From positions 96,682-156,805 of the forward strand of contig JAZGGI010000016.1 of NCBI GenBank assembly GCA_036480375.1: a stretch of 60,124 nt of DNA. The letters are read 5' to 3'. The translations under genes and the position numbers were made by a program. The notes beneath the pieces were generated by a model. It was given only the letters and a program-made list of their open reading frames with translations, was not told the DNA's origin and did no database searches. This DNA is from Candidatus Zixiibacteriota bacterium (GTDB lineage: Bacteria; Zixibacteria; MSB-5A5; GN15; JAAZOE01). Below are positions 1-60,124 of this stretch, one piece after another (within the stretch, counting starts at the first letter, position 1; every line of letters begins with the position of its first letter).

Positions 1-1225
1 CGTAGCCGCTTTTGATGCCGAGGATGGCGTGATTTCTCCGGGCGGAATAGGGTTTGACATTAATTGCGGGATGCGGTTAATCCGAACAAATTTAACTATT
101 CAGGAGATAAAACCGAAATTATCTCAACTCATAGACGAGCTATTCAAAACAATACCGTCCGGCGTGGGATCAAAAGGACTGGTAAGGCTCAATCGTAAGG
201 AATATAGCCAATTAATGCTCAACGGTTCAAAATGGTGCCTTGAAAATGGCCGGGCGACAGAATTAGATATTGAAAATACTGAAACGGAGGGATGGGTTGA
301 AGGGGCTGATGTCCAGGCCGTTTCTGAAAAGGCGGCCAATCGCGGCCTCAATCAGATGGGGACATTGGGGTCGGGCAATCATTATCTGGAAATAGAGGTT
401 GTGAGAAAAGACGGTATTATTGATAAAAATACGGCGCGGGGTTTCGGCATTTCTGAAGCCGGACAGGTCGTTATCGCGGTTCATTGCGGATCGCGAGGAT
501 TCGGGCATCAAATAGCGACCGATTATTTGAAGATTTTTACGGCCAAACGAAACAATTATAAACTAAATATTAAAGACAGGGAATTGGCGGCAGCGCCGAT
601 AAAGTCGCCTGAGGGACGAGCATACTATTCGGCGATGGCCTGCGCGGCCAATAGCGCCTTTGCTAATCGTCAGATTATAACGCATTATATACGCAAAGTG
701 TTTGAAAATGTGTTTGGGCTTTCGGCATCTCAGTTGGAGCTGGAAACGGTTTATGATGTGGCGCATAATATCGCCCGATTCGAAAATTATAATATTGATG
801 GTCAATCCCGAAAGGTTCTTGTTCATCGTAAAGGGGCTACGCGGTCGTTTGGTCCCGGTAATTCTGAAATTCCGGAGGCCTATCGAGCGTTGGGGCAGCC
901 GGTGATCGTCGGCGGTTCGATGGAATCCGGTTCGGCGCTGTTTGTCGGCACTGAAAAAGCCGAAAATGAGTATTTTGGTTCGACAGTACACGGTTCCGGA
1001 CGGGTTATGTCTCGTTCCAAGGCCAAAAAGAAAATCAGGGGAGACGAACTTCAGCGAGATATGCTCAAAAGGGGCATTACCGTCAAGACCGGATATTTGA
1101 GGGGCTTGGCTGAAGAGGCCGGATTTGCCTATAAGAATATTGATGAAGTGTCAAACGCGGTCAATCGGCTGGGGCTGAGTAAAATTGTCGCGCGTTTTTA
1201 TCCGGTGGCAAATATTAAGGGTTAA
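1..1225 (+). CDS. rtcB: RtcB-family RNA-splicing ligase, 5' end cut by window edge
   Basis: RtcB joins RNA 2',3'-cyclic phosphate or 3'-phosphate ends to 5'-OH ends, using GTP and Mn2+, in tRNA splicing or RNA repair. The reading frame is open from base 2 (VAAFDAEDG), so the GTG at 29 is not the true start. About 408 residues are visible; the family is usually about 480, so roughly 70 N-terminal residues lie outside. The metal and GTP-binding signatures are all present: Cys in DINCGMRL, Asn-His in GSGNHYLEIE, His in AVHCGSRGFGH, His in DVAHNIARFE, and the guanylated-His region HGSGRVMSR. There is no intein between these blocks, although RtcB is a common intein host. The partner archease gene is not seen downstream and could be upstream, outside the window. 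Confidence 0.96.
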   Translation, partial: VAAFDAEDGVISPGGIGFDINCGMRLIRTNLTIQEIKPKLSQLIDELFKTIPSGVGSKGLVRLNRKEYSQLMLNGSKWCLENGRATELDIENTETEGWVEGADVQAVSEKAANRGLNQMGTLGSGNHYLEIEVVRKDGIIDKNTARGFGISEAGQVVIAVHCGSRGFGHQIATDYLKIFTAKRNNYKLNIKDRELAAAPIKSPEGRAYYSAMACAANSAFANRQIITHYIRKVFENVFGLSASQLELETVYDVAHNIARFENYNIDGQSRKVLVHRKGATRSFGPGNSEIPEAYRALGQPVIVGGSMESGSALFVGTEKAENEYFGSTVHGSGRVMSRSKAKKKIRGDELQRDMLKRGITVKTGYLRGLAEEAGFAYKNIDEVSNAVNRLGLSKIVARFYPVANIKG

Positions 1226-1269
1226 GATAATTAAATTTCCTAGCCGTACGAGAACAATAATTCTATACG

Positions 1270-1288
1270 TGTTGTTATATCAACAACA
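1270..1288. repeat. Short perfect inverted repeat between rtcB and receptor gene
   Basis: A 7-base perfect dyad (TGTTGTT / AACAACA) with a 5-base centre lies 150 bases before the receptor gene. No T-run follows, so it is not a convincing terminator. It could be an operator for the receptor-YfiR-kinase operon or chance in AT-rich DNA. The rest of the 1226-1439 gap shows no gene. Confidence 0.3.
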
Positions 1289-1390
1289 TAAGGGCCATAC
1301 TTAAAGCATAATATTAACTACTTATTTTTAATTGGCTTTTGTATTCACTTCTTGAACGCAATCCCGATTTTATCAAGTTATAGAGTCTTA

Positions 1391-1418
1391 TTGACGATAA
1401 CTTTACTATTGATATGTA
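1391..1418 (+). promoter_or_regulatory. Candidate sigma70-type promoter of the receptor-YfiR-kinase operon
   Basis: TTGACG at 1391-1396, a 16-base spacer and TATGTA at 1413-1418 (or TGTAAT with 18 bases). It lies just before the Shine-Dalgarno AAAGGAG at 1428-1434 and the ATG at 1440. This is a match by eye only. Confidence 0.4.
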
Positions 1419-1439
1419 ATTATTTTGAAAGGAGCTCAG

Positions 1440-3608
1440 ATGTATATACCCGATATTGGAATTAGCATAATGCGGACGTATAAGGTCTGTGTTGTATCTA
1501 TTTGCCTATTATCGTTTTTTTCGATGGCTGTTTGTGCCGGAGAGGTATCTGACATTAACGAGTTGGATTTTGATGGACTGTTGGATGATATCGTTTTTTC
1601 TGCGTCAAGGCATGCTGAAACCCTTGAAGAATCTCCGGCCAATGTATTTATCATCACCAAGGAGATGATAGATAATTTCGGATTTTTAGATATAGGTGAG
1701 GCTCTATCGGTAGTACCCGGTTTGTATATCACCGATGATTATTCTCTTTCACAAATCGGGGTACGAGGCATTTCCGCTTTTGGCGCTTGGAATTCACATG
1801 TAATGGTACTGGTCAATGGGCGGCCGATAACAGAACAATATGCCGGAACGAATAGTATTGATTTACCGGGCGTTGATATCGGAGATATCGAACGAATTGA
1901 AGTTATCAAAGGTCCGTCGTCTTCTATTTACGGCAGTAACGCATTCTTTGGTATTGTGAATTTAATTACGCATCAGGCTACCGATGATGAGTTGTCGCTT
2001 CGAAGTTCGTATTATTCTGAAATGGGACAAAGAAGCGGAAGTTATCGTCTATTTCACAGAGTAAATAATGATTTTCAGATTACTTCATTCGGGACGATTT
2101 TTGATCGAAAGGGCAATAGGCTGTATTTTGAGGAATTCAGTGATTTAAGCGACGGAACGCTTCTGAGCCTTGATGATGACGGGTACAATCAATTCTACCT
2201 GGACTCGACTGATTTTACGGGCGGCTATGCGGATCAGAAGAACCGAATGGAAAAATATTTTTCGCATCACCAGATAAACTGGAAGAAGTTTTACGCAACA
2301 TTACACTTCTCCAAAATGATAACCCGATTGGCTCATTCGGCATGGGGGTCGTTATTCGCCAAGGAGGATAATCATTATCGGGAAAAGAGGAATTATTTTG
2401 ATGTCGGGTACAGTAACGCTCTTTCTGAAAAAGTTGAAATTGATGCCCGGTTTTTCTACAATTATTATGAATGGTCCGATCATATCCTGTATAATTATGC
2501 CGAGTGGGAGGTGTCGCCTATTTATTTGCCGGGGCCAATCTGGGCTGATTATGAATTCAATGAATGGTATGGTGGGGATGTAAGAATTCACCTTAATCTA
2601 AGTGAAAAGAATAACATTCATTTGGGGGGCGATTTTCAGCTTCATAAAATATGGCACAGTTCCGGGGAAACCGATGCGGGTGGAGAAAGGGTTTTATCAA
2701 ACGTTATCCCTTCTGAAAACCAAAGAAATGATGGGCAAATATTTAATATTTTTGTTCAGAATGATTACAAATTTTCGGATAAGTTGAAAACCGTGGCCGG
2801 CTTACATTTTAATTACTATTCATATACAACCGCAGGTATAACGCCCAAAGCGGCGATTATTTATAAGCCTGAAAAAAACGCGAATCTGAAGTTTATTGTC
2901 AGCCGCGGTTTTCGTTCACCGTCATTTTATGAAATAACATATACAGATGAGGAGTATTACGCTCCGAATCCCGATCTGGAACCGGAAAATATTACCAGTT
3001 TTGAATTGATTGCATCTTATGACTTTCCTTATGGAGTTTCGTTTGAAATAGCGGGTAACCACAGCCGTATGGCTGATTTAATTCTTCAATCATATCTTGA
3101 TATTTCCGACCCAAATCATCCGGGCGAGGATTTTGTTGATGGAACTTTACAATTCCGCAATAGCGGAAAACTGCATTCCAATAGTATTGAATTGAGTTTC
3201 AAAAGGAATCCGATTTACCGTCTAAGCGGTTTTGGGAATATTACGTATCAAAAGCTTGACAATTCCTCCGGAAGCGAAGATGGTGTCGCCTATAATTCGC
3301 CTCGGTGGTTGGGGAATTTGGGAGTAACATACCAAGTCCTTCCGCGAAAAATAAATTTATCATCGCGCATAAGATATATATCGACCAGGGCACTATGGGA
3401 TGGTACCTGGCTGAAGAGTAATACCTTAGTTGACGTTAATATTTATGCTCCGAAATTATTCGGTCAAACCAGCTTTACCCTGGGAGTAAAGAACTTATTT
3501 GACGAAGAATATCGTGAGCCGATGGCTTATGATTATTATCCAACGGCAAGTATTGTACGTCCGGGGCGATCCATATATTTAAAATTATCTACCGCGCTGA
3601 ATTGGTAG
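1440..3608 (+). CDS. TonB-dependent outer-membrane receptor
   Basis: An outer-membrane gated barrel that takes up a bound ligand (siderophore, cobalamin-like or other) using TonB energy. The start is ATG 1440, 5 bases after AAAGGAG; a TTG at 1425 overlaps that ribosome site. The protein has 722 residues. A signal peptide core (MRTYKVCVVSICLLSFF) begins at the in-frame ATG 1470 and ends near AVCAGE, so 1470 is an alternative start. The plug domain follows (SASRHAETLEESPANVFIITKEMI, GVRGIS, VMVLVNGRP, IERIEVIKGPSSSIYG). The barrel ends with a C-terminal aromatic segment (LKLSTALNW). It resembles vitamin B12 and ferri-enterochelin type receptors, but the ligand cannot be read from sequence. It is the first gene of a set with a YfiR-like protein (gap 24 bases) and a hybrid kinase, so its ligand may also be a signal. 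Confidence 0.93.
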   Translation: MYIPDIGISIMRTYKVCVVSICLLSFFSMAVCAGEVSDINELDFDGLLDDIVFSASRHAETLEESPANVFIITKEMIDNFGFLDIGEALSVVPGLYITDDYSLSQIGVRGISAFGAWNSHVMVLVNGRPITEQYAGTNSIDLPGVDIGDIERIEVIKGPSSSIYGSNAFFGIVNLITHQATDDELSLRSSYYSEMGQRSGSYRLFHRVNNDFQITSFGTIFDRKGNRLYFEEFSDLSDGTLLSLDDDGYNQFYLDSTDFTGGYADQKNRMEKYFSHHQINWKKFYATLHFSKMITRLAHSAWGSLFAKEDNHYREKRNYFDVGYSNALSEKVEIDARFFYNYYEWSDHILYNYAEWEVSPIYLPGPIWADYEFNEWYGGDVRIHLNLSEKNNIHLGGDFQLHKIWHSSGETDAGGERVLSNVIPSENQRNDGQIFNIFVQNDYKFSDKLKTVAGLHFNYYSYTTAGITPKAAIIYKPEKNANLKFIVSRGFRSPSFYEITYTDEEYYAPNPDLEPENITSFELIASYDFPYGVSFEIAGNHSRMADLILQSYLDISDPNHPGEDFVDGTLQFRNSGKLHSNSIELSFKRNPIYRLSGFGNITYQKLDNSSGSEDGVAYNSPRWLGNLGVTYQVLPRKINLSSRIRYISTRALWDGTWLKSNTLVDVNIYAPKLFGQTSFTLGVKNLFDEEYREPMAYDYYPTASIVRPGRSIYLKLSTALNW

Positions 3609-3632
3609 CTGGGTGGAAAGCGGCTATTTGAA

Positions 3633-4238
3633 ATGATTTTTGGGTTGAAATATATCAATAGAGGCGCGTTGTATTTGGCTTTATTAAACGCGATATTTAT
3701 TATCGGTGTATATGGCCATCAGGCGGATCGAGTGGATCCAAAGCTGAGCCTGCCTCTATTTTTAAAAATTATCACATGTGACTTCAATTTTAATTCTGAT
3801 AAATTTGAAAACGTCCATATCCGGATATTGTATGATAAAGGCAACGCGGATGCTTATGAGGAATACCAAATTGCCTGTGATTTCATGTCTCGAAATTCAG
3901 ATTTAAAAATAGAAGGATTGGATATTATTTTTGAAGGCGTTAACTTTTTCTCACCTGATTCAATTCTTAATGGTTATGACAGCCAAAATTACAATGTATT
4001 AATTATTGCCGGGAATAATGAGAATGGTCTGGAAGAACTTTTAGACAAATTGTCAGAGAGTAATATTCGCACGTTTTCGTTTAATCCCGAGTTAATCAGT
4101 AACGGTATCGCTGTCAGCGTTAAGGCTCAAGAAAAGAAGAATTCAATTATTGTCAATTTGGATGCGGCTCAATCAGAGGGGAGTAAATTTGGAGCTCATT
4201 TGCTTAAAATGTGCAGCATTTATGAAGGGGCCAGATAG
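3633..4238 (+). CDS. YfiR-like (DUF4154) periplasmic protein
   Basis: A 201-residue protein with an N-terminal hydrophobic segment (residues about 10-28, ALYLALLNAIFIIGVYG) that fits a signal peptide. The body follows the YfiR/HmsC plan: an N-terminal helix (LPLFLKIITCDFN), a central strand NVLIIAG, and the typical tail FSFNPELISNGIAVSV, then SIIVNLDAAQSEGSKFGAHLLKMCSIYE, which matches the family pattern INL-AA--AGLK-S--LLKLA-I. In Pseudomonas, YfiR is a periplasmic repressor of the CHASE8 diguanylate cyclase YfiN. The two disulphide cysteine pairs of Pseudomonas YfiR are not conserved here. The gene sits 3 bases before the kinase gene, so the kinase is the likely partner. The assignment rests on motif pattern, not on a profile search. 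No strong Shine-Dalgarno is seen. Confidence 0.7.
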   Translation: MIFGLKYINRGALYLALLNAIFIIGVYGHQADRVDPKLSLPLFLKIITCDFNFNSDKFENVHIRILYDKGNADAYEEYQIACDFMSRNSDLKIEGLDIIFEGVNFFSPDSILNGYDSQNYNVLIIAGNNENGLEELLDKLSESNIRTFSFNPELISNGIAVSVKAQEKKNSIIVNLDAAQSEGSKFGAHLLKMCSIYEGAR

Positions 4239-4241
4239 CTA

Positions 4242-6980
4242 ATGATGAATCTGACGCTCAGGACAAAAATAATCGCATTGGTCGTATCAATAGTTACGGT
4301 TTCTCTCTCATTTTTGATAATACTGACATATGTTCACCTCTCTGATCGATTGCATCAAAATTTGGAAGAAAAGGCAATAAGTATATCCGCTATGGTATCG
4401 AAGAATGTCGGTCCCGGTTTGGATTTTCAGGACAGCATTTATGTCGCGGAAATCGCTTCGGGAGTTTTTGAAGATCAGGATGTTAGAGCTGTTGTTATTT
4501 ATGACGATAATGATGACCATTATTACTCCCACATAAGCGATACAAATTTAATCCGGCTGGCTCAAGGATGTAATCATCCAGATACGCCTGCAATTGAGCA
4601 TGATAACGAATATTGCATTATCAAGTATCCGATTACTTATAAAAACGCCAAAGTAGGGTGTCTATGGCTGGCCATAACCGGCGAAAATATGATGGGTAAG
4701 GTAGCCTCCAGCTTCCTATTCATAATTGGCGGGGCTTTCATAATACTGACTTTGTCGTTTTTTATTGGCTTTGGGATATCCTCTAAAATTGTCAAACCTA
4801 TCAAAATATTTGAAAAGGCGGCCTGCTTAATTAGTTCGGGAAATATGCGGACCCAAATAGAATTGAATGAGCTTGATAAGGACTTTATGCCTCTGGGAAT
4901 GGCATTTAATGATATGCAGGGGGTATTAGGAAAGGCATTTGACGATTTAAATAAATCCCGTGATTTACTTGAATATCAGGTGAAGGAACGAACCAAAGAA
5001 TTAACCAGCGAATTGCTGGAAAGGAAACGCGCGGAGGAAGAGTTAAGCAAATCCAAACAGAAGTTAATGCTCCATGTTCAGCAAACTCCATTGGGTGTCA
5101 TTGAATGGGATTTGGATTTTTGCGTAACTGAATGGAATAAATCCGCTGAAACAATATTTGGATATAGTCGTGAGGAGGCTATCGGATGCCATCCCAAAGA
5201 TATAATCCTGCCGGAATATGAAATCCCTCAATTAGACACGATCTGGGAAAACCTACTAGGCCAAAAGGGCGGTAATCGGAGTACCAATGATAATAGTCAC
5301 AAAGATGGTCGAATTCTCAAATGTGAGTGGTATAATACGCCACTGGTAAATGAAGACGGCGATGTCATTGGCATTGCTTCTCTGGTACAGGATGTTACCG
5401 AACAGCATAGAACTCTTACCGCGTTAAAGGAAGGTGAGGAATTATTACGAGCGACTCTGGAATCCACCGCAGATGGAATATTGGTAGTCAATAATAAGGG
5501 TAGTGTTACGCATGCCAACACCCGCTTCGCTGATATGTGGCATATACCGCCTGATCTATTTGAGAGCCGCGATGATGAAAAACTTTTAACTCATGTATTG
5601 GAACAATTAGAGAATCCTGATGAATTCCTTACTAAGGTACAGGAATTATATAAGTCCGATCTTGAGGCAAAGGACACAATTGGTTTTAAGGATGGCCGCG
5701 TCTTTGAGAGATTTACCTGTCCTTTGGTTCAGGACGCGATGGTGACCGGACGAGTCTGGAGTTTTCGCGATATAACAGACAAGAAACGTGAAGAAGAGCA
5801 ACGGCAGCGTTTGCAGGAACAATTGGAACGAGCCGAGAGGATGGAATCTTTGGGTATTCTGGCCGGCGGTGTGGCACATGATTTGAATAATATGCTGGGG
5901 CCAGTGGTTGGCTACGCTGAATTGATTCTGGCCGGGCTTGACGAGGAAAGTAAAGTCGGCAAAAGAGTCAAAAAGATCGGTAAATCGGCCCAGGATGCCG
6001 CTAATGTCATTCAGGATTTGTTAACTCTGGCGCGACGCGGGCGATATGAGCTGACTGCAATCAATATCAATGAGGTCATAGAATCATATCAGGATTCTCC
6101 CAGTTACTTGAAACTATGTCAAACAAATCCAAATGTTAATATTGATTTAAATTTGGATCCGGATTTACCGAACATTAACGGATCATCGCCTCATTTATTA
6201 AAAGCTGTAATGAATTTGATTGTCAACGCTTTTGATGCCATGCCTGAAGGGGGCGGCCTTACGATTTCCTCAGGCAAAGAAAATATCGATGTATTAATTG
6301 ATGGATATAAAGTTGAAGAACCGGGAGAATATATTGTTGTATGCGTTTCTGATACTGGTATGGGTATCGCCGAAGAGGATATTGGAAAAATATTCGAACC
6401 CTATTATTCTAAAAAGAAAATGGGTACCAGTGGGAGCGGCCTGGGGCTGTCGGTGGTTTATGGTGTTGTCAAAGATCACGGTGGTTATTACGATATTGTG
6501 TCCCGGATTGGGAAAGGCACTAAATTTATATTGTATTTCCCGGTTACCGATGAGCCGACGGAGAATAAATACGAAGCGGATATGAATATATCGGGGACGG
6601 AGACGGTGCTTATTGTTGATGATGTTGAGGAGCAAAGAGATATTGCCGGAGAAATGCTGTCGAGTCTGGGATATAAGGTGGCAACGGCGGAGAATGGCAC
6701 CGAAGCGATAAGTATTTTGAAGGGGCGGAAATTTGATATAATCATTATCGATATGATTATGGAGAAGAATCTGGATGGGCTCGATACCTACCGCAAAATC
6801 CTTGAGATTAAGCAGGGACAAAAGGCGATAATTGTAAGTGGATATTCGGCGACCGAACGGGTAACTGAAATGCAAAAACTTGGCGCCGGAAAGTATGTCA
6901 AAAAGCCATACTCTCGTAAGGCTATAGGCATGGCTCTCAGAAACGAGCTTGATAAAAAGTCTGAATCTATAAAAGTGTAA
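4242..6980 (+). CDS. Hybrid sensor histidine kinase (CHASE8-like-HAMP-PAS-PAS-HisKA-HATPase-REC)
   Basis: A 912-residue inner-membrane kinase. TM1 covers residues 10-31. A periplasmic region of about 40-150 resembles CHASE8 (LDFQDSIYVAEIASGVFEDQDVRAVVIYDD). TM2 covers 156-178. Then come HAMP (180-233), a coiled coil (235-275), PAS at 275-395, PAS at 400-515, HisKA with phospho-acceptor His546 (GGVAHDLNNMLG), HATPase with N box (NLIVNAFDAM), G1 (DTGMGI) and G2 (GSGLGLSVVYG), and a C-terminal REC with Asp837 (IIIIDMIM) and lysine KKPYS. ATG 4242 is followed by a second ATG at 4245. It is placed directly after the YfiR-like gene, and CHASE8 is the domain that YfiR controls in YfiN. I infer that the YfiR-like protein gates this kinase. 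No DNA-binding regulator lies next to it, so the output is unknown. Confidence 0.92.
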   Translation: MMNLTLRTKIIALVVSIVTVSLSFLIILTYVHLSDRLHQNLEEKAISISAMVSKNVGPGLDFQDSIYVAEIASGVFEDQDVRAVVIYDDNDDHYYSHISDTNLIRLAQGCNHPDTPAIEHDNEYCIIKYPITYKNAKVGCLWLAITGENMMGKVASSFLFIIGGAFIILTLSFFIGFGISSKIVKPIKIFEKAACLISSGNMRTQIELNELDKDFMPLGMAFNDMQGVLGKAFDDLNKSRDLLEYQVKERTKELTSELLERKRAEEELSKSKQKLMLHVQQTPLGVIEWDLDFCVTEWNKSAETIFGYSREEAIGCHPKDIILPEYEIPQLDTIWENLLGQKGGNRSTNDNSHKDGRILKCEWYNTPLVNEDGDVIGIASLVQDVTEQHRTLTALKEGEELLRATLESTADGILVVNNKGSVTHANTRFADMWHIPPDLFESRDDEKLLTHVLEQLENPDEFLTKVQELYKSDLEAKDTIGFKDGRVFERFTCPLVQDAMVTGRVWSFRDITDKKREEEQRQRLQEQLERAERMESLGILAGGVAHDLNNMLGPVVGYAELILAGLDEESKVGKRVKKIGKSAQDAANVIQDLLTLARRGRYELTAININEVIESYQDSPSYLKLCQTNPNVNIDLNLDPDLPNINGSSPHLLKAVMNLIVNAFDAMPEGGGLTISSGKENIDVLIDGYKVEEPGEYIVVCVSDTGMGIAEEDIGKIFEPYYSKKKMGTSGSGLGLSVVYGVVKDHGGYYDIVSRIGKGTKFILYFPVTDEPTENKYEADMNISGTETVLIVDDVEEQRDIAGEMLSSLGYKVATAENGTEAISILKGRKFDIIIIDMIMEKNLDGLDTYRKILEIKQGQKAIIVSGYSATERVTEMQKLGAGKYVKKPYSRKAIGMALRNELDKKSESIKV

Positions 6981-6995
6981 CGAATAAAAAAGCGT

Positions 6996-7037
6996 AAAAA
7001 AAAACCGGCCGTATTTGAATATGCGACCGGGTTTTTT
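6996..7037. terminator. Bidirectional intrinsic terminator between convergent genes
   Basis: Stem 7005-7014 with 7021-7030 (CCGGCCGTAT / ATGCGACCGG, one C-A mismatch and one G-T pair). It is flanked by nine A on the left (6996-7004) and six T on the right (7032-7037). It serves the kinase on + and the large receptor on -. Confidence 0.85.
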
Positions 7038-7052
7038 CTTGATTTGATTTTA

Positions 7053-9914
7053 TCAGAAAGACTGTGTCAGTCTAACAATAGTCAAACGGCCCAGTTCGGG
7101 AGCGCCGACAAATTCCGAATGCATATTATCAAGGACATTCTGAATAGTCAAAGCCAGATGCGTATCATGCATGAAATCTATGCCGGCATTGAAATCAAGC
7201 AGGTGATAGGTACTAACATACGAACCGAAAAACGGGCTGGCCATATCGAAGGCATCAACATAACGATACCTCAAATTCGCGCTTAGCTTGTATTTGGGAT
7301 ATTGATATTGAATATAGGCAGAGCCTTTATATTTGGGGGCGTTCAGATGAATATCGTGAACCTGTCCCTCCTTCTTTTCGAAGAAATTCCTGGATATATA
7401 GGAAAAGGTTCCGCCGAAATCCCAATTCTGATTGAGGTGATAAGCTAATGAGAAATCGGCGCCGTAGAAATTGATATCGCCAAAATTGCGGTAGGTAATC
7501 AATATCGCCGTTGGATCGAAGGCTTCATCGGGAGTGATGGTGCCGAAAGGTATACCAGCGGGGGTGGTAAGAAACATAGTTATCAATTCATCAATTGGAC
7601 CGTTTCCATTCGCATCAAGAAAATCCAAGGCTGCTGAATCTGCCGGATTAGTAGAAATATTGGATCCAATCTGATTGGTTAGAAATGATTGCAGAGCTAC
7701 TGGGTCCAAAAATACGTTGGGTGTTTCAACGGTTAGTGGGCCGATAAAGTTTTCTTTATCGGTTCGGTATAAATCAACTCCGAATTTTAGGCGATCACCA
7801 ATAAGGCCGTTATATCCAAGCTCTATAGTTTGAGTAATAGTTGGCTCAAGCCTATCAATATCTGCAATAGCATCGACATTCGATGCATCAAGTTCGCCGG
7901 TATCCATGTTAAGCGTCATTAGTCGATTTCCAACGCCAGCAATCATACCTGGAACTAATGTCTCAATAGAGTTTTCCAAAAAAGCGATTGTCGCAGAGTC
8001 ATATCCCGCGGATGCTAAATCAGCCTTAAATCCACCAATTACTGCATCTCGACCAACACTCCACATGAATGCTGTAAAGATGGGGTCATTAAGACTTATG
8101 AATCCGTCTGCTGGAATAGGCACGCTATTGAGTTGTGCTATTGGCGTGAATGTCGAGCGAAATTGCGGATTCCCATTATCATCAAAGCGCCAGTGGAATC
8201 CTGTCTCAGGAACGCCCTGAACCCGTACGTCAATACCCGGATTATATCCATTAAGCGCAGGGGCAAATCTTTCACCCATGCCACCCATATCGGCCAGGGA
8301 TAGAATATCGAGAAACAAGTTATTATTATCAGGGGTGCTGAAGGCGCGGTTGTAAGTTACCCTGAGACTATGGTTTTTGGTTGGCTTATAAGCGAGGGCG
8401 GCGCGGGGAGAGACTACCAGGTCTTTTAATCGGTTATGGTCGTCGATGCGAATAGCGCCGAGGAGTTTTAATTTGGGATCGATTTTATATTCGCCCTGAA
8501 AGTATCCGCCGAATTCATTGATTTTATCATCGTCTTCGTTTCTGCCATTAATGGTTGCCTCAGTGTTGGGACGGGTTAAGAGGGCGTCAAATCCGTAGGT
8601 AAAAGATAGTTTATCCTGAGGGGTATAGCGGTGCTGTATCTGTCCGGCCCAGACTTTGGATTTGTCAATAATTAATTGCCCGGTCTGAAGTAGATAAGTG
8701 TCACCGGCATCGCTGGTATTAAGAAAAGTCTGAGCGAATAGATTTTTATATCTGAAGCGAGCCTGGCCATAGGCATAAATCCAGTCGATAGCCTGGCCGG
8801 CGCCAAGTCCGGTTAGCTCGATACTACTTGAACGGCTGAAGCCTCCGTTGAAAATCAGGGAAGCGTCATCACCAATCAGGAAATCCAGTCGGCCCTCACC
8901 CGACAATTTTTCAATATTGAAATCCCGTTTGTTTTCGAATGGTTCACCTACAAAAACAGGACCTTTGTTGGTAGGACGGAAGTTTTGGATTATCGGTTTT
9001 TCCAATTCGGCTTTTTCGTAATGCTTCCAATCCAGACCCTGATAGTATTGAGCGGTCAGTTTATATCCGATGCGGTCGCCCGCCAAACCGGCATGGCGGA
9101 AAGATCCCAAAAATAGTTCGCGTTCACCACCGCCGATGCTTACGGTTGTACCCTGATGCGAAAATGGCGATTTGGTGATCATGTGCATGACGCCAGAGGC
9201 GGCATTGGGACCGTATAGCGCTGAGCCCGGGCCGGAGACAATTTCAATGCGTTCGATATCTTCATTAATCGTGGGGATAAAATTGTAGGCGTTAAAACGC
9301 AGCGAAGGAATGCGGGCATTACGGTTGTCGGTTAAGACCAAAAGAGCTCCGGAAAAGATATTATTGAAACCGCGAACGACGGCATTGGATTGGTTTAGAC
9401 CGGTGGTGGCGACATCAACGGCGGTTGCTCCTTTAATATGTTCCGTAAGGGTCAAAACCGTACGGGATTCGATGGCTTTGGAGTCGATGACATTAACAGA
9501 GGCGGGAGCATCGACAATCTTTTCGGGGCGACGGGATACACTGACAGAGACAGCATCCATATTAATAAAGGTCGAAGCCAGACTGGCTGTTATCGTTTTT
9601 GTTTCGGATTCGCCAATCGTTACATTTGAAATGGTATGCGGAGAATATCCCATTGATGATATAGAGATGTTATATGCGCCGGCAGGAAGATTTTTAATTT
9701 CATAATTGCCGTTTTCGTCCGTCATGGTTCCGGTAGATTTTCCGCCGGCGACCGGGGTAATGGAAACGGTGGCCCGGTATAAGGCGACTCCGTCCGCCTT
9801 ATCGGTAACCTGACCCGAAATGGTTCCTGCTGATGCTGCGCCGGATGTAATAAAGAATAACAGCGCAATAAGCAGAATCGGAGTCGAAACCTTTTTAAGT
9901 TTAGCGATATCCAT
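7053..9914 (-). CDS. Large TonB-dependent receptor with CarboxypepD_reg-like N-terminal domain
   Basis: A 953-residue outer-membrane receptor. ATG 9914 follows AAAAGGATAATAATT. Signal peptide about residues 1-29 (LLIALLFFITSGAASA). A carboxypeptidase-regulatory-like beta domain follows at about 30-108 (GTISGQVTDKADGVALYRATVSI, GNYEIKNLPAGAYNISI), as in SusC-type receptors. Then the plug (SVSRRPEKIVDAPASVNVI, IERIEIVSGPGSALYGPNAASGVMHMIT), then the barrel to a final Phe (RLTQSF). A long loop at about 580-800 is rich in Asp and Asn and holds an EF-hand-like segment DANGNGPIDELI. There is no SusD gene, so the SusC resemblance is only domain-level. It is convergent with the kinase gene and shares the terminator. 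The substrate is unknown. Confidence 0.92.
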   Translation of the reverse strand: MDIAKLKKVSTPILLIALLFFITSGAASAGTISGQVTDKADGVALYRATVSITPVAGGKSTGTMTDENGNYEIKNLPAGAYNISISSMGYSPHTISNVTIGESETKTITASLASTFINMDAVSVSVSRRPEKIVDAPASVNVIDSKAIESRTVLTLTEHIKGATAVDVATTGLNQSNAVVRGFNNIFSGALLVLTDNRNARIPSLRFNAYNFIPTINEDIERIEIVSGPGSALYGPNAASGVMHMITKSPFSHQGTTVSIGGGERELFLGSFRHAGLAGDRIGYKLTAQYYQGLDWKHYEKAELEKPIIQNFRPTNKGPVFVGEPFENKRDFNIEKLSGEGRLDFLIGDDASLIFNGGFSRSSSIELTGLGAGQAIDWIYAYGQARFRYKNLFAQTFLNTSDAGDTYLLQTGQLIIDKSKVWAGQIQHRYTPQDKLSFTYGFDALLTRPNTEATINGRNEDDDKINEFGGYFQGEYKIDPKLKLLGAIRIDDHNRLKDLVVSPRAALAYKPTKNHSLRVTYNRAFSTPDNNNLFLDILSLADMGGMGERFAPALNGYNPGIDVRVQGVPETGFHWRFDDNGNPQFRSTFTPIAQLNSVPIPADGFISLNDPIFTAFMWSVGRDAVIGGFKADLASAGYDSATIAFLENSIETLVPGMIAGVGNRLMTLNMDTGELDASNVDAIADIDRLEPTITQTIELGYNGLIGDRLKFGVDLYRTDKENFIGPLTVETPNVFLDPVALQSFLTNQIGSNISTNPADSAALDFLDANGNGPIDELITMFLTTPAGIPFGTITPDEAFDPTAILITYRNFGDINFYGADFSLAYHLNQNWDFGGTFSYISRNFFEKKEGQVHDIHLNAPKYKGSAYIQYQYPKYKLSANLRYRYVDAFDMASPFFGSYVSTYHLLDFNAGIDFMHDTHLALTIQNVLDNMHSEFVGAPELGRLTIVRLTQSF

Positions 9915-9965
9915 AATTATTATCCTTTTGGAAAAGCACTATTTAAAATTTTAATTGGCTAATTT

Positions 9966-9994
9966 ATTATAAGATGACATTTGTGCCTCATAAA
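9966..9994 (-). promoter_or_regulatory. Candidate promoter of the large receptor gene
   Basis: On the minus strand TTTATG (9994-9989), 17 bases, then TATAAT (9971-9966), about 50 bases before the ATG at 9914. The -10 is perfect, the -35 weak. Confidence 0.4.
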
Positions 9995-10156
9995 TCAATG
10001 GCATTGAGTTAGAATTTGGCTTACTCTTTGAATCTCAAATCATAATGGTTTTGTTTTGAGGAATCAAGTGATTTCACAATGAAAATTCTAATTAGTGAAG
10101 ATAGAAATCTTATGCGAAGAGTTGGCAATGTGAGTTTATCATAAAATAGTCGAATT

Positions 10157-10276
10157 TGCCGGATATGCCACACAGGATAAACGGCGTCGCCGACTTCAGG
10201 TCCATTATCGCAACTGGCATTACCGGCCTGGAATTAGAGGAGGGCCGTTTTTGTATATATAGGTATACCAAGACTT
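10157..10276 (-). pseudogene. Decayed dockerin-domain remnant (frameshifted)
   Basis: Read on the minus strand, this non-coding stretch carries pieces of a dockerin in shifted frames. From 10274 there is LVYL, then YIYKNGPPLIPG, then, after a +1 shift, GNASCDNGPEVGDAVYPVWHI. The expected intact pattern in this genome type is [35 protein letters not shown], and the live dockerin at 20310-20500 has the same plan (SNVNCDESVSVFDAVWLINHIF). Two frame breaks and several substitutions show it is dead. The upstream part of the gene is gone, replaced by the symporter promoter region. This explains a hairpin plus T-run at 10224-10252 that would otherwise look like a terminator. The rest of the 9915-10372 gap shows only promoters. 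Confidence 0.6.
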
Positions 10277-10304
10277 GATTTATGACTGAAAAAATGCGTA
10301 TCTT
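10275..10304 (+). promoter_or_regulatory. Possible promoter of the symporter gene
   Basis: TTGATT (10275-10280), 18 bases, TATCTT (10299-10304), about 70 bases before the start codon. It is a weak match found by eye. Confidence 0.3.
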
Positions 10305-10372
10305 CAGTTTTTATGATACGTTGTATACGGTATTTTATAAAATCGGTGCTTTAGATTAATGGGAAAGGCGCT

Positions 10373-11764
10373 ATGATCTATTTTTGGGTTATAATTGCCT
10401 ATTTGCTAATTTTAATCGGAGTCGGCGCTTATCGCAGTAAATATGTAAAATCACAGGATGATTTTATGGTAGCGGGGCGCAGGCTGTCTTCGAAAGTTCT
10501 GATAGGGACGCTTCTGGCAACCTGGATTGGTTCCGGTTCTATTATTGCCGGTGCGGGATTGGCGTATGATAACGGTATGCCGGCGCTTTGGTTTAACGCC
10601 GGAGTTTGGGTCGCATTGATCATCCTTTATTTCATTGCCGGACGGGTGCGGGCTTTCGCGCAATACACGGTGCCGGACATTCTGGAAGCACGCTATAACA
10701 AATGGGCACGGGTGTTGGGAACGATTGTGACGATTATCGCATATACGGCAATCGTCAGTTATCAGTTTCGGGCCGGTGGAATGGTGTTGAATCTGGTAAC
10801 AGGAATATCGGTGGACCAGGGGATAATCATTACGGCTCTGTTTGTAATCGGCTACACTGTCCTGGCCGGAATGATATCGGTCGCCTATACCGATGTCGTC
10901 AACGGCATAATCATGGTTGTCGGGTTTTTCGTCGCACTACCTTTTTTCCTTGATAACGCCGGAGGATGGAGCGGGGTGATGGCACGTTTGCCGGAGACTC
11001 ATTTTGAGCCTCTGGGAAAACTGACTTTATTCGAGGCACTGGCTTATTCGCTCCCGACAATGTTATTACTCCTGGGTGAATCGGGTATGTATCAAAGGTT
11101 TTTTTCGGCTCGTAATGAAAATACGGCCAAAAGAGCTGTTATTGGATGGATTATCGGAACGATTATCGTCGAGACGCTAATTGTAGTATTGGCCATAATA
11201 GGAAGCGCGCTGTTTACCGATATCGAATCGGAAATGGTAATATTGCATTCGGTGCGATTTGGTTTGCCGCTATTAATCGGATGCTTATGCCTGGCGGCGA
11301 TAGTCGCCGTTATTGTATCGACGGCAGATTCGTTTTTGCTTGTGCCGGCGACGAACGTGATGCGGGACATATATCAACGATTTATTAATCCTGATATATC
11401 TCAAAAGCAAATGGTCTTATATCTGCGTATAGTTGTCGTGTTATTGGGAGTGATCGCTTTTGTGCAGGTTAGATATTTTACAAAAATTTTGGAGATGGCG
11501 ATTTACGCTTACACTATGTACGGTGTGGGTATCACACCGGCGTTACTGGGGGCGTTTTTCTGGAAGCGGGCTACGGCCGCGGGGGGAGTGAGTTCTATCG
11601 CATCCGGTATGCTGGTAACCCTAATCTGGGAATTTGGAAATCAGCCGTTCGATATTCCAACGGTTTATCCGGCACTGGGTATTTCTCTTTTTTGTTTGAT
11701 TATCGGGAGCCTGATTACGGAAAAACCATCGGCTGAAAAATGGAAACCATTTTATAGTAAATGA
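10373..11764 (+). CDS. Sodium:solute symporter (SSS family)
   Basis: A 463-residue inner-membrane protein with about 13 hydrophobic spans, the usual SSS size. The first span is FWVIIAYLLILIGVGAY, followed by the family segment SQDDFMVAGRRLSSKVLIGTLLATWIGSGSIIAGAG. The Na+-site motif is in IVSTADSFLLVPATNVMRDIYQ. Substrates of this family include amino acids, pantothenate, urea, nucleosides and organic acids; the sequence does not say which. ATG 10373 follows GGGAAAGG with good spacing. It is 27 bases ahead of the lipoprotein amidohydrolase and probably co-transcribed, which suggests it imports the product or substrate of that enzyme. Confidence 0.92.
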   Translation: MIYFWVIIAYLLILIGVGAYRSKYVKSQDDFMVAGRRLSSKVLIGTLLATWIGSGSIIAGAGLAYDNGMPALWFNAGVWVALIILYFIAGRVRAFAQYTVPDILEARYNKWARVLGTIVTIIAYTAIVSYQFRAGGMVLNLVTGISVDQGIIITALFVIGYTVLAGMISVAYTDVVNGIIMVVGFFVALPFFLDNAGGWSGVMARLPETHFEPLGKLTLFEALAYSLPTMLLLLGESGMYQRFFSARNENTAKRAVIGWIIGTIIVETLIVVLAIIGSALFTDIESEMVILHSVRFGLPLLIGCLCLAAIVAVIVSTADSFLLVPATNVMRDIYQRFINPDISQKQMVLYLRIVVVLLGVIAFVQVRYFTKILEMAIYAYTMYGVGITPALLGAFFWKRATAAGGVSSIASGMLVTLIWEFGNQPFDIPTVYPALGISLFCLIIGSLITEKPSAEKWKPFYSK

Positions 11765-11791
11765 ATTTAAATTGAATACAGGGAGAAATAA

Positions 11792-13516
11792 ATGAATAGA
11801 AAAAATTGTCTATCTAAATTAAGATTGATTGGTCCGATTATCTTTGCCGCGATACTGTTGATCCTGAATTCATGTGGTACATCGCCGGAAATAGCTGATT
11901 TAGTTTTGCTAAATGGTAAAATTGTGACGGTCGATGAGAATAACCCACAGGTCGAGGCGGTCGCGGCCAAAGGTGACAAAATAATAGCGATTGGCAAGAG
12001 TAGGGACATCCAGGCTTATGTGGGGTCCTATACTCAAACAATTGATCTTGAAGGCAAACTGGTAATACCCGGGTTTATAGAAGGACATGGGCACTTTATG
12101 GGTTTGGGACGAAGCCGCATGAAACTGAGATTGGCCGAAGCTAAAAACTGGAATGAAATTGTTGAGATGGTTCGCAAAGCGGTTGACGAGGCTCAACCCG
12201 GGGAATGGATACTGGGGCGCGGGTGGCATCAGGATAAATGGGATGAGATACCAAATCCGAATGTTAACGGGCTGCCTTATCATACGGAATTGAGCGAAGT
12301 ATCTCCTGACAATCGGGTGCTTCTTGAACATGCCAGCGGTCATTCGGTAATTGCCAATGCCAAAGCTTTGGAATTGGCCGGTATCGATAGAAATACTCCT
12401 GATCCGAAAGGCGGTGAAATAGTCCGGGACGCAAAGGGAAATCCGATCGGTGTATTTCGTGAAACGGCAGAAGACCTGATCTATGATCCTTACAAGGGAT
12501 ATTATGATAATCGCTCTGAAGAAGAAATTGAGGCCGAGCGGCTCAAGGCGGTGCAATTGGCCGTTGAGGAATGTTTGGCCAATGGGGTTACCGGTTTTCA
12601 CGACGCGGGAGTAACATTCAGGACTATTGATTTTTATAAGGAATTAATTGATCGGGGAATATTAAATATCCGAATAAACGCAATGATCGGGGAAAAATAT
12701 GATAGCTTAATCGGTTGTCTTGGGGATTATAAGATAATCGGATATGGAAATAATCATTTAACGGTGCGCTCAATAAAACGGGTGATAGACGGCGCGTTGG
12801 GTTCGCACGGAGCCTGGCTTTTGGAGCCTTATATTGATATCCCGACGAGTACCGGTCTAAATACCGAAACTATCGAGGATATGCGGGAAACGGCTCGATT
12901 GGCTGTCGAAAATGGATTTCAATTGTGTACTCATGCTATCGGAGATAGAGGTAATCGGGAAACTCTGGATATTTACGAGGGAGCCATTGCGGGCGGTAAA
13001 GATTTGCGCTGGCGAATTGAACACGCGCAGCATTTGCATCCGGATGATATTCCAAGATTTGGACAATTGGGGGTAATAGCCTCAATGCAGGGAATCCATT
13101 GCACGTCCGATGGTCCCTGGGTAAATAAACGGCTCGACGATAAACGGATTGAGGAAGGCGCGTATGTGTGGCGTACGTTAATAAATTCGGGAGCGAAGAT
13201 TGTCAACGGTACCGATACTCCGGTTGAAAATGTAAATCCGCTGGAATGTTTTTACGCTTCGGTGACACGGAAACTGCCGGACGGCTCGCTATTTTATCCG
13301 GATCAAAAAATGACCCGGGAAGAAGCCCTGAAGTCGTATACGATAAATGCCGCTTATGCGTCGTATGACGAGGATATTAAAGGCTCAATCACACCCGGTA
13401 AGTTGGCTGATATGGTTGTTTTGTCCAATGATATCATGACGGTTCAGGAGGATGAAATTTCTAATTGTGAAGTTCTTTATACAATAGTGGGGGGGAAGAT
13501 TTTATACAAGAAATGA
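11792..13516 (+). CDS. Lipoprotein amidohydrolase, YtcJ-like (Amidohydro_3)
   Basis: A 574-residue metal-dependent hydrolase of the TIM-barrel amidohydrolase superfamily. A lipoprotein signal with lipobox LNSC (Cys28) places it at the envelope, unlike the usually cytoplasmic YtcJ relatives. The fold starts with ADLVLLNGKIVTVDE. The metal ligand pair HxH is His99/His101 in VIPGFIEGHGHF. Later ligands lie in LCTHAIGDRGNRE, IEHAQHL and NGTDTPVENVNP, and the family tail is ITPGKLADMVVLS. Such enzymes cut C-N bonds in amides, formamides or cyclic ureides; the true substrate is unknown. ATG 11792 follows GGGAG. The neighbours are a symporter and molybdenum hydroxylase subunits, so a role in use of an N-containing compound is likely. 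Confidence 0.9.
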   Translation: MNRKNCLSKLRLIGPIIFAAILLILNSCGTSPEIADLVLLNGKIVTVDENNPQVEAVAAKGDKIIAIGKSRDIQAYVGSYTQTIDLEGKLVIPGFIEGHGHFMGLGRSRMKLRLAEAKNWNEIVEMVRKAVDEAQPGEWILGRGWHQDKWDEIPNPNVNGLPYHTELSEVSPDNRVLLEHASGHSVIANAKALELAGIDRNTPDPKGGEIVRDAKGNPIGVFRETAEDLIYDPYKGYYDNRSEEEIEAERLKAVQLAVEECLANGVTGFHDAGVTFRTIDFYKELIDRGILNIRINAMIGEKYDSLIGCLGDYKIIGYGNNHLTVRSIKRVIDGALGSHGAWLLEPYIDIPTSTGLNTETIEDMRETARLAVENGFQLCTHAIGDRGNRETLDIYEGAIAGGKDLRWRIEHAQHLHPDDIPRFGQLGVIASMQGIHCTSDGPWVNKRLDDKRIEEGAYVWRTLINSGAKIVNGTDTPVENVNPLECFYASVTRKLPDGSLFYPDQKMTREEALKSYTINAAYASYDEDIKGSITPGKLADMVVLSNDIMTVQEDEISNCEVLYTIVGGKILYKK

Positions 13517-13574
13517 AAGAGGCTTTGCCAATTTTCTATATGTAACCTGGAATCGTGAAATTGGACTATAATAT

Positions 13575-13603
13575 TTGGCATTCCTTATTGTATGCTCTAT
13601 ATT
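13575..13603 (+). promoter_or_regulatory. Promoter of the molybdenum hydroxylase genes
   Basis: TTGGCA (13575-13580), exactly 17 bases, TATATT (13598-13603), 67 bases before the ATG at 13671. The match to the sigma70 consensus is good and it fills the only gap in this gene set, so the set may be two transcripts. Confidence 0.55.
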
Positions 13604-13670
13604 GCGTCGAAGATTTGTAGGATAAGTACTATATCATTCTTGATAAGTAACCTCAATGGATGAATAATTT

Positions 13671-14534
13671 ATGAGTAATTATGATTATCACAAGGCGGGA
13701 AGTGTTGAAAACGCCTGCAGACTTTTGGAAGAGTTGCCGAATTCCCGTATCCTTGCCGGGGGTACGGATCTTGTAGTCGATTTCGATACCGAACTGCGTC
13801 GTGCGGAAAACGTTATTTCCATTTCGGAATTGGCGGAATTGCGAGAAATTTACCAGCAGGATAATTCAATCGTTATTGGCGCGGGATGCACGGCCACAGA
13901 GGTAGAAAACTCACCAGTAATAAATGAATACTTGCCCGAGCTGTCACGCATGGTTGTAAAGTTTGCATCGCCTCAAATTCGCAATCGGGCAACGATCGCG
14001 GGCAATATTTGCAGCGCCGTTCCCTGCGGCGATTTTCCGCCGGTCTTGATTTCACTTGGAGCCGAAGTGGAACTGGTTTCGGTTAAGGGACGGCGCACGA
14101 TACCTCTCGGAGATTATTTTATCGGGAATCGTGAAACGGTCCGAGAAGAAAATGAGATTTTGACTCAAATTATTATTCCAATGAAACCTCCGAATGCGGC
14201 GGGAAATTATCAAAAATTTCGACGGAGGGCGGCCAATTCTCTGGCTGTGGCCAGTATTGCCGCCTATATCGAAATGGACGGTGATGTTTGCCGGATGTCG
14301 CGGATTGTAATGGGTTCAGTGGCTCCGATACCGTTGGCAGCCAGGAAAGCGGGCGCGTCACTGGTTAGAAAACAATTGGATGATGATGCGATTTCAAACG
14401 CGGCGCAAATCGCCAGCACTGAAGCCATGCCGATTACCGATTTGCGGGGCAGTGATGAATATCGACGAGATCTGGTCCGTGTATTAACCGTGCGAGCGCT
14501 AAGCCGGGTTCGTGATTTGATTGAATCAAAATAG
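13671..14534 (+). CDS. Xanthine dehydrogenase-family FAD-binding subunit
   Basis: A 287-residue flavoprotein subunit of a molybdenum hydroxylase; it passes electrons from the 2Fe-2S centres to an acceptor. FAD pyrophosphate motifs are AGGTDL (residues 29-34) and ATIAGNICSAVPCGDFPPVLISLGAEVEL. The C-terminal CO-dehydrogenase flavoprotein domain follows (YQKFRRRAANSLAVASIAA, MGSVAPIPLAARKA). The length matches the CoxM/XdhB family. The typical extra 4Fe-4S cysteines of HbaD/HcrB types are not seen. The fused 2Fe-2S/Mo gene begins 19 bases after its stop. Confidence 0.93.
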   Translation: MSNYDYHKAGSVENACRLLEELPNSRILAGGTDLVVDFDTELRRAENVISISELAELREIYQQDNSIVIGAGCTATEVENSPVINEYLPELSRMVVKFASPQIRNRATIAGNICSAVPCGDFPPVLISLGAEVELVSVKGRRTIPLGDYFIGNRETVREENEILTQIIIPMKPPNAAGNYQKFRRRAANSLAVASIAAYIEMDGDVCRMSRIVMGSVAPIPLAARKAGASLVRKQLDDDAISNAAQIASTEAMPITDLRGSDEYRRDLVRVLTVRALSRVRDLIESK

Positions 14535-14553
14535 AAATGGAATAGACGAAGAG

Positions 14554-17340
14554 ATGGCCGTAAAATATTTATTAGAGCTCAAAGTTAATGGAAATAGACA
14601 TACGGTTCCGGTAACGGGTGCGACCACGCTTCTTGATGTATTGCGCGAACAGATCGGATTAACCGGAGTCAAAAATGGATGCGGGGCGGGAGATTGCGGA
14701 TGCTGTACGGTTTTGATTGATAATCAACCGATGAATACATGTTTGATACTCGCATTGGAGGCTGAGGGCAAGGAAATCGTTACAATCGAGGGCCTGGCTA
14801 TTGGTGATAAATTACATCCGGTGCAGCGCGCGTTTATCGAGGAAGGCGCAATTCAATGCGGTTTCTGCACCCCGGCAATGGTTCTGACGACTAAGGCATT
14901 GCTTGATAATAATCCTGATCCGGCGGAAGATGAAATCCGAGAGGCGTTAAGCGGGACGCTGTGTCGTTGTACAGGATATACCAAAATAGTCGAAGCTATT
15001 CAACATTGGAAAAAATACAGAGAAAATGCCACTCGAACCGTGACACTCCCGGAAGGCAAAGAAGTAGTGGGCGGGCGATTTTCGAGGAAAGACGCGTATG
15101 AGAAAGTTACAGGAAGAGCAAAATATCCCGATGATATCAAATTACCCAATATGCTCTGGGGCAAAATCCTGACGAGCCCATACGCCCACGCGAGGATAAA
15201 AAGTATAGATATCAGCAAGGCTCTTGAAATTGAAGGTGTCAAGGCCATCTTAGTCGGAACCGATGTAACCGATACCATGTATGGTGTCAGCCCGGCGCGC
15301 TACGATGAGCATATTCTGGCCAAGGAAAAGGTTCGCCATGTGGGCGATGAGGTGGCGGCCATCGCTGCCGTTGATGAAGAGACGTGCCTGAAGGCGATGG
15401 AATTAATCGACGTTGAATATGAGGAACTGGAACCGGTCTTTGACCCGCATGAGGCCATGAAAGAAGGCGCTCCGGTTGTCCACAAGAAATATCCCAATAA
15501 CATTAATACCCGGGTTGATTGGAATTTTGGAGATGTAGAGAAGGGATTTGAAGAAGCCGATCTGGTTATGTCCGATTCGTATTCCGGGAATCGCACCTAT
15601 CAAAGTCCGATGGAGCCGCATTGCGCAGTCGCCGAATGGGGTGGAGACGAACGGGTGACAGTCTATACGACATCGCAGGTTGTCCATTATGTGCGTTATC
15701 AATTGTCGCGTCTTCTGGATATGCCCGACGGTGATATCAGGATTATCGGAACGTATTGCGGCGGTGGATTTGGAGGTAAGGCCGAAACGAATCCTTTGGA
15801 AATTTGCGCGGCTCTGTTATCCAAAAAATGCGGCCAGCCGGTTAAGATGCGTTATACCCGGTCGGAGATGTTTTATCATTGCCGGGGACGGCATAAACAA
15901 ATTATCGATTTAAAAATCGGTATGAAAAAAGATGGTACGATTACTGCCGTTAAAGAAAAGGCAATTCTGGAAGGCGGGGCCTATAGTTCGTACGGTGTAG
16001 TCGCGGTTTATTATGCCGGAGCGATGGTGCCGACTCTATATAAAATACCCAATTTCAAATTTGATGGATATAGAGTAAACACGAATCTACCGGCCTGCGG
16101 AGCGATGCGGGGGCATGGATGTCCCCATCCGAGATTCGCTTTTGAAAGCCTGATGACCAGAATGGCGGTTGAACTCGGATTGGACCCGATTGATGTTCGG
16201 ATGAAAAACGCCATGGATCCCGATACCAGAACCATTAATGATCTTGATATAGGGTCATGCGAATTGAAAGCTTGTCTTGAAACGGTTCGAAAGCGCAGCG
16301 GCTGGGATGAAAAATGGGGTAAGCTGCCTTTTGGTAAAGGCATTGGAATTGGCTGCGGCGGTTTTGTCAGCGGCGCCGGTTATCCGATTTACCGCTCAAA
16401 ATTCCCTCATTCGAACGCCGTAATTAAAGTCAGTGAAGATGGACATACGGTGACGCTATACACCGGGGAAACAGAGATCGGCCAGGGTTCATCGACGATC
16501 TTGCCGCAGATAGCGGCCGAAGCCATGGGAATAACATTCGACAAAATAAAGATCGTATATGCCGACACGGATTTAACGCCACTTGGATTCGGGGCATATT
16601 CGTCGCGAGTAACACTGATGGGTGGCAATGCCGCCAAGATGGCCGGAGAAGATGTCAAGAAGCAGATGATAAAAACGGCCTCGGGAATGATGGAATTGCC
16701 TGTTAACAAAATTGATATAAGGAAGAATCGAGTTTATGAAAAGGGTAATGAAGATAATTGGACTGCATGGCATGAAGTGGCGGCGAAGTATTTTTCAGAA
16801 AACGGACCGCTTTTGGGAAGGGGGCATTATTCTCCCCCGGAAGGATTAGGTGGTGATTTTAAGGGAGCAACAGTGGGTACATCGCCGGCTTATTCATTTA
16901 CCGCCTGCGTCTGTGAGGTTGATGTTGACATTGAAACGGGACGGGTGAAAGTCGTTAAGTTTACCGACGCTCATGATGTCGGTACTCCGATTAATCCGAT
17001 GGCGGTTGAGGGTCAGGCGGAGGGAGCTATCGCCATGATGCTGGGTGAAACTCTGCTGGAGGATATGCAGTTCGATGAAAAAGGCAATATTTTAAATCCC
17101 AACCTGCATGATTATTTGATACCCACGGCCAAGGATGTTCCGCCTATTGATAGTAATATTGTTGATTCATATGAACCGCAGGGGCCGTTTGGAGCAAAGG
17201 AAGTCGGAGAAGGATCGACTTTGCCGGTTATCGGCGCTATCGCCAACGCTATCTCTGATGCCATTGGAATTCAAATTAAAGAGCTGCCTATCACGGCGGA
17301 AAAAATCCTCCGGGAGTTGAAGAAAAGAGATCAGAAGTAA
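14554..17340 (+). CDS. Fused 2Fe-2S and molybdopterin-binding subunit of a xanthine dehydrogenase/aldehyde oxidoreductase-type enzyme
   Basis: A 928-residue fusion. ATG 14554 follows GAAGAG; a TTG at 14521 would overlap the FAD gene. The plant-type ferredoxin has Cys43, Cys48, Cys51 and Cys63. The second 2Fe-2S domain has Cys102, Cys105, Cys137 and Cys139 (CGFC...CRC). The Mo-cofactor domains start at about 165 (DAYEKVTGRAKYPDDI). They hold GGGFGGKAETNP, the substrate-side segment CGAMRGHGCPHPRFAFE, ETEIGQGSSTILPQIAAEAMG and the catalytic Glu886 in FGAKEVGEG. The layout without the flavin domain is that of Desulfovibrio aldehyde oxidoreductase, but here a separate FAD subunit is present. The substrate (purine, aldehyde or N-heterocycle) cannot be fixed. 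No cofactor maturation gene (XdhC type) is in the window. Confidence 0.93.
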   Translation: MAVKYLLELKVNGNRHTVPVTGATTLLDVLREQIGLTGVKNGCGAGDCGCCTVLIDNQPMNTCLILALEAEGKEIVTIEGLAIGDKLHPVQRAFIEEGAIQCGFCTPAMVLTTKALLDNNPDPAEDEIREALSGTLCRCTGYTKIVEAIQHWKKYRENATRTVTLPEGKEVVGGRFSRKDAYEKVTGRAKYPDDIKLPNMLWGKILTSPYAHARIKSIDISKALEIEGVKAILVGTDVTDTMYGVSPARYDEHILAKEKVRHVGDEVAAIAAVDEETCLKAMELIDVEYEELEPVFDPHEAMKEGAPVVHKKYPNNINTRVDWNFGDVEKGFEEADLVMSDSYSGNRTYQSPMEPHCAVAEWGGDERVTVYTTSQVVHYVRYQLSRLLDMPDGDIRIIGTYCGGGFGGKAETNPLEICAALLSKKCGQPVKMRYTRSEMFYHCRGRHKQIIDLKIGMKKDGTITAVKEKAILEGGAYSSYGVVAVYYAGAMVPTLYKIPNFKFDGYRVNTNLPACGAMRGHGCPHPRFAFESLMTRMAVELGLDPIDVRMKNAMDPDTRTINDLDIGSCELKACLETVRKRSGWDEKWGKLPFGKGIGIGCGGFVSGAGYPIYRSKFPHSNAVIKVSEDGHTVTLYTGETEIGQGSSTILPQIAAEAMGITFDKIKIVYADTDLTPLGFGAYSSRVTLMGGNAAKMAGEDVKKQMIKTASGMMELPVNKIDIRKNRVYEKGNEDNWTAWHEVAAKYFSENGPLLGRGHYSPPEGLGGDFKGATVGTSPAYSFTACVCEVDVDIETGRVKVVKFTDAHDVGTPINPMAVEGQAEGAIAMMLGETLLEDMQFDEKGNILNPNLHDYLIPTAKDVPPIDSNIVDSYEPQGPFGAKEVGEGSTLPVIGAIANAISDAIGIQIKELPITAEKILRELKKRDQK

Positions 17341-17426
17341 ATAATCGGATTTAATAAACTGCAGCTTTCGTTTGTCTATTCTTATCTTGATTGTCTTGAA
17401 AACGGAATCATAAGGAAATGATTTAA

Positions 17427-19058
17427 ATGAATATCGACACTAATATTCTGAAAAACAGGAATCAGAATAGATCGACGGTTGTATGCCGGAACGGCATTGT
17501 TTGCACCAGTCAGCCATTGGCCAGTATGGCCGGGATTGATATTTTGAAATCAGGCGGGAATGCCATAGACGCCGCGATTTGCGCCAACGCCGTATTGAGT
17601 GTTGTGGAGCCGATGAGTTGCGGGCCGGGGGGTGATTTATTCGCGATAGTATGGTTGGAAAGAGATAAAAGGCTATATGGCCTCAATGCCAGCGGACGGT
17701 CGCCATTTAATCTAGAGCTTTCTGACTTTCATGATCTGGGATTAAAGGAAATTCCACTGTATGGTCCATTATCGTGGAGCGTTCCGGGATGCGTTAGCGG
17801 TTGGGAGGCGTTGCGTAAAAAGTTCGCAAACCTAAATTATGATAAATTGTTTGAGGCGGCAATCGACTATGCCGAAGATGGCTTTCCGGTATCGCCGGTT
17901 ATATCTCGGAGTTGGGAAAAAGTAAAGTCGACGGAGTATCTTTCTCTTAGTGAGACATTTGCCCCCGGGAGGCAAACGCCGGGGTTTGGGGAAATATTCA
18001 GGAATTCCGGTCTCGTCGATTTTTATGGAATATTATTGAGAGATGGAATCGATTCTTTCTATCAAGGAGAGATTGCCGAAAGAATAGTCCGTTTTTCGGA
18101 AGCCAACGGCGGACGTCTTTCATTGAAAGATTTTAATGAGTATACAATGGAGTGGATTGAGCCGGTCACTTCGAATTATAGAGGTTATGATATTCGGGAA
18201 ATTCCGCCCAATTGTCAGGGGATAGCGGCTTTACAGATATTGAATATTTTGGACACTTTTGATATCGGATCGCTGAAACCAAATTCGGTCGAGCATTTAC
18301 ATCTTTTAATCGAGGCCAAGAAGCTGGCTTATGAAGACAGGGCCATTTATTATGCCGATATGGATTTCGCTAAAATCCCTCTGGAAGAACTTATATCGAA
18401 GGAATACGCGAGGGCAAGAGCGGCATTAATTAATCCGAATCGGGCTTTGAGTAAATTATCAGCGGGGGATCGAATGTCCGATACTATTTATTTAACGGCC
18501 GCCGATAAGGATGGTAACATGATATCTCTTATCCAAAGCATATATCATGGTTTCGGTTCTCAAATGGTACCAGATAAACTCGGATTTGCTCTCCAGAACA
18601 GGGGACACCTGTTTTCATTAAATCCAAATGATTTTAATAAATATGAACCGCATAAGAGGCCGTTCAATACAATAATGCCGGGATTTGTGACCCGAGACGG
18701 AAAACCGGTTTTTTCATTTGGAGTCATGGGGGGTGATTTTCAGCCTCAGGGACAGGCGCAAGTATTGATGAATATTATTGATTTTGGAATGTCGCCCCAG
18801 CAGGCAGGCGAACAGCCTCGCATTTGTCATTTTGGGAGTTCAACACCGACGGGAATAAAATCAAGTGATGGAGGAAGGGTTGGATTGGAGCGGCATCTTC
18901 CCGAAAATATCAAGCAAGGACTTGAGGATTTAGGGCATCGAATATTGCCGGATGAAGGGGTTTATGGCGGATATCAAGGAATTTGGCGCGAAGATAACCC
19001 CCTGCGCTATTTTGGAGGTTCCGATCCGCGGAAAGACGGTTGTTCGATCGGGTATTAA
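17427..19058 (+). CDS. Gamma-glutamyltransferase-family enzyme (cytoplasmic, YwrD-like)
   Basis: A 543-residue Ntn-hydrolase precursor that cuts itself into large and small subunits. The N-terminal signature is GIVCTSQPLASMAGIDILKSGGNAIDAAI followed by CGPGGDLFAIVW. The autocleavage and nucleophile Thr is Thr353 in MSDTIYLTAADKDGNMISLIQS, with the downstream block RPFNTIMPGFV and GVMGGDFQPQGQAQVL. There is no signal peptide, so it is cytoplasmic, unlike the periplasmic E. coli enzyme. ATG 17427 follows AAGGA. Because it is 86 bases downstream of the molybdenum enzyme, it may hydrolyse an amide or gamma-glutamyl intermediate in the same pathway. Family members also act on other acyl amides. 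Confidence 0.92.
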   Translation: MNIDTNILKNRNQNRSTVVCRNGIVCTSQPLASMAGIDILKSGGNAIDAAICANAVLSVVEPMSCGPGGDLFAIVWLERDKRLYGLNASGRSPFNLELSDFHDLGLKEIPLYGPLSWSVPGCVSGWEALRKKFANLNYDKLFEAAIDYAEDGFPVSPVISRSWEKVKSTEYLSLSETFAPGRQTPGFGEIFRNSGLVDFYGILLRDGIDSFYQGEIAERIVRFSEANGGRLSLKDFNEYTMEWIEPVTSNYRGYDIREIPPNCQGIAALQILNILDTFDIGSLKPNSVEHLHLLIEAKKLAYEDRAIYYADMDFAKIPLEELISKEYARARAALINPNRALSKLSAGDRMSDTIYLTAADKDGNMISLIQSIYHGFGSQMVPDKLGFALQNRGHLFSLNPNDFNKYEPHKRPFNTIMPGFVTRDGKPVFSFGVMGGDFQPQGQAQVLMNIIDFGMSPQQAGEQPRICHFGSSTPTGIKSSDGGRVGLERHLPENIKQGLEDLGHRILPDEGVYGGYQGIWREDNPLRYFGGSDPRKDGCSIGY

Positions 19059-19072
19059 CGAGAATTGAGATA

Positions 19073-19101
19073 TTGACATATTTTTTACTTTGCGGTATAT
19101 T
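19073..19101 (+). promoter_or_regulatory. Strong sigma70-type promoter of the dockerin propeller gene
   Basis: TTGACA (19073-19078), 17 bases, TATATT (19096-19101): a near-consensus promoter, 42 bases before the ATG at 19143, with AGGGGAAGA as ribosome site. Confidence 0.7.
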
Positions 19102-19142
19102 TAATATAACAACAATTACTTTTACGGAAATTAAGGGGAAGA

Positions 19143-20504
19143 ATGAATCTACTAATGAGCGTCATTTTCGAGTTATTCCTGATATTAGTCATAATATTAT
19201 CGCCACTAAAGATCACCTTTGCGCAAAGCGTTGATACCGTCTGGACAAGGAATTACTGGAAAGGATATTTCGATTCGGTAAACTGCATTCAGGAAACACA
19301 TGATAGCGGTTTTGTTATGGTCGGATGCGCTCAGATAGAAGGTGAGACACAATTCGACATTAACCTGATTAAAACCGATCGTGACGGCAGTCTGGAATGG
19401 TCAAAATTGATAGGCGATAGTCATCATGAAACGGGTTTCCATGTTATCCAGACATTTGACGGAGGTTATCTGATAAGCGCATATAGCGACGCATTTTCTT
19501 CGCCCCGGGATAACCGCGTCTGGATTGTTAAAACGGATTCCGTCGGGGACACGACATGGACTTATCCGTTTATTCAGTTGGATGGAAACGGTTATCCTCT
19601 CTATGCCGTTCAAACATTAGACAGCGGTTATGCCATCACCGGAGTAATAAACATATCATACTCAAACCAGGCGTTTATTTTGAGATTAACAAAAGACGGG
19701 GATTATATCTGGGCTTATCATTATGGCGAGTTTGGATATCAGGATGGTAAATTCATAACCGAGATGCCGGATGGTGGATTTATCGTTGCCGGTCACAATG
19801 ACCAACCCTACACTTCGAATTATGATTATAGAGTATTCAGAACTGATCAGTGGGGAACTAAATTATGGGATTCAACCTATGTATTGACCGATCATTATGA
19901 CGAGTTGAACGGCGTCTGTAAAGTAGATGATGGAATAGTTATGACGGGCCAGGCCAGAGCGGCCGGACATGTATTAAAAGTAGATTTTGAAGGAAATACC
20001 ATCTGGTCAAAATCAATCTCGCGATATGTTGCCAATGAAAAAAACTATTCTATAGTGCCAACTCCGGACGGTGGGTTAATGGTTGGGGGGTGGATATGGG
20101 TATCCTCTCATCGGCGGGATTTCAACTTTATCAAGTTAGACTCGGAAGGCGATTCACTCTGGGTCTATACCGTTGGAGGAGTTGATGACGATCATGGCAG
20201 GTCCGTTGTCGCGACTGCCGACGGCGGTTTCGCCATGGTTGGCACGAGCACATCATTTGTGAATGGTTCAAGTTTCTATCTGGCAAAAATAATAGAATAT
20301 CTATGTGGGAACGTCAATGGCGATGGAAGAGTCAATGTGTCTGACGCGGTATATCTTATAAATCATATTTTCAGGGGCGGGCTGGCTCCAGAACCGATTC
20401 AGGCGTCTAATGTCAATTGCGATGAGAGCGTTAGTGTATTCGATGCGGTCTGGCTGATAAATCATATATTTCGTGCTGGTGATGGGCCGTGTGAGTGTGA
20501 ATAA
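19143..20504 (+). CDS. Secreted seven-repeat propeller protein with C-terminal dockerin
   Basis: 453 residues. ATG 19143 follows AGGGGAAGA. The signal peptide ends near ITFAQS (about residue 28). Seven repeats of about 45-55 residues share a core [TM]xDGGFxxxGxx: THDSGFVMVG, TFDGGYLISA, TLDSGYAITG, MPDGGFIVAG, KVDDGIVMTG, TPDGGLMVGG and TADGGFAMVG. Each is followed by a xxLIKxDxxGxxxW strand, which fits a seven-bladed beta-propeller. The last 60 residues are a type I dockerin. Its first calcium loop is NVNGDGRVNVSD, and the second, degenerate one is NVNCDESVSVFD; each is followed by a helix xxLINHIFR. In this lineage, dockerins are common on exported proteins without being part of a cellulosome. 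The function is unknown, probably cell-surface or secreted. Confidence 0.85.
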   Translation: MNLLMSVIFELFLILVIILSPLKITFAQSVDTVWTRNYWKGYFDSVNCIQETHDSGFVMVGCAQIEGETQFDINLIKTDRDGSLEWSKLIGDSHHETGFHVIQTFDGGYLISAYSDAFSSPRDNRVWIVKTDSVGDTTWTYPFIQLDGNGYPLYAVQTLDSGYAITGVINISYSNQAFILRLTKDGDYIWAYHYGEFGYQDGKFITEMPDGGFIVAGHNDQPYTSNYDYRVFRTDQWGTKLWDSTYVLTDHYDELNGVCKVDDGIVMTGQARAAGHVLKVDFEGNTIWSKSISRYVANEKNYSIVPTPDGGLMVGGWIWVSSHRRDFNFIKLDSEGDSLWVYTVGGVDDDHGRSVVATADGGFAMVGTSTSFVNGSSFYLAKIIEYLCGNVNGDGRVNVSDAVYLINHIFRGGLAPEPIQASNVNCDESVSVFDAVWLINHIFRAGDGPCECE

Positions 20505-20536
20505 TCTATATATTTTCCTGTGAGAAATGAATAAAA

Positions 20537-20620
20537 TGCCGGAGGTCGGACTCGAACCGACACAGTGTTGCCACCGGGGGATTTTGAGTCCCCTGCGTCT
20601 ACCAGTTTCACCACTCCGGC
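20537..20620 (-). tRNA. tRNA-Leu (anticodon CAA)
   Basis: Reading the minus strand from 20620, the acceptor GCCGGAG pairs with CTCCGGC and is followed by discriminator A at 20537. The anticodon stem GGGGA/TCCCC carries loop CTCAAAA, so the anticodon is CAA. A long variable arm (CGGTGGCAACACTG), typical of class II tRNA, and the T arm GTCGG-TTCGAGT-CCGAC follow. CCA is not encoded. The integrase gene lies 19 bases from the 5' end of the tRNA, not the 3' end that is the usual attachment side. Confidence 0.95.
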
Positions 20621-20639
20621 ATTGTTGTGTATCAATAAG

Positions 20640-21398
20640 TTACGTAGATGATTGCTTCAGTGATTCCTTTCGGGTGTCCAAATAGTGTCCATTGAAATAC
20701 TTCAAAGACTCCACTGCATGCCTTTTATGCTCCGGACTGAGGTGTGAATATCTAAGTGTCATCTCTATTGTCTGATGCCCGATCAACTCTTTTACCGTGA
20801 ACAAATCCGTTCCATTCATTACGAGATGAGAGGCGAATGTATGTCTCAGATCATGAAAAGTGAAATCTTCGATATTCACCTTTTTGAGCGCATTGGCATA
20901 AGCAGTACGAAAATCATTTATCTGCTTACCGTTTGGTCTCGTGAATATGTACTCAGTTCTTTTCGGCATACCTTTAATCGCAAACATTATTGGCTCCGAC
21001 ATCGGTATATCTCGGCCATATCCGCTTTTTGAATCCAGAATATATATTGTCTTTTGGTTAAAGTCAATGTCTTCCCATCCTAAGTTCAAAATCTCTCCGA
21101 GCCGCATACCCGTATAAATAGCCATTATTACTATCGGTAGTAAGCGGTCTGGACATTCACTTAATAATCGCTGAATTTCTGGCTTCGTTAAGTACCGAAT
21201 CCTACCGGAGTTTTCCCTGAAAAGCTTAACTCGCTTCACTGGATTATCGACAACGATGTCCCATTCTATGGCCTTCGTGAACATATGTTTCAGGCACGCC
21301 AATTCTATGTTTACGGACGCAGCAGAAACCTCTTTGCTTCGGGCATTCTTGTACTTCTCGATTATTAAAGACTGTACGTCGTCAGACAATTCGGACAT
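20640..21398 (-). CDS. Tyrosine recombinase (phage integrase family), N-terminally truncated
   Basis: 252 residues holding a complete catalytic domain with all six active residues: Arg in TGMRLGEIL, Lys in DSKSGYGRDI, His-x-x-Arg in HDLRHTFAS, His in LIGHQTIEM and the nucleophile Tyr in LRYSHLSPEH. The front part begins inside the core-binding domain (LIIEKYKNARSKEVSAASVNIELACLKHMFTKAIEW). Full-length relatives are about 350-380 residues, so about 110 N-terminal residues (arm-binding and part of core-binding) are missing. Upstream the frame stays open for 10 more codons to the TAG that ends the preceding ATPase gene, so the cut lies at that junction. It is probably an inactive relic of an element next to tRNA-Leu. 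Confidence 0.85.
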   Translation of the reverse strand: MSELSDDVQSLIIEKYKNARSKEVSAASVNIELACLKHMFTKAIEWDIVVDNPVKRVKLFRENSGRIRYLTKPEIQRLLSECPDRLLPIVIMAIYTGMRLGEILNLGWEDIDFNQKTIYILDSKSGYGRDIPMSEPIMFAIKGMPKRTEYIFTRPNGKQINDFRTAYANALKKVNIEDFTFHDLRHTFASHLVMNGTDLFTVKELIGHQTIEMTLRYSHLSPEHKRHAVESLKYFNGHYLDTRKESLKQSST

Positions 21399-21428
21399 GT
21401 GTAGTTGAAATCTAAGCCACAGTTGCAG

Positions 21429-23891
21429 CTATTTTTTCGATGCGAATGGATTATCTATTCCGCAGTGTGGGCATAATTTCCATTCCGCCAAAAGTTGGGA
21501 TTTGCAGCTTTTACATAAGATCTTTTGTGCCAATCCGCATTGGGGACAATTGAGAAAATCAGGATCAAGTTTATAATTACATTTCGGGCAATTGATTTCA
21601 TATTCTGCTGTGGGGCCCAAAATACGAAGTATTTCTTCCAGTGTAGTGACCCCTTCTTTAACTTTGTTTATAGCATCATCTAATAATGTCTCCATACCAA
21701 GTTCATGTGCCATATGAGAAAGTTCCGTTTCCTTAAAGTTAGTAGTCAGAAATTGGCGAAATTCCTCGGTCATTTGAAATATCTCAAATATGCCTATTCT
21801 CCCAATGAATCCTGTCTGGTTGCAATGTTCGCAACCTTTGCCATAGAAAAGTTCATCGGGCATTTGACGGTCAGTAACTCCCAGCTTAGTAATCAGTTCC
21901 CTATCATATGCTTGTAGATCTTTGCAATACGGGCATATTCTTCTTGCCAACCTCTGGGCAAATATCCCATTAACCGCTGATGCCACCAGAAAGGGTTCAA
22001 TACCAATGTGCAACAATCTACTTATAGTAGCTATTGTACTATTTGTATGCAGAGTAGTGAAGACCAGATGACCAGTCATTGACGCTTGAAACGCCGCCAT
22101 GGCGGTCTCATAGTCTCTAATTTCGCCAACAAGAATAATATCCGGATCTTGTCTTAATGCAGATCGTAGAGTGGCTGCAAACGTTAAACCGATTTTCTCA
22201 TGAATATGAACCTGTGCTGCATCATCCATGAGGTATTCTACCGGATCTTCAATTGTTACCATGTTTAGGGTGGGTGAGGATCTCTCATTCATCATAGAAT
22301 AAAGGGAGGTTGTTTTTCCGCTTCCGGTAGGGCCGGTTGCAATTATCAAGCCTTGGGGAATATTGATGATATTTTCTAATCTTTTAAATAACTCGCCGGA
22401 TATACCGATTTTATCGAGAGTCCATATTGATGCAGTTTTATCCAGCAAACGACATACTATTTTTTCACCATAAATAGTCGGCATAGTTGACATTCTGATG
22501 TCAATTATTTTATCACAGGTTTTAACACTGATTCTGCCGTCCTGCGGAATTCTTCGCTCGGTAATATCAATTTTGGCAAGTATTTTAAGCCTTGATACGG
22601 TTGGTGAATGCAAAACAGATGGGTATTTGATTTTAGTTTGCAGAAGTCCGTCAACTCGATATCGCACCAATGAGTATTTGGGTTTTGGCTCAATATGGAT
22701 ATCGCTGGCGCCGATTTTTATGGCATCGGAAACAATTGCATTTGCCATTTTTATGGCAGACGGTGACTCGGAATTTTTCATGAGCTGTTCGGGAGTTTCC
22801 ACAACCTCATCATCCAATAAAACATCTATTTTATCGTAACCATCACCAAATTCTAAATCATCCAAATAATCAACACCATCATTTTCAAAATCATAATAAA
22901 TATATTTTATCGCATTATCTATTTCGCTTATTTGTGCCAAGCGGGTTTGTATATTGTATTGTGTTTTAAAACTCAAATAATCAATTTGCATTAAATCTAA
23001 TGGATCTGCCATAGCAATCAGGAGATTGTTACTTTTCAAATTAACCGGTACAAAGCAACCAGCTTCGCAGATTTCTCTGGGGAAAAGCTTGGCAAGTTTG
23101 ATATCAAGAGTAGATTTTTCCAGAACTATATGCTCAGTCTTACATTCCAGATAAACAAATCGAAATAGTTCGGATTCGTCAATCATTCCCAACTCGATTA
23201 TACCTTTGACCAGGGCACAATTGTTTTTGGCACAATATTTTTCGAGCATTTCGATTTGTCCGGGAGCGAGTTGCCCTTTTGAAGCCAGCGCCGAGCTGAG
23301 AGTCGATTTTTTTGCTCCGGCAAACTGTTTTAGTTTTGCTATCTCTTTTTCTTTGTCTCTGCTGATTTTTTTAAGAGCGGCATTTTCCTGAATCAAATCG
23401 TATTGTTTGAGTGCAAGCCGAATAGTTAAGAGTAAATCATTATCATTCCATGGCTTGGTTATAAATTTATAGACGGCCCCATTATTGACGGCTTGCATAA
23501 CCGTATCGGTGTCCGAATTTCCTGTTAACATTATTCTAATAATTTTCGGGTATCTCTCTCTTATAATTCTCAAAAGTTCGGTTCCCGACATTTGAGGCAT
23601 TCTTTGATCACTAATAATTAATGTTACACTATTTTGAGTAAGAATATCGAGAGCATTAGCGGCATTTTCGGCGGTCAGAATATTATAATCTTCGCTGGCA
23701 AAAACTCGTTTGAGAGCTTTTAAAACGTGAATCTCATCATCTACTAAAAGAACACTATGCTTGTGTGTGTTTTCCGGAGTAAGTGAATTTGCTTCAGTTT
23801 TACTTGCTCTTTGAATATCAGGCGCAGTTAATTGGGAATCAGAAACCAGATTTGATTGTTTTTCTTTTTTTTGTAATACTTCCGGCGTCAT
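21429..23891 (-). CDS. REC-MshEN-GspE/PilB ATPase with C-terminal double zinc ribbon
   Basis: An 820-residue fusion. REC covers residues 46-163 with phospho-acceptor Asp95 (IISDQRMP) and FITKPWND. An MshEN/T2SSE_N-like region covers about 190-330. The secretion ATPase covers about 375-760: Walker A GPTGSGKTT (520-528), Asp box TIEDPVEY, Walker B IILVGEIRD (585-593), His box TGHLVFTTLHTN and the tetracysteine CPYC (653/656) with CEHC (687/690). At the C-terminus, Cys768/771/782/785 and Cys793/796/807/810 form two zinc ribbons. The family powers type IV pilus assembly or type II secretion. MshEN domains can bind cyclic-di-GMP, but here the glycine-leucine motif is degenerate (TLSSALASKG, GIIELGMIDE). 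No pilin, PilC, PilM-Q or secretin gene is nearby. It is the last gene of the signalling operon. Confidence 0.92.
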   Translation of the reverse strand: MTPEVLQKKEKQSNLVSDSQLTAPDIQRASKTEANSLTPENTHKHSVLLVDDEIHVLKALKRVFASEDYNILTAENAANALDILTQNSVTLIISDQRMPQMSGTELLRIIRERYPKIIRIMLTGNSDTDTVMQAVNNGAVYKFITKPWNDNDLLLTIRLALKQYDLIQENAALKKISRDKEKEIAKLKQFAGAKKSTLSSALASKGQLAPGQIEMLEKYCAKNNCALVKGIIELGMIDESELFRFVYLECKTEHIVLEKSTLDIKLAKLFPREICEAGCFVPVNLKSNNLLIAMADPLDLMQIDYLSFKTQYNIQTRLAQISEIDNAIKYIYYDFENDGVDYLDDLEFGDGYDKIDVLLDDEVVETPEQLMKNSESPSAIKMANAIVSDAIKIGASDIHIEPKPKYSLVRYRVDGLLQTKIKYPSVLHSPTVSRLKILAKIDITERRIPQDGRISVKTCDKIIDIRMSTMPTIYGEKIVCRLLDKTASIWTLDKIGISGELFKRLENIINIPQGLIIATGPTGSGKTTSLYSMMNERSSPTLNMVTIEDPVEYLMDDAAQVHIHEKIGLTFAATLRSALRQDPDIILVGEIRDYETAMAAFQASMTGHLVFTTLHTNSTIATISRLLHIGIEPFLVASAVNGIFAQRLARRICPYCKDLQAYDRELITKLGVTDRQMPDELFYGKGCEHCNQTGFIGRIGIFEIFQMTEEFRQFLTTNFKETELSHMAHELGMETLLDDAINKVKEGVTTLEEILRILGPTAEYEINCPKCNYKLDPDFLNCPQCGLAQKILCKSCKSQLLAEWKLCPHCGIDNPFASKK

Positions 23892-23930
23892 AGCTAATGT
23901 TTGTCCTTTTAATTCAGTATATATCTTTGC

Positions 23931-24773
23931 CTAATTAAGGTCAGAGAGCAATTGTTCGGTTTCGTTTATCTCAAAACATGCTTTTGACAAGAATGATTTT
24001 AAATCATCCATCTTAATATCCAAAATCTTCCATGCTTCACAGGAAAATTCTGATATATAATAAGTACCGCTATTCCCAATATCCATAGCATGCGCAATAA
24101 TATCGGAGATATATACACATGCTATCAATCGTGTGTTTTCCGAATCCATTATCGGTTGATGATGTGAACCGATAGTTATGCGAATCTTTTCAGGAAAATT
24201 CCATTTTTTGGCCAGTAATTCTCCGAGCGACTGGTGATCCATTCCAAAATATTCGTTTTCCTCTTTCAAATTAGTTGCCTTTTCTTTACCTGAAAAAAAT
24301 TCTGCAAATTTTACCGAATCATTGTTGACCATGATTAATTTACCTATATCATGCAATACACCGCTGATAAATGCTTCGTCCTGTTCATCCTTAGATCTTT
24401 TTGCCAGCAAATGTTTGGCGATTACACCAACGGCAAAAGAATGTTTCCAAAACTCGGATAACTCAAAGGATTCGTCTTCTATTTTAATTGAATTCAATAT
24501 TGATGTGGTTAAGAGTAATTGATGTACTGAATTAAAACCTAAGATAGTGATGGCTTCGTCCACAGATGATATGCTCCGGGGTAATCCATAGAATGATGAA
24601 TTGACAAGCTTTAATACTCGAGCGGTGAATCCCTGATCAGTTTCAATAATTCTGGCGACCTCATGGCTATTTGCATTTTGTTTGGTCATTAGAGCTTGTA
24701 ATTTTTGAATAACAACCGGCTGTGAGGGTAACCCTCTCAAATCAGTGATACAATTTTTAACATCCTGCACCAT
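23931..24773 (-). CDS. HDOD-domain signalling protein
   Basis: 280 residues. The HDOD domain covers nearly the whole length (LRGLPSQPVVIQKLQALM, IIETDQGFTARVLKLVNSSFYGLP, ISSVDEAITILGFNSVHQLLL, SGVLHDIGKLIMVNN, DHQSLGELLAKKWNFPEKI, IGSHHQP). HDOD proteins are HD-superfamily relatives, mostly without proven enzyme activity, found in signalling and motility control. ATG 24773 follows AGGAAG and is 4 bases after the stop of the small upstream gene, so translation is probably coupled. No other domain is fused. In this operon it sits between a lone REC and the REC-ATPase and may act as an adaptor. Confidence 0.9.
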   Translation of the reverse strand: MVQDVKNCITDLRGLPSQPVVIQKLQALMTKQNANSHEVARIIETDQGFTARVLKLVNSSFYGLPRSISSVDEAITILGFNSVHQLLLTTSILNSIKIEDESFELSEFWKHSFAVGVIAKHLLAKRSKDEQDEAFISGVLHDIGKLIMVNNDSVKFAEFFSGKEKATNLKEENEYFGMDHQSLGELLAKKWNFPEKIRITIGSHHQPIMDSENTRLIACVYISDIIAHAMDIGNSGTYYISEFSCEAWKILDIKMDDLKSFLSKACFEINETEQLLSDLN

Positions 24774-24777
24774 ACAA

Positions 24778-25074
24778 TTATTCTTCCTTTAATTGCTTTT
24801 GATGGATTTCCTTTATAACTTTGGCGATTATCCGGACTTCCTTATAATGTAAGATCATTGAAAGACAGCGATCGACATGTTTTTCAAATTCAATGATCTC
24901 CCTATTTTGGGGGATCGTAGTTTGTATTGGGCGGTTATTTGCTTCTTTATCAGGTGTGCAATCTAATCTATCTTCTAATATCGACTTATCATTCAGCAAT
25001 TCATTATCAATACTGCTTTTAACATTTCTATTGACATTAGACTCATTGAACTGATTCGGGTTTTTAACGTTCAT
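24778..25074 (-). CDS. Small hypothetical protein in the signalling operon
   Basis: 98 residues from ATG 25074, 8 bases after AGGTGG; a GTG at 25086 is an alternative. The first 60 residues are Asn-rich and low in complexity (NPNQFNESNVNRNVKSS), probably disordered. The C-terminal part (IIEFEKHVDRCLSMILHYKEVRIIAKVIKEIHQKQ) is predicted helical and amphipathic. No family is recognised. It is conserved in position between a lone REC gene (36 bases) and the HDOD gene (3 bases), so it is probably translated. It could be a partner peptide of one of these. Confidence 0.6.
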   Translation of the reverse strand: MNVKNPNQFNESNVNRNVKSSIDNELLNDKSILEDRLDCTPDKEANNRPIQTTIPQNREIIEFEKHVDRCLSMILHYKEVRIIAKVIKEIHQKQLKEE

Positions 25075-25110
25075 TGCATTCGCCACCTATACATAGTTAC
25101 TATCCCCGCC

Positions 25111-25584
25111 TTATAACTTTAGTAATTCGGGATGTTGACTGGCAATATTTCTAAGAGTATTTTCTTGTCTCTTGACAATTTCCTGTAATTTTGCGTTTTC
25201 AATTTCAAGGTTTTTTCTTTCGAGAGCGTACCGAACAGCAATTAGTAATTCAAAATCATCGCAGGGTTTAGTGAAAAACCGATATATTTCACCATTGTTA
25301 ATTGCCTTTTTTGCAATTTCAATATCAGATTGTCCTGTAAGCATAAATCTAATAACTTGCGGATATAAAACCCTAATGGTGTTCAAAAGCTCGGTTCCCG
25401 TCATTTTAGGCATGTTTTCATCAGTAATCAAAATATCAATCTCATGGTTTTCCAAAATTCCCAGTGCCTCGTGACCCGATTCGGCGGAAAATATCGTGTA
25501 ACCTGCCGTTAATCGAAAAATACGTTTCAACGCTTTTAATACATTAGGTGAATCATCAACCAATAATATGTTGTGGTATTTCAT
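25111..25584 (-). CDS. Single-domain response regulator (REC) with coiled-coil tail
   Basis: 157 residues from ATG 25584, which follows GAGGATAATC; an earlier ATG at 25596 has no such site. Acid pocket LLVDDSPN, phospho-acceptor Asp55 (ITDENMPKMTG), Thr in MLTGQSD and Lys in RFFTKPCDDF. A tail of about 35 residues (ALERKNLEIENAKLQEIVKRQEN) forms a coiled coil. There is no output domain, so it is a phosphate shuttle or a protein-interaction switch. The start overlaps the end of the REC-HD-GYP gene by 29 bases. The REC is closely similar to the other three in the operon, which suggests local duplication. Confidence 0.9.
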   Translation of the reverse strand: MKYHNILLVDDSPNVLKALKRIFRLTAGYTIFSAESGHEALGILENHEIDILITDENMPKMTGTELLNTIRVLYPQVIRFMLTGQSDIEIAKKAINNGEIYRFFTKPCDDFELLIAVRYALERKNLEIENAKLQEIVKRQENTLRNIASQHPELLKL

Positions 25585-26884
25585 GATTATCCTCATGATT
25601 TATCTGCTTTATAATTTTGATGCCTTTGGTAATAGGGTCACATTTATCCATCTTAATTATTCGCTTTATCATTCCACTCGAAAGTCTGGCGCCTTTGGGA
25701 ATTACGAACAATCCACTTTTTGTATGAACATCCCCTGCGATAACCATGCCCTGTTTCAAATCACCCGGCTTGACCATATACTCATCCGCATAATCATCCT
25801 GAAAGTATATTTTGCATATGTTGTTTTCGATAAATAATCTTAATAAATCCGGGCAATATTTTGAGCCGGTGTATTCCAGAAGGTGTGCCGTTGCCGAGTT
25901 CAGCCGTTTCATATCCGGGTAACCGGACACAAAGGCGACGCGATCAAAGGCATCTGCAATTCTAATAATTCGCGCTCCCAGCGGTATCCCATCTCCTCTG
26001 ATACTATCAGGTGAGCCGCCGCCGTCATAATTTTCATGATGATGGCGGACAATAATACTGATCTCTTCAAAACCCTTTATTCCGCATAGACAGCTTTGTC
26101 CTAAAACAGAATGAGTCATGAGAATTTCTTTATCCCGGTCAGTATAATGAATCGGTTTTTTGTCAATTATTTCATCAGGAATTGCCACTTTTCCGATATC
26201 GTGTAATAAAGCCGCCACGATAATGTCTTGATACTCTTTTTTATTGATTTTAAGGAGATTCAGGAATTCCTTTGCCATCGCAGCAACTCTCTGAGAATGA
26301 CTGCCTACTTCTTTAAACCGCAATTCACAAATTGATGATATTGCCTTTATTGTATCCATGAAGGAACGATGCAATTCCTTGTGTTGAATTTTGATTTGAT
26401 GGACCTGATCAGAGACCTTTTGCTCGAGGGTTTCATTCATTTTAGATAATATTTCTTTCTGTTGTTCAGTAAGAATTTTCAGGCGGTTGTTTTCAGCGGT
26501 AATTCTGAATTGTTCCAGTGATTCACTTATACGACTTGTAAATATATCATTATCCCATGGTTTATTGAAATAATACCGCACGGCGCCGTCATTTATGGCT
26601 TCTATGGTAGCATCAATATCGGCATAACCGGTCAATAATATTCTAATCGTTTCCGGGGAAATATCACGGGCCTTATTCAGAAATTGAACCCCGGTCATTT
26701 CGGGCATCCGTTGATCTGAAATAATCAGGGAGATATTATTATTCTTAAGATGCTCTATGGCTTCGCGTCCACTTGTGGCCGTAATTACCTTGACCTTAGG
26801 TGATTTTAAAAGGCGGCGTAAAGATTTTAGAACCCCTTCTTCATCATCCACAACCAAAATGGTATGCATAAACTTATTAGCCAA
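25556..26884 (-). CDS. Response regulator with HD-GYP domain (RpfG-like c-di-GMP phosphodiesterase)
   Basis: 442 residues if started at TTG 26884 after GGGAG; ATG 26869 is the alternative. REC has Asp57 (IISDQRMPEMTG) and YFNKPWDND. A coiled coil covers 128-172. HD-GYP covers about 173-350: His228-Asp229 (LLHDIGKVAIPD), HHENYDGGGSP (282-292) and RIIRIADAFD. The canonical GYP is GSP here, as in a minority of the family, while metal ligands are kept. A C-terminal extension (370-430, VKPGDLKQGMVIAGDV, LFVIPKGARLS) is common in RpfG-like regulators. The enzyme would hydrolyse cyclic-di-GMP when phosphorylated. Its start overlaps the upstream REC gene by 8 bases. Confidence 0.9.
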   Translation of the reverse strand: MANKFMHTILVVDDEEGVLKSLRRLLKSPKVKVITATSGREAIEHLKNNNISLIISDQRMPEMTGVQFLNKARDISPETIRILLTGYADIDATIEAINDGAVRYYFNKPWDNDIFTSRISESLEQFRITAENNRLKILTEQQKEILSKMNETLEQKVSDQVHQIKIQHKELHRSFMDTIKAISSICELRFKEVGSHSQRVAAMAKEFLNLLKINKKEYQDIIVAALLHDIGKVAIPDEIIDKKPIHYTDRDKEILMTHSVLGQSCLCGIKGFEEISIIVRHHHENYDGGGSPDSIRGDGIPLGARIIRIADAFDRVAFVSGYPDMKRLNSATAHLLEYTGSKYCPDLLRLFIENNICKIYFQDDYADEYMVKPGDLKQGMVIAGDVHTKSGLFVIPKGARLSSGMIKRIIKMDKCDPITKGIKIIKQINHEDNHEIPQHIIG

Positions 26885-27740
26885 TTGTCTCCCTTTCCGT
26901 TAAGGCTTTGTCAATCGCGAGGCAATCATGATTTTCCGTAAAACCATTGTAAAAAGTGCATATCATACCCGCGTTATTGGTTAGCGGTGTACAAATCATG
27001 ATGATCATGCTTTCAGAATCAATCCGGCAGCCTTTAATCTTCTGGTTGGTAATTGATTCAGTGATCAATTTAAGGATATATTTGTCAATAGCTCCGTCCA
27101 GGGATTGGCCGAGATTTAATTCTGATGTGTCTATAAAATCGCCCAGAGAATTATTCATATAAACGACCGTCATATCAGAATCGATCCCCATTACGCCGGT
27201 CGGTAAACGATTAAGAATGTTTTGAGCCACAATCAGGGCACGATTCTTCATCTCCAGATCGCGTGTCCGATGAGCCACCTTCTCTTCCAATGATTTTGTC
27301 AATAATTCCAATTCCTGATTTCGATTTTGAAGCTCAATATTTAATTTATCAACATAAGAGCTGAGTTGTTGCTGTTCAAATGCTCTCATTATAGTAGTTA
27401 TGACTTCCTGATCATTCCATGGTTTGCCAATAAATTTATATACATGGCCTTCGTTAATTGCTTCAACAACGGCGCTAACATCGGCATAACCGCTCAGTAT
27501 CATTCGAATCGTATCCGGATATTTATCCTTAACGATATTCAAAAATTCCACGCCGGTCATTTCGGGCATGCGATAATCAGATATCACGATTTGTACTTTA
27601 TTTTCTTTAAGAATGTCCAAACCGTCTTTTCCGCTTGTTGCCGTAAGTAATTTATAATCGTTCCCCAAAAGTAACCTTTTCAGTGATTTGAGAACATTCA
27701 ATTCATCATCCACAATTAAAATTGTCCTGCAATCAGGCAT
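26877..27740 (-). CDS. Response regulator: REC, coiled coil and PAS-like domain
   Basis: 287 residues. REC at 5-125 with Asp55 (VISDYRMPEMTG), SGYAD and KFIGKPWND. A long coiled coil (130-172, LELLTKSLEEKVAHRTRDLE) leads to a PAS-like region at 175-275 (ILNRLPTGVMGIDSDMTVVYMNN). There is no kinase, cyclase or DNA-binding output, so it probably works by protein contact. ATG 27740 lies inside the end of the kinase gene (ATGCCTGA, 8-base overlap), so it is translationally coupled to its kinase. Confidence 0.9.
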   Translation of the reverse strand: MPDCRTILIVDDELNVLKSLKRLLLGNDYKLLTATSGKDGLDILKENKVQIVISDYRMPEMTGVEFLNIVKDKYPDTIRMILSGYADVSAVVEAINEGHVYKFIGKPWNDQEVITTIMRAFEQQQLSSYVDKLNIELQNRNQELELLTKSLEEKVAHRTRDLEMKNRALIVAQNILNRLPTGVMGIDSDMTVVYMNNSLGDFIDTSELNLGQSLDGAIDKYILKLITESITNQKIKGCRIDSESMIIMICTPLTNNAGMICTFYNGFTENHDCLAIDKALTERETIG

Positions 27741-30090
27741 GCTGCTCCTCCAATCGCCCTTCCATCGGTAATGAAATTATAAATTCAGTGCCAATTCCCA
27801 AATCACTATGTACATTAATATCGCCACCATGCTTCTGAATTATATCATAACTCAAACTCAATCCCAGCCCCGTGCCCTTGCCAACATCTTTAGTCGTAAA
27901 AAAGGGTTCAAAAATTCGGGAAATTTTTTCAGGAGGAATTCCCTGTCCGGTATCTCTAATTGAAATAAAGATATTTTTGTATTCTGCCCAGGTTTTTATA
28001 TAGATAGTGCCCGATTCCGAAATTGCCTGCCCGGCATTTATCAGCAGATTCATAAATACTTGATTTAATTGATTCGCCATGCAAGAAATTTCCGGAATAT
28101 TCCCGAAATCTTTTTCAACGGTACATTTATATTTTAGTTCATTCCAGACGATGTTAAGGGTACTCTCCAGTCCTTCATTGATACAGGCATAATCTTTTTC
28201 TACCTTGTCAACACGTGAAAAACTTTTAAGATCAGCGACTATTTTTTTTACGCGTTCGGTTCCCTCCATCGATTCAGCGATCGCATCTTTAAAATCATCC
28301 ATTATTTCACTGATTTGATTTTGTTCTTCAGTATCCGGACTTTCTGCTGGCTTAACATATTTGTTAATGACCTGCAGGTATTTATCCATTGTATTGAGAT
28401 TGGAGTTAATAAATCCAATGGGATTATTTATTTCGTGAGCGACTCCGGCAGCGAGAGTTCCTATGGCTGCCAATTTATCAGTCTGCATTAACTGCTCACG
28501 ACTGAAGTGATTTTCGGTTACATCCTGGATTAAACCGACTACTCCTTCAACTGATCCCTGTCTATCGTGTAAAGGCACTTTTGTAGATGCTATCCATTTA
28601 ATCTGTTTGCCAGATATGAGGATTGCTTTTTCCTGACTCGTTATTGTCCTGTCTTCATCCATGGCGATTTTATCGTCTTGATGATACTGCTCTGCAATAT
28701 CCTCTGGGAATAAATCGAGAACATTCTTGCCAATAATTTCATCACGGGGTTTCCCCACAAAATCACAAAACGCCTGATTGACTTCTACAAAGCAATGGTC
28801 AATATCTTCTATATACATTATGGCTGGGACGGTGTTTATCATTGCCATATAACGAGCTGTGCTCGCGGAAAGAGCTTTATTAACTTCAAGACGTGTATAA
28901 TAATCTGCGATCTCACGTGCGATGGTATCCAAAAGATGTCTCTCTTCCTTTAAAAAAGGACCCTCATCGAACTCAGCTTTTTCTTTCAGGTAACATACTT
29001 CGATTATGCCTATTTTAGAACCGGCGGCCATAATGTCACTACTCTGAATGAAATCTGTTTTGCCAAAATCATCGGTTGTGCCTATCGTGCCATTAATTGA
29101 TATTTTTGCAGCCGTAATATCAGGATACTGCCAGGCTGGAGGAATCAAATCTACCACCGACCTAAGAAAGCCCTCAAAGGGTATGTCCATGCGTTCTTTT
29201 AACTTAGAGATTTCAATAAGACAATTTAACTCTTTGATTCTTTCGCCCAACATAAAGGACTTCTGAAAAATTGCTTTTTCCGACTGTTCTGCCTTCTGCT
29301 TTGCCCGTTCCGCCGTCTCCTTCATTTTTATAGCCTGCGTCTTAGAATATTCCAATTCTTTGGTGCGTTCTATCACCTTATTATCCAATGATCTGTTTAA
29401 TAATGCCAATTCCCGGGTCCGTTCTTCAAGAATAATATTGCTCTTGGCGATTACAGCTTCCCATCTGTTTACGATTCGAAAGACATAAATCCAGCCGACC
29501 ATCAAAAGCGGGAAGACAATTAAAATCGCTATTAATATTATCTTAAAGTTGCTTTTTAGATGGATATTTTCAGCATTTATGTAAAAATGAAGGGACTTAT
29601 CGAGCTGAGCCATACCTTTGGAATATATTACCTTTTGCTTATTATATTCATCGCTGTTTAAGACCGTCAGGGCGTCAAATGCTCGATTTTGGCTGATCAA
29701 TTCAAAGGCTTGATTTTCCATCGCAACCAGTTTAATGTTGGCCGAATCAGTCATTCGAGCCGATTTGTCATCCAATATAGAAGATGAGATAGCAATTGCT
29801 TCCTTTATGGCAGCATCAAGTTCAATTTCATATTTTCGATATCGCTTCTCCCATTTTAGATCATTTGTAGCCGCCGCCATCTTGGCAGACATTGTCAGCA
29901 CTTCATCCAAATGTATTATTATACCCCTCAAATTTTCTATTCGCACATGCTCTTCACTAATCCTTAAATGATCATCCATATGATAAGCAATCCATCCTAA
30001 CCATATTAATGTCACCCAATTTATAGTGAGTATGATTGTCAAATACAAAAATGGTCTATCCTTTTTGAATATATTCTTAAAACTATACAT
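27733..30090 (-). CDS. Membrane sensor histidine kinase (periplasmic helical sensor, GAF-like, PAS, HisKA, HATPase)
   Basis: 785 residues from ATG 30090 (AGGG 10 bases before); a TTG at 30096 is less likely. TM1 about 14-36, a periplasmic helical region 37-178 resembling a four-helix-bundle sensor, TM2 about 181-203, then a long coiled coil (215-290). A GAF-like region follows (about 295-410, FLRSVVDLIPPAWQYPDITAAKI), then PAS (about 420-535) and HisKA with His552 (AAGVAHEINNPIGF). The HATPase has NLLINAGQAI, DTGQGIPPEKI, FFTTKDVGKGTGLGLSLSYDI. There is no attached REC, so it should phosphorylate the REC proteins encoded downstream. It is the first gene of the operon. Confidence 0.93.
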   Translation of the reverse strand: MYSFKNIFKKDRPFLYLTIILTINWVTLIWLGWIAYHMDDHLRISEEHVRIENLRGIIIHLDEVLTMSAKMAAATNDLKWEKRYRKYEIELDAAIKEAIAISSSILDDKSARMTDSANIKLVAMENQAFELISQNRAFDALTVLNSDEYNKQKVIYSKGMAQLDKSLHFYINAENIHLKSNFKIILIAILIVFPLLMVGWIYVFRIVNRWEAVIAKSNIILEERTRELALLNRSLDNKVIERTKELEYSKTQAIKMKETAERAKQKAEQSEKAIFQKSFMLGERIKELNCLIEISKLKERMDIPFEGFLRSVVDLIPPAWQYPDITAAKISINGTIGTTDDFGKTDFIQSSDIMAAGSKIGIIEVCYLKEKAEFDEGPFLKEERHLLDTIAREIADYYTRLEVNKALSASTARYMAMINTVPAIMYIEDIDHCFVEVNQAFCDFVGKPRDEIIGKNVLDLFPEDIAEQYHQDDKIAMDEDRTITSQEKAILISGKQIKWIASTKVPLHDRQGSVEGVVGLIQDVTENHFSREQLMQTDKLAAIGTLAAGVAHEINNPIGFINSNLNTMDKYLQVINKYVKPAESPDTEEQNQISEIMDDFKDAIAESMEGTERVKKIVADLKSFSRVDKVEKDYACINEGLESTLNIVWNELKYKCTVEKDFGNIPEISCMANQLNQVFMNLLINAGQAISESGTIYIKTWAEYKNIFISIRDTGQGIPPEKISRIFEPFFTTKDVGKGTGLGLSLSYDIIQKHGGDINVHSDLGIGTEFIISLPMEGRLEEQHA

Positions 30091-30600
30091 AATCAATTAT
30101 CCCTGAAGTTTGATATTTATCAAGACTTACAATTATTTGAGTATTGATAATGAAAATATTGTTATTATCAGGAATACTGTTTCGAATACGCAAAATCCAC
30201 CCCCAAATACATTGCGACTATTTACATAATTACTATATCGACAATTGGTAATATATATTTAGATTAACAATCAAATCATTGGAATTGATCTTATCGACTC
30301 AAATCTGTTCAAGACGTTGATTATTAACGAATGACCTTAAAATTAATTAACGACTTGAATATTTATAAAGCAAAAAAGAAATGTGTAGCTTAAAGCAGGC
30401 ATAAATCGATTTATCGTAACGGATTGCAATTGAATGGGGGCAAAACCTCGTATGGAGGCGTATAAAATCAAATAAATCAATTGTTGTAAGCGCCAAAATA
30501 GTTACTGGCGGCATAAATTGTCAAGGAATAAATTGCCTATCGCGAATAGTGGGATAATATTTGCTAATCTTAAAAATTTCCAGATATTCCCGCTATAAAA
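30091..30600. other. 510-base AT-rich intergenic region upstream of the signalling operon
   Basis: No gene or pseudogene was found on either strand. It holds the operon promoter candidate at 30495-30524 (minus), and a small near-dyad CCTC-GTATG-GAGG at about 30448-30460. A transcript from the candidate promoter would have a leader of about 400 bases before the kinase start. I looked for cyclic-di-GMP riboswitch signatures (GCAAAGCC-type core) and saw none. Confidence 0.4.
30495..30524 (-). promoter_or_regulatory. Candidate promoter upstream of the signalling operon
   Basis: On the minus strand TTGACA (30524-30519), 18 bases, TATTTT (30500-30495). The -35 is perfect and the -10 moderate. The long distance to the kinase ATG (about 400 bases) is the main doubt. 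Confidence 0.4.
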
Positions 30601-31716
30601 TTACTCTAAAACGTATAAATGCGTTCCGCTTCCGAAAAGGACATTACCATTATAAATGCTTGGATAACAGACCATATCTTCAGTTTGATACTTCCATAGT
30701 ATTTTGCCGGTCTTAACCTCTAAGGCATAAAGATTTTTGTCTCCGGAGCCAAAATATAATACATCTCCCGCAATAGCAGGTTTGGAATAGACTTTACCTT
30801 CAGAAGCTAAATCCCAGATTACTTTACCGGTTTTAGAGTCAAGCGCATATAAATGACTAAAAAGCGTATTAAAGAACACTATTCCATGGGAAATCGCGGG
30901 GTCGCCGCTAATTGGACCATCAGATTCAAAATTCCATAATTCTTTGCCGTTTGTTAGATCAATTGCATAAACATGTTTATCATGGCTGCTAACAAATCCT
31001 ATACCATCTGAGATGGCTGGCGAGTGATAGATTTTTTTCTTTGCCTTGAACCGCCACTTTTCAGATAGTGACACAGGGTCAAGAGCATATACATTACCAC
31101 TCCAGTCCGTAATAAAAACTGTAGTATTCCAGAGAGACGGACTGGCACACATGCCATTCTCGGTGTGGAAGCGGCCCGAAACTTCTCCGTTTTGAATATT
31201 GATAGCGTACATGGTGCTATCGTGACTTGTACAAAAGGCACGGCCCTCGTAGATTAAAGGAGGAAAGCAGATTGCCGCGTCTCGCCCAGCCTTAACACCA
31301 TCGGCATCCATTTTCCAAATTATGCGGCCGGAATCTATATGGATAGCGTATAGGCTGCCTTCACCGCATCCCCAAAAGGCAATTGTATCTATAATTGTGG
31401 GCGGACCATTAATGCCCTTGGGGCCAACATAAATTTTCCATATCTCAGAACCGGTAGATAATTCTACCGCATATAACGTCCCGTTCCAGTCCGCAAAATA
31501 CACTACGCCTTTATTAACCAGTGGTGGCGAAGAAATGCCCTTTTCAACGGCGAATTTCCATTTTAGTTTTCCTTGGTCAGTCAAGGGAGATGAATTGTAT
31601 TTGCCGGTATGTTGAGGTCCACCATTGTAGGTAATCGTTTCAGATCTCGCGGGCGCATATGATATCAAAAAAGGAATTAACGCTAAGTAGAGTAATTTGT
31701 AATTATAGAGTCTCAT
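30601..31716 (-). CDS. Secreted PQQ-type beta-propeller repeat protein
   Basis: 371 residues. ATG 31716 follows AGGATAGCAAA. Signal peptide about 1-25 (LYLALIPFLISYAPARSE). The rest is made of about eight repeats of 38-40 residues with the PQQ-repeat core: DWNGTLYAVELSTGSEIWK, EGSLYAIHIDSGRIIWK, DSTMYAINIQNGEVSG, SGNVYALDPVSLSEKWR, DKHVYAIDLTNGKELWN, FSHLYALDSKTGKVIWD, DKNLYALEVKTGKILWK. These are structural propeller blades as in BamB and dehydrogenases. There is no Ca/PQQ active site or cytochrome domain, so cofactor binding is doubtful. It is probably an exported scaffold or assembly protein; the function is unknown. Confidence 0.85.
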   Translation of the reverse strand: MRLYNYKLLYLALIPFLISYAPARSETITYNGGPQHTGKYNSSPLTDQGKLKWKFAVEKGISSPPLVNKGVVYFADWNGTLYAVELSTGSEIWKIYVGPKGINGPPTIIDTIAFWGCGEGSLYAIHIDSGRIIWKMDADGVKAGRDAAICFPPLIYEGRAFCTSHDSTMYAINIQNGEVSGRFHTENGMCASPSLWNTTVFITDWSGNVYALDPVSLSEKWRFKAKKKIYHSPAISDGIGFVSSHDKHVYAIDLTNGKELWNFESDGPISGDPAISHGIVFFNTLFSHLYALDSKTGKVIWDLASEGKVYSKPAIAGDVLYFGSGDKNLYALEVKTGKILWKYQTEDMVCYPSIYNGNVLFGSGTHLYVLE

Positions 31717-31865
31717 TTTGCTATCCTACCTTTATCGGACATTTTATGTCATCGAAATATTAAATCACCATTTTAATATATGCGTTTGATTCCATTATGT
31801 AAACTGATTTTTGAATCTGTTTCTTATGCCGTTAAATCATAGAGGATGTGTCATTTGGCCTGGTG

Positions 31866-33998
31866 TCAGAAGCGTATTGATTGGGTAGAATCGGCCTGGT
31901 TTTCTCTTTGCTTTCTGGTGCGGCTGGTACAAATATTGCAATCATCGGTTGGTACCGACATAATTGTATAGGTTTCTTTGATAACGTTGGTGCAAAAATC
32001 GGTCGCGATCTTGCCGCTTTCCTCGCAAATATGCTGAAAGATAATATCGGGGGGAACCTCAAAATCCTCAACCGGTAAATCCTTATGGGCGGCGAGCATA
32101 ATTTTCGTCCAGATTGGGAGGGCATTGGCCGACCCGGTCATATTATGGCCCAGAGAGATAAAATCATCAAAACCAACCCAGACACCACTTGTGATTTGCG
32201 GTGTATATCCAATATACCAGTTGTCGCGAAAATCGTTGGATGTTCCGGTTTTTCCGCCGGCCGGCCGCGTAAATCCAAGCCAGCGGGTTTTATACCCGGT
32301 GCCGCCCGGTTCCATGACTGACTGCATCATATTGACCATGATATAGGCTGTTTCGGCCGATAGAACTTCATCTTTTCTTACAGTAGAATTATCTTCAAGA
32401 ATATTTTCATAGCGGTCTACTATCTTTAATATAAATCGCGGTGATATTCTAATGCCGCCATTGGGGAATACCGTATAAGCAGATGTCAATTCGTTCAAGA
32501 ACACTTCGCTGGAGCCCATGGCCAGAGAGGGGACGGCGCGGAGATTGCTCTTGATGCCCATTTGCTGGGCATAATAGACGGCGAGCTCGGGTCTGATTTT
32601 CAATAATAATTTTGCCGCAACCATATTTCTTGATTTCTTTAAGCCTATGCGAAGAGTCATGCGGCCGAGATATTTATTGTCGAAATTGTGAGGCCGCCAG
32701 TTTTCAGTTCCCGGGATATCAAGGACGATTGAATTATCGTAAATGATTGAGTCCGGCGTCCAGCCGTTGTCCATTGCGGCGGTATAAATAAAGGGCTTAA
32801 ACGCCGATCCGGGTTGACGCGGGGCCTGAACCGCTCGATTAAACTTGCTTTCCGAAAAATCTTTACCGCCGACCATTGTCAAAACATCTCCGGTTTTATT
32901 GTCGATAGTAATTGCCGCGCCCTGGACTTTTTTGTAAACGCGAATACTATCACCGTTTTCATCGAGGCTATCGGGAAGGACTTCGGTATAAATCGGATCG
33001 GTGCTTAAATGGCGGGATTCGATAGTCCTTTGCAGCGAATCCAAATGCGCAACAACCGATGATTCGGCGACCTGCTGCAAATCCCAATCAAGGGTGGTAT
33101 ATACCTGGAGGCCTCCGTTATACAACTCATCGACTCCGTAGGTACGTTCGATATATTGCCGCACATATTCGGTAAAATAAGGCGCTTTGCCCGGTTCGAC
33201 TTCGGGGGGGGATAATTCCAGCGGTAACGCCCGTAGAGAATCAAAAACTTCTTTGGTCATTCCGCCATTCGAATAATATGCATAAAGGACTCTGTTACGG
33301 GCTTGAAGAGATTTTTCAGGATTATTAAAGGGCGAATTAATGGTTGGTCCTTTGAGCATTCCCAAAAGAATGGCGCAGTCGCTGATAGAAAGTTCCGAGG
33401 CGCTTTTATCAAAGAAAGCGTGGGCAGCGGCGGAAATCCCGTAGGCACGATGAAAATAATAAAGGTTGAGATACATCTCAAGAATTTCACTTTTTGAGTA
33501 GGTTCTTTCGAGCTTAATAGCGGTTAAGGCTTCTTTAAATTTTCTTTCAAAGGTTTGCTTTCTATTTAAGAACAATATGCGGGCCAGTTGCTGGGTTATA
33601 GTAGACGCCCCGGCTTCTATCCTCATTTTGAGGAGGTTGTTCGCGGCGACAAGAAAGATTCTACGAATATTTATTCCCCAATGGTCATAAAATTGCTGAT
33701 CCTCAACCGCAAGCAGCATTTGTATTAAATGGGGAGGTATTTCGGCGTGGGGTGTCAGGATTCTGTTCTGGTTGTAAAACTCCTGAAGCAATGTGCCGTC
33801 GGCGCCGTATATTTTTGTCTTTAATGGTGGTTCAATATTGTAAACTTCCTCAATGGAGGGTAGTTCATTCTCATATATATCATAAGTTCTTCGAACTCCC
33901 CAAAGGCATAAAAGCAGGATAAAAATCGTTATCCAAAAAATGGGTCGCGCGAAAAACGGCTTTTTGACTCCAGGATATTTCATATCATTTTTGATCAT
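31866..33998 (-). CDS. Class A penicillin-binding protein (PBP1A-type glycosyltransferase/transpeptidase)
   Basis: 710 residues. It polymerises and cross-links peptidoglycan in the periplasm. One N-terminal anchor at about 19-36. The glycosyltransferase-51 domain has Glu99 (LLAVEDQQFYDHWG) and GASTITQQLARILFLN. The transpeptidase has Ser398-x-x-Lys401 (QPGSAFKPF), Ser456-Arg-Asn458 (KKSRNMVAA) and Lys583-Thr-Gly585 (GGKTGTSNDF). Four cysteines near the C-terminus (HICEESGKIATDFC, DDCNIC) are typical of some PBP1A relatives. ATG 33998 has no clear Shine-Dalgarno. It stands alone, divergent from tyrS. Confidence 0.95.
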   Translation of the reverse strand: MIKNDMKYPGVKKPFFARPIFWITIFILLLCLWGVRRTYDIYENELPSIEEVYNIEPPLKTKIYGADGTLLQEFYNQNRILTPHAEIPPHLIQMLLAVEDQQFYDHWGINIRRIFLVAANNLLKMRIEAGASTITQQLARILFLNRKQTFERKFKEALTAIKLERTYSKSEILEMYLNLYYFHRAYGISAAAHAFFDKSASELSISDCAILLGMLKGPTINSPFNNPEKSLQARNRVLYAYYSNGGMTKEVFDSLRALPLELSPPEVEPGKAPYFTEYVRQYIERTYGVDELYNGGLQVYTTLDWDLQQVAESSVVAHLDSLQRTIESRHLSTDPIYTEVLPDSLDENGDSIRVYKKVQGAAITIDNKTGDVLTMVGGKDFSESKFNRAVQAPRQPGSAFKPFIYTAAMDNGWTPDSIIYDNSIVLDIPGTENWRPHNFDNKYLGRMTLRIGLKKSRNMVAAKLLLKIRPELAVYYAQQMGIKSNLRAVPSLAMGSSEVFLNELTSAYTVFPNGGIRISPRFILKIVDRYENILEDNSTVRKDEVLSAETAYIMVNMMQSVMEPGGTGYKTRWLGFTRPAGGKTGTSNDFRDNWYIGYTPQITSGVWVGFDDFISLGHNMTGSANALPIWTKIMLAAHKDLPVEDFEVPPDIIFQHICEESGKIATDFCTNVIKETYTIMSVPTDDCNICTSRTRKQRENQADSTQSIRF

Positions 33999-34104
33999 GC
34001 TGAGAAGCTAATTCTATTGAGATGAATTATCAATTAAAAAACATCATTCGAAATTTATACAATATTTCCCGAATTAAGATTCACCATGTTTCAGATTAGC
34101 CGTC

Positions 34105-34136
34105 CATATTTTCACGTTATTTAATGTGAAAATATG
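34105..34136. repeat. Perfect 11-base inverted repeat in the PBP1A-tyrS divergent region
   Basis: CATATTTTCAC at 34105-34115 and GTGAAAATATG at 34126-34136, with a 10-base centre. No T-run follows on either side, so it is an operator-like dyad rather than a terminator. It ends 7 bases before the tyrS -35 candidate. Confidence 0.55.
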
Positions 34137-34143
34137 TTCCAAT

Positions 34144-34172
34144 TTGGACTCCAAATGACTATATTCTTTATT
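34144..34172 (+). promoter_or_regulatory. Candidate promoter of the tyrS operon
   Basis: TTGGAC (34144-34149), 17 bases, TTTATT (34167-34172), about 62 bases before the tyrS ATG. No T-box or other tRNA-sensing leader is seen in this short space. Confidence 0.4.
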
Positions 34173-34234
34173 TGGAATTAATGGCGTGGTGATAAAAAGC
34201 TTAAAAACGGAGAGGATTTGCCGACTATAATATT

Positions 34235-35452
34235 ATGAGTGACAAGGAAATACAGCGACAGTTGGATATTATCAAAAGGGGAATTGTCGAACTTCTGCCC
34301 GAAAATGAGTTTGTTGAAAAGCTAAAGAAATCGATTGCTAATAATAAACCCTTAAGGGTCAAGCAGGGCTTTGATCCGACCGCGCCTGATATTCATCTTG
34401 GTCATACCGTCGGATTGAGAAAGCTCAGGCAGTTTCAGGATTTGGGTCATCAAGTTGTTTTAATAATAGGTGATTATACCGGTTTGGTCGGTGATCCTTC
34501 GGGGAGATCGGTTATGCGTCCGCAACTTTCCTATGATGACTTAATGAAAAACGCTGAGACTTATCAGAAGCAATTTTTCAAGATTGTCGAGCGTTCAAAA
34601 ACGGAAGTTCATTTTAACGGTGAATGGTTTGATAAAATGAATCTCAAGCAGATCATGCATTTATCATCCAAATTTACAATAGCCCGGATGCTGGAACGTG
34701 ATGATTTCGAGAAACGTTATAAGGACGGTTTGCCTATCGCGGTTCATGAATTTTTCTATCCGCTCATGCAAGCTTACGATTCCGTAATGATAAAGGCCGA
34801 TATTGAAATCGGAGCGACCGAGCAGAAATTTAATCTGATTGCCGGGCGGCATATCCAGGAGGCATACGGGCAGGCGCCGCAATGTATCCTGACGCTGCCA
34901 ATTCTGGTTGGGATCGACGGAACAAATCGGATGAGCAAATCATTGGGCAACTATATCGGCGTCGATGAATCTCCGAAAGAAATATTCGGCAAGATAATGT
35001 CAATTCCCGATAATTTGATTTACAGTTACTATGAGATGATAACCAACGCTGATGATATTTTCCTTGTTGATCTGAAGAAGAAACTTTCAATGGATGATCT
35101 GAATCCCATGGATATAAAAAAGGAACTGGGTATTGAAGTCGTATCCATGTACCATAATCGGGAAAAGGGTCTGGAAGCCTGCGCTGAATTTGAAAGAGTT
35201 TTTTCACAAAAGGGTATCCCCGACGACATGCCGGAATTCAAGATTTCTGAAATCGGCAACAGAATTTGGGTCGTAAGGCTATTAACCAATACTAAAATGG
35301 TCAATTCCAGGGGAGAGGCGAGGCGTTTAATAAAAGGCGGCGGTCTTTATCTGAATAATGAACGAATTAGCGATGATAACCTCGAACTGGACTTAACCGA
35401 AGGGATGTTATTTAAGGTCGGCAAGAGAAGATTTTTTAAAATTGTAAAATAA
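34235..35452 (+). CDS. tyrS: Tyrosyl-tRNA synthetase
   Basis: 405 residues; charges tRNA-Tyr with tyrosine. Class I signatures are HIGH as HLGH in FDPTAPDIHLGHTVGLRKLRQFQDLGH and KMSKS as RMSKSLGNYIG. The C-terminal S4 RNA-binding domain starts at about residue 340 (NSRGEARRLIKGGGLYLNNERISD). The HxGH followed by TVGLRKLRQFQDLGHQV is the bacterial TyrRS subtype found widely outside the Bacillus type (TyrZ-like). The only purine-rich run, GGAGAGG at 34209-34215, is 19 bases from the ATG, which is far for a Shine-Dalgarno. It leads a co-directional set of four genes. Confidence 0.96.
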   Translation: MSDKEIQRQLDIIKRGIVELLPENEFVEKLKKSIANNKPLRVKQGFDPTAPDIHLGHTVGLRKLRQFQDLGHQVVLIIGDYTGLVGDPSGRSVMRPQLSYDDLMKNAETYQKQFFKIVERSKTEVHFNGEWFDKMNLKQIMHLSSKFTIARMLERDDFEKRYKDGLPIAVHEFFYPLMQAYDSVMIKADIEIGATEQKFNLIAGRHIQEAYGQAPQCILTLPILVGIDGTNRMSKSLGNYIGVDESPKEIFGKIMSIPDNLIYSYYEMITNADDIFLVDLKKKLSMDDLNPMDIKKELGIEVVSMYHNREKGLEACAEFERVFSQKGIPDDMPEFKISEIGNRIWVVRLLTNTKMVNSRGEARRLIKGGGLYLNNERISDDNLELDLTEGMLFKVGKRRFFKIVK

Positions 35453-35489
35453 TCGGGAAACAGTTACGCCTTTTAACGTTATATACTAT

Positions 35490-37103
35490 ATGAAAAACAA
35501 ATCTCATCTATATCGACTAATTACGATTCCGGGCTTGGTATTAATCTCAGTCTGGGGAACGGGCTGCGGCAGTGGCAAAGCGAAAATAATACCTGTAATT
35601 GAAGAACAGCCACGGGAGATATCCGAGCAGGATCATGCGGCGGGTTATAATCATTTCACCAACGCCAATTTACTTGAGATGCTCGGCGCCCAGCAAGAGG
35701 CTTTGCTCGAATATGAACGAGCTTTGGTGTATTTGCCGGAATCGCAGACTATTCGAACAGATTATGCCCGTTTGTTATTTAGATTACATCGATTGAATGA
35801 AGCTTTAACTGAAACATTGAAAATAGAGCCAAAGGATTCGGAAATTTATTTACTGATAGGCGACTGTTACCGAATGACGGATAGGTATAAGCAAGGCGTC
35901 TCTTTTTACTGGAAGGCAGTTGAGCTCGACACTGATAATATAAATGCTCACTGGTACCTGGCCGGTTATTATCGTCACAATAATATTCTGGATTCGGCGA
36001 TTATTTCATATTATGAACTGGCGCGGTTGTCGGATACATATAGAATCTGGCACGAGTTGGGAATATTGCTGGGGCAGGATAAGCGGTATGAAGAAGCCTT
36101 ACCGGCTTTTCAAAAATCAGTGGAATTAAACAGCGATGCCGGTAATATCAATGCTTATTTGGGTCTGGCGACAACTTATGACGTATTGGATTCAATTACA
36201 CAGGCTGAAGAAGTACTAAATCGCGCGGTTGCCCTCGATTCAAATAATGTTCGTATTTTTCGGCAAATGATGGCGATGCATATTAATCATAATGATTACG
36301 AAAAGGCTCTTGATGATTCAAAAAAGCTAATCGCTTTGGTTCCGTCAGATTGGGTAGCCGTCCGGCGATACGGAAGATTATTATACACGATGGGGCATCT
36401 GGATCGCGCGGATTCATTATTCCAGGAACGCATTGATTTTGGCGATGAGCATCTTATAAATTATTTTTATCTGGGACTAATAGCAATGGAGCGGGAGCGA
36501 TTCAATAATGCTGAAGCGTATTTTCATCAGGCCATATTTCTCGACAGCTCTTATGTGGATAGCTGGTTGAATCTTGCATTTTCTTATCGGCAGCGAGATA
36601 GTCTTGATAAAAGTATCAGCATTTATAAGCAATCGATATATCAAATGCCGAACGCCATTGACAGTAACCGGATATATTTCGCGCTTGGTTCGGCTTATGA
36701 GCAAACGGATCAACTCCATGAGGCGGTGGACGTATTTGAAAAGATATTGGAGACCGATCCGGACCATGCCCCAACTTTGAATTATCTTGGATATATGCTG
36801 GCCGATGCCGGGATTAGACTGGAATATGCTCTTGAATTAATAGAAAAAGCCCTGACTATATTTCCCAATAATGGCGCCTATATCGATAGCTATGCCTGGG
36901 TTCATTATCGTTTGGGTAATTTTCAGCTGGCCTTGTCAGAGTTGGAAAAAGCCATAAATTTGCAGGTTGAGGATCCCGTTATATATGAACATATGGGTGA
37001 CATCTATAAAGCGTTAAAAAATAGAGACGAAGCCGAAAGGTATTATAAAAAAGCTCTTGAATTAGACGCAAACAGTATTGATATTGAGGAGAAGATGAAA
37101 TAG
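35490..37103 (+). CDS. TPR-repeat lipoprotein
   Basis: 537 residues. A lipoprotein signal with lipobox GTGC (Cys at about 26) is followed by Gly-Ser. At least twelve tetratricopeptide repeats fill residues 50-530, for example LLEMLGAQQEALLEYERALVYLP, YEEALPAFQKSVELNS, FNNAEAYFHQAIFLDSSYVDSWLNLAFSY, LHEAVDVFEKILETDPDHAPTLNYLGYMLAD and the last RDEAERYYKKALELDA. TPR arrays are protein-binding scaffolds; the position suggests the periplasmic face of a membrane. It lies 37 bases after tyrS and 5 before an Ig-like lipoprotein gene, so the two envelope proteins are probably made together. Confidence 0.88.
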   Translation: MKNKSHLYRLITIPGLVLISVWGTGCGSGKAKIIPVIEEQPREISEQDHAAGYNHFTNANLLEMLGAQQEALLEYERALVYLPESQTIRTDYARLLFRLHRLNEALTETLKIEPKDSEIYLLIGDCYRMTDRYKQGVSFYWKAVELDTDNINAHWYLAGYYRHNNILDSAIISYYELARLSDTYRIWHELGILLGQDKRYEEALPAFQKSVELNSDAGNINAYLGLATTYDVLDSITQAEEVLNRAVALDSNNVRIFRQMMAMHINHNDYEKALDDSKKLIALVPSDWVAVRRYGRLLYTMGHLDRADSLFQERIDFGDEHLINYFYLGLIAMERERFNNAEAYFHQAIFLDSSYVDSWLNLAFSYRQRDSLDKSISIYKQSIYQMPNAIDSNRIYFALGSAYEQTDQLHEAVDVFEKILETDPDHAPTLNYLGYMLADAGIRLEYALELIEKALTIFPNNGAYIDSYAWVHYRLGNFQLALSELEKAINLQVEDPVIYEHMGDIYKALKNRDEAERYYKKALELDANSIDIEEKMK

Positions 37104-37108
37104 TTAAG

Positions 37109-38812
37109 ATGGCAGGGAGGCCATTGAAAAGTAAACTTACAATTCTGTTCTCCATTTTATTTATTATAGGATGCGCCAAATCAATCGCTCCTCCCGGCGG
37201 CCCCGTTGACCGTATCCCGCCTGAAATAATATTATCGATACCCGAATCTCGTTCCATAAACGTTCCTCTCGATTCACGGGTAACAATTGAGTTCTCGGAA
37301 AAGATAAATTCGCAAACTGTTTTGAAGTCGGTTTTTATAACGCCGCGAATGATACCTGAGCCGGAGATCAAAGTAAGCGGCAATAAGATTACAATCATTC
37401 CCAGGGATTCGTTACAACTGAATACGACCTATTTGATTACGTTGGGTACGGATATTAAAGACGCACATAATGTCAATTTGGCCCAATCGTTTGGATTGGC
37501 TTTTTCGACGGGTGACGCGATCGATTCCGGATCTGTTTCGGGCAAGGTTTACCGAGAAGGAAAACCGACCCCGGGAATAAATATCGGTATGTTTCGCGAA
37601 ATACCCGAAGACAAATCTTCGCCGATTGATTCTTTGACACCCGATTATATTACACAAAGCGGCCGGGATGGAGAATATTCGTTTAACTTTATTCCTCCGC
37701 AAAATTATCAAATAGTAGCGTTTGATGATCGAAACAAAAATCGGCGCATAAATCCCGACCGTGAATGGTTTGGAATACCGTATCAGCAAATTATTCTCGA
37801 CGAGATCAATTGCAATTTAAGCGGAATTGATATTCAAATCCATGCTTCTCAAGACAAGTATTTTTCGCTCCGCTCGGTAACGTTAAATCAGGATAATTTA
37901 TTAAAACTTCGATTTTCCAGGTCTTTAACGGAGAAAGAAATTGAGCTTTTATTTTCCGATCTTTCAATAATGTCGGGTGCGGATAATGTCGAGGTTAAGG
38001 CTTATATTAATCTTGTGCCATATCCCTGCCCGGATTTTGTGTTGCTGCCTGATTCATTAGCGGATGGAGAAGAATATAATCTAAAGCTGGATAGAAAGGT
38101 TTTGGACGCAGAGATACATGACACATTAAGATATGTTGATTTTAGTTTTGTATCGGTTCTCAAGGAAGACGTCGCGTCTCCGACTATTTTGAAATCGATA
38201 CCTTATGCCGGTGAGCAAAATGTTTATCCGGGAGATGATATTATCTTTATGTTTTCCGAGCCAATTGAGATAGATCCTGCAGAGACTACTGCCTTGTTAA
38301 TCGCCTCGGAAACAGATTCGCAGGTTGTTAATCTAACGCCTGTAAATGCATTTGTGTATCAATATTCATCTATTCCCAATTTGGATTTCGGAAAAGAATA
38401 CATTTTGCGACTGATTGGTGAATATATAAAGGATCGCAGTGAAAATTCACTATCCGATTCGGCAGTTGATGTAAAATTCCATACAATAGGACTGGATACT
38501 CTGGGGCAAATTTCCGGAGAGATTCAATATAATGACGGTGCACTGGCCGGATATCCCGTAGTCTTGACGTTTAAAAATACAGACAGCAGGAAGGCGGATA
38601 GCTTGTTTTTGGGGCGCGGAGAAATGGATTATTCAAAGGAATTGCTTCCGGGATATTATACGATTTCCGGATTTGTTGATCGGAATTCAAATAACGTGTA
38701 TGATATGGGTACGATAGTCCCGTATATATTTTCCGAACCGTTTACAATTCACCCCGATACGATCAGAGTACGTTCCCGATTTAATTCTTCCGGGGTCGTG
38801 ATAGAGTTTTAG
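37109..38812 (+). CDS. Ig-like (Big_5) domain lipoprotein
   Basis: 567 residues. Signal with lipobox IIGC (Cys at about 22), then the segment SIAPPGGPVDRIPPEI, very like the N-terminus of a widespread Bacteroidetes lipoprotein family (GCA-xx-PTGGPKDTIPP). Two bacterial Ig-like domains of the Big_5/SbsA type are seen: about 35-140 (SRSINVPLDSRVTIEFSEKIN, LQLNTTYLITLGTDIKDAHNVNL) and about 355-460 (EQNVYPGDDIIFMFSEPIEI). A middle domain holds GKVYREGKPTPGINIGMF and DGEYSFNFIPPQNYQIVAFDDRNKN. ATG 37109 lacks a Shine-Dalgarno; a TTG at 37124 sits just after GGGAGG and is an alternative. The function is unknown. Confidence 0.82.
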   Translation: MAGRPLKSKLTILFSILFIIGCAKSIAPPGGPVDRIPPEIILSIPESRSINVPLDSRVTIEFSEKINSQTVLKSVFITPRMIPEPEIKVSGNKITIIPRDSLQLNTTYLITLGTDIKDAHNVNLAQSFGLAFSTGDAIDSGSVSGKVYREGKPTPGINIGMFREIPEDKSSPIDSLTPDYITQSGRDGEYSFNFIPPQNYQIVAFDDRNKNRRINPDREWFGIPYQQIILDEINCNLSGIDIQIHASQDKYFSLRSVTLNQDNLLKLRFSRSLTEKEIELLFSDLSIMSGADNVEVKAYINLVPYPCPDFVLLPDSLADGEEYNLKLDRKVLDAEIHDTLRYVDFSFVSVLKEDVASPTILKSIPYAGEQNVYPGDDIIFMFSEPIEIDPAETTALLIASETDSQVVNLTPVNAFVYQYSSIPNLDFGKEYILRLIGEYIKDRSENSLSDSAVDVKFHTIGLDTLGQISGEIQYNDGALAGYPVVLTFKNTDSRKADSLFLGRGEMDYSKELLPGYYTISGFVDRNSNNVYDMGTIVPYIFSEPFTIHPDTIRVRSRFNSSGVVIEF

Positions 38813-38820
38813 GAGGAATT

Positions 38821-39909
38821 ATGCTCGAACAATATGGTATTCCATTGTGGGCTGAAAAATTAATAATGTCCGGCGGCATTCTCGTCGGGACGATTTTTGC
38901 GGCGTATGTTGTCCGTATTATTCTTCGTTTTGTCGCTCATCGTTTTGCGCGTAAAACCGCAAGTAAACTCGATGATTTGATCATTGAGGCGGTATCCAAA
39001 CCAGTTTTCAATCTAATCATTGTCGGGGGGCTTGATTTTGAAATAAAATATCTGCATGAGTCTTTTGAATTTATATCCGAGGGGACTTATAAATTATTGC
39101 ATGGAATCGCTTTCGCGTTCGCGATGGTTCTTATAGGTTGGTTAACAATCAGGTTCTCTGAATCGATAACGACCTGGTATGCCAAAAATATCGCGGCCAG
39201 GACTGAGACTAAATTTGATGATGAATTTATTCCGATATTTTCACGGAGCTTGAAAGCGATTGTATTTGTATTGGTGCTCATGGCGGTTTTATCACATTTC
39301 AATATCGATGTTAAGGGACTCGTGGCGGTATTGGGGGTATCTTCTCTGGCGTTTGCATTGGCCGCCCAGGATACGCTGGCCAATATGATCGCGGGATTTA
39401 TCCTGATGCTTGATCGGCCGTTTCGAGTAGGGGATCGAGTAACGTTAGCAGACGATCGCATTCTTGATGTTTACGAAATCGGACTGCGCTCGACGAAATT
39501 TTTGACCCGTGATAATACATTAGTCATTATTCCCAATGCTGAAATTTCCAAAATGACAATTGATAATTTATCGTACCCGGCGCCTCAAGTTCGGGTTCGA
39601 ATTGAGGTGGGCGTCGCGTACGGATCGGATATTGATCGCGTAAAAGAATTGCTTCTCGAAGCGGCGCACAGCCATCCGGACGTTATCAAAGAACCGAAAC
39701 CGTTTGTGCAGTTCATTAATTTCGGTGAATCGTCGCTTGATTTCAGGCTAAATGTTTATGTCGCTGATTATTCAATTCAGCGGCCTACCGGTCATGCGGT
39801 GCGAGAGTTAGTATATAAAATATTCGGAAAAGAAAATATCGAGATTCCATTTCCTCAGAGAGTTGTTTATTTATATGAACAGGATAAAGAGAAAGAAAAA
39901 AAAGATTAA
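38821..39909 (+). CDS. MscS-family mechanosensitive channel
   Basis: 362 residues. ATG 38821 follows TAGGAGG. Three or four N-terminal membrane spans (about 14-35, 85-105, 130-152) precede the pore helix and the beta domain: LAVLGVSSLAFALAAQDTLANMIAGFILMLDRPFRVGDRVTL is the diagnostic MscS core. The cytoplasmic cage domain follows (VIIPNAEISKMTIDNLSYP, VRIEVGVAYGSDIDRVKELLLEAA). It opens on membrane tension to release solutes during osmotic downshock. It is 8 bases after the Ig-like gene and is followed by a strong terminator, so it ends the tyrS operon. Confidence 0.94.
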   Translation: MLEQYGIPLWAEKLIMSGGILVGTIFAAYVVRIILRFVAHRFARKTASKLDDLIIEAVSKPVFNLIIVGGLDFEIKYLHESFEFISEGTYKLLHGIAFAFAMVLIGWLTIRFSESITTWYAKNIAARTETKFDDEFIPIFSRSLKAIVFVLVLMAVLSHFNIDVKGLVAVLGVSSLAFALAAQDTLANMIAGFILMLDRPFRVGDRVTLADDRILDVYEIGLRSTKFLTRDNTLVIIPNAEISKMTIDNLSYPAPQVRVRIEVGVAYGSDIDRVKELLLEAAHSHPDVIKEPKPFVQFINFGESSLDFRLNVYVADYSIQRPTGHAVRELVYKIFGKENIEIPFPQRVVYLYEQDKEKEKKD

Positions 39910-39923
39910 GTTCGAATTGCACG

Positions 39924-39954
39924 AAAAAAAGGCCGGGGCAACCGGCCTTTTTTT
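39924..39954. terminator. Bidirectional intrinsic terminator
   Basis: Perfect stem GGCCGG (39931-39936) with CCGGCC (39942-39947), extended by A-T pairs, with seven A before and seven T after. It closes the tyrS-mscS operon (+) and the OmpA-family lipoprotein gene (-). Confidence 0.92.
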
Positions 39955-39965
39955 AATTTGACAAT

Positions 39966-40571
39966 TTATTTTGCCCAGAGTTTTAATTTTACTTTGCGTT
40001 GTTTGGCATAGGATACTTCCCCATCACCGCTCTGGACCGCTTTGTTTTCGCCGTGACTGACGGTGAATATGCGATAGAGATTAACGCCGTAGTTATCGAC
40101 CAGATAATACTTGGCGGCGGCGGCTCTCTTAAGACCCAATTCGGTGTTATACGCGGCATTTCCGGTGGGGTCGGTATAGCCGGCGATTTCCATGACTGAT
40201 TTTCTATCGGCAATCATTTTGTCGCCCGCTTGATCGATTATCTCCTGCGCGGCGACGGTTAATTCCATGGAATTAAAATCAAAGAATATCTCACCTTCCC
40301 AGACGACCTTATAGTTTTCAAAACCTTTGGCCTCGTTTATGGCCATATCGGTTTTAGAGTCCAGTTGTCTGGTAAGAGATTGCAATTGTTCGAGAGCGGC
40401 CTTATTTTCGGCAATTTTATTTTCCACGTCTTGTACGGTGGCTTCACTCCGAGCTTTCTCCTCGGCAACCGCGGTATCAACATAGGTTTTTGAGGCGCCG
40501 CAACCGGATAAAAGCATTAAGGCGACTATTCCAATAACGGGAATAATCATCAATATACCTTTCGACTTCAT
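39966..40571 (-). CDS. OmpA-family (Pal-like) lipoprotein
   Basis: 201 residues. ATG 40571 follows GGAGGGAACTG. Lipobox LSGC at Cys24 (IVALMLLSGCGASKTY). A coiled coil covers 28-80 (EEKARSEATVQDVENKIAENKAALEQLQ). The OmpA C-terminal peptidoglycan-binding domain covers 90-200 (FFDFNSMELTVAAQEIIDQAGDKM, EIAGYTDPTGNAAYNTELGLKRAAAAKYYL), with Asp in the GYTD block and a conserved Arg in LGLKRA. It anchors the outer membrane to the cell wall. The long coiled coil between lipid anchor and OmpA domain is unlike classic Pal. No tol genes are nearby. Confidence 0.9.
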   Translation of the reverse strand: MKSKGILMIIPVIGIVALMLLSGCGASKTYVDTAVAEEKARSEATVQDVENKIAENKAALEQLQSLTRQLDSKTDMAINEAKGFENYKVVWEGEIFFDFNSMELTVAAQEIIDQAGDKMIADRKSVMEIAGYTDPTGNAAYNTELGLKRAAAAKYYLVDNYGVNLYRIFTVSHGENKAVQSGDGEVSYAKQRKVKLKLWAK

Positions 40572-40659
40572 CAGTTCCCTCCTGGTAAAAAATATTAATT
40601 CCTTCGCGAGTCAAAAAAGATTATTGGTGAAGTTATGTCAACCAATTTTTCAAAAAATA

Positions 40660-41439
40660 TTATTGCTTGAAGGCGCCTTCGGTAATTCCGGAGATAATTT
40701 GTCTTTGAAAGACAAAAAACACAGCCATAATGGGAACGACCGCGACAACCGACCCGGCCATAAGTTGATACCAATCTATCGATTGATAGCCAAGAAGTAG
40801 AGCCAGGGCAACGGGAAGAGTTCGATACTGTTCAGATGAGGTGAGTATGAAAGGGAAAAGAAAACTATTCCAATTGGTCATGAATACCTGTATGGCGAGA
40901 ATGGCCAGAGCCGGGCGGCAAAGAGGCATCACAATTTTGAAAAGTATCCTGAGTTCGCCGGCACCATCGATGCGAGCCGCTTCCTCTAACGATATGGGAA
41001 GAGTCGAAACGTATTGCCTGACTAAAAATATCCCGATCGGATTTACCAGCCAGGGCAAAATCAAGGCCCAGTAGCTGTCATATAATCCCAGTTTATTCAT
41101 CAAAATATAGATTGGAATTATAACGATATGAATCGGAACCATAAGAACAATAAGGACAGTATAGAGCCAGAATTTGGAGCCCAGGATTTTTCTGCGCGCC
41201 AGAACATAACCACACATGAAACAAAAAATAATGTTGCCGAAAGTGACCACTATCGCCACCAAAAGAGAGTTGAATAAATAGAGTCCGAAATTATTTGAGG
41301 CAAAGATATATTGAAAATTTGAAATGCTCAGTTGCCCGGACGGAGTCAATACGCTCAAAGCAAACATGCGCATCAGGGGAAATATCATGATAAAAAATAT
41401 CAGCAGTAGAAAAGCGTATTTTATAATTTTCCCCGTCAT
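40660..41439 (-). CDS. ABC sugar-type importer permease (MalG-like)
   Basis: 259 residues with six membrane spans. The EAA loop that docks the ATPase is EAARIDGAGELRILFKIVMPLCRPALA, with the usual carbohydrate-permease context (GIFLVRQYVSTLPISLEEAAR). It starts 1 base after the stop of the MalF-like gene (TGATATG), so it is coupled. The C-terminal GITEGAFKQ is typical of the CUT1 family. No ATP-binding subunit follows; one must be supplied from elsewhere. Confidence 0.93.
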   Translation of the reverse strand: MTGKIIKYAFLLLIFFIMIFPLMRMFALSVLTPSGQLSISNFQYIFASNNFGLYLFNSLLVAIVVTFGNIIFCFMCGYVLARRKILGSKFWLYTVLIVLMVPIHIVIIPIYILMNKLGLYDSYWALILPWLVNPIGIFLVRQYVSTLPISLEEAARIDGAGELRILFKIVMPLCRPALAILAIQVFMTNWNSFLFPFILTSSEQYRTLPVALALLLGYQSIDWYQLMAGSVVAVVPIMAVFFVFQRQIISGITEGAFKQ

Positions 41440-41440
41440 A

Positions 41441-42313
41441 TCAGGCCTGCCATTTCGTTTGCAACGCTTTGAATTGAATGATTGAGACTATCCCGATGAT
41501 GGCAAAGAGAATATAGGCGGCGGCTGAGGCATAGCCAAAATTGAACTGGCGCAGGCCGGTTTCATAGACGAAATAGACGCCCGTAAAAGTTGAATTGAGA
41601 GGGCCGCCTTTGGTCATAACGAAAATCTCAATGAAAACCTGAAATGATTTAATGCTGTTGATGACAATAATGAAAAGAGTGACCGGTTTTAGCATGGGCA
41701 GGGTTATGTGCCGGAACTGCTGCCAGCGCGAAGCTCCCGACAGGCGGGCCGCTTCGTATAATTCGGTGGGGATGGTTTGTAATCCTCCCAGGAAAAGAAG
41801 CATATAATAACCGGATGCCATCCAGATATCCATCGCCATAATCGACGCCAGAGCCGTTTTTTGCGACAAAAGGAATCCATTAACCGGCGGATTTAATCCA
41901 ATGAGTTGAGCAAGCAGATGGATATATCCCCCGCGGGCATAGAGATTCGAAAAGATAAGGGCAATAACGACCATCGATGTAATCGACGGCATAAAATAGG
42001 AAGCTCTGAAAAATGTACGTCCGCGAAATTGATTATTCAAAAGGAGAGCCAGTCCCAGGGAAATTATTGTCGTGAAGGGAATCGTTCCAATGGCAAAGAT
42101 AAAACTGTTTTTAAGCGAAAGAATAAAATCAGGGTCGCTGAAAAGCTTTTGATAATTGGAAAATCCAATCCAATTTATCGTGGGGTCAAGCAGGCGATAA
42201 TCGGTCAGACTTATGACAAATGAATAGACTAAGGGAAACATCCAGAAAATAAGAAAGGTCAGTATCCAGGGTGAGAAAAGCAGCCAGCCATTTATGCCGC
42301 GATTTGATTTCAT
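41441..42313 (-). CDS. ABC sugar-type importer permease (MalF-like)
   Basis: 290 residues with six spans. The start is WLLFSPWILTFLIFWMFPLVYSF, as in CUT1 permeases without the extra MalF loop. The EAA loop is EAARLSGASRWQQFRHITLPMLKPV. The ATG at 42313 overlaps the stop of the binding-protein gene by 4 bases (ATGA). With the MalG-like partner it forms the membrane channel of the importer. Confidence 0.93.
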   Translation of the reverse strand: MKSNRGINGWLLFSPWILTFLIFWMFPLVYSFVISLTDYRLLDPTINWIGFSNYQKLFSDPDFILSLKNSFIFAIGTIPFTTIISLGLALLLNNQFRGRTFFRASYFMPSITSMVVIALIFSNLYARGGYIHLLAQLIGLNPPVNGFLLSQKTALASIMAMDIWMASGYYMLLFLGGLQTIPTELYEAARLSGASRWQQFRHITLPMLKPVTLFIIVINSIKSFQVFIEIFVMTKGGPLNSTFTGVYFVYETGLRQFNFGYASAAAYILFAIIGIVSIIQFKALQTKWQA

Positions 42314-43536
42314 TCGGCGATTAATTCCCTGATTTTACGCGCAGCATTGTTCATAGCATCTTCAGTTGTTTTGGAATCATATAAAACCGCTTCGACCGCT
42401 TTTTCAATTTCGGCCTCGATATACACCCATTGAGGATGGGGGGGAGGCATGCGGCTGTTTTCTATCTGGGCAATGAATGCTTCAAAATGGGGCTGGCCGA
42501 GAAGCAGGGAATCCTGAGCGGCATCTACCGAGGCGGGAGTAGGAGTCTTATTTTGTATGCAAAACTCTATCTGATTCTCCGGTGAACAAACATGTTTGAT
42601 AAATTCGAAGGCAAGTTCCGGATGGGCTGATTTTGAATTAATACAGAGATATTCACCACCTGCAAATGAAGTTGAATTTCTGGTATCGACTGGCCCCGGT
42701 ATCAGATTAGTTGAAAAGGCGAAGTCCGGTTTTTCTCGGGCGATTCTTTTGAGTAGCCAATCGCCGGATATGACAAATCCAATCTTGCCTTCTAAAAAGG
42801 CGTCTTCGAGCCGTCTCTGCGTATCGGTCAAACCTGTTTGACAGAGTTTTTTATAAAAATTAAGAGCTTCCAAAGTTGCATCCGAATCAAATAGACAACT
42901 ATCGAGATTTTCTGAAAGTATGCGACCGCCGTTTGACCACATAAAAGGCAGGAATTTTTTATAGAGCCGATGTCGTTCGGCAGAATTTGAACCGAATCCA
43001 AAAATATTTTCCGAGAGATTGTTTATCTTATTTGAAGCGGAAAGCAATTCGTCCCAATTCGCAGGCGAATAATCGCGAGCGAATCCGGCCTGTTCCAGCA
43101 AATCTTTATTTATAAATAAAACGCGGGTGCCTAATATCCATGGAAAGGCGTAATACTTCTGATTATAAATACCGGGTTCCCACATCAAATATTTGTCTCT
43201 AATACTATCAGTTATTTGAGTTATATTATATAGATGGCCTGTCGACGAGAATTCCGGGATCCAATCCGAACCAAGCTCGACAATATCGGGGCCGGTACCC
43301 GATGAAAAGGCAATGGCGATTTTATCATGCCCATCCGCCCATGTCAGATCGACAAGTTCGATATTAACATCCGGATGAGATGATTCGAAGTCAGCGGCAA
43401 TTTGCTCAATGACTGGACGAATATTTGTATCGGTCCAGAAATGCCACCAGGTAAGAGTCGTCTTGTTTGACGATTGCTCACCGCAAGAAATAATTAAGCA
43501 GGCCATTATCACTAAAGAGATAATTGTTTTTTTCAT
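42310..43536 (-). CDS. Extracellular solute-binding lipoprotein of the sugar-type ABC importer
   Basis: 408 residues. Lipobox IISC (Cys18) then GEQSS. It has the family-1 binding-protein fold signatures TLTWWHFWTDTNIRPVIEQIAADFESSHP and a middle block GKIGFVISGDWLLKRI, which is like maltose-type binding proteins. It captures the solute in the periplasm and gives it to the two permeases. The ligand is not readable. No Shine-Dalgarno precedes the ATG; instead a promoter -10 ends 6 bases before it (see 43543-43571), so the mRNA may be leaderless. Confidence 0.92.
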   Translation of the reverse strand: MKKTIISLVIMACLIISCGEQSSNKTTLTWWHFWTDTNIRPVIEQIAADFESSHPDVNIELVDLTWADGHDKIAIAFSSGTGPDIVELGSDWIPEFSSTGHLYNITQITDSIRDKYLMWEPGIYNQKYYAFPWILGTRVLFINKDLLEQAGFARDYSPANWDELLSASNKINNLSENIFGFGSNSAERHRLYKKFLPFMWSNGGRILSENLDSCLFDSDATLEALNFYKKLCQTGLTDTQRRLEDAFLEGKIGFVISGDWLLKRIAREKPDFAFSTNLIPGPVDTRNSTSFAGGEYLCINSKSAHPELAFEFIKHVCSPENQIEFCIQNKTPTPASVDAAQDSLLLGQPHFEAFIAQIENSRMPPPHPQWVYIEAEIEKAVEAVLYDSKTTEDAMNNAARKIRELIAE

Positions 43537-43542
43537 GGGAAA

Positions 43543-43571
43543 ACGATAGTCAGGTGGATATTCAAAGTCAA
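43543..43571 (-). promoter_or_regulatory. Promoter of the ABC importer operon, placed for a leaderless transcript
   Basis: On the minus strand TTGACT (43571-43566), 17 bases, TATCGT (43548-43543), then TTTCCC and the ATG at 43536. A transcript starting the usual 7 bases after the -10 begins at or next to the start codon. Confidence 0.55.
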
Positions 43572-43585
43572 CTTCAAACTTGTGA

Positions 43586-43615
43586 TTGAATTATTCCGTT
43601 AAATTATGGTAATTA
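43586..43615 (+). promoter_or_regulatory. Promoter of the zinc-ribbon/DUF72 pair, placed for a leaderless transcript
   Basis: TTGAAT (43586-43591), 18 bases, TAATTA (43610-43615) with an extended TG at 43607-43608, then 5 bases to the ATG at 43621. It is back to back with the importer promoter, only 14 bases apart. Confidence 0.45.
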
Positions 43616-43620
43616 ATGAT

Positions 43621-43749
43621 ATGTATTGCAGAAAATGCAGGATTAAGATGAAAGAGCAGAAACGTTCCTTTCACAAAAAGCGCAAATGGATTTGTCCTCG
43701 GTGTGGATTAGTAAAGATGGAACCCATCAAAGACAGGAATGTCAAATGA
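43621..43749 (+). CDS. 42-residue zinc-ribbon protein coupled to DUF72 gene
   Basis: A short gene with the product starting MYCRKCRIKMKE and ending CPRCGLVKMEP. Two CxxC pairs (Cys3/Cys6 and Cys30/Cys33), spaced by a strongly basic stretch (KRSFHKKRKW), form a zinc ribbon. Its stop TGA overlaps the ATG of the DUF72 gene (ATGA, 4 bases), which argues that it is real and translated. Such ribbons bind nucleic acid or protein; the high charge suggests RNA or DNA. It is too short for most automated gene callers. No Shine-Dalgarno is seen. Confidence 0.65.
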   Translation: MYCRKCRIKMKEQKRSFHKKRKWICPRCGLVKMEPIKDRNVK

Positions 43750-44513
43750 ATATCAGAATCGGTACGTCAGGATATAGTTTTGAGGATTGGCGGGGGAAAT
43801 TTTATCCCGGGCAGATACAAAAAGGGAAAATGCTCGATCATTATCAGGCGTATTTTGACACGGTCGAGATCAATTCAACTTATTATCGCATACCGCATCC
43901 GGCGATCATGTATAATATCGTTAAAAAAACCAAGCCTGATTTTGAATTTATTGTAAAAGCCAATAAAAACCTTACGCATCAAAGACAGGATTTCGAAAAA
44001 CCGGCCGTACAGTTTTTGGAATCGGTGCGGCCGATTGCCGACCGGGGGCAGCTTAAAGGCATACTGGCACAGTTTCCCTGGTCTTTTAAGTATTCCCGGA
44101 ATAACCTTGGATATCTTCATACTTGCCGGGAATTGATGCGACCTCATCCGCTATATATTGAATTTCGTCATGACAGCTGGCTCCGGAAAGAAACAATGGA
44201 GTTACTTAAAAGTGATGATACTCATATTGTTTCGGTTGACGGACCGCGATTGCAGGGCTTACTGCCGCCGCGTTTGATAACTACAACCGATACCGCCTAT
44301 ATCCGTCTGCATGGCCGAAACGCGAAGCATTGGTGGGACGGGGGAGCGCTGAGGTATGATTATCTCTACAATGAAAATGAATTGCAGGAATGGAAAGAAA
44401 AACTGGAGAATATGAAATCAAACGTTCAAAAAGCATTCATATTCTTCAATAATTGTCATCTGGGTCAGGCGGTGAAAAACGCCCGCGAGATGATGAGATT
44501 TCTCGACTTGTAG
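43746..44513 (+). CDS. DUF72 (YecE-like) family protein
   Basis: 255 residues from ATG 43746; a longer reading frame from 43686 runs over the zinc-ribbon gene and is not used. AGGA lies 8 bases before this ATG. Family signatures: RIGTSGYSFEDWRGKFYPG, YFDTVEINSTYYRIP, FIVKANKNLTHQR, LAQFPWSFKY, YIEFRHDSWL, YIRLHGRNAKHWW and FNNCHLGQAVKNA. It is a TIM-barrel fold protein of unproven activity; structural relatives resemble sugar isomerases and endonuclease IV-like enzymes. The coupled zinc-ribbon gene is the only functional hint here. Confidence 0.93.
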   Translation: MNIRIGTSGYSFEDWRGKFYPGQIQKGKMLDHYQAYFDTVEINSTYYRIPHPAIMYNIVKKTKPDFEFIVKANKNLTHQRQDFEKPAVQFLESVRPIADRGQLKGILAQFPWSFKYSRNNLGYLHTCRELMRPHPLYIEFRHDSWLRKETMELLKSDDTHIVSVDGPRLQGLLPPRLITTTDTAYIRLHGRNAKHWWDGGALRYDYLYNENELQEWKEKLENMKSNVQKAFIFFNNCHLGQAVKNAREMMRFLDL

Positions 44514-44519
44514 TTTTTG

Positions 44520-44549
44520 TTGACAGATAAACAGTTACGGGAATAAATT
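44520..44549 (+). promoter_or_regulatory. Promoter of the ABC exporter operon, placed for a leaderless transcript
   Basis: TTGACA (44520-44525), 18 bases, TAAATT (44544-44549), then 8 bases to the ATG at 44558. No Shine-Dalgarno is present. Confidence 0.5.
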
Positions 44550-44557
44550 GACAATCC

Positions 44558-45505
44558 ATGAATGATTATTTGCAAATAAAAGAGATAACGAAGCGTTACG
44601 GCGAAAAAATCGCCGTTGACAGGCTTAATCTTTCGGTCCCGAGCGGATGTATTTATGGAATAATCGGTCCCAATGGAGCTGGAAAAACGACCACGATTCG
44701 CATGATAATGAATATAATTATTCCGGATTCGGGGGAGATATTTATTAATGGCCAGGCAGCCAGTGGAAAGAGTCAAGACAGAATTGGGTATTTGCCTGAA
44801 GAACGCGGTTTATATAAAAAGATGACACTGCGTGAAATTGTATTATACCTGGGGCAGTTGAAAAACGTTCATCGAAAAGATATTCTAAATAACATGGACG
44901 CCTGGTTCGAGCGGATGAATCTTCTGGATTATAAGGATAAAAATATCGAAGAATTATCCAAGGGGATGCAGCAGAAACTGCAATTTATTACAACATTGAT
45001 TCATGAACCGGAACTGATTATCCTCGATGAGTTATTTTCAGGCCTGGACCCGCTCAATATCGAACTTATAAAAAACATTTTGCTGGAATTGAAAAAGGAT
45101 GGGCGAACCATTCTGTTTTCAACTCATGTCATGGAACAGGCTGAAAAGTTGTGCGACTATATATGTATGATAAACGCCGGCCAAAAGGTTCTGGATGGCT
45201 CCATAAATGAAATCAAAAGAAGCTATGGCAAAAACAACATTCATCTTGATATTGAAGGCGATGGCGGATTTCTTGAAAATTTGGAGGGCATCGAGAAGAT
45301 AACAAAATTCAATAAATATTTTGAACTTAATCTCAAGTCTAACGCTGATAGCAATAAAATATTGAAAAGCATATCCGATCGGGCGACTGTGAATCGTTTT
45401 GAAAAGGTTGAACCTTCACTTTACAATATTTTCATAGATAAAGCAGGACATGTAAAATTGTCTGAAACTGAATCATCCTCCGAAGGACGTATTGGGCATG
45501 AGTAA
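44558..45505 (+). CDS. ABC transporter ATP-binding protein (NatA-like)
   Basis: 315 residues. Walker A GPNGAGKTT (37-45), Q-loop region YLPEERGLYKKMT, signature LSKGMQQK (133-140), Walker B LIILDE (153-158), D-loop SGLDP and switch FSTHVMEQAE. A C-terminal DUF4162-like domain (205-300) follows, as in NatA-type ATPases. The EERGLYKKMT segment is typical of the NatA/Na+-export and ABC-2 exporter group. The start of its permease lies inside its 3' end (8-base overlap), so the two form one exporter. The substrate is unknown. Confidence 0.93.
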   Translation: MNDYLQIKEITKRYGEKIAVDRLNLSVPSGCIYGIIGPNGAGKTTTIRMIMNIIIPDSGEIFINGQAASGKSQDRIGYLPEERGLYKKMTLREIVLYLGQLKNVHRKDILNNMDAWFERMNLLDYKDKNIEELSKGMQQKLQFITTLIHEPELIILDELFSGLDPLNIELIKNILLELKKDGRTILFSTHVMEQAEKLCDYICMINAGQKVLDGSINEIKRSYGKNNIHLDIEGDGGFLENLEGIEKITKFNKYFELNLKSNADSNKILKSISDRATVNRFEKVEPSLYNIFIDKAGHVKLSETESSSEGRIGHE

Positions 45506-46808
45506 GTTCCGGACAGTTTTCAATGTTGAATATTCTCAGGTCGTTAAGAAAAAATCATTCCTTGTCGGCATATTTCTGACTCCTATTATTATGATTGCGT
45601 TTACGGTTTTGCCGGCTGTTTTCGCTACTCAGGGTGTTTCTCCGGGGCAGGATACATTTGCCATCATTGATATGAGCGGGAGTGATATTGGTCAACGGTT
45701 GGCCGATGCTATCACGGAATATAAGCTGGATAATGATTCAACGCAATCCGCCCATCGGCTTTACCAGTTATATCATATAGATCCTGACAATACGCACGCT
45801 CTTGATTCCATGCGGTCTTTTTTGGATAGTCTGATTCTTGATAAAGAGGTGGACCGATATGTCATAATTATGCCCAACGCCGAAAAGACCGATTCGGTTC
45901 TTATGATATCCAAATCATTAGGATTTCGGATTGCCCGACGATTCGATCGAATAATATCCAATATTTTAACCAAGAAGCGATTTGAGGGCAGCAATATTGA
46001 TGTTGATGTAGATAAAATTCTATCGCTAACGCGCCGGATTGACATGATTCAAAAAGCGCCGGGCGGAAAAACCAGGGATTTTCTATCGATATATTTTGGC
46101 GCCCTGATTTTTATATTGATTGTCTTTGCTTCGGTTATGGGATTCGGCCAGATACTCATGCGCTCGATTATTGATGAGAAAAATTCCCGGATTGTGGAGG
46201 TTCTGGTATCATCGGTTTCGCCTTTTCAATTAATGATGGGCAAAGTTCTTGGATTGGGGGCGGCCAATTTGACTCAAGTGGCGGTATGGTTGGTTATTGG
46301 TCTCGGCATATTCATCTTCAGAGGCGCTTTTAATATTCCTGCCCATATTGGGGATATCATCTTTAATCCGGTTATAATCTTGTTTTTTGTGCTGTTCATG
46401 GTGATCGCCTATATCATGTATTCGACGATTTTCGCCCTTATCGGATCAATCTGCAATACCGACAAAGAGGCTCAGAATTTTATTTTTCCCATCACGATAT
46501 TGCTGATGCTGCCAATAATCCTTTTGATGTATATGGTTCAGCAGCCCGATTCAACGTTTAGTAAAATTTTGTCGTTTATTCCTCTTCTAACGCCTACGAT
46601 GATGGTTGCCCGGATTAATATTATGGCTCCGGAGAGTTTCTCATTTGCTGACCCGATAGTTATCGAAGCCGGTCTGGGCGTATTAACCTCGGCGCTGTTC
46701 ACAGTTGGATTAATTTGGGTTGCGGCTCGGATATTTCGCGTGGGGATTTTGATGTACGGCAAGAGGGCGACACTGCCTGAAATATTGAAATGGATTAAAT
46801 ATCGATGA
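45498..46808 (+). CDS. ABC-2 type permease (NatB-like)
   Basis: 436 residues from ATG 45498; a TTG at 45492 is possible. One N-terminal span (about 19-40, FLVGIFLTPIIMIAFTVLPAVF), a large extracytoplasmic domain of about 150 residues and then five or six spans from about 200 on (YFGALIFILIVFASVMGFGQILMRSIIDEKNSRIVEVLVSSVSPFQLMMGKVLGLG, the ABC2_membrane_3 signature). It forms the exporter with the ATPase encoded just before. It is coupled by an ATGA overlap to the carboxypeptidase gene, suggesting a cell-envelope role. Confidence 0.92.
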   Translation: MSKFRTVFNVEYSQVVKKKSFLVGIFLTPIIMIAFTVLPAVFATQGVSPGQDTFAIIDMSGSDIGQRLADAITEYKLDNDSTQSAHRLYQLYHIDPDNTHALDSMRSFLDSLILDKEVDRYVIIMPNAEKTDSVLMISKSLGFRIARRFDRIISNILTKKRFEGSNIDVDVDKILSLTRRIDMIQKAPGGKTRDFLSIYFGALIFILIVFASVMGFGQILMRSIIDEKNSRIVEVLVSSVSPFQLMMGKVLGLGAANLTQVAVWLVIGLGIFIFRGAFNIPAHIGDIIFNPVIILFFVLFMVIAYIMYSTIFALIGSICNTDKEAQNFIFPITILLMLPIILLMYMVQQPDSTFSKILSFIPLLTPTMMVARINIMAPESFSFADPIVIEAGLGVLTSALFTVGLIWVAARIFRVGILMYGKRATLPEILKWIKYR

Positions 46809-47746
46809 TAAAAAGGCGGATTATAATTTACGGTTCCTTGACGTTATTTTTGACGTTGGTTTATTTGACGGTCTATGGAGAAAAAAATGAGATTGAGCCG
46901 GATGCGATCGCCTTTAATTTTCCTCTGGCTCAGGCGGATGAAAGCAATATCCCGGTGTGTAACACGCGCGGCCTGTCGTTGAACGCCCGCTCGGTTTTGA
47001 TAGTTGATAACAAATCCGGAGCCTGGATTTATTCCAAAAATCCAATGAAGGTTCGATCGGTTGCGTCGTTGACAAAGTTTCTCACGGCCATGGTTTATCT
47101 TGATACAAAGCCCGATTTGGATTCGGTTGTGTATATTTCCGGCAGAGACTGTTACAATTCGGCCAAGTCGCATATCTATAAAGGAGAGGCTTATGCGGCC
47201 CGGGATTTGCTTTACGCGGCCCTGATGGCATCGGATAATCGCGCGGCGCGGGCGATTGCAACCTCTTCGGGGATACCGCGATTGAAATTTATAAAAAAGA
47301 TGAATGAAAAGGCGCGTGAAATCGGCATGCGTGATACGGAGATATTTGAGGTGACCGGGCTCGATGAGCGGAATGTTTCCAATAGCGCCGATATGGCGAT
47401 ATTGATTCAGAAGTCCCTGGACTATCCGGAAATTATGGAGGCGACTTCGAGATATACTTATCGCTGTAAACTCAAGAATAAAAATCGATATAAGAATTTT
47501 ATCAACACCAATCGTTTAATCCGATCCCGCTGGGAAGTCCTGGCCGGTAAAACCGGATTCATATTTGAATCTGATTACTGCCTGGCGACGGTCCTTAAGG
47601 ATAAACGGGGGGGAGAGATAACGGTCGTAGTATTGGGATCGCCCACCAATAATATAAGATTTGACGTGGCCCGAAAGCTGGCGTTTTTTGGCTTTAAGCG
47701 GGCCGGGAGGTATGACAATGGGTCGCAGCAAATCGCCGGTCGATGA
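46805..47746 (+). CDS. D-alanyl-D-alanine carboxypeptidase (peptidase S11, PBP5/6-like)
   Basis: 313 residues. An N-terminal hydrophobic segment (6-24) acts as signal or anchor. Catalytic motifs: Ser88-x-x-Lys91 (SVASLTKFLT), Ser143-Asp-Asn145 (MASDNRAARA) and Lys249-Thr-Gly251 (LAGKTGFIFES). It trims the terminal D-Ala of peptidoglycan pentapeptides. The protein stops soon after the catalytic domain, without the PBP5 C-terminal domain and amphipathic anchor helix, so the N-terminus is the probable membrane tether. The ATG overlaps the permease stop by 4 bases; the next gene starts 29 bases before its end. Confidence 0.92.
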   Translation: MIKRRIIIYGSLTLFLTLVYLTVYGEKNEIEPDAIAFNFPLAQADESNIPVCNTRGLSLNARSVLIVDNKSGAWIYSKNPMKVRSVASLTKFLTAMVYLDTKPDLDSVVYISGRDCYNSAKSHIYKGEAYAARDLLYAALMASDNRAARAIATSSGIPRLKFIKKMNEKAREIGMRDTEIFEVTGLDERNVSNSADMAILIQKSLDYPEIMEATSRYTYRCKLKNKNRYKNFINTNRLIRSRWEVLAGKTGFIFESDYCLATVLKDKRGGEITVVVLGSPTNNIRFDVARKLAFFGFKRAGRYDNGSQQIAGR

Positions 47747-48149
47747 ACTGGTTGACGGCATCGACGCTATCGGATCAATTCTCGATGAAAGCCTGCCAAA
47801 TATTAAATCCCGGCTCGATAATTTGACCGAACGGCATATCGACAGCGCACAATCGATTTCCGAGGTCAAACGTGTACTAAAAGAGACCGAAGAAATCCAG
47901 AGCGATGTGAAAAAATCGGTGACAAATCTCGATATCAAGCTCGAAGAGATAATGGGGACGATCAATGCCGTCACGCGTCGGATGGATCAATTGCAGAAAT
48001 CGATTCTGGATTTGATGGTATTGGTTGATCGGGAAAGTTCGTTGGGTTCCGATAATGAGTTGGCCGACGCAGTCAAGACTCTTGAGGATCGCCTGAACAA
48101 AATCGAGGGGAAACGATTCGGCCAGGATAATTTTAAGAACCGGTTATAG
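47718..48149 (+). CDS. Small coiled-coil protein
   Basis: 143 residues from ATG 47718, 7 bases after GGGAGG; an upstream frame from 47661 overlaps the carboxypeptidase gene further and lacks a site. Residues 20-130 have strong heptad character (IGSILDESLPNIKSRLDNLTERHIDSAQSISEVKRVLKETEEIQSDVKKSV, MDQLQKSILDLM, LEDRLNKIEG). There is no signal peptide or membrane span, so it is cytoplasmic. No family is recognised. It is the last gene of the exporter-carboxypeptidase operon and may be a structural partner. Confidence 0.75.
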   Translation: MGRSKSPVDELVDGIDAIGSILDESLPNIKSRLDNLTERHIDSAQSISEVKRVLKETEEIQSDVKKSVTNLDIKLEEIMGTINAVTRRMDQLQKSILDLMVLVDRESSLGSDNELADAVKTLEDRLNKIEGKRFGQDNFKNRL

Positions 48150-48249
48150 TAGCCCATAACTTTTCATGAATTTCTGATTCATTCATATATAATATTTATA
48201 TTGACATTTTCAGATTTTATGCGTCATTGTAATTAAGAGGGAGGTTACA

Positions 48250-49761
48250 ATGGAAAAAATACTTCTATATCTGTATTCGGCGATATTGATTATAATGCCT
48301 GGCGTCTCTTCACAGGCTCAAGAATTTAAATTTGAAGAATATTCATCGTTTGTAAACCCGTGGAATATCGAAATCAGATCTGTTATTTTTGGGGATTTGC
48401 AGGGTGACGGGGTTTTGGAGGTATTATATTACTATGGCGATAGTCTCGTTATTTATTTGCCTGATCTTGACGGATATTACATATTAAAAGATAATATTCC
48501 AGATAACGTCAAGAACACCACACGACTTTTTGCTGATGTCAACAGAGATAATATATTAGACTTGTTAATCGGTACATGTTTTGAAAGTCCTCCCATGATA
48601 AGTGTCGAATTCTTTGACGGCACTATTAATGGATCTACGACTTATACCTATGCCAGTAATATTTATTTGGCTAATGAAGATTTAATGAGGCTCTCTCTTT
48701 GCGCTTTGGATGTAAACAGTGATGGATATAATGAGTTGCTAATGACATACGATTCTTCGGAAGTGAATTTTGAATCGGGGGATTATTGGGGAACTCTGGG
48801 TTGTAAAACAAAATTGTATTATTCATTCCCGGATTCATTAATGGTGCAGAATAATCTGGCTATAGGTGGTATGTTTGGTGACTTAGAATTGTTCTCGCAT
48901 CATGGAGAGAAGGTATTTGCTACGCAACATTCTGCCTGGTTCACGACGATCGGATATGAGTTTCATCATAACAAGTGGCATTCTATATTTGATGCCGAAA
49001 CACTAGATGAGTTTTATTTTACCAGTATGCTTCCCGGACCAGATCACGAACGTATGATTCTTTGTGGAAATATGTATAATGAATACCCTAGTGACGAAAT
49101 TCTTTTAAGGACGTTTATATATAATTCTGAAAGCCCAACCAATTATGATACACGCCTTGCGCTTTATGGATTTAGAGATTCTTTATACCTGGATTTAATA
49201 TGGGAGCGTGATTACAGCAATTTACCGGATTTTTATTATATGGCAGAACATGTCTATCATCCCGAGTTTCCAGGCACGTTTTTTGGGATTTGGGACGGGT
49301 GTTTAAAGCAATTTGACGGAAATAATGGAGATGAAATTGCGTCCGTAGATTTTCAAATTGCCCCCGAAAACATCTATTGGACTTATCCCTTACACGACAA
49401 ACGGCCGTTTTTGTATACTAAAACCGGAGATAGTATTACTCTTTATGAAATTCAAAGAATCCCTACTTCGGTAGATGATAAAAATGCTTTGCCGGAAGTA
49501 TTTTCGCTGGGCAATCCTTATCCCAACCCGTTCAATGCCTCACAGACAATTCCCGTTAAGATTAATCGAATAGGGGAGAGGCTGGAGGTAGTAGTTTTTG
49601 ATATTATTGGACGAAAAATTGAAACTATTTATGATAATACCGTCAACAATAATGAGATTGAAATTATATGGAATGCGGAGAAATTCGCCTCAGGGATATA
49701 CTTTATTAAAGCAACTTCCGGCGATAAATCAGAGATTGTGAAAACTGTTTTGTTGAAATAG
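48250..49761 (+). CDS. Secreted FG-GAP-like protein with type IX sorting domain
   Basis: 503 residues. ATG 48250 follows AGAGGGAGG. Signal peptide about 1-24 (LYLYSAILIIMPGVSSQA). FG-GAP/VCBS-like calcium loops occur at FGDLQGDGVLEVLYYY, FADVNRDNILDLLIGT and LDVNSDGYNELLMTYD, suggesting a partial propeller. The last 80 residues are a type IX secretion (Por secretion tail) domain: SLGNPYPNPFNASQTIPV, VVVFDIIGRKIETIY and ASGIYFIKATSGDKSEIVKTVLLK. So it is exported through the outer membrane and probably attached to the surface. A TTGACA at 48201 may be its -35, but no good -10 is seen. Ligand and role unknown. Confidence 0.85.
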   Translation: MEKILLYLYSAILIIMPGVSSQAQEFKFEEYSSFVNPWNIEIRSVIFGDLQGDGVLEVLYYYGDSLVIYLPDLDGYYILKDNIPDNVKNTTRLFADVNRDNILDLLIGTCFESPPMISVEFFDGTINGSTTYTYASNIYLANEDLMRLSLCALDVNSDGYNELLMTYDSSEVNFESGDYWGTLGCKTKLYYSFPDSLMVQNNLAIGGMFGDLELFSHHGEKVFATQHSAWFTTIGYEFHHNKWHSIFDAETLDEFYFTSMLPGPDHERMILCGNMYNEYPSDEILLRTFIYNSESPTNYDTRLALYGFRDSLYLDLIWERDYSNLPDFYYMAEHVYHPEFPGTFFGIWDGCLKQFDGNNGDEIASVDFQIAPENIYWTYPLHDKRPFLYTKTGDSITLYEIQRIPTSVDDKNALPEVFSLGNPYPNPFNASQTIPVKINRIGERLEVVVFDIIGRKIETIYDNTVNNNEIEIIWNAEKFASGIYFIKATSGDKSEIVKTVLLK

Positions 49762-49824
49762 TCGCTCAATTTACGACTATTACACTATTTTTTATTAAAA
49801 GCCCTTTCCCGCTGCCGGTTCTCC

Positions 49825-49833
49825 TGTTATATT
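49825..49833 (+). promoter_or_regulatory. Extended -10 element of pabA, placed for a leaderless transcript
   Basis: TG-T-TATATT at 49825-49833, 6 bases before the GTG start at 49840. The -35 region (49805-49810) is poor, as is usual for extended -10 promoters. No Shine-Dalgarno lies in between. Confidence 0.45.
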
Positions 49834-49839
49834 CGGCGC

Positions 49840-50394
49840 GTGAAAAAGATAATTATCATAGATAATAACGATAGTTTCACGGCCAATCTGGACCATCTGA
49901 TCGCCGGATATACCGGAACTAAATCCGAAATAGTACCATATGCTCGAATCAAAGATTGTGATTTTCGAGCCTACGACTTAACCGTAATATCACCGGGGCC
50001 GGGGAGACCATCAGGTTATCCTGATTATAAATTAGTCTTACAATCTGGCATTCCAATTCTGGGAATATGTTTGGGGATGCAGATTATGGCTGAATTTCAT
50101 GGGGGCAAAGTCGGCCGACTGACGGGGTGCTTCCACGGTCGGGCCGAGAAAATTATGTTTGATGGTCGGGAGTTTGATGCGGCCCGGTATCATTCGCTTT
50201 ATATAAAGGAACTGCCGGAATGTTTTGATGTGATTTGTTCGAACTCCGACGGTGTTACAATGGGAATAAGGCACATAGAATTACCGATGATCGGATACCA
50301 GTTTCATCCCGAGTCGTTTCTAACCACAAACGGTATTTATTTTATAGATTATGCGTTCAGATTCTTCAATAAATATCACCCCGCAGCAGTTTAG
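49840..50394 (+). CDS. pabA: Glutamine amidotransferase, aminodeoxychorismate synthase component II
   Basis: 184 residues, GTG start. A class I glutamine amidotransferase with the triad Cys77 (GICLGMQ), His156 and Glu158 (QFHPESF) and the oxyanion strand SPGPGRPSGYP. It supplies ammonia to PabB for 4-amino-4-deoxychorismate, the precursor of p-aminobenzoate and folate. Paralogue TrpG is very similar; the pairing with a PabB-type partner downstream (44-base overlap) supports PabA. Some bacteria use one subunit for both pathways. Confidence 0.88.
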   Translation: MKKIIIIDNNDSFTANLDHLIAGYTGTKSEIVPYARIKDCDFRAYDLTVISPGPGRPSGYPDYKLVLQSGIPILGICLGMQIMAEFHGGKVGRLTGCFHGRAEKIMFDGREFDAARYHSLYIKELPECFDVICSNSDGVTMGIRHIELPMIGYQFHPESFLTTNGIYFIDYAFRFFNKYHPAAV

Positions 50395-51622
50395 TGAATT
50401 AGGAATATTTTTGGCGCGTGAAGAGGGCGCCGATTTGTTCTATTCCAGCCCGGGATACCCGGGATACGGCAAAAGCCATATATGTCTTAATCTCTGCAGG
50501 GAAATGATAATTAATGAGGATACAAGTAAATCCAATATCGAAAGATTCTGTTTTTCGGATGAAAATATCACTTTCGGATATTTTAGTTATCAGCTTGGGC
50601 AGATTTACAGGGGCTTACCCATAACAAAAAAAAATGATTTTCCGTTTGGTCATTTGAAAAAATATGATTCGGTTTTAAGTTTTGATGGAGATGAGATTAC
50701 TCTTCAAGGAATAGATGAATCAGAATTTAATACTTATTTGGCTTATATTGAAAAGTATGGGCCTGCCGCAGGCAAATCATTCAATTTGGGATTGGGGCGG
50801 TCAAATCTTAAATCGAGTTTTACGCAGGATGAATATGAAGAAGGCGTTAGACGCGTAATTGATTATATTAAAGAAGGATATATCTATCAGTTAAACTTAA
50901 CCATTAAGTATTCAATCGATTGTGGTGAGCTGAATATTTCGGATTTATTTCAAAAAGTGTGGTCTGATTATCCGGCGTCTTTTTATTCATTATTTTCAAG
51001 CGGAGATTATCATATTCTATCGACTTCTCCGGAAAGGTTTCTTCAGGTACGAAACGGCATAGTTTTGTCGCAACCGATAAAGGGTACCCTGGCGTTTGAA
51101 AAGTTCGATAAATCAATGATTCGACAGTTAACCGAATCGCCCAAAGAAGACGCCGAACTTTCGATGATCGTCGATATGATTCGAAATGATATCTCATTGA
51201 ATTGCGATTATGGCTCGGTTATGGTTGAAAATCACAAATCGACTTTTTTGGTAGATAAACTAATTCAGATGTATTCGGATGTCAGAGGGTGTTTGAGAGA
51301 AGATCGCTCGGTTATTGATTTGCTTTGCGATGCTTTTCCGGGAGGCTCGATTACCGGTTGTCCCAAGAAAATGGCGATGGAGTTGATTGACCTTCTGGAG
51401 CCGCATTCCAGGGATATATATTGCGGAAGTATGTTTGTCCTATATGATGAAAAGAACATGGAATCATCGATCGGGATCAGGACGGTTTATTATGATAAGT
51501 CCCAATCTGAATTCAATTTTTATGCTGGGAGCGGAATCGTAGTCGATTCCAAACCGGAAAGCGAGTATTTGGAAACGGTCGCCAAGGCTGACAAATTCTT
51601 CAGGATATTTGGAAAACATTAA
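50351..51622 (+). CDS. pabB: Aminodeoxychorismate synthase component I
   Basis: 423 residues. Chorismate-binding domain from about 155 to the end: DEYEEGVRRVIDYIKEGYIYQLNLT, STSPERFL, the PabB-specific PIKGT with Lys244 (TrpE has PIAGT), EDAELSMIVDMIRNDIS, DAFPGGSITGCPKKMAMELID, GSMFVLY and FYAGSGIVVDSKPESEY. It aminates chorismate to 4-amino-4-deoxychorismate. The N-terminal half is divergent. The ATG lies 44 bases inside pabA, a long overlap that suggests coupled translation and equal amounts. No pabC lyase gene follows. Confidence 0.92.
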   Translation: MRSDSSINITPQQFSELGIFLAREEGADLFYSSPGYPGYGKSHICLNLCREMIINEDTSKSNIERFCFSDENITFGYFSYQLGQIYRGLPITKKNDFPFGHLKKYDSVLSFDGDEITLQGIDESEFNTYLAYIEKYGPAAGKSFNLGLGRSNLKSSFTQDEYEEGVRRVIDYIKEGYIYQLNLTIKYSIDCGELNISDLFQKVWSDYPASFYSLFSSGDYHILSTSPERFLQVRNGIVLSQPIKGTLAFEKFDKSMIRQLTESPKEDAELSMIVDMIRNDISLNCDYGSVMVENHKSTFLVDKLIQMYSDVRGCLREDRSVIDLLCDAFPGGSITGCPKKMAMELIDLLEPHSRDIYCGSMFVLYDEKNMESSIGIRTVYYDKSQSEFNFYAGSGIVVDSKPESEYLETVAKADKFFRIFGKH

Positions 51623-51729
51623 AAAGAGGCATAAATGAATATTCTGAAGCAAAATAGGAATACAGAATATTTTACATATCGTCCCATAAGATATATTATG
51701 TCTACTATATTATGGCGGTCAACTTAATT

Positions 51730-51766
51730 AAAAAGGCTCGGATACAATTTTTTTATATCCGGGCCT
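51730..51766 (-). terminator. Intrinsic terminator of leuS
   Basis: An 11-pair stem AGGCTCGGATA (51734-51744) with TATCCGGGCCT (51756-51766), one G-T pair, followed on the minus strand by TTTTTAATT. The + side has only a short T stretch (CAAATTTT), so pabB may use it weakly. Confidence 0.8.
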
Positions 51767-51788
51767 CAAATTTTGGCAAATCTCAATA

Positions 51789-54272
51789 CTATTTTGCCAC
51801 TAAGTTAACCAGTCGGCCTTTAATGTATATCTCTTTAACGATTACTTTGCCTTCAATGTGATTCTTTACCCGCTCTACCTGTTTGGCTTCTTTGAGTATT
51901 GTTTCCTGATTGGCATCAGCAGCAACTTCGAATTCGCCACGGAGCTTTCCATTAACCTGAACCGCAATTTTAATAGTATCGGCGACGATAGCGTCTTTAT
52001 CATATTGCGGCCATTCAGAATGGAAAATTGAATATGATTGGCCAGCCAATTCCCAGATTTCTTCGGCCAGATGCGGAGCGATTGGCGCGACCAATTGGGT
52101 AAGCTTGAGAATACAGTAATTTCTCAGACCCGAATTGAGTTTATCAGGCTCAAATTCATTAAGGAATTTCATTATAGCCGCCACAACCGTATTGATCTGG
52201 AGCCTCTCAATATCCTGGGTAATCAGCTTAATTGTTTGATTTAAGCGAACATAAGTCCTGAATTCTTCAATGGTCAACTCGCCATCCTTAAAGTAACGCT
52301 TTAAGTCGATTCCTGTATCACCGTCATAATGGTTGATTATGCTAAATAGCTTTCCTGAAACAAATTTGCCCATACTTACAACAAGATCGTCGGTCCAGTT
52401 AACGGGTACATTAGATGGCGCTTTGAAGAACATCGCCAGACGAGTGATATCGCCGCCCGAATTTTCGATTAATTCGATTGGGGAGACGACATTTCCTTTG
52501 GTTTTGGACATTTTGGTGCCGAATTCATCGTTAACCATACCATGATTATATAATCTCAGGGCAGGTTCATCGACCTCAAGGAGACCGATATCTTTTAGGA
52601 ATTTCGTGAAAAACCGGAAATATATCAGATGGCCGACGGCATGCTCGGCGCCGCCGATATATTGATCTATCGGCATCCACTTTTTGGCTTCATCGGAATT
52701 AAAGACTTCATCGTCGTTTTTGGGGTCCAGATAGCGAAGCATATACCATGAGGAGCAAATAAACGTGTCCATTGTATCTGGATCACGCTGAGCCTCTCCC
52801 CCGCATTTGGGACAGGAAACCTTAATATATTCTTCGACATCAACCAGTGGCGAACGGCCTTTTGGCAGATAATTCTCGACCTTGGGAAGAATTACCGGTA
52901 AATCACTGTCGGGTACTCTGACCTGCCCGCATGATGGGCAGTGAATGATCGGGATAGGAGTTCCCCAGTATCTTTGACGAGAGATTAGCCAGTCTCGAAT
53001 CCGGAAATTAATTTGAGCCCGGCCTATGCTTTTTTCTTCCGCGTATTTTATCGTGTTTTTTACGGCATTTTCAGCCGATGTCCCATCAAATATATCAGAA
53101 TTCACCATTTCGCCCGGCTCAGTATAGGCTTCCGACATTTCATCGGGATTGAGTTCCAGGCCTTCTTTTGTTTTAATAACGACTTTGATGGGTATATCAT
53201 ATTTTTTGGCAAACTCAAAGTCACGCTGATCGTGAGCGGGAACGGCCATGACGGCACCGGTACCGTAGCCGGCCAACACATAATCGGCCACCCAAAGCTG
53301 TATTTTTTCATCATTGTATGGATTTATAACATGGCATCCGGTGAAGACTCCGTCTTTTTCATCAGCGGCCGCCCGTTCTACTTCCGTTTTCTTCCTGGCT
53401 TTTTCAATATATTCGTTTACCGCAGTTTTTTTGTCCTCGAGTATGTTGAGCCTCTTGAGCAATTCGGATTCAGGAGCAATTGACATAAAAGTAACGCCGT
53501 AAACGGTATCCGGTCGAGTTGTAAAGACAGGTAATTTTTCGCCGGTCTCTTCAATTATAAAATCTATTTGGCATCCTTCGCTGCGACCAATCCATTTGCG
53601 CTGAATCGCTTTCATGGAATCGGGCCACCCGGGTAAGTCATCGAGGGACTTATTGAGCCGCTCGGCGTAGTCGGTAATTTTGACGAACCATTGTTCCAGT
53701 TCTCGCTTTTCGACGGGTGAATCGTCGCGCTCACAATGACCGTTTATTACTTGCTCATTGGCCAGCACGGTATTGCAGTTCGAGCACCAGTTGACTTTGG
53801 CTTTTTTTCTGTATGCCAGGCCCCGGTCAAAAAGCTGTAGGAAAATCCATTGCGACCAGCGGTAATAATCCGGAAGGCATGAGGCTATTTCGCGATTCCA
53901 ATCAAATGAGATGCCTACTTTTTTAAGAGTCGCCCGCGAGACTTCAATATTGTTCTGAGTCCAGTCCTGGGGATGCATGCCTCGTTTGATAGCCGCATTT
54001 TCAGCGGGCAGGCCAAAGGCATCCCAGCCGAAGGGATGAAGAATTTCGTATCCATTCATCATTTTGTAGCGGGCGACGGCGTCTCCCAGCGTATAGTTTC
54101 GAAAATGGCCCATGTGTATGTCGCCGGATGGGTAGGCGAACATTACCAGCAGATAGAATTTCTTTTTGGGATTATCGGGGGCCTTGAAGATTTCCGTTTC
54201 ATCCCATTTCTTTCGCCACTTTTCTTCAATGGCTTTGAAATCATATTTATGTTTTTTTTCTGTATTTTCCAT
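51789..54272 (-). CDS. leuS: Leucyl-tRNA synthetase
   Basis: 827 residues from ATG 54272, after GGAGATAATAATTG. A class I synthetase that charges tRNA-Leu. HIGH motif as HMGH (AYPSGDIHMGHFRNY), CP1 editing domain with the conserved TRPDTVYGVTF and the Asp in PAHDQRDFEFA, and KMSKS as KMSKTKGNVVSP. Zinc-type cysteines are at CSNCNTVLANEQVINGHCERD and CPSCGQV/CPKCGG. The C-terminal domain is normal (VQVNGKLRGEFEV). It is 16 bases downstream of asnS, forming a synthetase pair. Confidence 0.97.
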   Translation of the reverse strand: MENTEKKHKYDFKAIEEKWRKKWDETEIFKAPDNPKKKFYLLVMFAYPSGDIHMGHFRNYTLGDAVARYKMMNGYEILHPFGWDAFGLPAENAAIKRGMHPQDWTQNNIEVSRATLKKVGISFDWNREIASCLPDYYRWSQWIFLQLFDRGLAYRKKAKVNWCSNCNTVLANEQVINGHCERDDSPVEKRELEQWFVKITDYAERLNKSLDDLPGWPDSMKAIQRKWIGRSEGCQIDFIIEETGEKLPVFTTRPDTVYGVTFMSIAPESELLKRLNILEDKKTAVNEYIEKARKKTEVERAAADEKDGVFTGCHVINPYNDEKIQLWVADYVLAGYGTGAVMAVPAHDQRDFEFAKKYDIPIKVVIKTKEGLELNPDEMSEAYTEPGEMVNSDIFDGTSAENAVKNTIKYAEEKSIGRAQINFRIRDWLISRQRYWGTPIPIIHCPSCGQVRVPDSDLPVILPKVENYLPKGRSPLVDVEEYIKVSCPKCGGEAQRDPDTMDTFICSSWYMLRYLDPKNDDEVFNSDEAKKWMPIDQYIGGAEHAVGHLIYFRFFTKFLKDIGLLEVDEPALRLYNHGMVNDEFGTKMSKTKGNVVSPIELIENSGGDITRLAMFFKAPSNVPVNWTDDLVVSMGKFVSGKLFSIINHYDGDTGIDLKRYFKDGELTIEEFRTYVRLNQTIKLITQDIERLQINTVVAAIMKFLNEFEPDKLNSGLRNYCILKLTQLVAPIAPHLAEEIWELAGQSYSIFHSEWPQYDKDAIVADTIKIAVQVNGKLRGEFEVAADANQETILKEAKQVERVKNHIEGKVIVKEIYIKGRLVNLVAK

Positions 54273-54288
54273 CAATTATTATCTCCAA

Positions 54289-55584
54289 TCAGGGATAAAG
54301 TCTTGTTATTAAGCGCGGGAAAGGAATTGTCTCACGAATGTGATGAATCCCGCAAATCCAGGTAATTACGCGCTCAACACCAAGACCATAGCCGGAATGA
54401 GGTACGGAACCGTATTTTCTCAGATCAAGATACCATTCGTAAGTCTCTTCCGGCAATTTTTCCTCCCTTATTCGGGCCAGGAGTTTTTCAAGATCGTCTT
54501 CCCTTTGAGAGCCGCCGATAATCTCACCGTATCCTTCAGGAGCCAAAAGGTCCGAACAAAGAAATGTATCCGGATTATCGGGGTTTTCTTTCATATAGAA
54601 AGCCTTAGCAGCCTTGGGATAATTAGTCACAAAAACCGGGCGCTCATGCATATTTGATATGATTGTTTCGTCTTCGGCCCCAAGATCATCTCCCCATTTT
54701 ATTTCGGAACCATTCTCTTGTAGTATTTTTATGGCATCGCCATAGTCAATTCGAGGAAAGGGCGCATCGATTACTTCCAGCCTGGAAATGTCACGCTCCA
54801 GTTTTTCGAGATCTTTTTGACAATTCTGCAAGATCGATTTAACGACATAAGTAACCATTTCTTCCTGATTTTTCATATTTCCTTCGGAATCGCAATAGGC
54901 CATCTCAGCCTCAATCATCCAGAATTCGGTCAGGTGCCTTCGGGTCAGTGACTTTTCCGCTCGAAAAGTGGGCCCAAAGCAATAGACGTTGCGGTGCGCC
55001 ATACATCCGGCTTCAAGATACAACTGTCCGGTTTGGGCCAGGTAAGCTTTTCCGAGTTTGAAATAATCGGTCGAGAAAAGAGTCCCGGCCTCTTCCCCTA
55101 TGGCACCGGTAAGAATCGGAGAATCCAACAGGATAAAATCGTTCTTTTTGAAAAACTCACGAATAGCCCAGACAATCTGATCGCGAATTCGCATGATGGC
55201 AACTTGCCTTGATGAACGAAGCCATAGATGCCGGTTATTATGCAAAAATTCGACGCCATGCTCTTTTTTGGTAATTGGGTATTCTTCGGCCTGCTGGATA
55301 ATTTCGATATTAGTCACAGTGAGCTCATATCCCCCCGGCGAGCGGGGTTCTTCCCGTACGGTGCCGGTGACTTTTAGCGAGCTTTCCTGCGTTAATTCGC
55401 CATAAAGCCCAAAGATTTCTTCCGGCAGTTCTGATTTAACCAACACTGATTGAATCAATCCGGTGCCGTCTCGCACGAGCAGGAACTTTATTTTTCCGCT
55501 GGACCGCTTATTGTAAAGCCAACCGGAGATGGTGACTTCCTGCCCGACAAATTCATTTAGCCTGTCAATTATCGCATCTGTCAT
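54289..55584 (-). CDS. asnS: Asparaginyl-tRNA synthetase
   Basis: 431 residues from ATG 55584, 8 bases after AGGAGC; an upstream TTG at 55611 is less likely. N-terminal OB fold for anticodon binding (GQEVTISGWLYNKRSSGKIKFLLVRDGTG). Class II motifs: motif 1 region FFKKNDFILLDSPILTG, motif 2 FGPTFRAEKSLTRRHLTEFWMIEAEMA, motif 3 GYGLGVERVITWICG. PHSGYGLGVERV distinguishes AsnRS from bacterial AspRS. Its presence implies direct charging of tRNA-Asn. Confidence 0.96.
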   Translation of the reverse strand: MTDAIIDRLNEFVGQEVTISGWLYNKRSSGKIKFLLVRDGTGLIQSVLVKSELPEEIFGLYGELTQESSLKVTGTVREEPRSPGGYELTVTNIEIIQQAEEYPITKKEHGVEFLHNNRHLWLRSSRQVAIMRIRDQIVWAIREFFKKNDFILLDSPILTGAIGEEAGTLFSTDYFKLGKAYLAQTGQLYLEAGCMAHRNVYCFGPTFRAEKSLTRRHLTEFWMIEAEMAYCDSEGNMKNQEEMVTYVVKSILQNCQKDLEKLERDISRLEVIDAPFPRIDYGDAIKILQENGSEIKWGDDLGAEDETIISNMHERPVFVTNYPKAAKAFYMKENPDNPDTFLCSDLLAPEGYGEIIGGSQREDDLEKLLARIREEKLPEETYEWYLDLRKYGSVPHSGYGLGVERVITWICGIHHIRETIPFPRLITRLYP

Positions 55585-55678
55585 AATATGGCTCCTGATT
55601 CGATATACCAAAACCTGAATAATAGAAAAAAATTGAGTCTATATCAAGAATATTCGGATGTGACGGCTGATATTTGAG

Positions 55679-56437
55679 TCATTTACCCGTAATAATTGTC
55701 CCGCCGGATAGGTTATTTATGATTATATTTTTGAAGGTCTCAAATGACGATTCCCTGACTATTTTTGAATATAGCGAGAAATAATCGTCACAGCTATAAA
55801 TTGGCACACGATAGATATCGAAGTCGTCCGGAGAAGCCTGAAAAGTCGGGCGGGAATCGAGACAGAGTCCATGTCGGTAACCGCAATCTTTGGCAAGTTT
55901 TTTGACAATTCCATTGGTTCGGCCAAACGGGTAGCAAATGAGATTGACTTCCTTGCAAGTTATTTGCTGAAGCATGTTTTTTGATATTGTTAGCTCGTTA
56001 TGTAAATCCTTTTCGTGCAATTGTGTCAGGGCGTGATGCGACATCCCGTGAGAGCCAATAACCGCCCCTTTTTGAGCCAATATTTTTAACTGTCCGGTGG
56101 TTAAATGGCGAGCCTTGAAAAAATTTGAAGAATAATCCCAGCTGTTGGACTGCCCGATATAATCGGTCGGGATAAATACGAATGGGGCAATGTTTTCGTC
56201 GCATAACCTGGAAATGATATCAACATTATCGACGTAACCGTCATCAAACGATATTACGAGAGATTTTTTATTTTCGTCTCCTCCTTTTAAATACTGATTC
56301 GCGCTTATAAATTTAAATCCAAAACTTTTCAATAAGGCAAGAATAGCAAAAAAATATCCCGGTTCGATATTGTTTATCCCGGGATAAAATTTGGGCGAAG
56401 TTTGATGAAATGCGAGTATCTTCGCCAAACCTGCCAT
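55679..56437 (-). CDS. Polysaccharide deacetylase (NodB-like)
   Basis: 252 residues. A carbohydrate esterase 4 fold. Zinc triad: Asp66 (SFDDGYVDN), His130 and His134 (GSHGMSHHALT). The catalytic base is Asp65, and a later block is CYPFGRTNG. No signal peptide is visible, so it may be cytoplasmic or exported with a cryptic signal. Targets in this family are chitin, peptidoglycan or other N-acetyl sugars. It starts 2 bases after the M16 peptidase gene. In Bacillus subtilis a deacetylase (ylxY) and an M16 peptidase follow rpsO-pnp in the opposite order. Confidence 0.9.
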   Translation of the reverse strand: MAGLAKILAFHQTSPKFYPGINNIEPGYFFAILALLKSFGFKFISANQYLKGGDENKKSLVISFDDGYVDNVDIISRLCDENIAPFVFIPTDYIGQSNSWDYSSNFFKARHLTTGQLKILAQKGAVIGSHGMSHHALTQLHEKDLHNELTISKNMLQQITCKEVNLICYPFGRTNGIVKKLAKDCGYRHGLCLDSRPTFQASPDDFDIYRVPIYSCDDYFSLYSKIVRESSFETFKNIIINNLSGGTIITGK

Positions 56438-56439
56438 TT

Positions 56440-57708
56440 TTATAAAATTGACCAGTTTATTTTTTCCAGAATGTCTTTCTTGATTGGACCCAAAGATACC
56501 ATCGTAAGCTTATCGCGGTCGAATATTTCATTGGCCACGTCAAAAATCTGTGTAACCGTAATGCGGTCAATATTACGCAAGGTTTCATCCATATCGATAT
56601 ACTTACCAAGCATCAATTCCTGTCGGGCAATTCTATTCATGCGATTGGTGGTTGATTCCAATGAAAGCATTAGATTGCCCTTTAGCTGGTCCTTTATTTT
56701 GGAAAGTTCGGTTCGGCTGAGCTTTTTCTTTTTCAGTTGCTTTAGTTCTTTCAGTACCAAATTGGCGGCATCGATCATATATCTCTTGTCGGTTCCGAAA
56801 TATACGCTGAATAAGCCAATGTCCTGAAAGAACTCCTGGAAGCTATAAATCGTATAGCAATACCCTTTCTTTTCGCGGATATTTTGAAATAATCTCGAAG
56901 ACATTCCTCCTGACAGCAGCGTGTTGGCCGCCAATATTGCATACCTGGAAGGATTTGTAAAACTGATGCTGGGAAATCCAAGGCTGACATGAGTCTGCTT
57001 AGTTCCATTATGATGGGCGTGAAGAGTAAATTCCGATTTTTCCGGAACGGATAAATTGGCTTTCGGATTACCCTTTGGCCATTTAAAATATCTTTTGACC
57101 AAATTCACCAGTTTTCGATGAGACACGTCGCCTGCCGCGGCTATCACGATATTTGAGCTGCAATAATTTTCTTTCAAGAAATCAATAATCTTCCTGCGGC
57201 TTATGCCACCAACCGTATGAGCGTCTCCCATTATTGGTTTACCTAACGGATGCGATGTCCACATCTGGCTGGTAAACAAATCGTGAATATAATCGCTGGG
57301 AGAATCGGCGACGTCTTTTATCTCCTCGAGAATGACCGTCTTTTCCTTTTTGATATTTCCCGGAGTAAACGTGGAATTATTTAGTATGTCGCCAAGGATT
57401 TCCATCGCTTTGGGAAGATGAGCGTTCATAAAGCGGGCGTAATAACAAGTGTGCTCTCGTGACGTAAAAGCGTTGATGGCTCCCCCCCGAGATTCAAGCT
57501 CATATGCGATCTGGAGAGCGTTTCTTTTTTTGGTGCCCTTAAAGTGCATATGTTCAATGAAATGTGAAATCCCATTGGTTTTTTCGGATTCATCGCGGGA
57601 ACCGACGTGAATCCAGATGCCGATCGACACCGAACGGACTGAGGGGATCTTTTCCGAGATCACCCTCATACCGTTTTTCAGAGTTGTCTTTGAGAAACCG
57701 TTTTTCAA
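56440..57708 (-). CDS. M16 family zinc peptidase
   Basis: 422 residues. An inverted zinc-binding motif HxxEH at His49-Phe-Ile-Glu52-His53 (NGISHFIEHMHFKGT) and the distal Glu in VILEEIKD. The M16_C domain follows (SRRKIIDFLKENYCSSNIVIAAAGDVSHRKLVNLV, LLSGGMSSRLFQNIREKKGYCYTIYS). A TTG start (57708) lies 3 bases after the pnp stop, with AGGCG before it; no ATG fits because the conserved N-terminus TTLKNGMRVI begins before the first in-frame ATG. One-domain M16 peptidases of this kind often act as dimers. Probably coupled to pnp. Confidence 0.92.
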   Translation of the reverse strand: MKNGFSKTTLKNGMRVISEKIPSVRSVSIGIWIHVGSRDESEKTNGISHFIEHMHFKGTKKRNALQIAYELESRGGAINAFTSREHTCYYARFMNAHLPKAMEILGDILNNSTFTPGNIKKEKTVILEEIKDVADSPSDYIHDLFTSQMWTSHPLGKPIMGDAHTVGGISRRKIIDFLKENYCSSNIVIAAAGDVSHRKLVNLVKRYFKWPKGNPKANLSVPEKSEFTLHAHHNGTKQTHVSLGFPSISFTNPSRYAILAANTLLSGGMSSRLFQNIREKKGYCYTIYSFQEFFQDIGLFSVYFGTDKRYMIDAANLVLKELKQLKKKKLSRTELSKIKDQLKGNLMLSLESTTNRMNRIARQELMLGKYIDMDETLRNIDRITVTQIFDVANEIFDRDKLTMVSLGPIKKDILEKINWSIL

Positions 57709-57711
57709 ATT

Positions 57712-59886
57712 CTATCGCCTTTGTCTTCTTTGGCTGCTGTATCTATCCCTTCCGCCGCGGTTGCCTCCTCGCGGACCGGATGGGCGAGGTGGTGGTGGAA
57801 CGTAGCCTTCCGGAACCGGCAATGTTGCCTTAATCGAAAGTCGAACCTTACCGTCACCATCGATATTTATACATTTTACTTTAACCTGATCGCCCACACT
57901 TAATACATCCTCAACCCTGTTAACTCGTTCATAAGCCAATTCTGATATATGAACGAGTCCATCGGTTCCGGGCAGAATTTCTACGAAGGCTCCAAAATCG
58001 GCTATGCGCCTAACGGTCCCCATGTATTCTTTATCGATTTCGGGATCCTCAACAATCATCAGCACCCTCTCACGAGCCGCTTCGCCAGCCTCTCCGTCAA
58101 CGGAAGAGATCAGGACAGTTCCATCATCCTCGATATCGATTTTCGCACCGGTTTCCTCAACGATTGATCGAATAATCTTTCCACCGGGTCCTATAACGTC
58201 GCCGATTTTTTCGGGATTAATTTTGATCGTGATAATACGCGGGGCGTATTGCGACAATTCGGATCGAGGTTTGTCAATCGCCCTGGCCATCTCGCCAAGA
58301 ATATACAAACGTGCCGCCTTGGCTTTTTCGAGAGCCATGCGCAAAGTTTCAAGATCAAGTCCCTTTACCTTGATATCCATTTGCAGGGCGGTTACGCCGT
58401 CAGCGGTACCGGTAACTTTGAAATCCATATCTCCGAAGTGATCCTCATCACCAAGGATATCGGTCAAGACGATTATCTTGTCATCTTCCTTGATGAGTCC
58501 CATAGCGATTCCGGCAACGGGGGCTTTGATTGGAACGCCGGTATCCATGAGAGCCAGAGAACCTCCGCAAACCGAAGCCATCGACGAGGAGCCGTTGGAT
58601 TCCATAATATCGGAAACGATTCGGATTGTATAAGGGAACCTGTCACCAACCGGGATAACCGGATTGATAGCACGTTCGGCTAAATTGCCATGCCCGACCT
58701 CGCGCCGTCCAACGCCTCGAATGGGTCTCACTTCACCTACCGAAAAGGGCGGGAAATTATAATGGAGCATGTAGGACTTGGTTGATTCGCCCTCCAACTC
58801 ATCTAGGCGCTGTTCATCGATCTTGGTGCCCAGGGTGACCGCAACCAACGCTTGAGTTTGCCCGCGAGTGAAGAGAGCGGAGCCGTGAGTACGCGGCAAA
58901 ACCGAAACCTCACAATTAATGGGGCGAATTTCATCGAAACCGCGATTATCGAGTCTTTTGCCATCCTCAACAATCATCCGACGCATTTCGGCGTCATCCA
59001 AATCGTGGATGTGGTTTTTTATGGCTCCGGTTTCATCAGGATATTTTTCCTCGAGTTGGCTGACGATGTCTTTTTTTAGATCATGCTTGGCATCGCCTCT
59101 TTCGGCCTTGTCGGTCATCCGGTTGATTTCCTTTGTGCGGTCGCCAATCAACTCCTCAACTTTGGCCAGGAGTTCTTCGTTTTTCTCCGGGGGAGTAAAA
59201 GTTTTCTTCTCTTTACCGCAGGCGGTTTTTAATTCTTCAATTTTTCCGACAATCGTCTTGATATGCTCATGGCCAAATTTCAAAGCTTCCACCATTTCGT
59301 CTTCAGAGGCTTCAAAGGCTCCACCTTCAACCATGGAAATGGAATCTGCCGTTCCCGCAATAATAATATTGAGATCGGCTTCTTCGACCTCCGCAATGGT
59401 TGGAAATATCTTATATTCATCGTCAATTTTGGAGACTCTGACTCCAGCCAAGACTGAGTCGAAAGCGATATCGGATATGGCCAATGACGCGGCGGCTCCG
59501 ATAAGCCCGAGGACATCGGGATCGTTTTCGTGGTCATGCGACAAGATCAAATTTATTATTTGAATTTCATTCCGGTATCCTTCGGGGAAAAGGGGACGTA
59601 TCGGTCGGTCAATGATGCGACACGATAATATTTCCTTTTCCGAAGGTCTTCCCTCTCTCTTGAAAAATCCACCTGGGATTTTTCCAGCGGCATAAGACCG
59701 CTCCCTGTATTCGACGGATAACGGCAGAAAATCGCGATCGATAGGTTCCCTTGAGGCAACCGCCGTTGTGAGAATTACCGTGTCACCGTATTTAATGATT
59801 ACCGCCCCATTTGCCTGTTTGGCAATCCGGCCGGTTTCAATTGTCAGCGTCCGTCCGCCGATTTCCAGTTTAACCGAGTGTATCAT
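57712..59886 (-). CDS. pnp: Polyribonucleotide nucleotidyltransferase (PNPase)
   Basis: 724 residues. A phosphorolytic 3'-5' exoribonuclease of mRNA decay. Two RNase PH domains: 1 at about 10-145 (GDTVILTTAVASREP, GFFKREGRPSEKEILSCRIIDRPIRPLFP), the second at about 310-535 (RTHGSALFTRGQTQALVAVTLGT, MESNGSSSMASVCGGSLALMD, GDEDHFGDMDFKVTGT). A helical linker lies between them. A KH domain at about 550-615 (KIGDVIGPGGKIIRSIVEETGAKIDIEDDG) and S1 at 620-690 (EYMGTVRRIADFGAFVEILPGTDGLVHISEL) follow. A Gly/Arg/Pro-rich tail (PPPRPSGPRGGNRGG) ends the protein. It is 15 bases after rpsO, the normal order. Confidence 0.97.
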   Translation of the reverse strand: MIHSVKLEIGGRTLTIETGRIAKQANGAVIIKYGDTVILTTAVASREPIDRDFLPLSVEYRERSYAAGKIPGGFFKREGRPSEKEILSCRIIDRPIRPLFPEGYRNEIQIINLILSHDHENDPDVLGLIGAAASLAISDIAFDSVLAGVRVSKIDDEYKIFPTIAEVEEADLNIIIAGTADSISMVEGGAFEASEDEMVEALKFGHEHIKTIVGKIEELKTACGKEKKTFTPPEKNEELLAKVEELIGDRTKEINRMTDKAERGDAKHDLKKDIVSQLEEKYPDETGAIKNHIHDLDDAEMRRMIVEDGKRLDNRGFDEIRPINCEVSVLPRTHGSALFTRGQTQALVAVTLGTKIDEQRLDELEGESTKSYMLHYNFPPFSVGEVRPIRGVGRREVGHGNLAERAINPVIPVGDRFPYTIRIVSDIMESNGSSSMASVCGGSLALMDTGVPIKAPVAGIAMGLIKEDDKIIVLTDILGDEDHFGDMDFKVTGTADGVTALQMDIKVKGLDLETLRMALEKAKAARLYILGEMARAIDKPRSELSQYAPRIITIKINPEKIGDVIGPGGKIIRSIVEETGAKIDIEDDGTVLISSVDGEAGEAARERVLMIVEDPEIDKEYMGTVRRIADFGAFVEILPGTDGLVHISELAYERVNRVEDVLSVGDQVKVKCINIDGDGKVRLSIKATLPVPEGYVPPPPRPSGPRGGNRGGRDRYSSQRRQRR

Positions 59887-59901
59887 TAACTATTTTCTCC
59901 T

Positions 59902-60124
59902 TTAACGTCTGAGTCCGAGTTCCGCAATCAATGCCCGGTAGCTTTCAATATCGGTTTTTTTAAGATAATCGAGAAGGCGGCGACGCTTTCCGACCATTTT
60001 CAATAAACCGCGCTGTGAATGAAAATCCTTCTTGTGTTCTTTCAGATGTCCGGTCAAATGATTAATTCGTTCCGTCAGTAACGCAATCTGCACTTCCGGT
60101 GAACCGGTATCGGTATCATGCAGT
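59902..60124 (-). CDS. rpsO: Ribosomal protein S15, 5' end cut by window edge
   Basis: 74 residues are visible, beginning [23 protein letters not shown] and ending [10 protein letters not shown]15 is about 89 residues, so about 15 are missing. The GTG at 60093 is an internal Val codon (PEVQIA), not a start. S15 binds 16S rRNA and is usually made from an rpsO-pnp transcript, as here. Confidence 0.95.

Follow-up and report, generated by a model that had tools for sequence, protein, structure and literature searches.

A TonB-dependent receptor (TBDR) of the FecA-FecR-FecI system communicates its state to an inner-membrane protein across the periplasm. Pseudomonas YfiN is repressed by YfiR through the periplasmic PAS-like domain of YfiN, and YfiR in turn is sequestered by YfiB, a lipoprotein of the outer membrane (PMC3375315, PMC4655355). 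The genetic work of Malone et al. 2012 showed the periplasmic PAS/Cache domain of YfiN to be the site of YfiR action; the authors also listed homologues whose outputs are kinase, GGDEF-EAL or MCP, and proposed that YfiR and YfiN form a modular core. TonB is absent from the main text of that paper (PMC3375315). Pseudomonas YfiR moreover responds to DsbA loss and to DTT (PMC3375315, PMC4655355), and YfiR structures have been reported as those of protein-binding regulators (PMC4655355). Among TBDRs, TOL_0244 of Thalassolituus is induced on long-chain alkane, and OmpS of Alcanivorax dieselolei was reported to detect a substrate and trigger a response (PMC6304351). NCBIfam (June 2026 release) holds a trio of models, i.e., the TOL_0244 TBDR (NF053590), the TOL_0243 YfiR-like protein (NF053591) and a YfiR-associated kinase (NF053592), which give names, not a mechanism. 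We found no paper on TBDR-YfiR-kinase signalling in the open-access literature, to which our search extended, subscription papers lying outside it.

We analyzed a stretch of 60,124 nucleotides from a Candidatus Zixiibacteriota bacterium (the window), in which the same three components lie at positions 1440–6980, all on the + strand. These are a TBDR gene (1440–3608), a YfiR-like (DUF4154) gene of 201 aa (3633–4238) and a hybrid sensor histidine kinase gene of 912 aa (4242–6980). The open reading frames were found again on the same strand, adjacent and with gaps of 24 and 3 bases, as the sequence-only reading had described. Upstream of the ATG at 1440 stands a good ribosome-binding sequence (GAAAGGAGctcagATG), and the TBDR frame has a further open start, TTG, at 1425. 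Directly 3' of the kinase gene stands a terminator-like stem-loop with a T run (7000–7036, + strand), which is consistent with one transcript, although its folding energy is only moderately more favourable than that of shuffles (z -1.9). The three genes are presumably co-transcribed. The neighbours tested by Pfam are RtcB, two TBDRs, a sodium:solute symporter and an amidohydrolase; no OmpA-like lipoprotein YfiB was found among them, and no FecR or FecI (anti-sigma, sigma factor) among the adjacent genes. The second TBDR gene of the region (7053–9914) is convergent to the unit and encodes a carboxypeptidase-regulatory N-terminal domain; its product is unrelated to the TBDR of the unit in the TBDR tree and does not carry the N-terminal segment described below. 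Symporter and amidohydrolase lie beyond it at 10373–13516.

Like YfiB-YfiR-YfiN of P. aeruginosa, the locus combines a soluble periplasmic YfiR, an inner-membrane protein with a Cache/PAS-like domain and HAMP, and an outer-membrane partner. This partner is, however, a TBDR and not the OmpA-like lipoprotein YfiB, and the output is a hybrid kinase (HisKA/HATPase/REC) in place of a diguanylate cyclase (GGDEF). The gene order of the window is also that of NCBIfam trio members in the class and on Sphingobium plasmid pSRL1. The window proteins remain far below the equivalog cut-offs (NF053590, 134 of 645 bits; NF053591, 15 of 125; NF053592, 38 of 194), and window TBDR and YfiR fall into a separate clade. 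With the trio models at hand and YfiR-kinase pairs described in 2012, the arrangement is hence not new in kind. New here are the discrete, diverged YfiR subfamily to which the window belongs, with its own monophyletic TBDR clade, the tie of the TBDR to YfiR-kinase and not to YfiR-chemoreceptor pairs, and a receptor segment that tracks YfiR.

The YfiR-like protein has a hydrophobic, signal-like N-terminus. Its proposed membership in DUF4154 (PF13689, YfiR/HmsC-like) was borne out by HMM search (30.5 bits, cut-off 24.9), with an alignment confined to the C-terminal half, residues 116–193. The close orthologues score only 14–18 bits and are therefore missed by PF13689. We found the subfamily starting from the closest relatives of the window sensor, where a right-sized gene with no Pfam DUF4154 lies between TBDR and kinase. 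The subfamily profile matched canonical DUF4154 in a profile-profile comparison (probability 98.5, E 1.9e-15, 153 columns) and identified 13 places above 200 bits, the following match dropping to 65 bits. This 'LKI' type has a distinct LKI..D start and, unlike Pseudomonas YfiR, is without the N-terminal WP motif of the ordinary family. A sequence search of the PDB with the subfamily profile yielded nothing relevant, whereas canonical DUF4154 relatives do match the Pseudomonas YfiR structure. Plasmid records searched with a close orthologue of the window YfiR gave no match, and an AlphaFold2 model from a four-sequence input was unusable (pLDDT 41). When Pseudomonas YfiR positions were aligned by hand through the canonical family, Phe162, regarded as central in Pseudomonas YfiR, corresponded to Ile172 in the window protein, which is invariant in the subfamily, and Leu183 to Met193, so that the proposed contact patch stays hydrophobic; the replaced Phe162 nevertheless speaks against the relay proposed below. 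The only cysteines are Cys49, 82 and 194, none of them at either of the two Cys-pair positions of Pseudomonas YfiR, i.e., the window protein is without its redox cysteines.

The kinase consists of a membrane helix, a periplasmic domain, a second membrane helix, a HAMP-like linker, two PAS domains, HisKA, HATPase and a receiver. HisKA and HATPase_c (5859–6548, + strand) contain the phospho-acceptor His546 in HDLNN and an SGLGL box, and the C-terminal receiver (6606–6929, + strand) has Asp837; all features of a hybrid histidine kinase are thus present. The linker (4782–4946, + strand) was assigned from a profile match to solved HAMP domains; Pfam makes no HAMP call in the window kinase and does so in its close relatives. 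Between the membrane helices, Pfam and AlphaFold2 place a single-Cache sensor of CHASE8/sCache_4-like type (4332–4691, + strand). The CHASE8-like segment predicted earlier is a fair description and not a family membership, since CHASE8 (PF17152) reaches 19.1 bits against a cut-off of 27 and sCache_4 28.6 bits against 22.1. The best NCBIfam matches of the sensor part, DgcN/YfiN (40.5 bits) and 'HK near YfiR-like' (38.2 bits), are both far below cut-off. AlphaFold2 folded kinase residues 1–250 into a single Cache/PAS-like domain (pLDDT 84), and the modelled periplasmic part resembles the Cache/PAS-like sensor domains of WalK, CitA and LapD. As to the output, the sole Hpt protein of the genome has 597 aa, a size that would fit CheA, and no free phosphotransfer protein was therefore identified in this genome. 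In some relatives, response regulators or a receiver-GGDEF protein adjoin the kinase; these are possible outputs, not necessarily that of the window. At one such place (L114, G007:C20, 296–7838), another sensor kinase and a receiver-GGDEF protein come after YfiR and kinase, so that this relative of the window unit may have a c-di-GMP output.

The window TBDR has 722 aa when read from the ATG at 1440. Plug (about 1623–1952, + strand; 77 bits) and barrel (about 2277–3497, + strand; 112.6 bits) both score over their Pfam cut-offs, and inspection showed a TonB-box-like VFSASR and a C-terminal Trp. A Pfam search of this receptor for the STN signalling domain gave no match, and signalling of the FecA type was rejected on this ground. 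Directly before the plug, the YfiR-linked TBDRs have an N-terminal segment in common, in the window DINELDFDGLLDDIVFSASRHAETLEESPANV (1551–1646, + strand), which includes the TonB-box-like stretch and takes the form D(I/L)xELxLExLLDxxVxSxSK. A profile of the segment gave 27 matches of at least 45 bits in the class, followed by a fragment at 30 bits and a match at 25. YfiR clusters hold 22 of the 27. Four more belong to TBDRs that a contig end truncates or that lie no further than about 130 bases from one; the genomes concerned contain a YfiR cluster or truncated remains of it. The remaining one is a broken relic. In the class, the profile search found no intact TBDR clearly away from YfiR with a segment of at least 45 bits. 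As linked receptors went into the profile, their recovery was bound to occur; what is informative is the near absence of other matches. In one YfiR-linked TBDR (L063), the segment is weak (E 0.02). At another place (L071, G045:C92, 6045–10596), two tandem TBDRs, both with the segment, precede a single YfiR and kinase. Being periplasmic and beside the TonB box, the segment is a natural candidate for the YfiR contact, and it is the most useful new lead.

The gene order recurs in many genomes of the class, mostly Candidatus Zixiibacteriota metagenome-assembled genomes, and in other phyla, as had been expected of relatives. Across 132 class genomes, we found a DUF4154 gene no more than 2 kb away from 26 of the 27 CHASE8 matches with E below 1e-8, against a rough chance expectation of 0.3% per gene. 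DUF4154 and CHASE8-like genes number exactly two each in the window genome, and these form two adjacent pairs; with every gene of both kinds paired, adjacency is not due to chance. The spacing of the window pair is that of the other CHASE8/DUF4154 pairs. Neither outcome named beforehand as speaking against the unit, i.e., a lack of significant DUF4154 or CHASE8 matches or a loss of adjacency in relatives, occurred, though CHASE8 stays below its cut-off.

The receptor is specific to one kind of pair. For 22 of 24 YfiR-kinase pairs and 0 of 13 YfiR-chemoreceptor pairs, the gene directly upstream encodes a TBDR; these were counted by hand among pairs with a visible upstream gene, three of them at contig ends (L056, L058, L065) being called as kinases from sensor homology only. 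As related genomes are non-independent, the Fisher p of 3e-8 is a guide only. The two YfiR-kinase pairs with no upstream TBDR are L104 and L106, and in one chemoreceptor case (L115) a TBDR lies two genes upstream. The other pair of the window genome (G000:C48, about 3677–5317; L067, L001) is of the chemoreceptor kind, with YfiR divergent to a CHASE8 chemoreceptor; it has the same input pair as the window unit and differs from it in its MCP output, its YfiR clade and the lack of an adjacent TBDR. Pairs like it, likewise with no adjacent TBDR, occur at 12 or more other places in the class. At L108 (G007:C51, 4495–7336), a TBDR with the receptor segment and a YfiR are followed by no kinase; the kinase partner may be encoded elsewhere in the genome, in the YfiR-kinase cluster on C20. 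Seven close relatives of the window sensor-kinase (L120, L124–L127, L129, L130) stand alone, with neither TBDR nor YfiR as neighbour, and four of the genomes concerned (G061, G065, G070, G124) have no detected DUF4154. This sensor type can hence work without YfiR. A search for positions that separate sensors of the three-gene units from stand-alone ones was met by a poorly resolved sensor tree that mixes both.

Beside domain make-up, conserved order and specific pairing, the components show joint inheritance. The TBDRs linked to the YfiR subfamily of the window form one clade in the TBDR tree (support 100/99; the very long branch L063_WP is not a TBDR and is to be ignored), and the subfamily itself forms one clade in the YfiR tree (98/93). 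Two inner groups match in both trees, i.e., the window with G039, G044, G086 and G096, and G100 with G112; the TBDR tree also resolves G106 with G007, a grouping with which the YfiR tree is compatible. The matching subgroups cut across taxonomic families, which suggests a common transmission of receptor and go-between. The receptor, YfiR and sensor distance matrices correlate at r of 0.76–0.87 (TBDR-YfiR 0.82, YfiR-sensor 0.87), where the genes being neighbours makes some agreement of trees and matrices expected even without contact. The earlier proposal that the three genes are one signalling unit is well supported by the recurring order together with the agreeing receptor and YfiR trees.

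Plasmid records, with the order found again in proteobacteria, provided a view beyond the phylum. Sphingobium plasmid pSRL1 carries a TBDR, a YfiR and an ATP-binding protein in order, and another Sphingobium plasmid has a similar arrangement. In Pseudoalteromonas, TBDR and YfiR are joined by a GGDEF-EAL protein whose N-terminus resembles YfiN, and plasmid pPRO1 of Pelobacter propionicus has YfiR, kinase and TBDR, next to which lie another kinase and a response regulator. With the TBDR kept while the output changes, an input fits better than a regulated target.

We propose, with moderate confidence, that the three proteins are a co-transcribed relay from the outer to the inner membrane, in which the TBDR would be the input, YfiR the go-between and the kinase the output. 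Secreted YfiR would shuttle between the Cache domain of the kinase and the periplasmic face of the receptor, its probable contact there being the pre-plug N-terminal segment. If the unit works like YfiB/YfiR/YfiN, the kinase may be held in one state by free YfiR. A liganded or TonB-engaged TBDR would take up or release YfiR, and the activity of the kinase (Cache-HAMP-PAS-PAS-HisKA-HATPase-REC) would change. The TBDR would thereby occupy the place of YfiB, and its state would set the amount of YfiR free to act on the kinase. We infer the physical contacts, the direction and sign of the signal and its passage from receptor through YfiR to kinase. As in signalling of the FecA type, the TBDR would report across the periplasm to an inner-membrane protein, with the difference that a soluble YfiR-like protein would act as go-between and a kinase as output.

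The association could also arise if the TBDR were the target, with a kinase that senses by itself or via YfiR and controls TBDR expression, the receptor sending no signal. Sensor-kinases are commonly found beside their targets, and the stand-alone kinase relatives need no TBDR. The TBDR persists, however, with a GGDEF-EAL output, which would not directly control transcription, and is absent beside MCP outputs. Regulation alone moreover leaves the segment of linked TBDRs unexplained, and we regard this explanation as unlikely. We are equally doubtful that YfiR is a co-sensor in the manner of a periplasmic binding protein, binding a ligand that the TBDR has imported and offering it to the Cache domain, with delivery as the only role of the receptor. 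The gene association fits this just as well, the window YfiR has a sub-threshold similarity to Peripla_BP_4 (15 bits, cut-off 35), and TOL_0244, which defines the sister clade of the window TBDR, is the receptor induced on long-chain alkane (PMC6304351). The window TBDR lies outside the TOL_0244 equivalog, and no alkane link can hence be claimed for it. YfiR structures, reported as those of protein-binding regulators (PMC4655355), speak against a co-sensor, and so does a conserved segment directly preceding the TonB box in linked receptors, which such a role does not predict.

The sequence-only reading had left receptor traffic and periplasmic state side by side as the signal source. Receptor state is favoured by the N-terminal segment of the linked receptors, and periplasmic state in its redox form is disfavoured because the paired cysteines are missing. 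A sensor of redox or envelope stress beside an incidental TBDR would follow what was proposed for Pseudomonas YfiR, which reacts to DsbA loss and DTT (PMC3375315, PMC4655355). With Cys49, 82 and 194 missing both Cys-pair positions and a TBDR linkage that is strong and specific, we consider such a sensor highly improbable here.

We return to the relay from TBDR through YfiR to the kinase. That the three genes are kept and inherited together suggests that the bacterium reads its receptor and passes the message to the kinase. More tentatively, STN-less TBDRs may signal their state to inner-membrane kinases via a soluble YfiR-like go-between, bound by a short segment at the N-terminus of the receptor, with the window as a diverged branch. 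This branch goes unnamed by current family models, and calling YfiR by Pfam alone overlooks such units, since PF13689 misses the close orthologues of the window YfiR. The unit is a compact, testable case of how STN-less receptors could report to the cell. If true, the relay would be a third route from the outer membrane to the cytoplasm, beside FecA-type and YfiB-type signalling.
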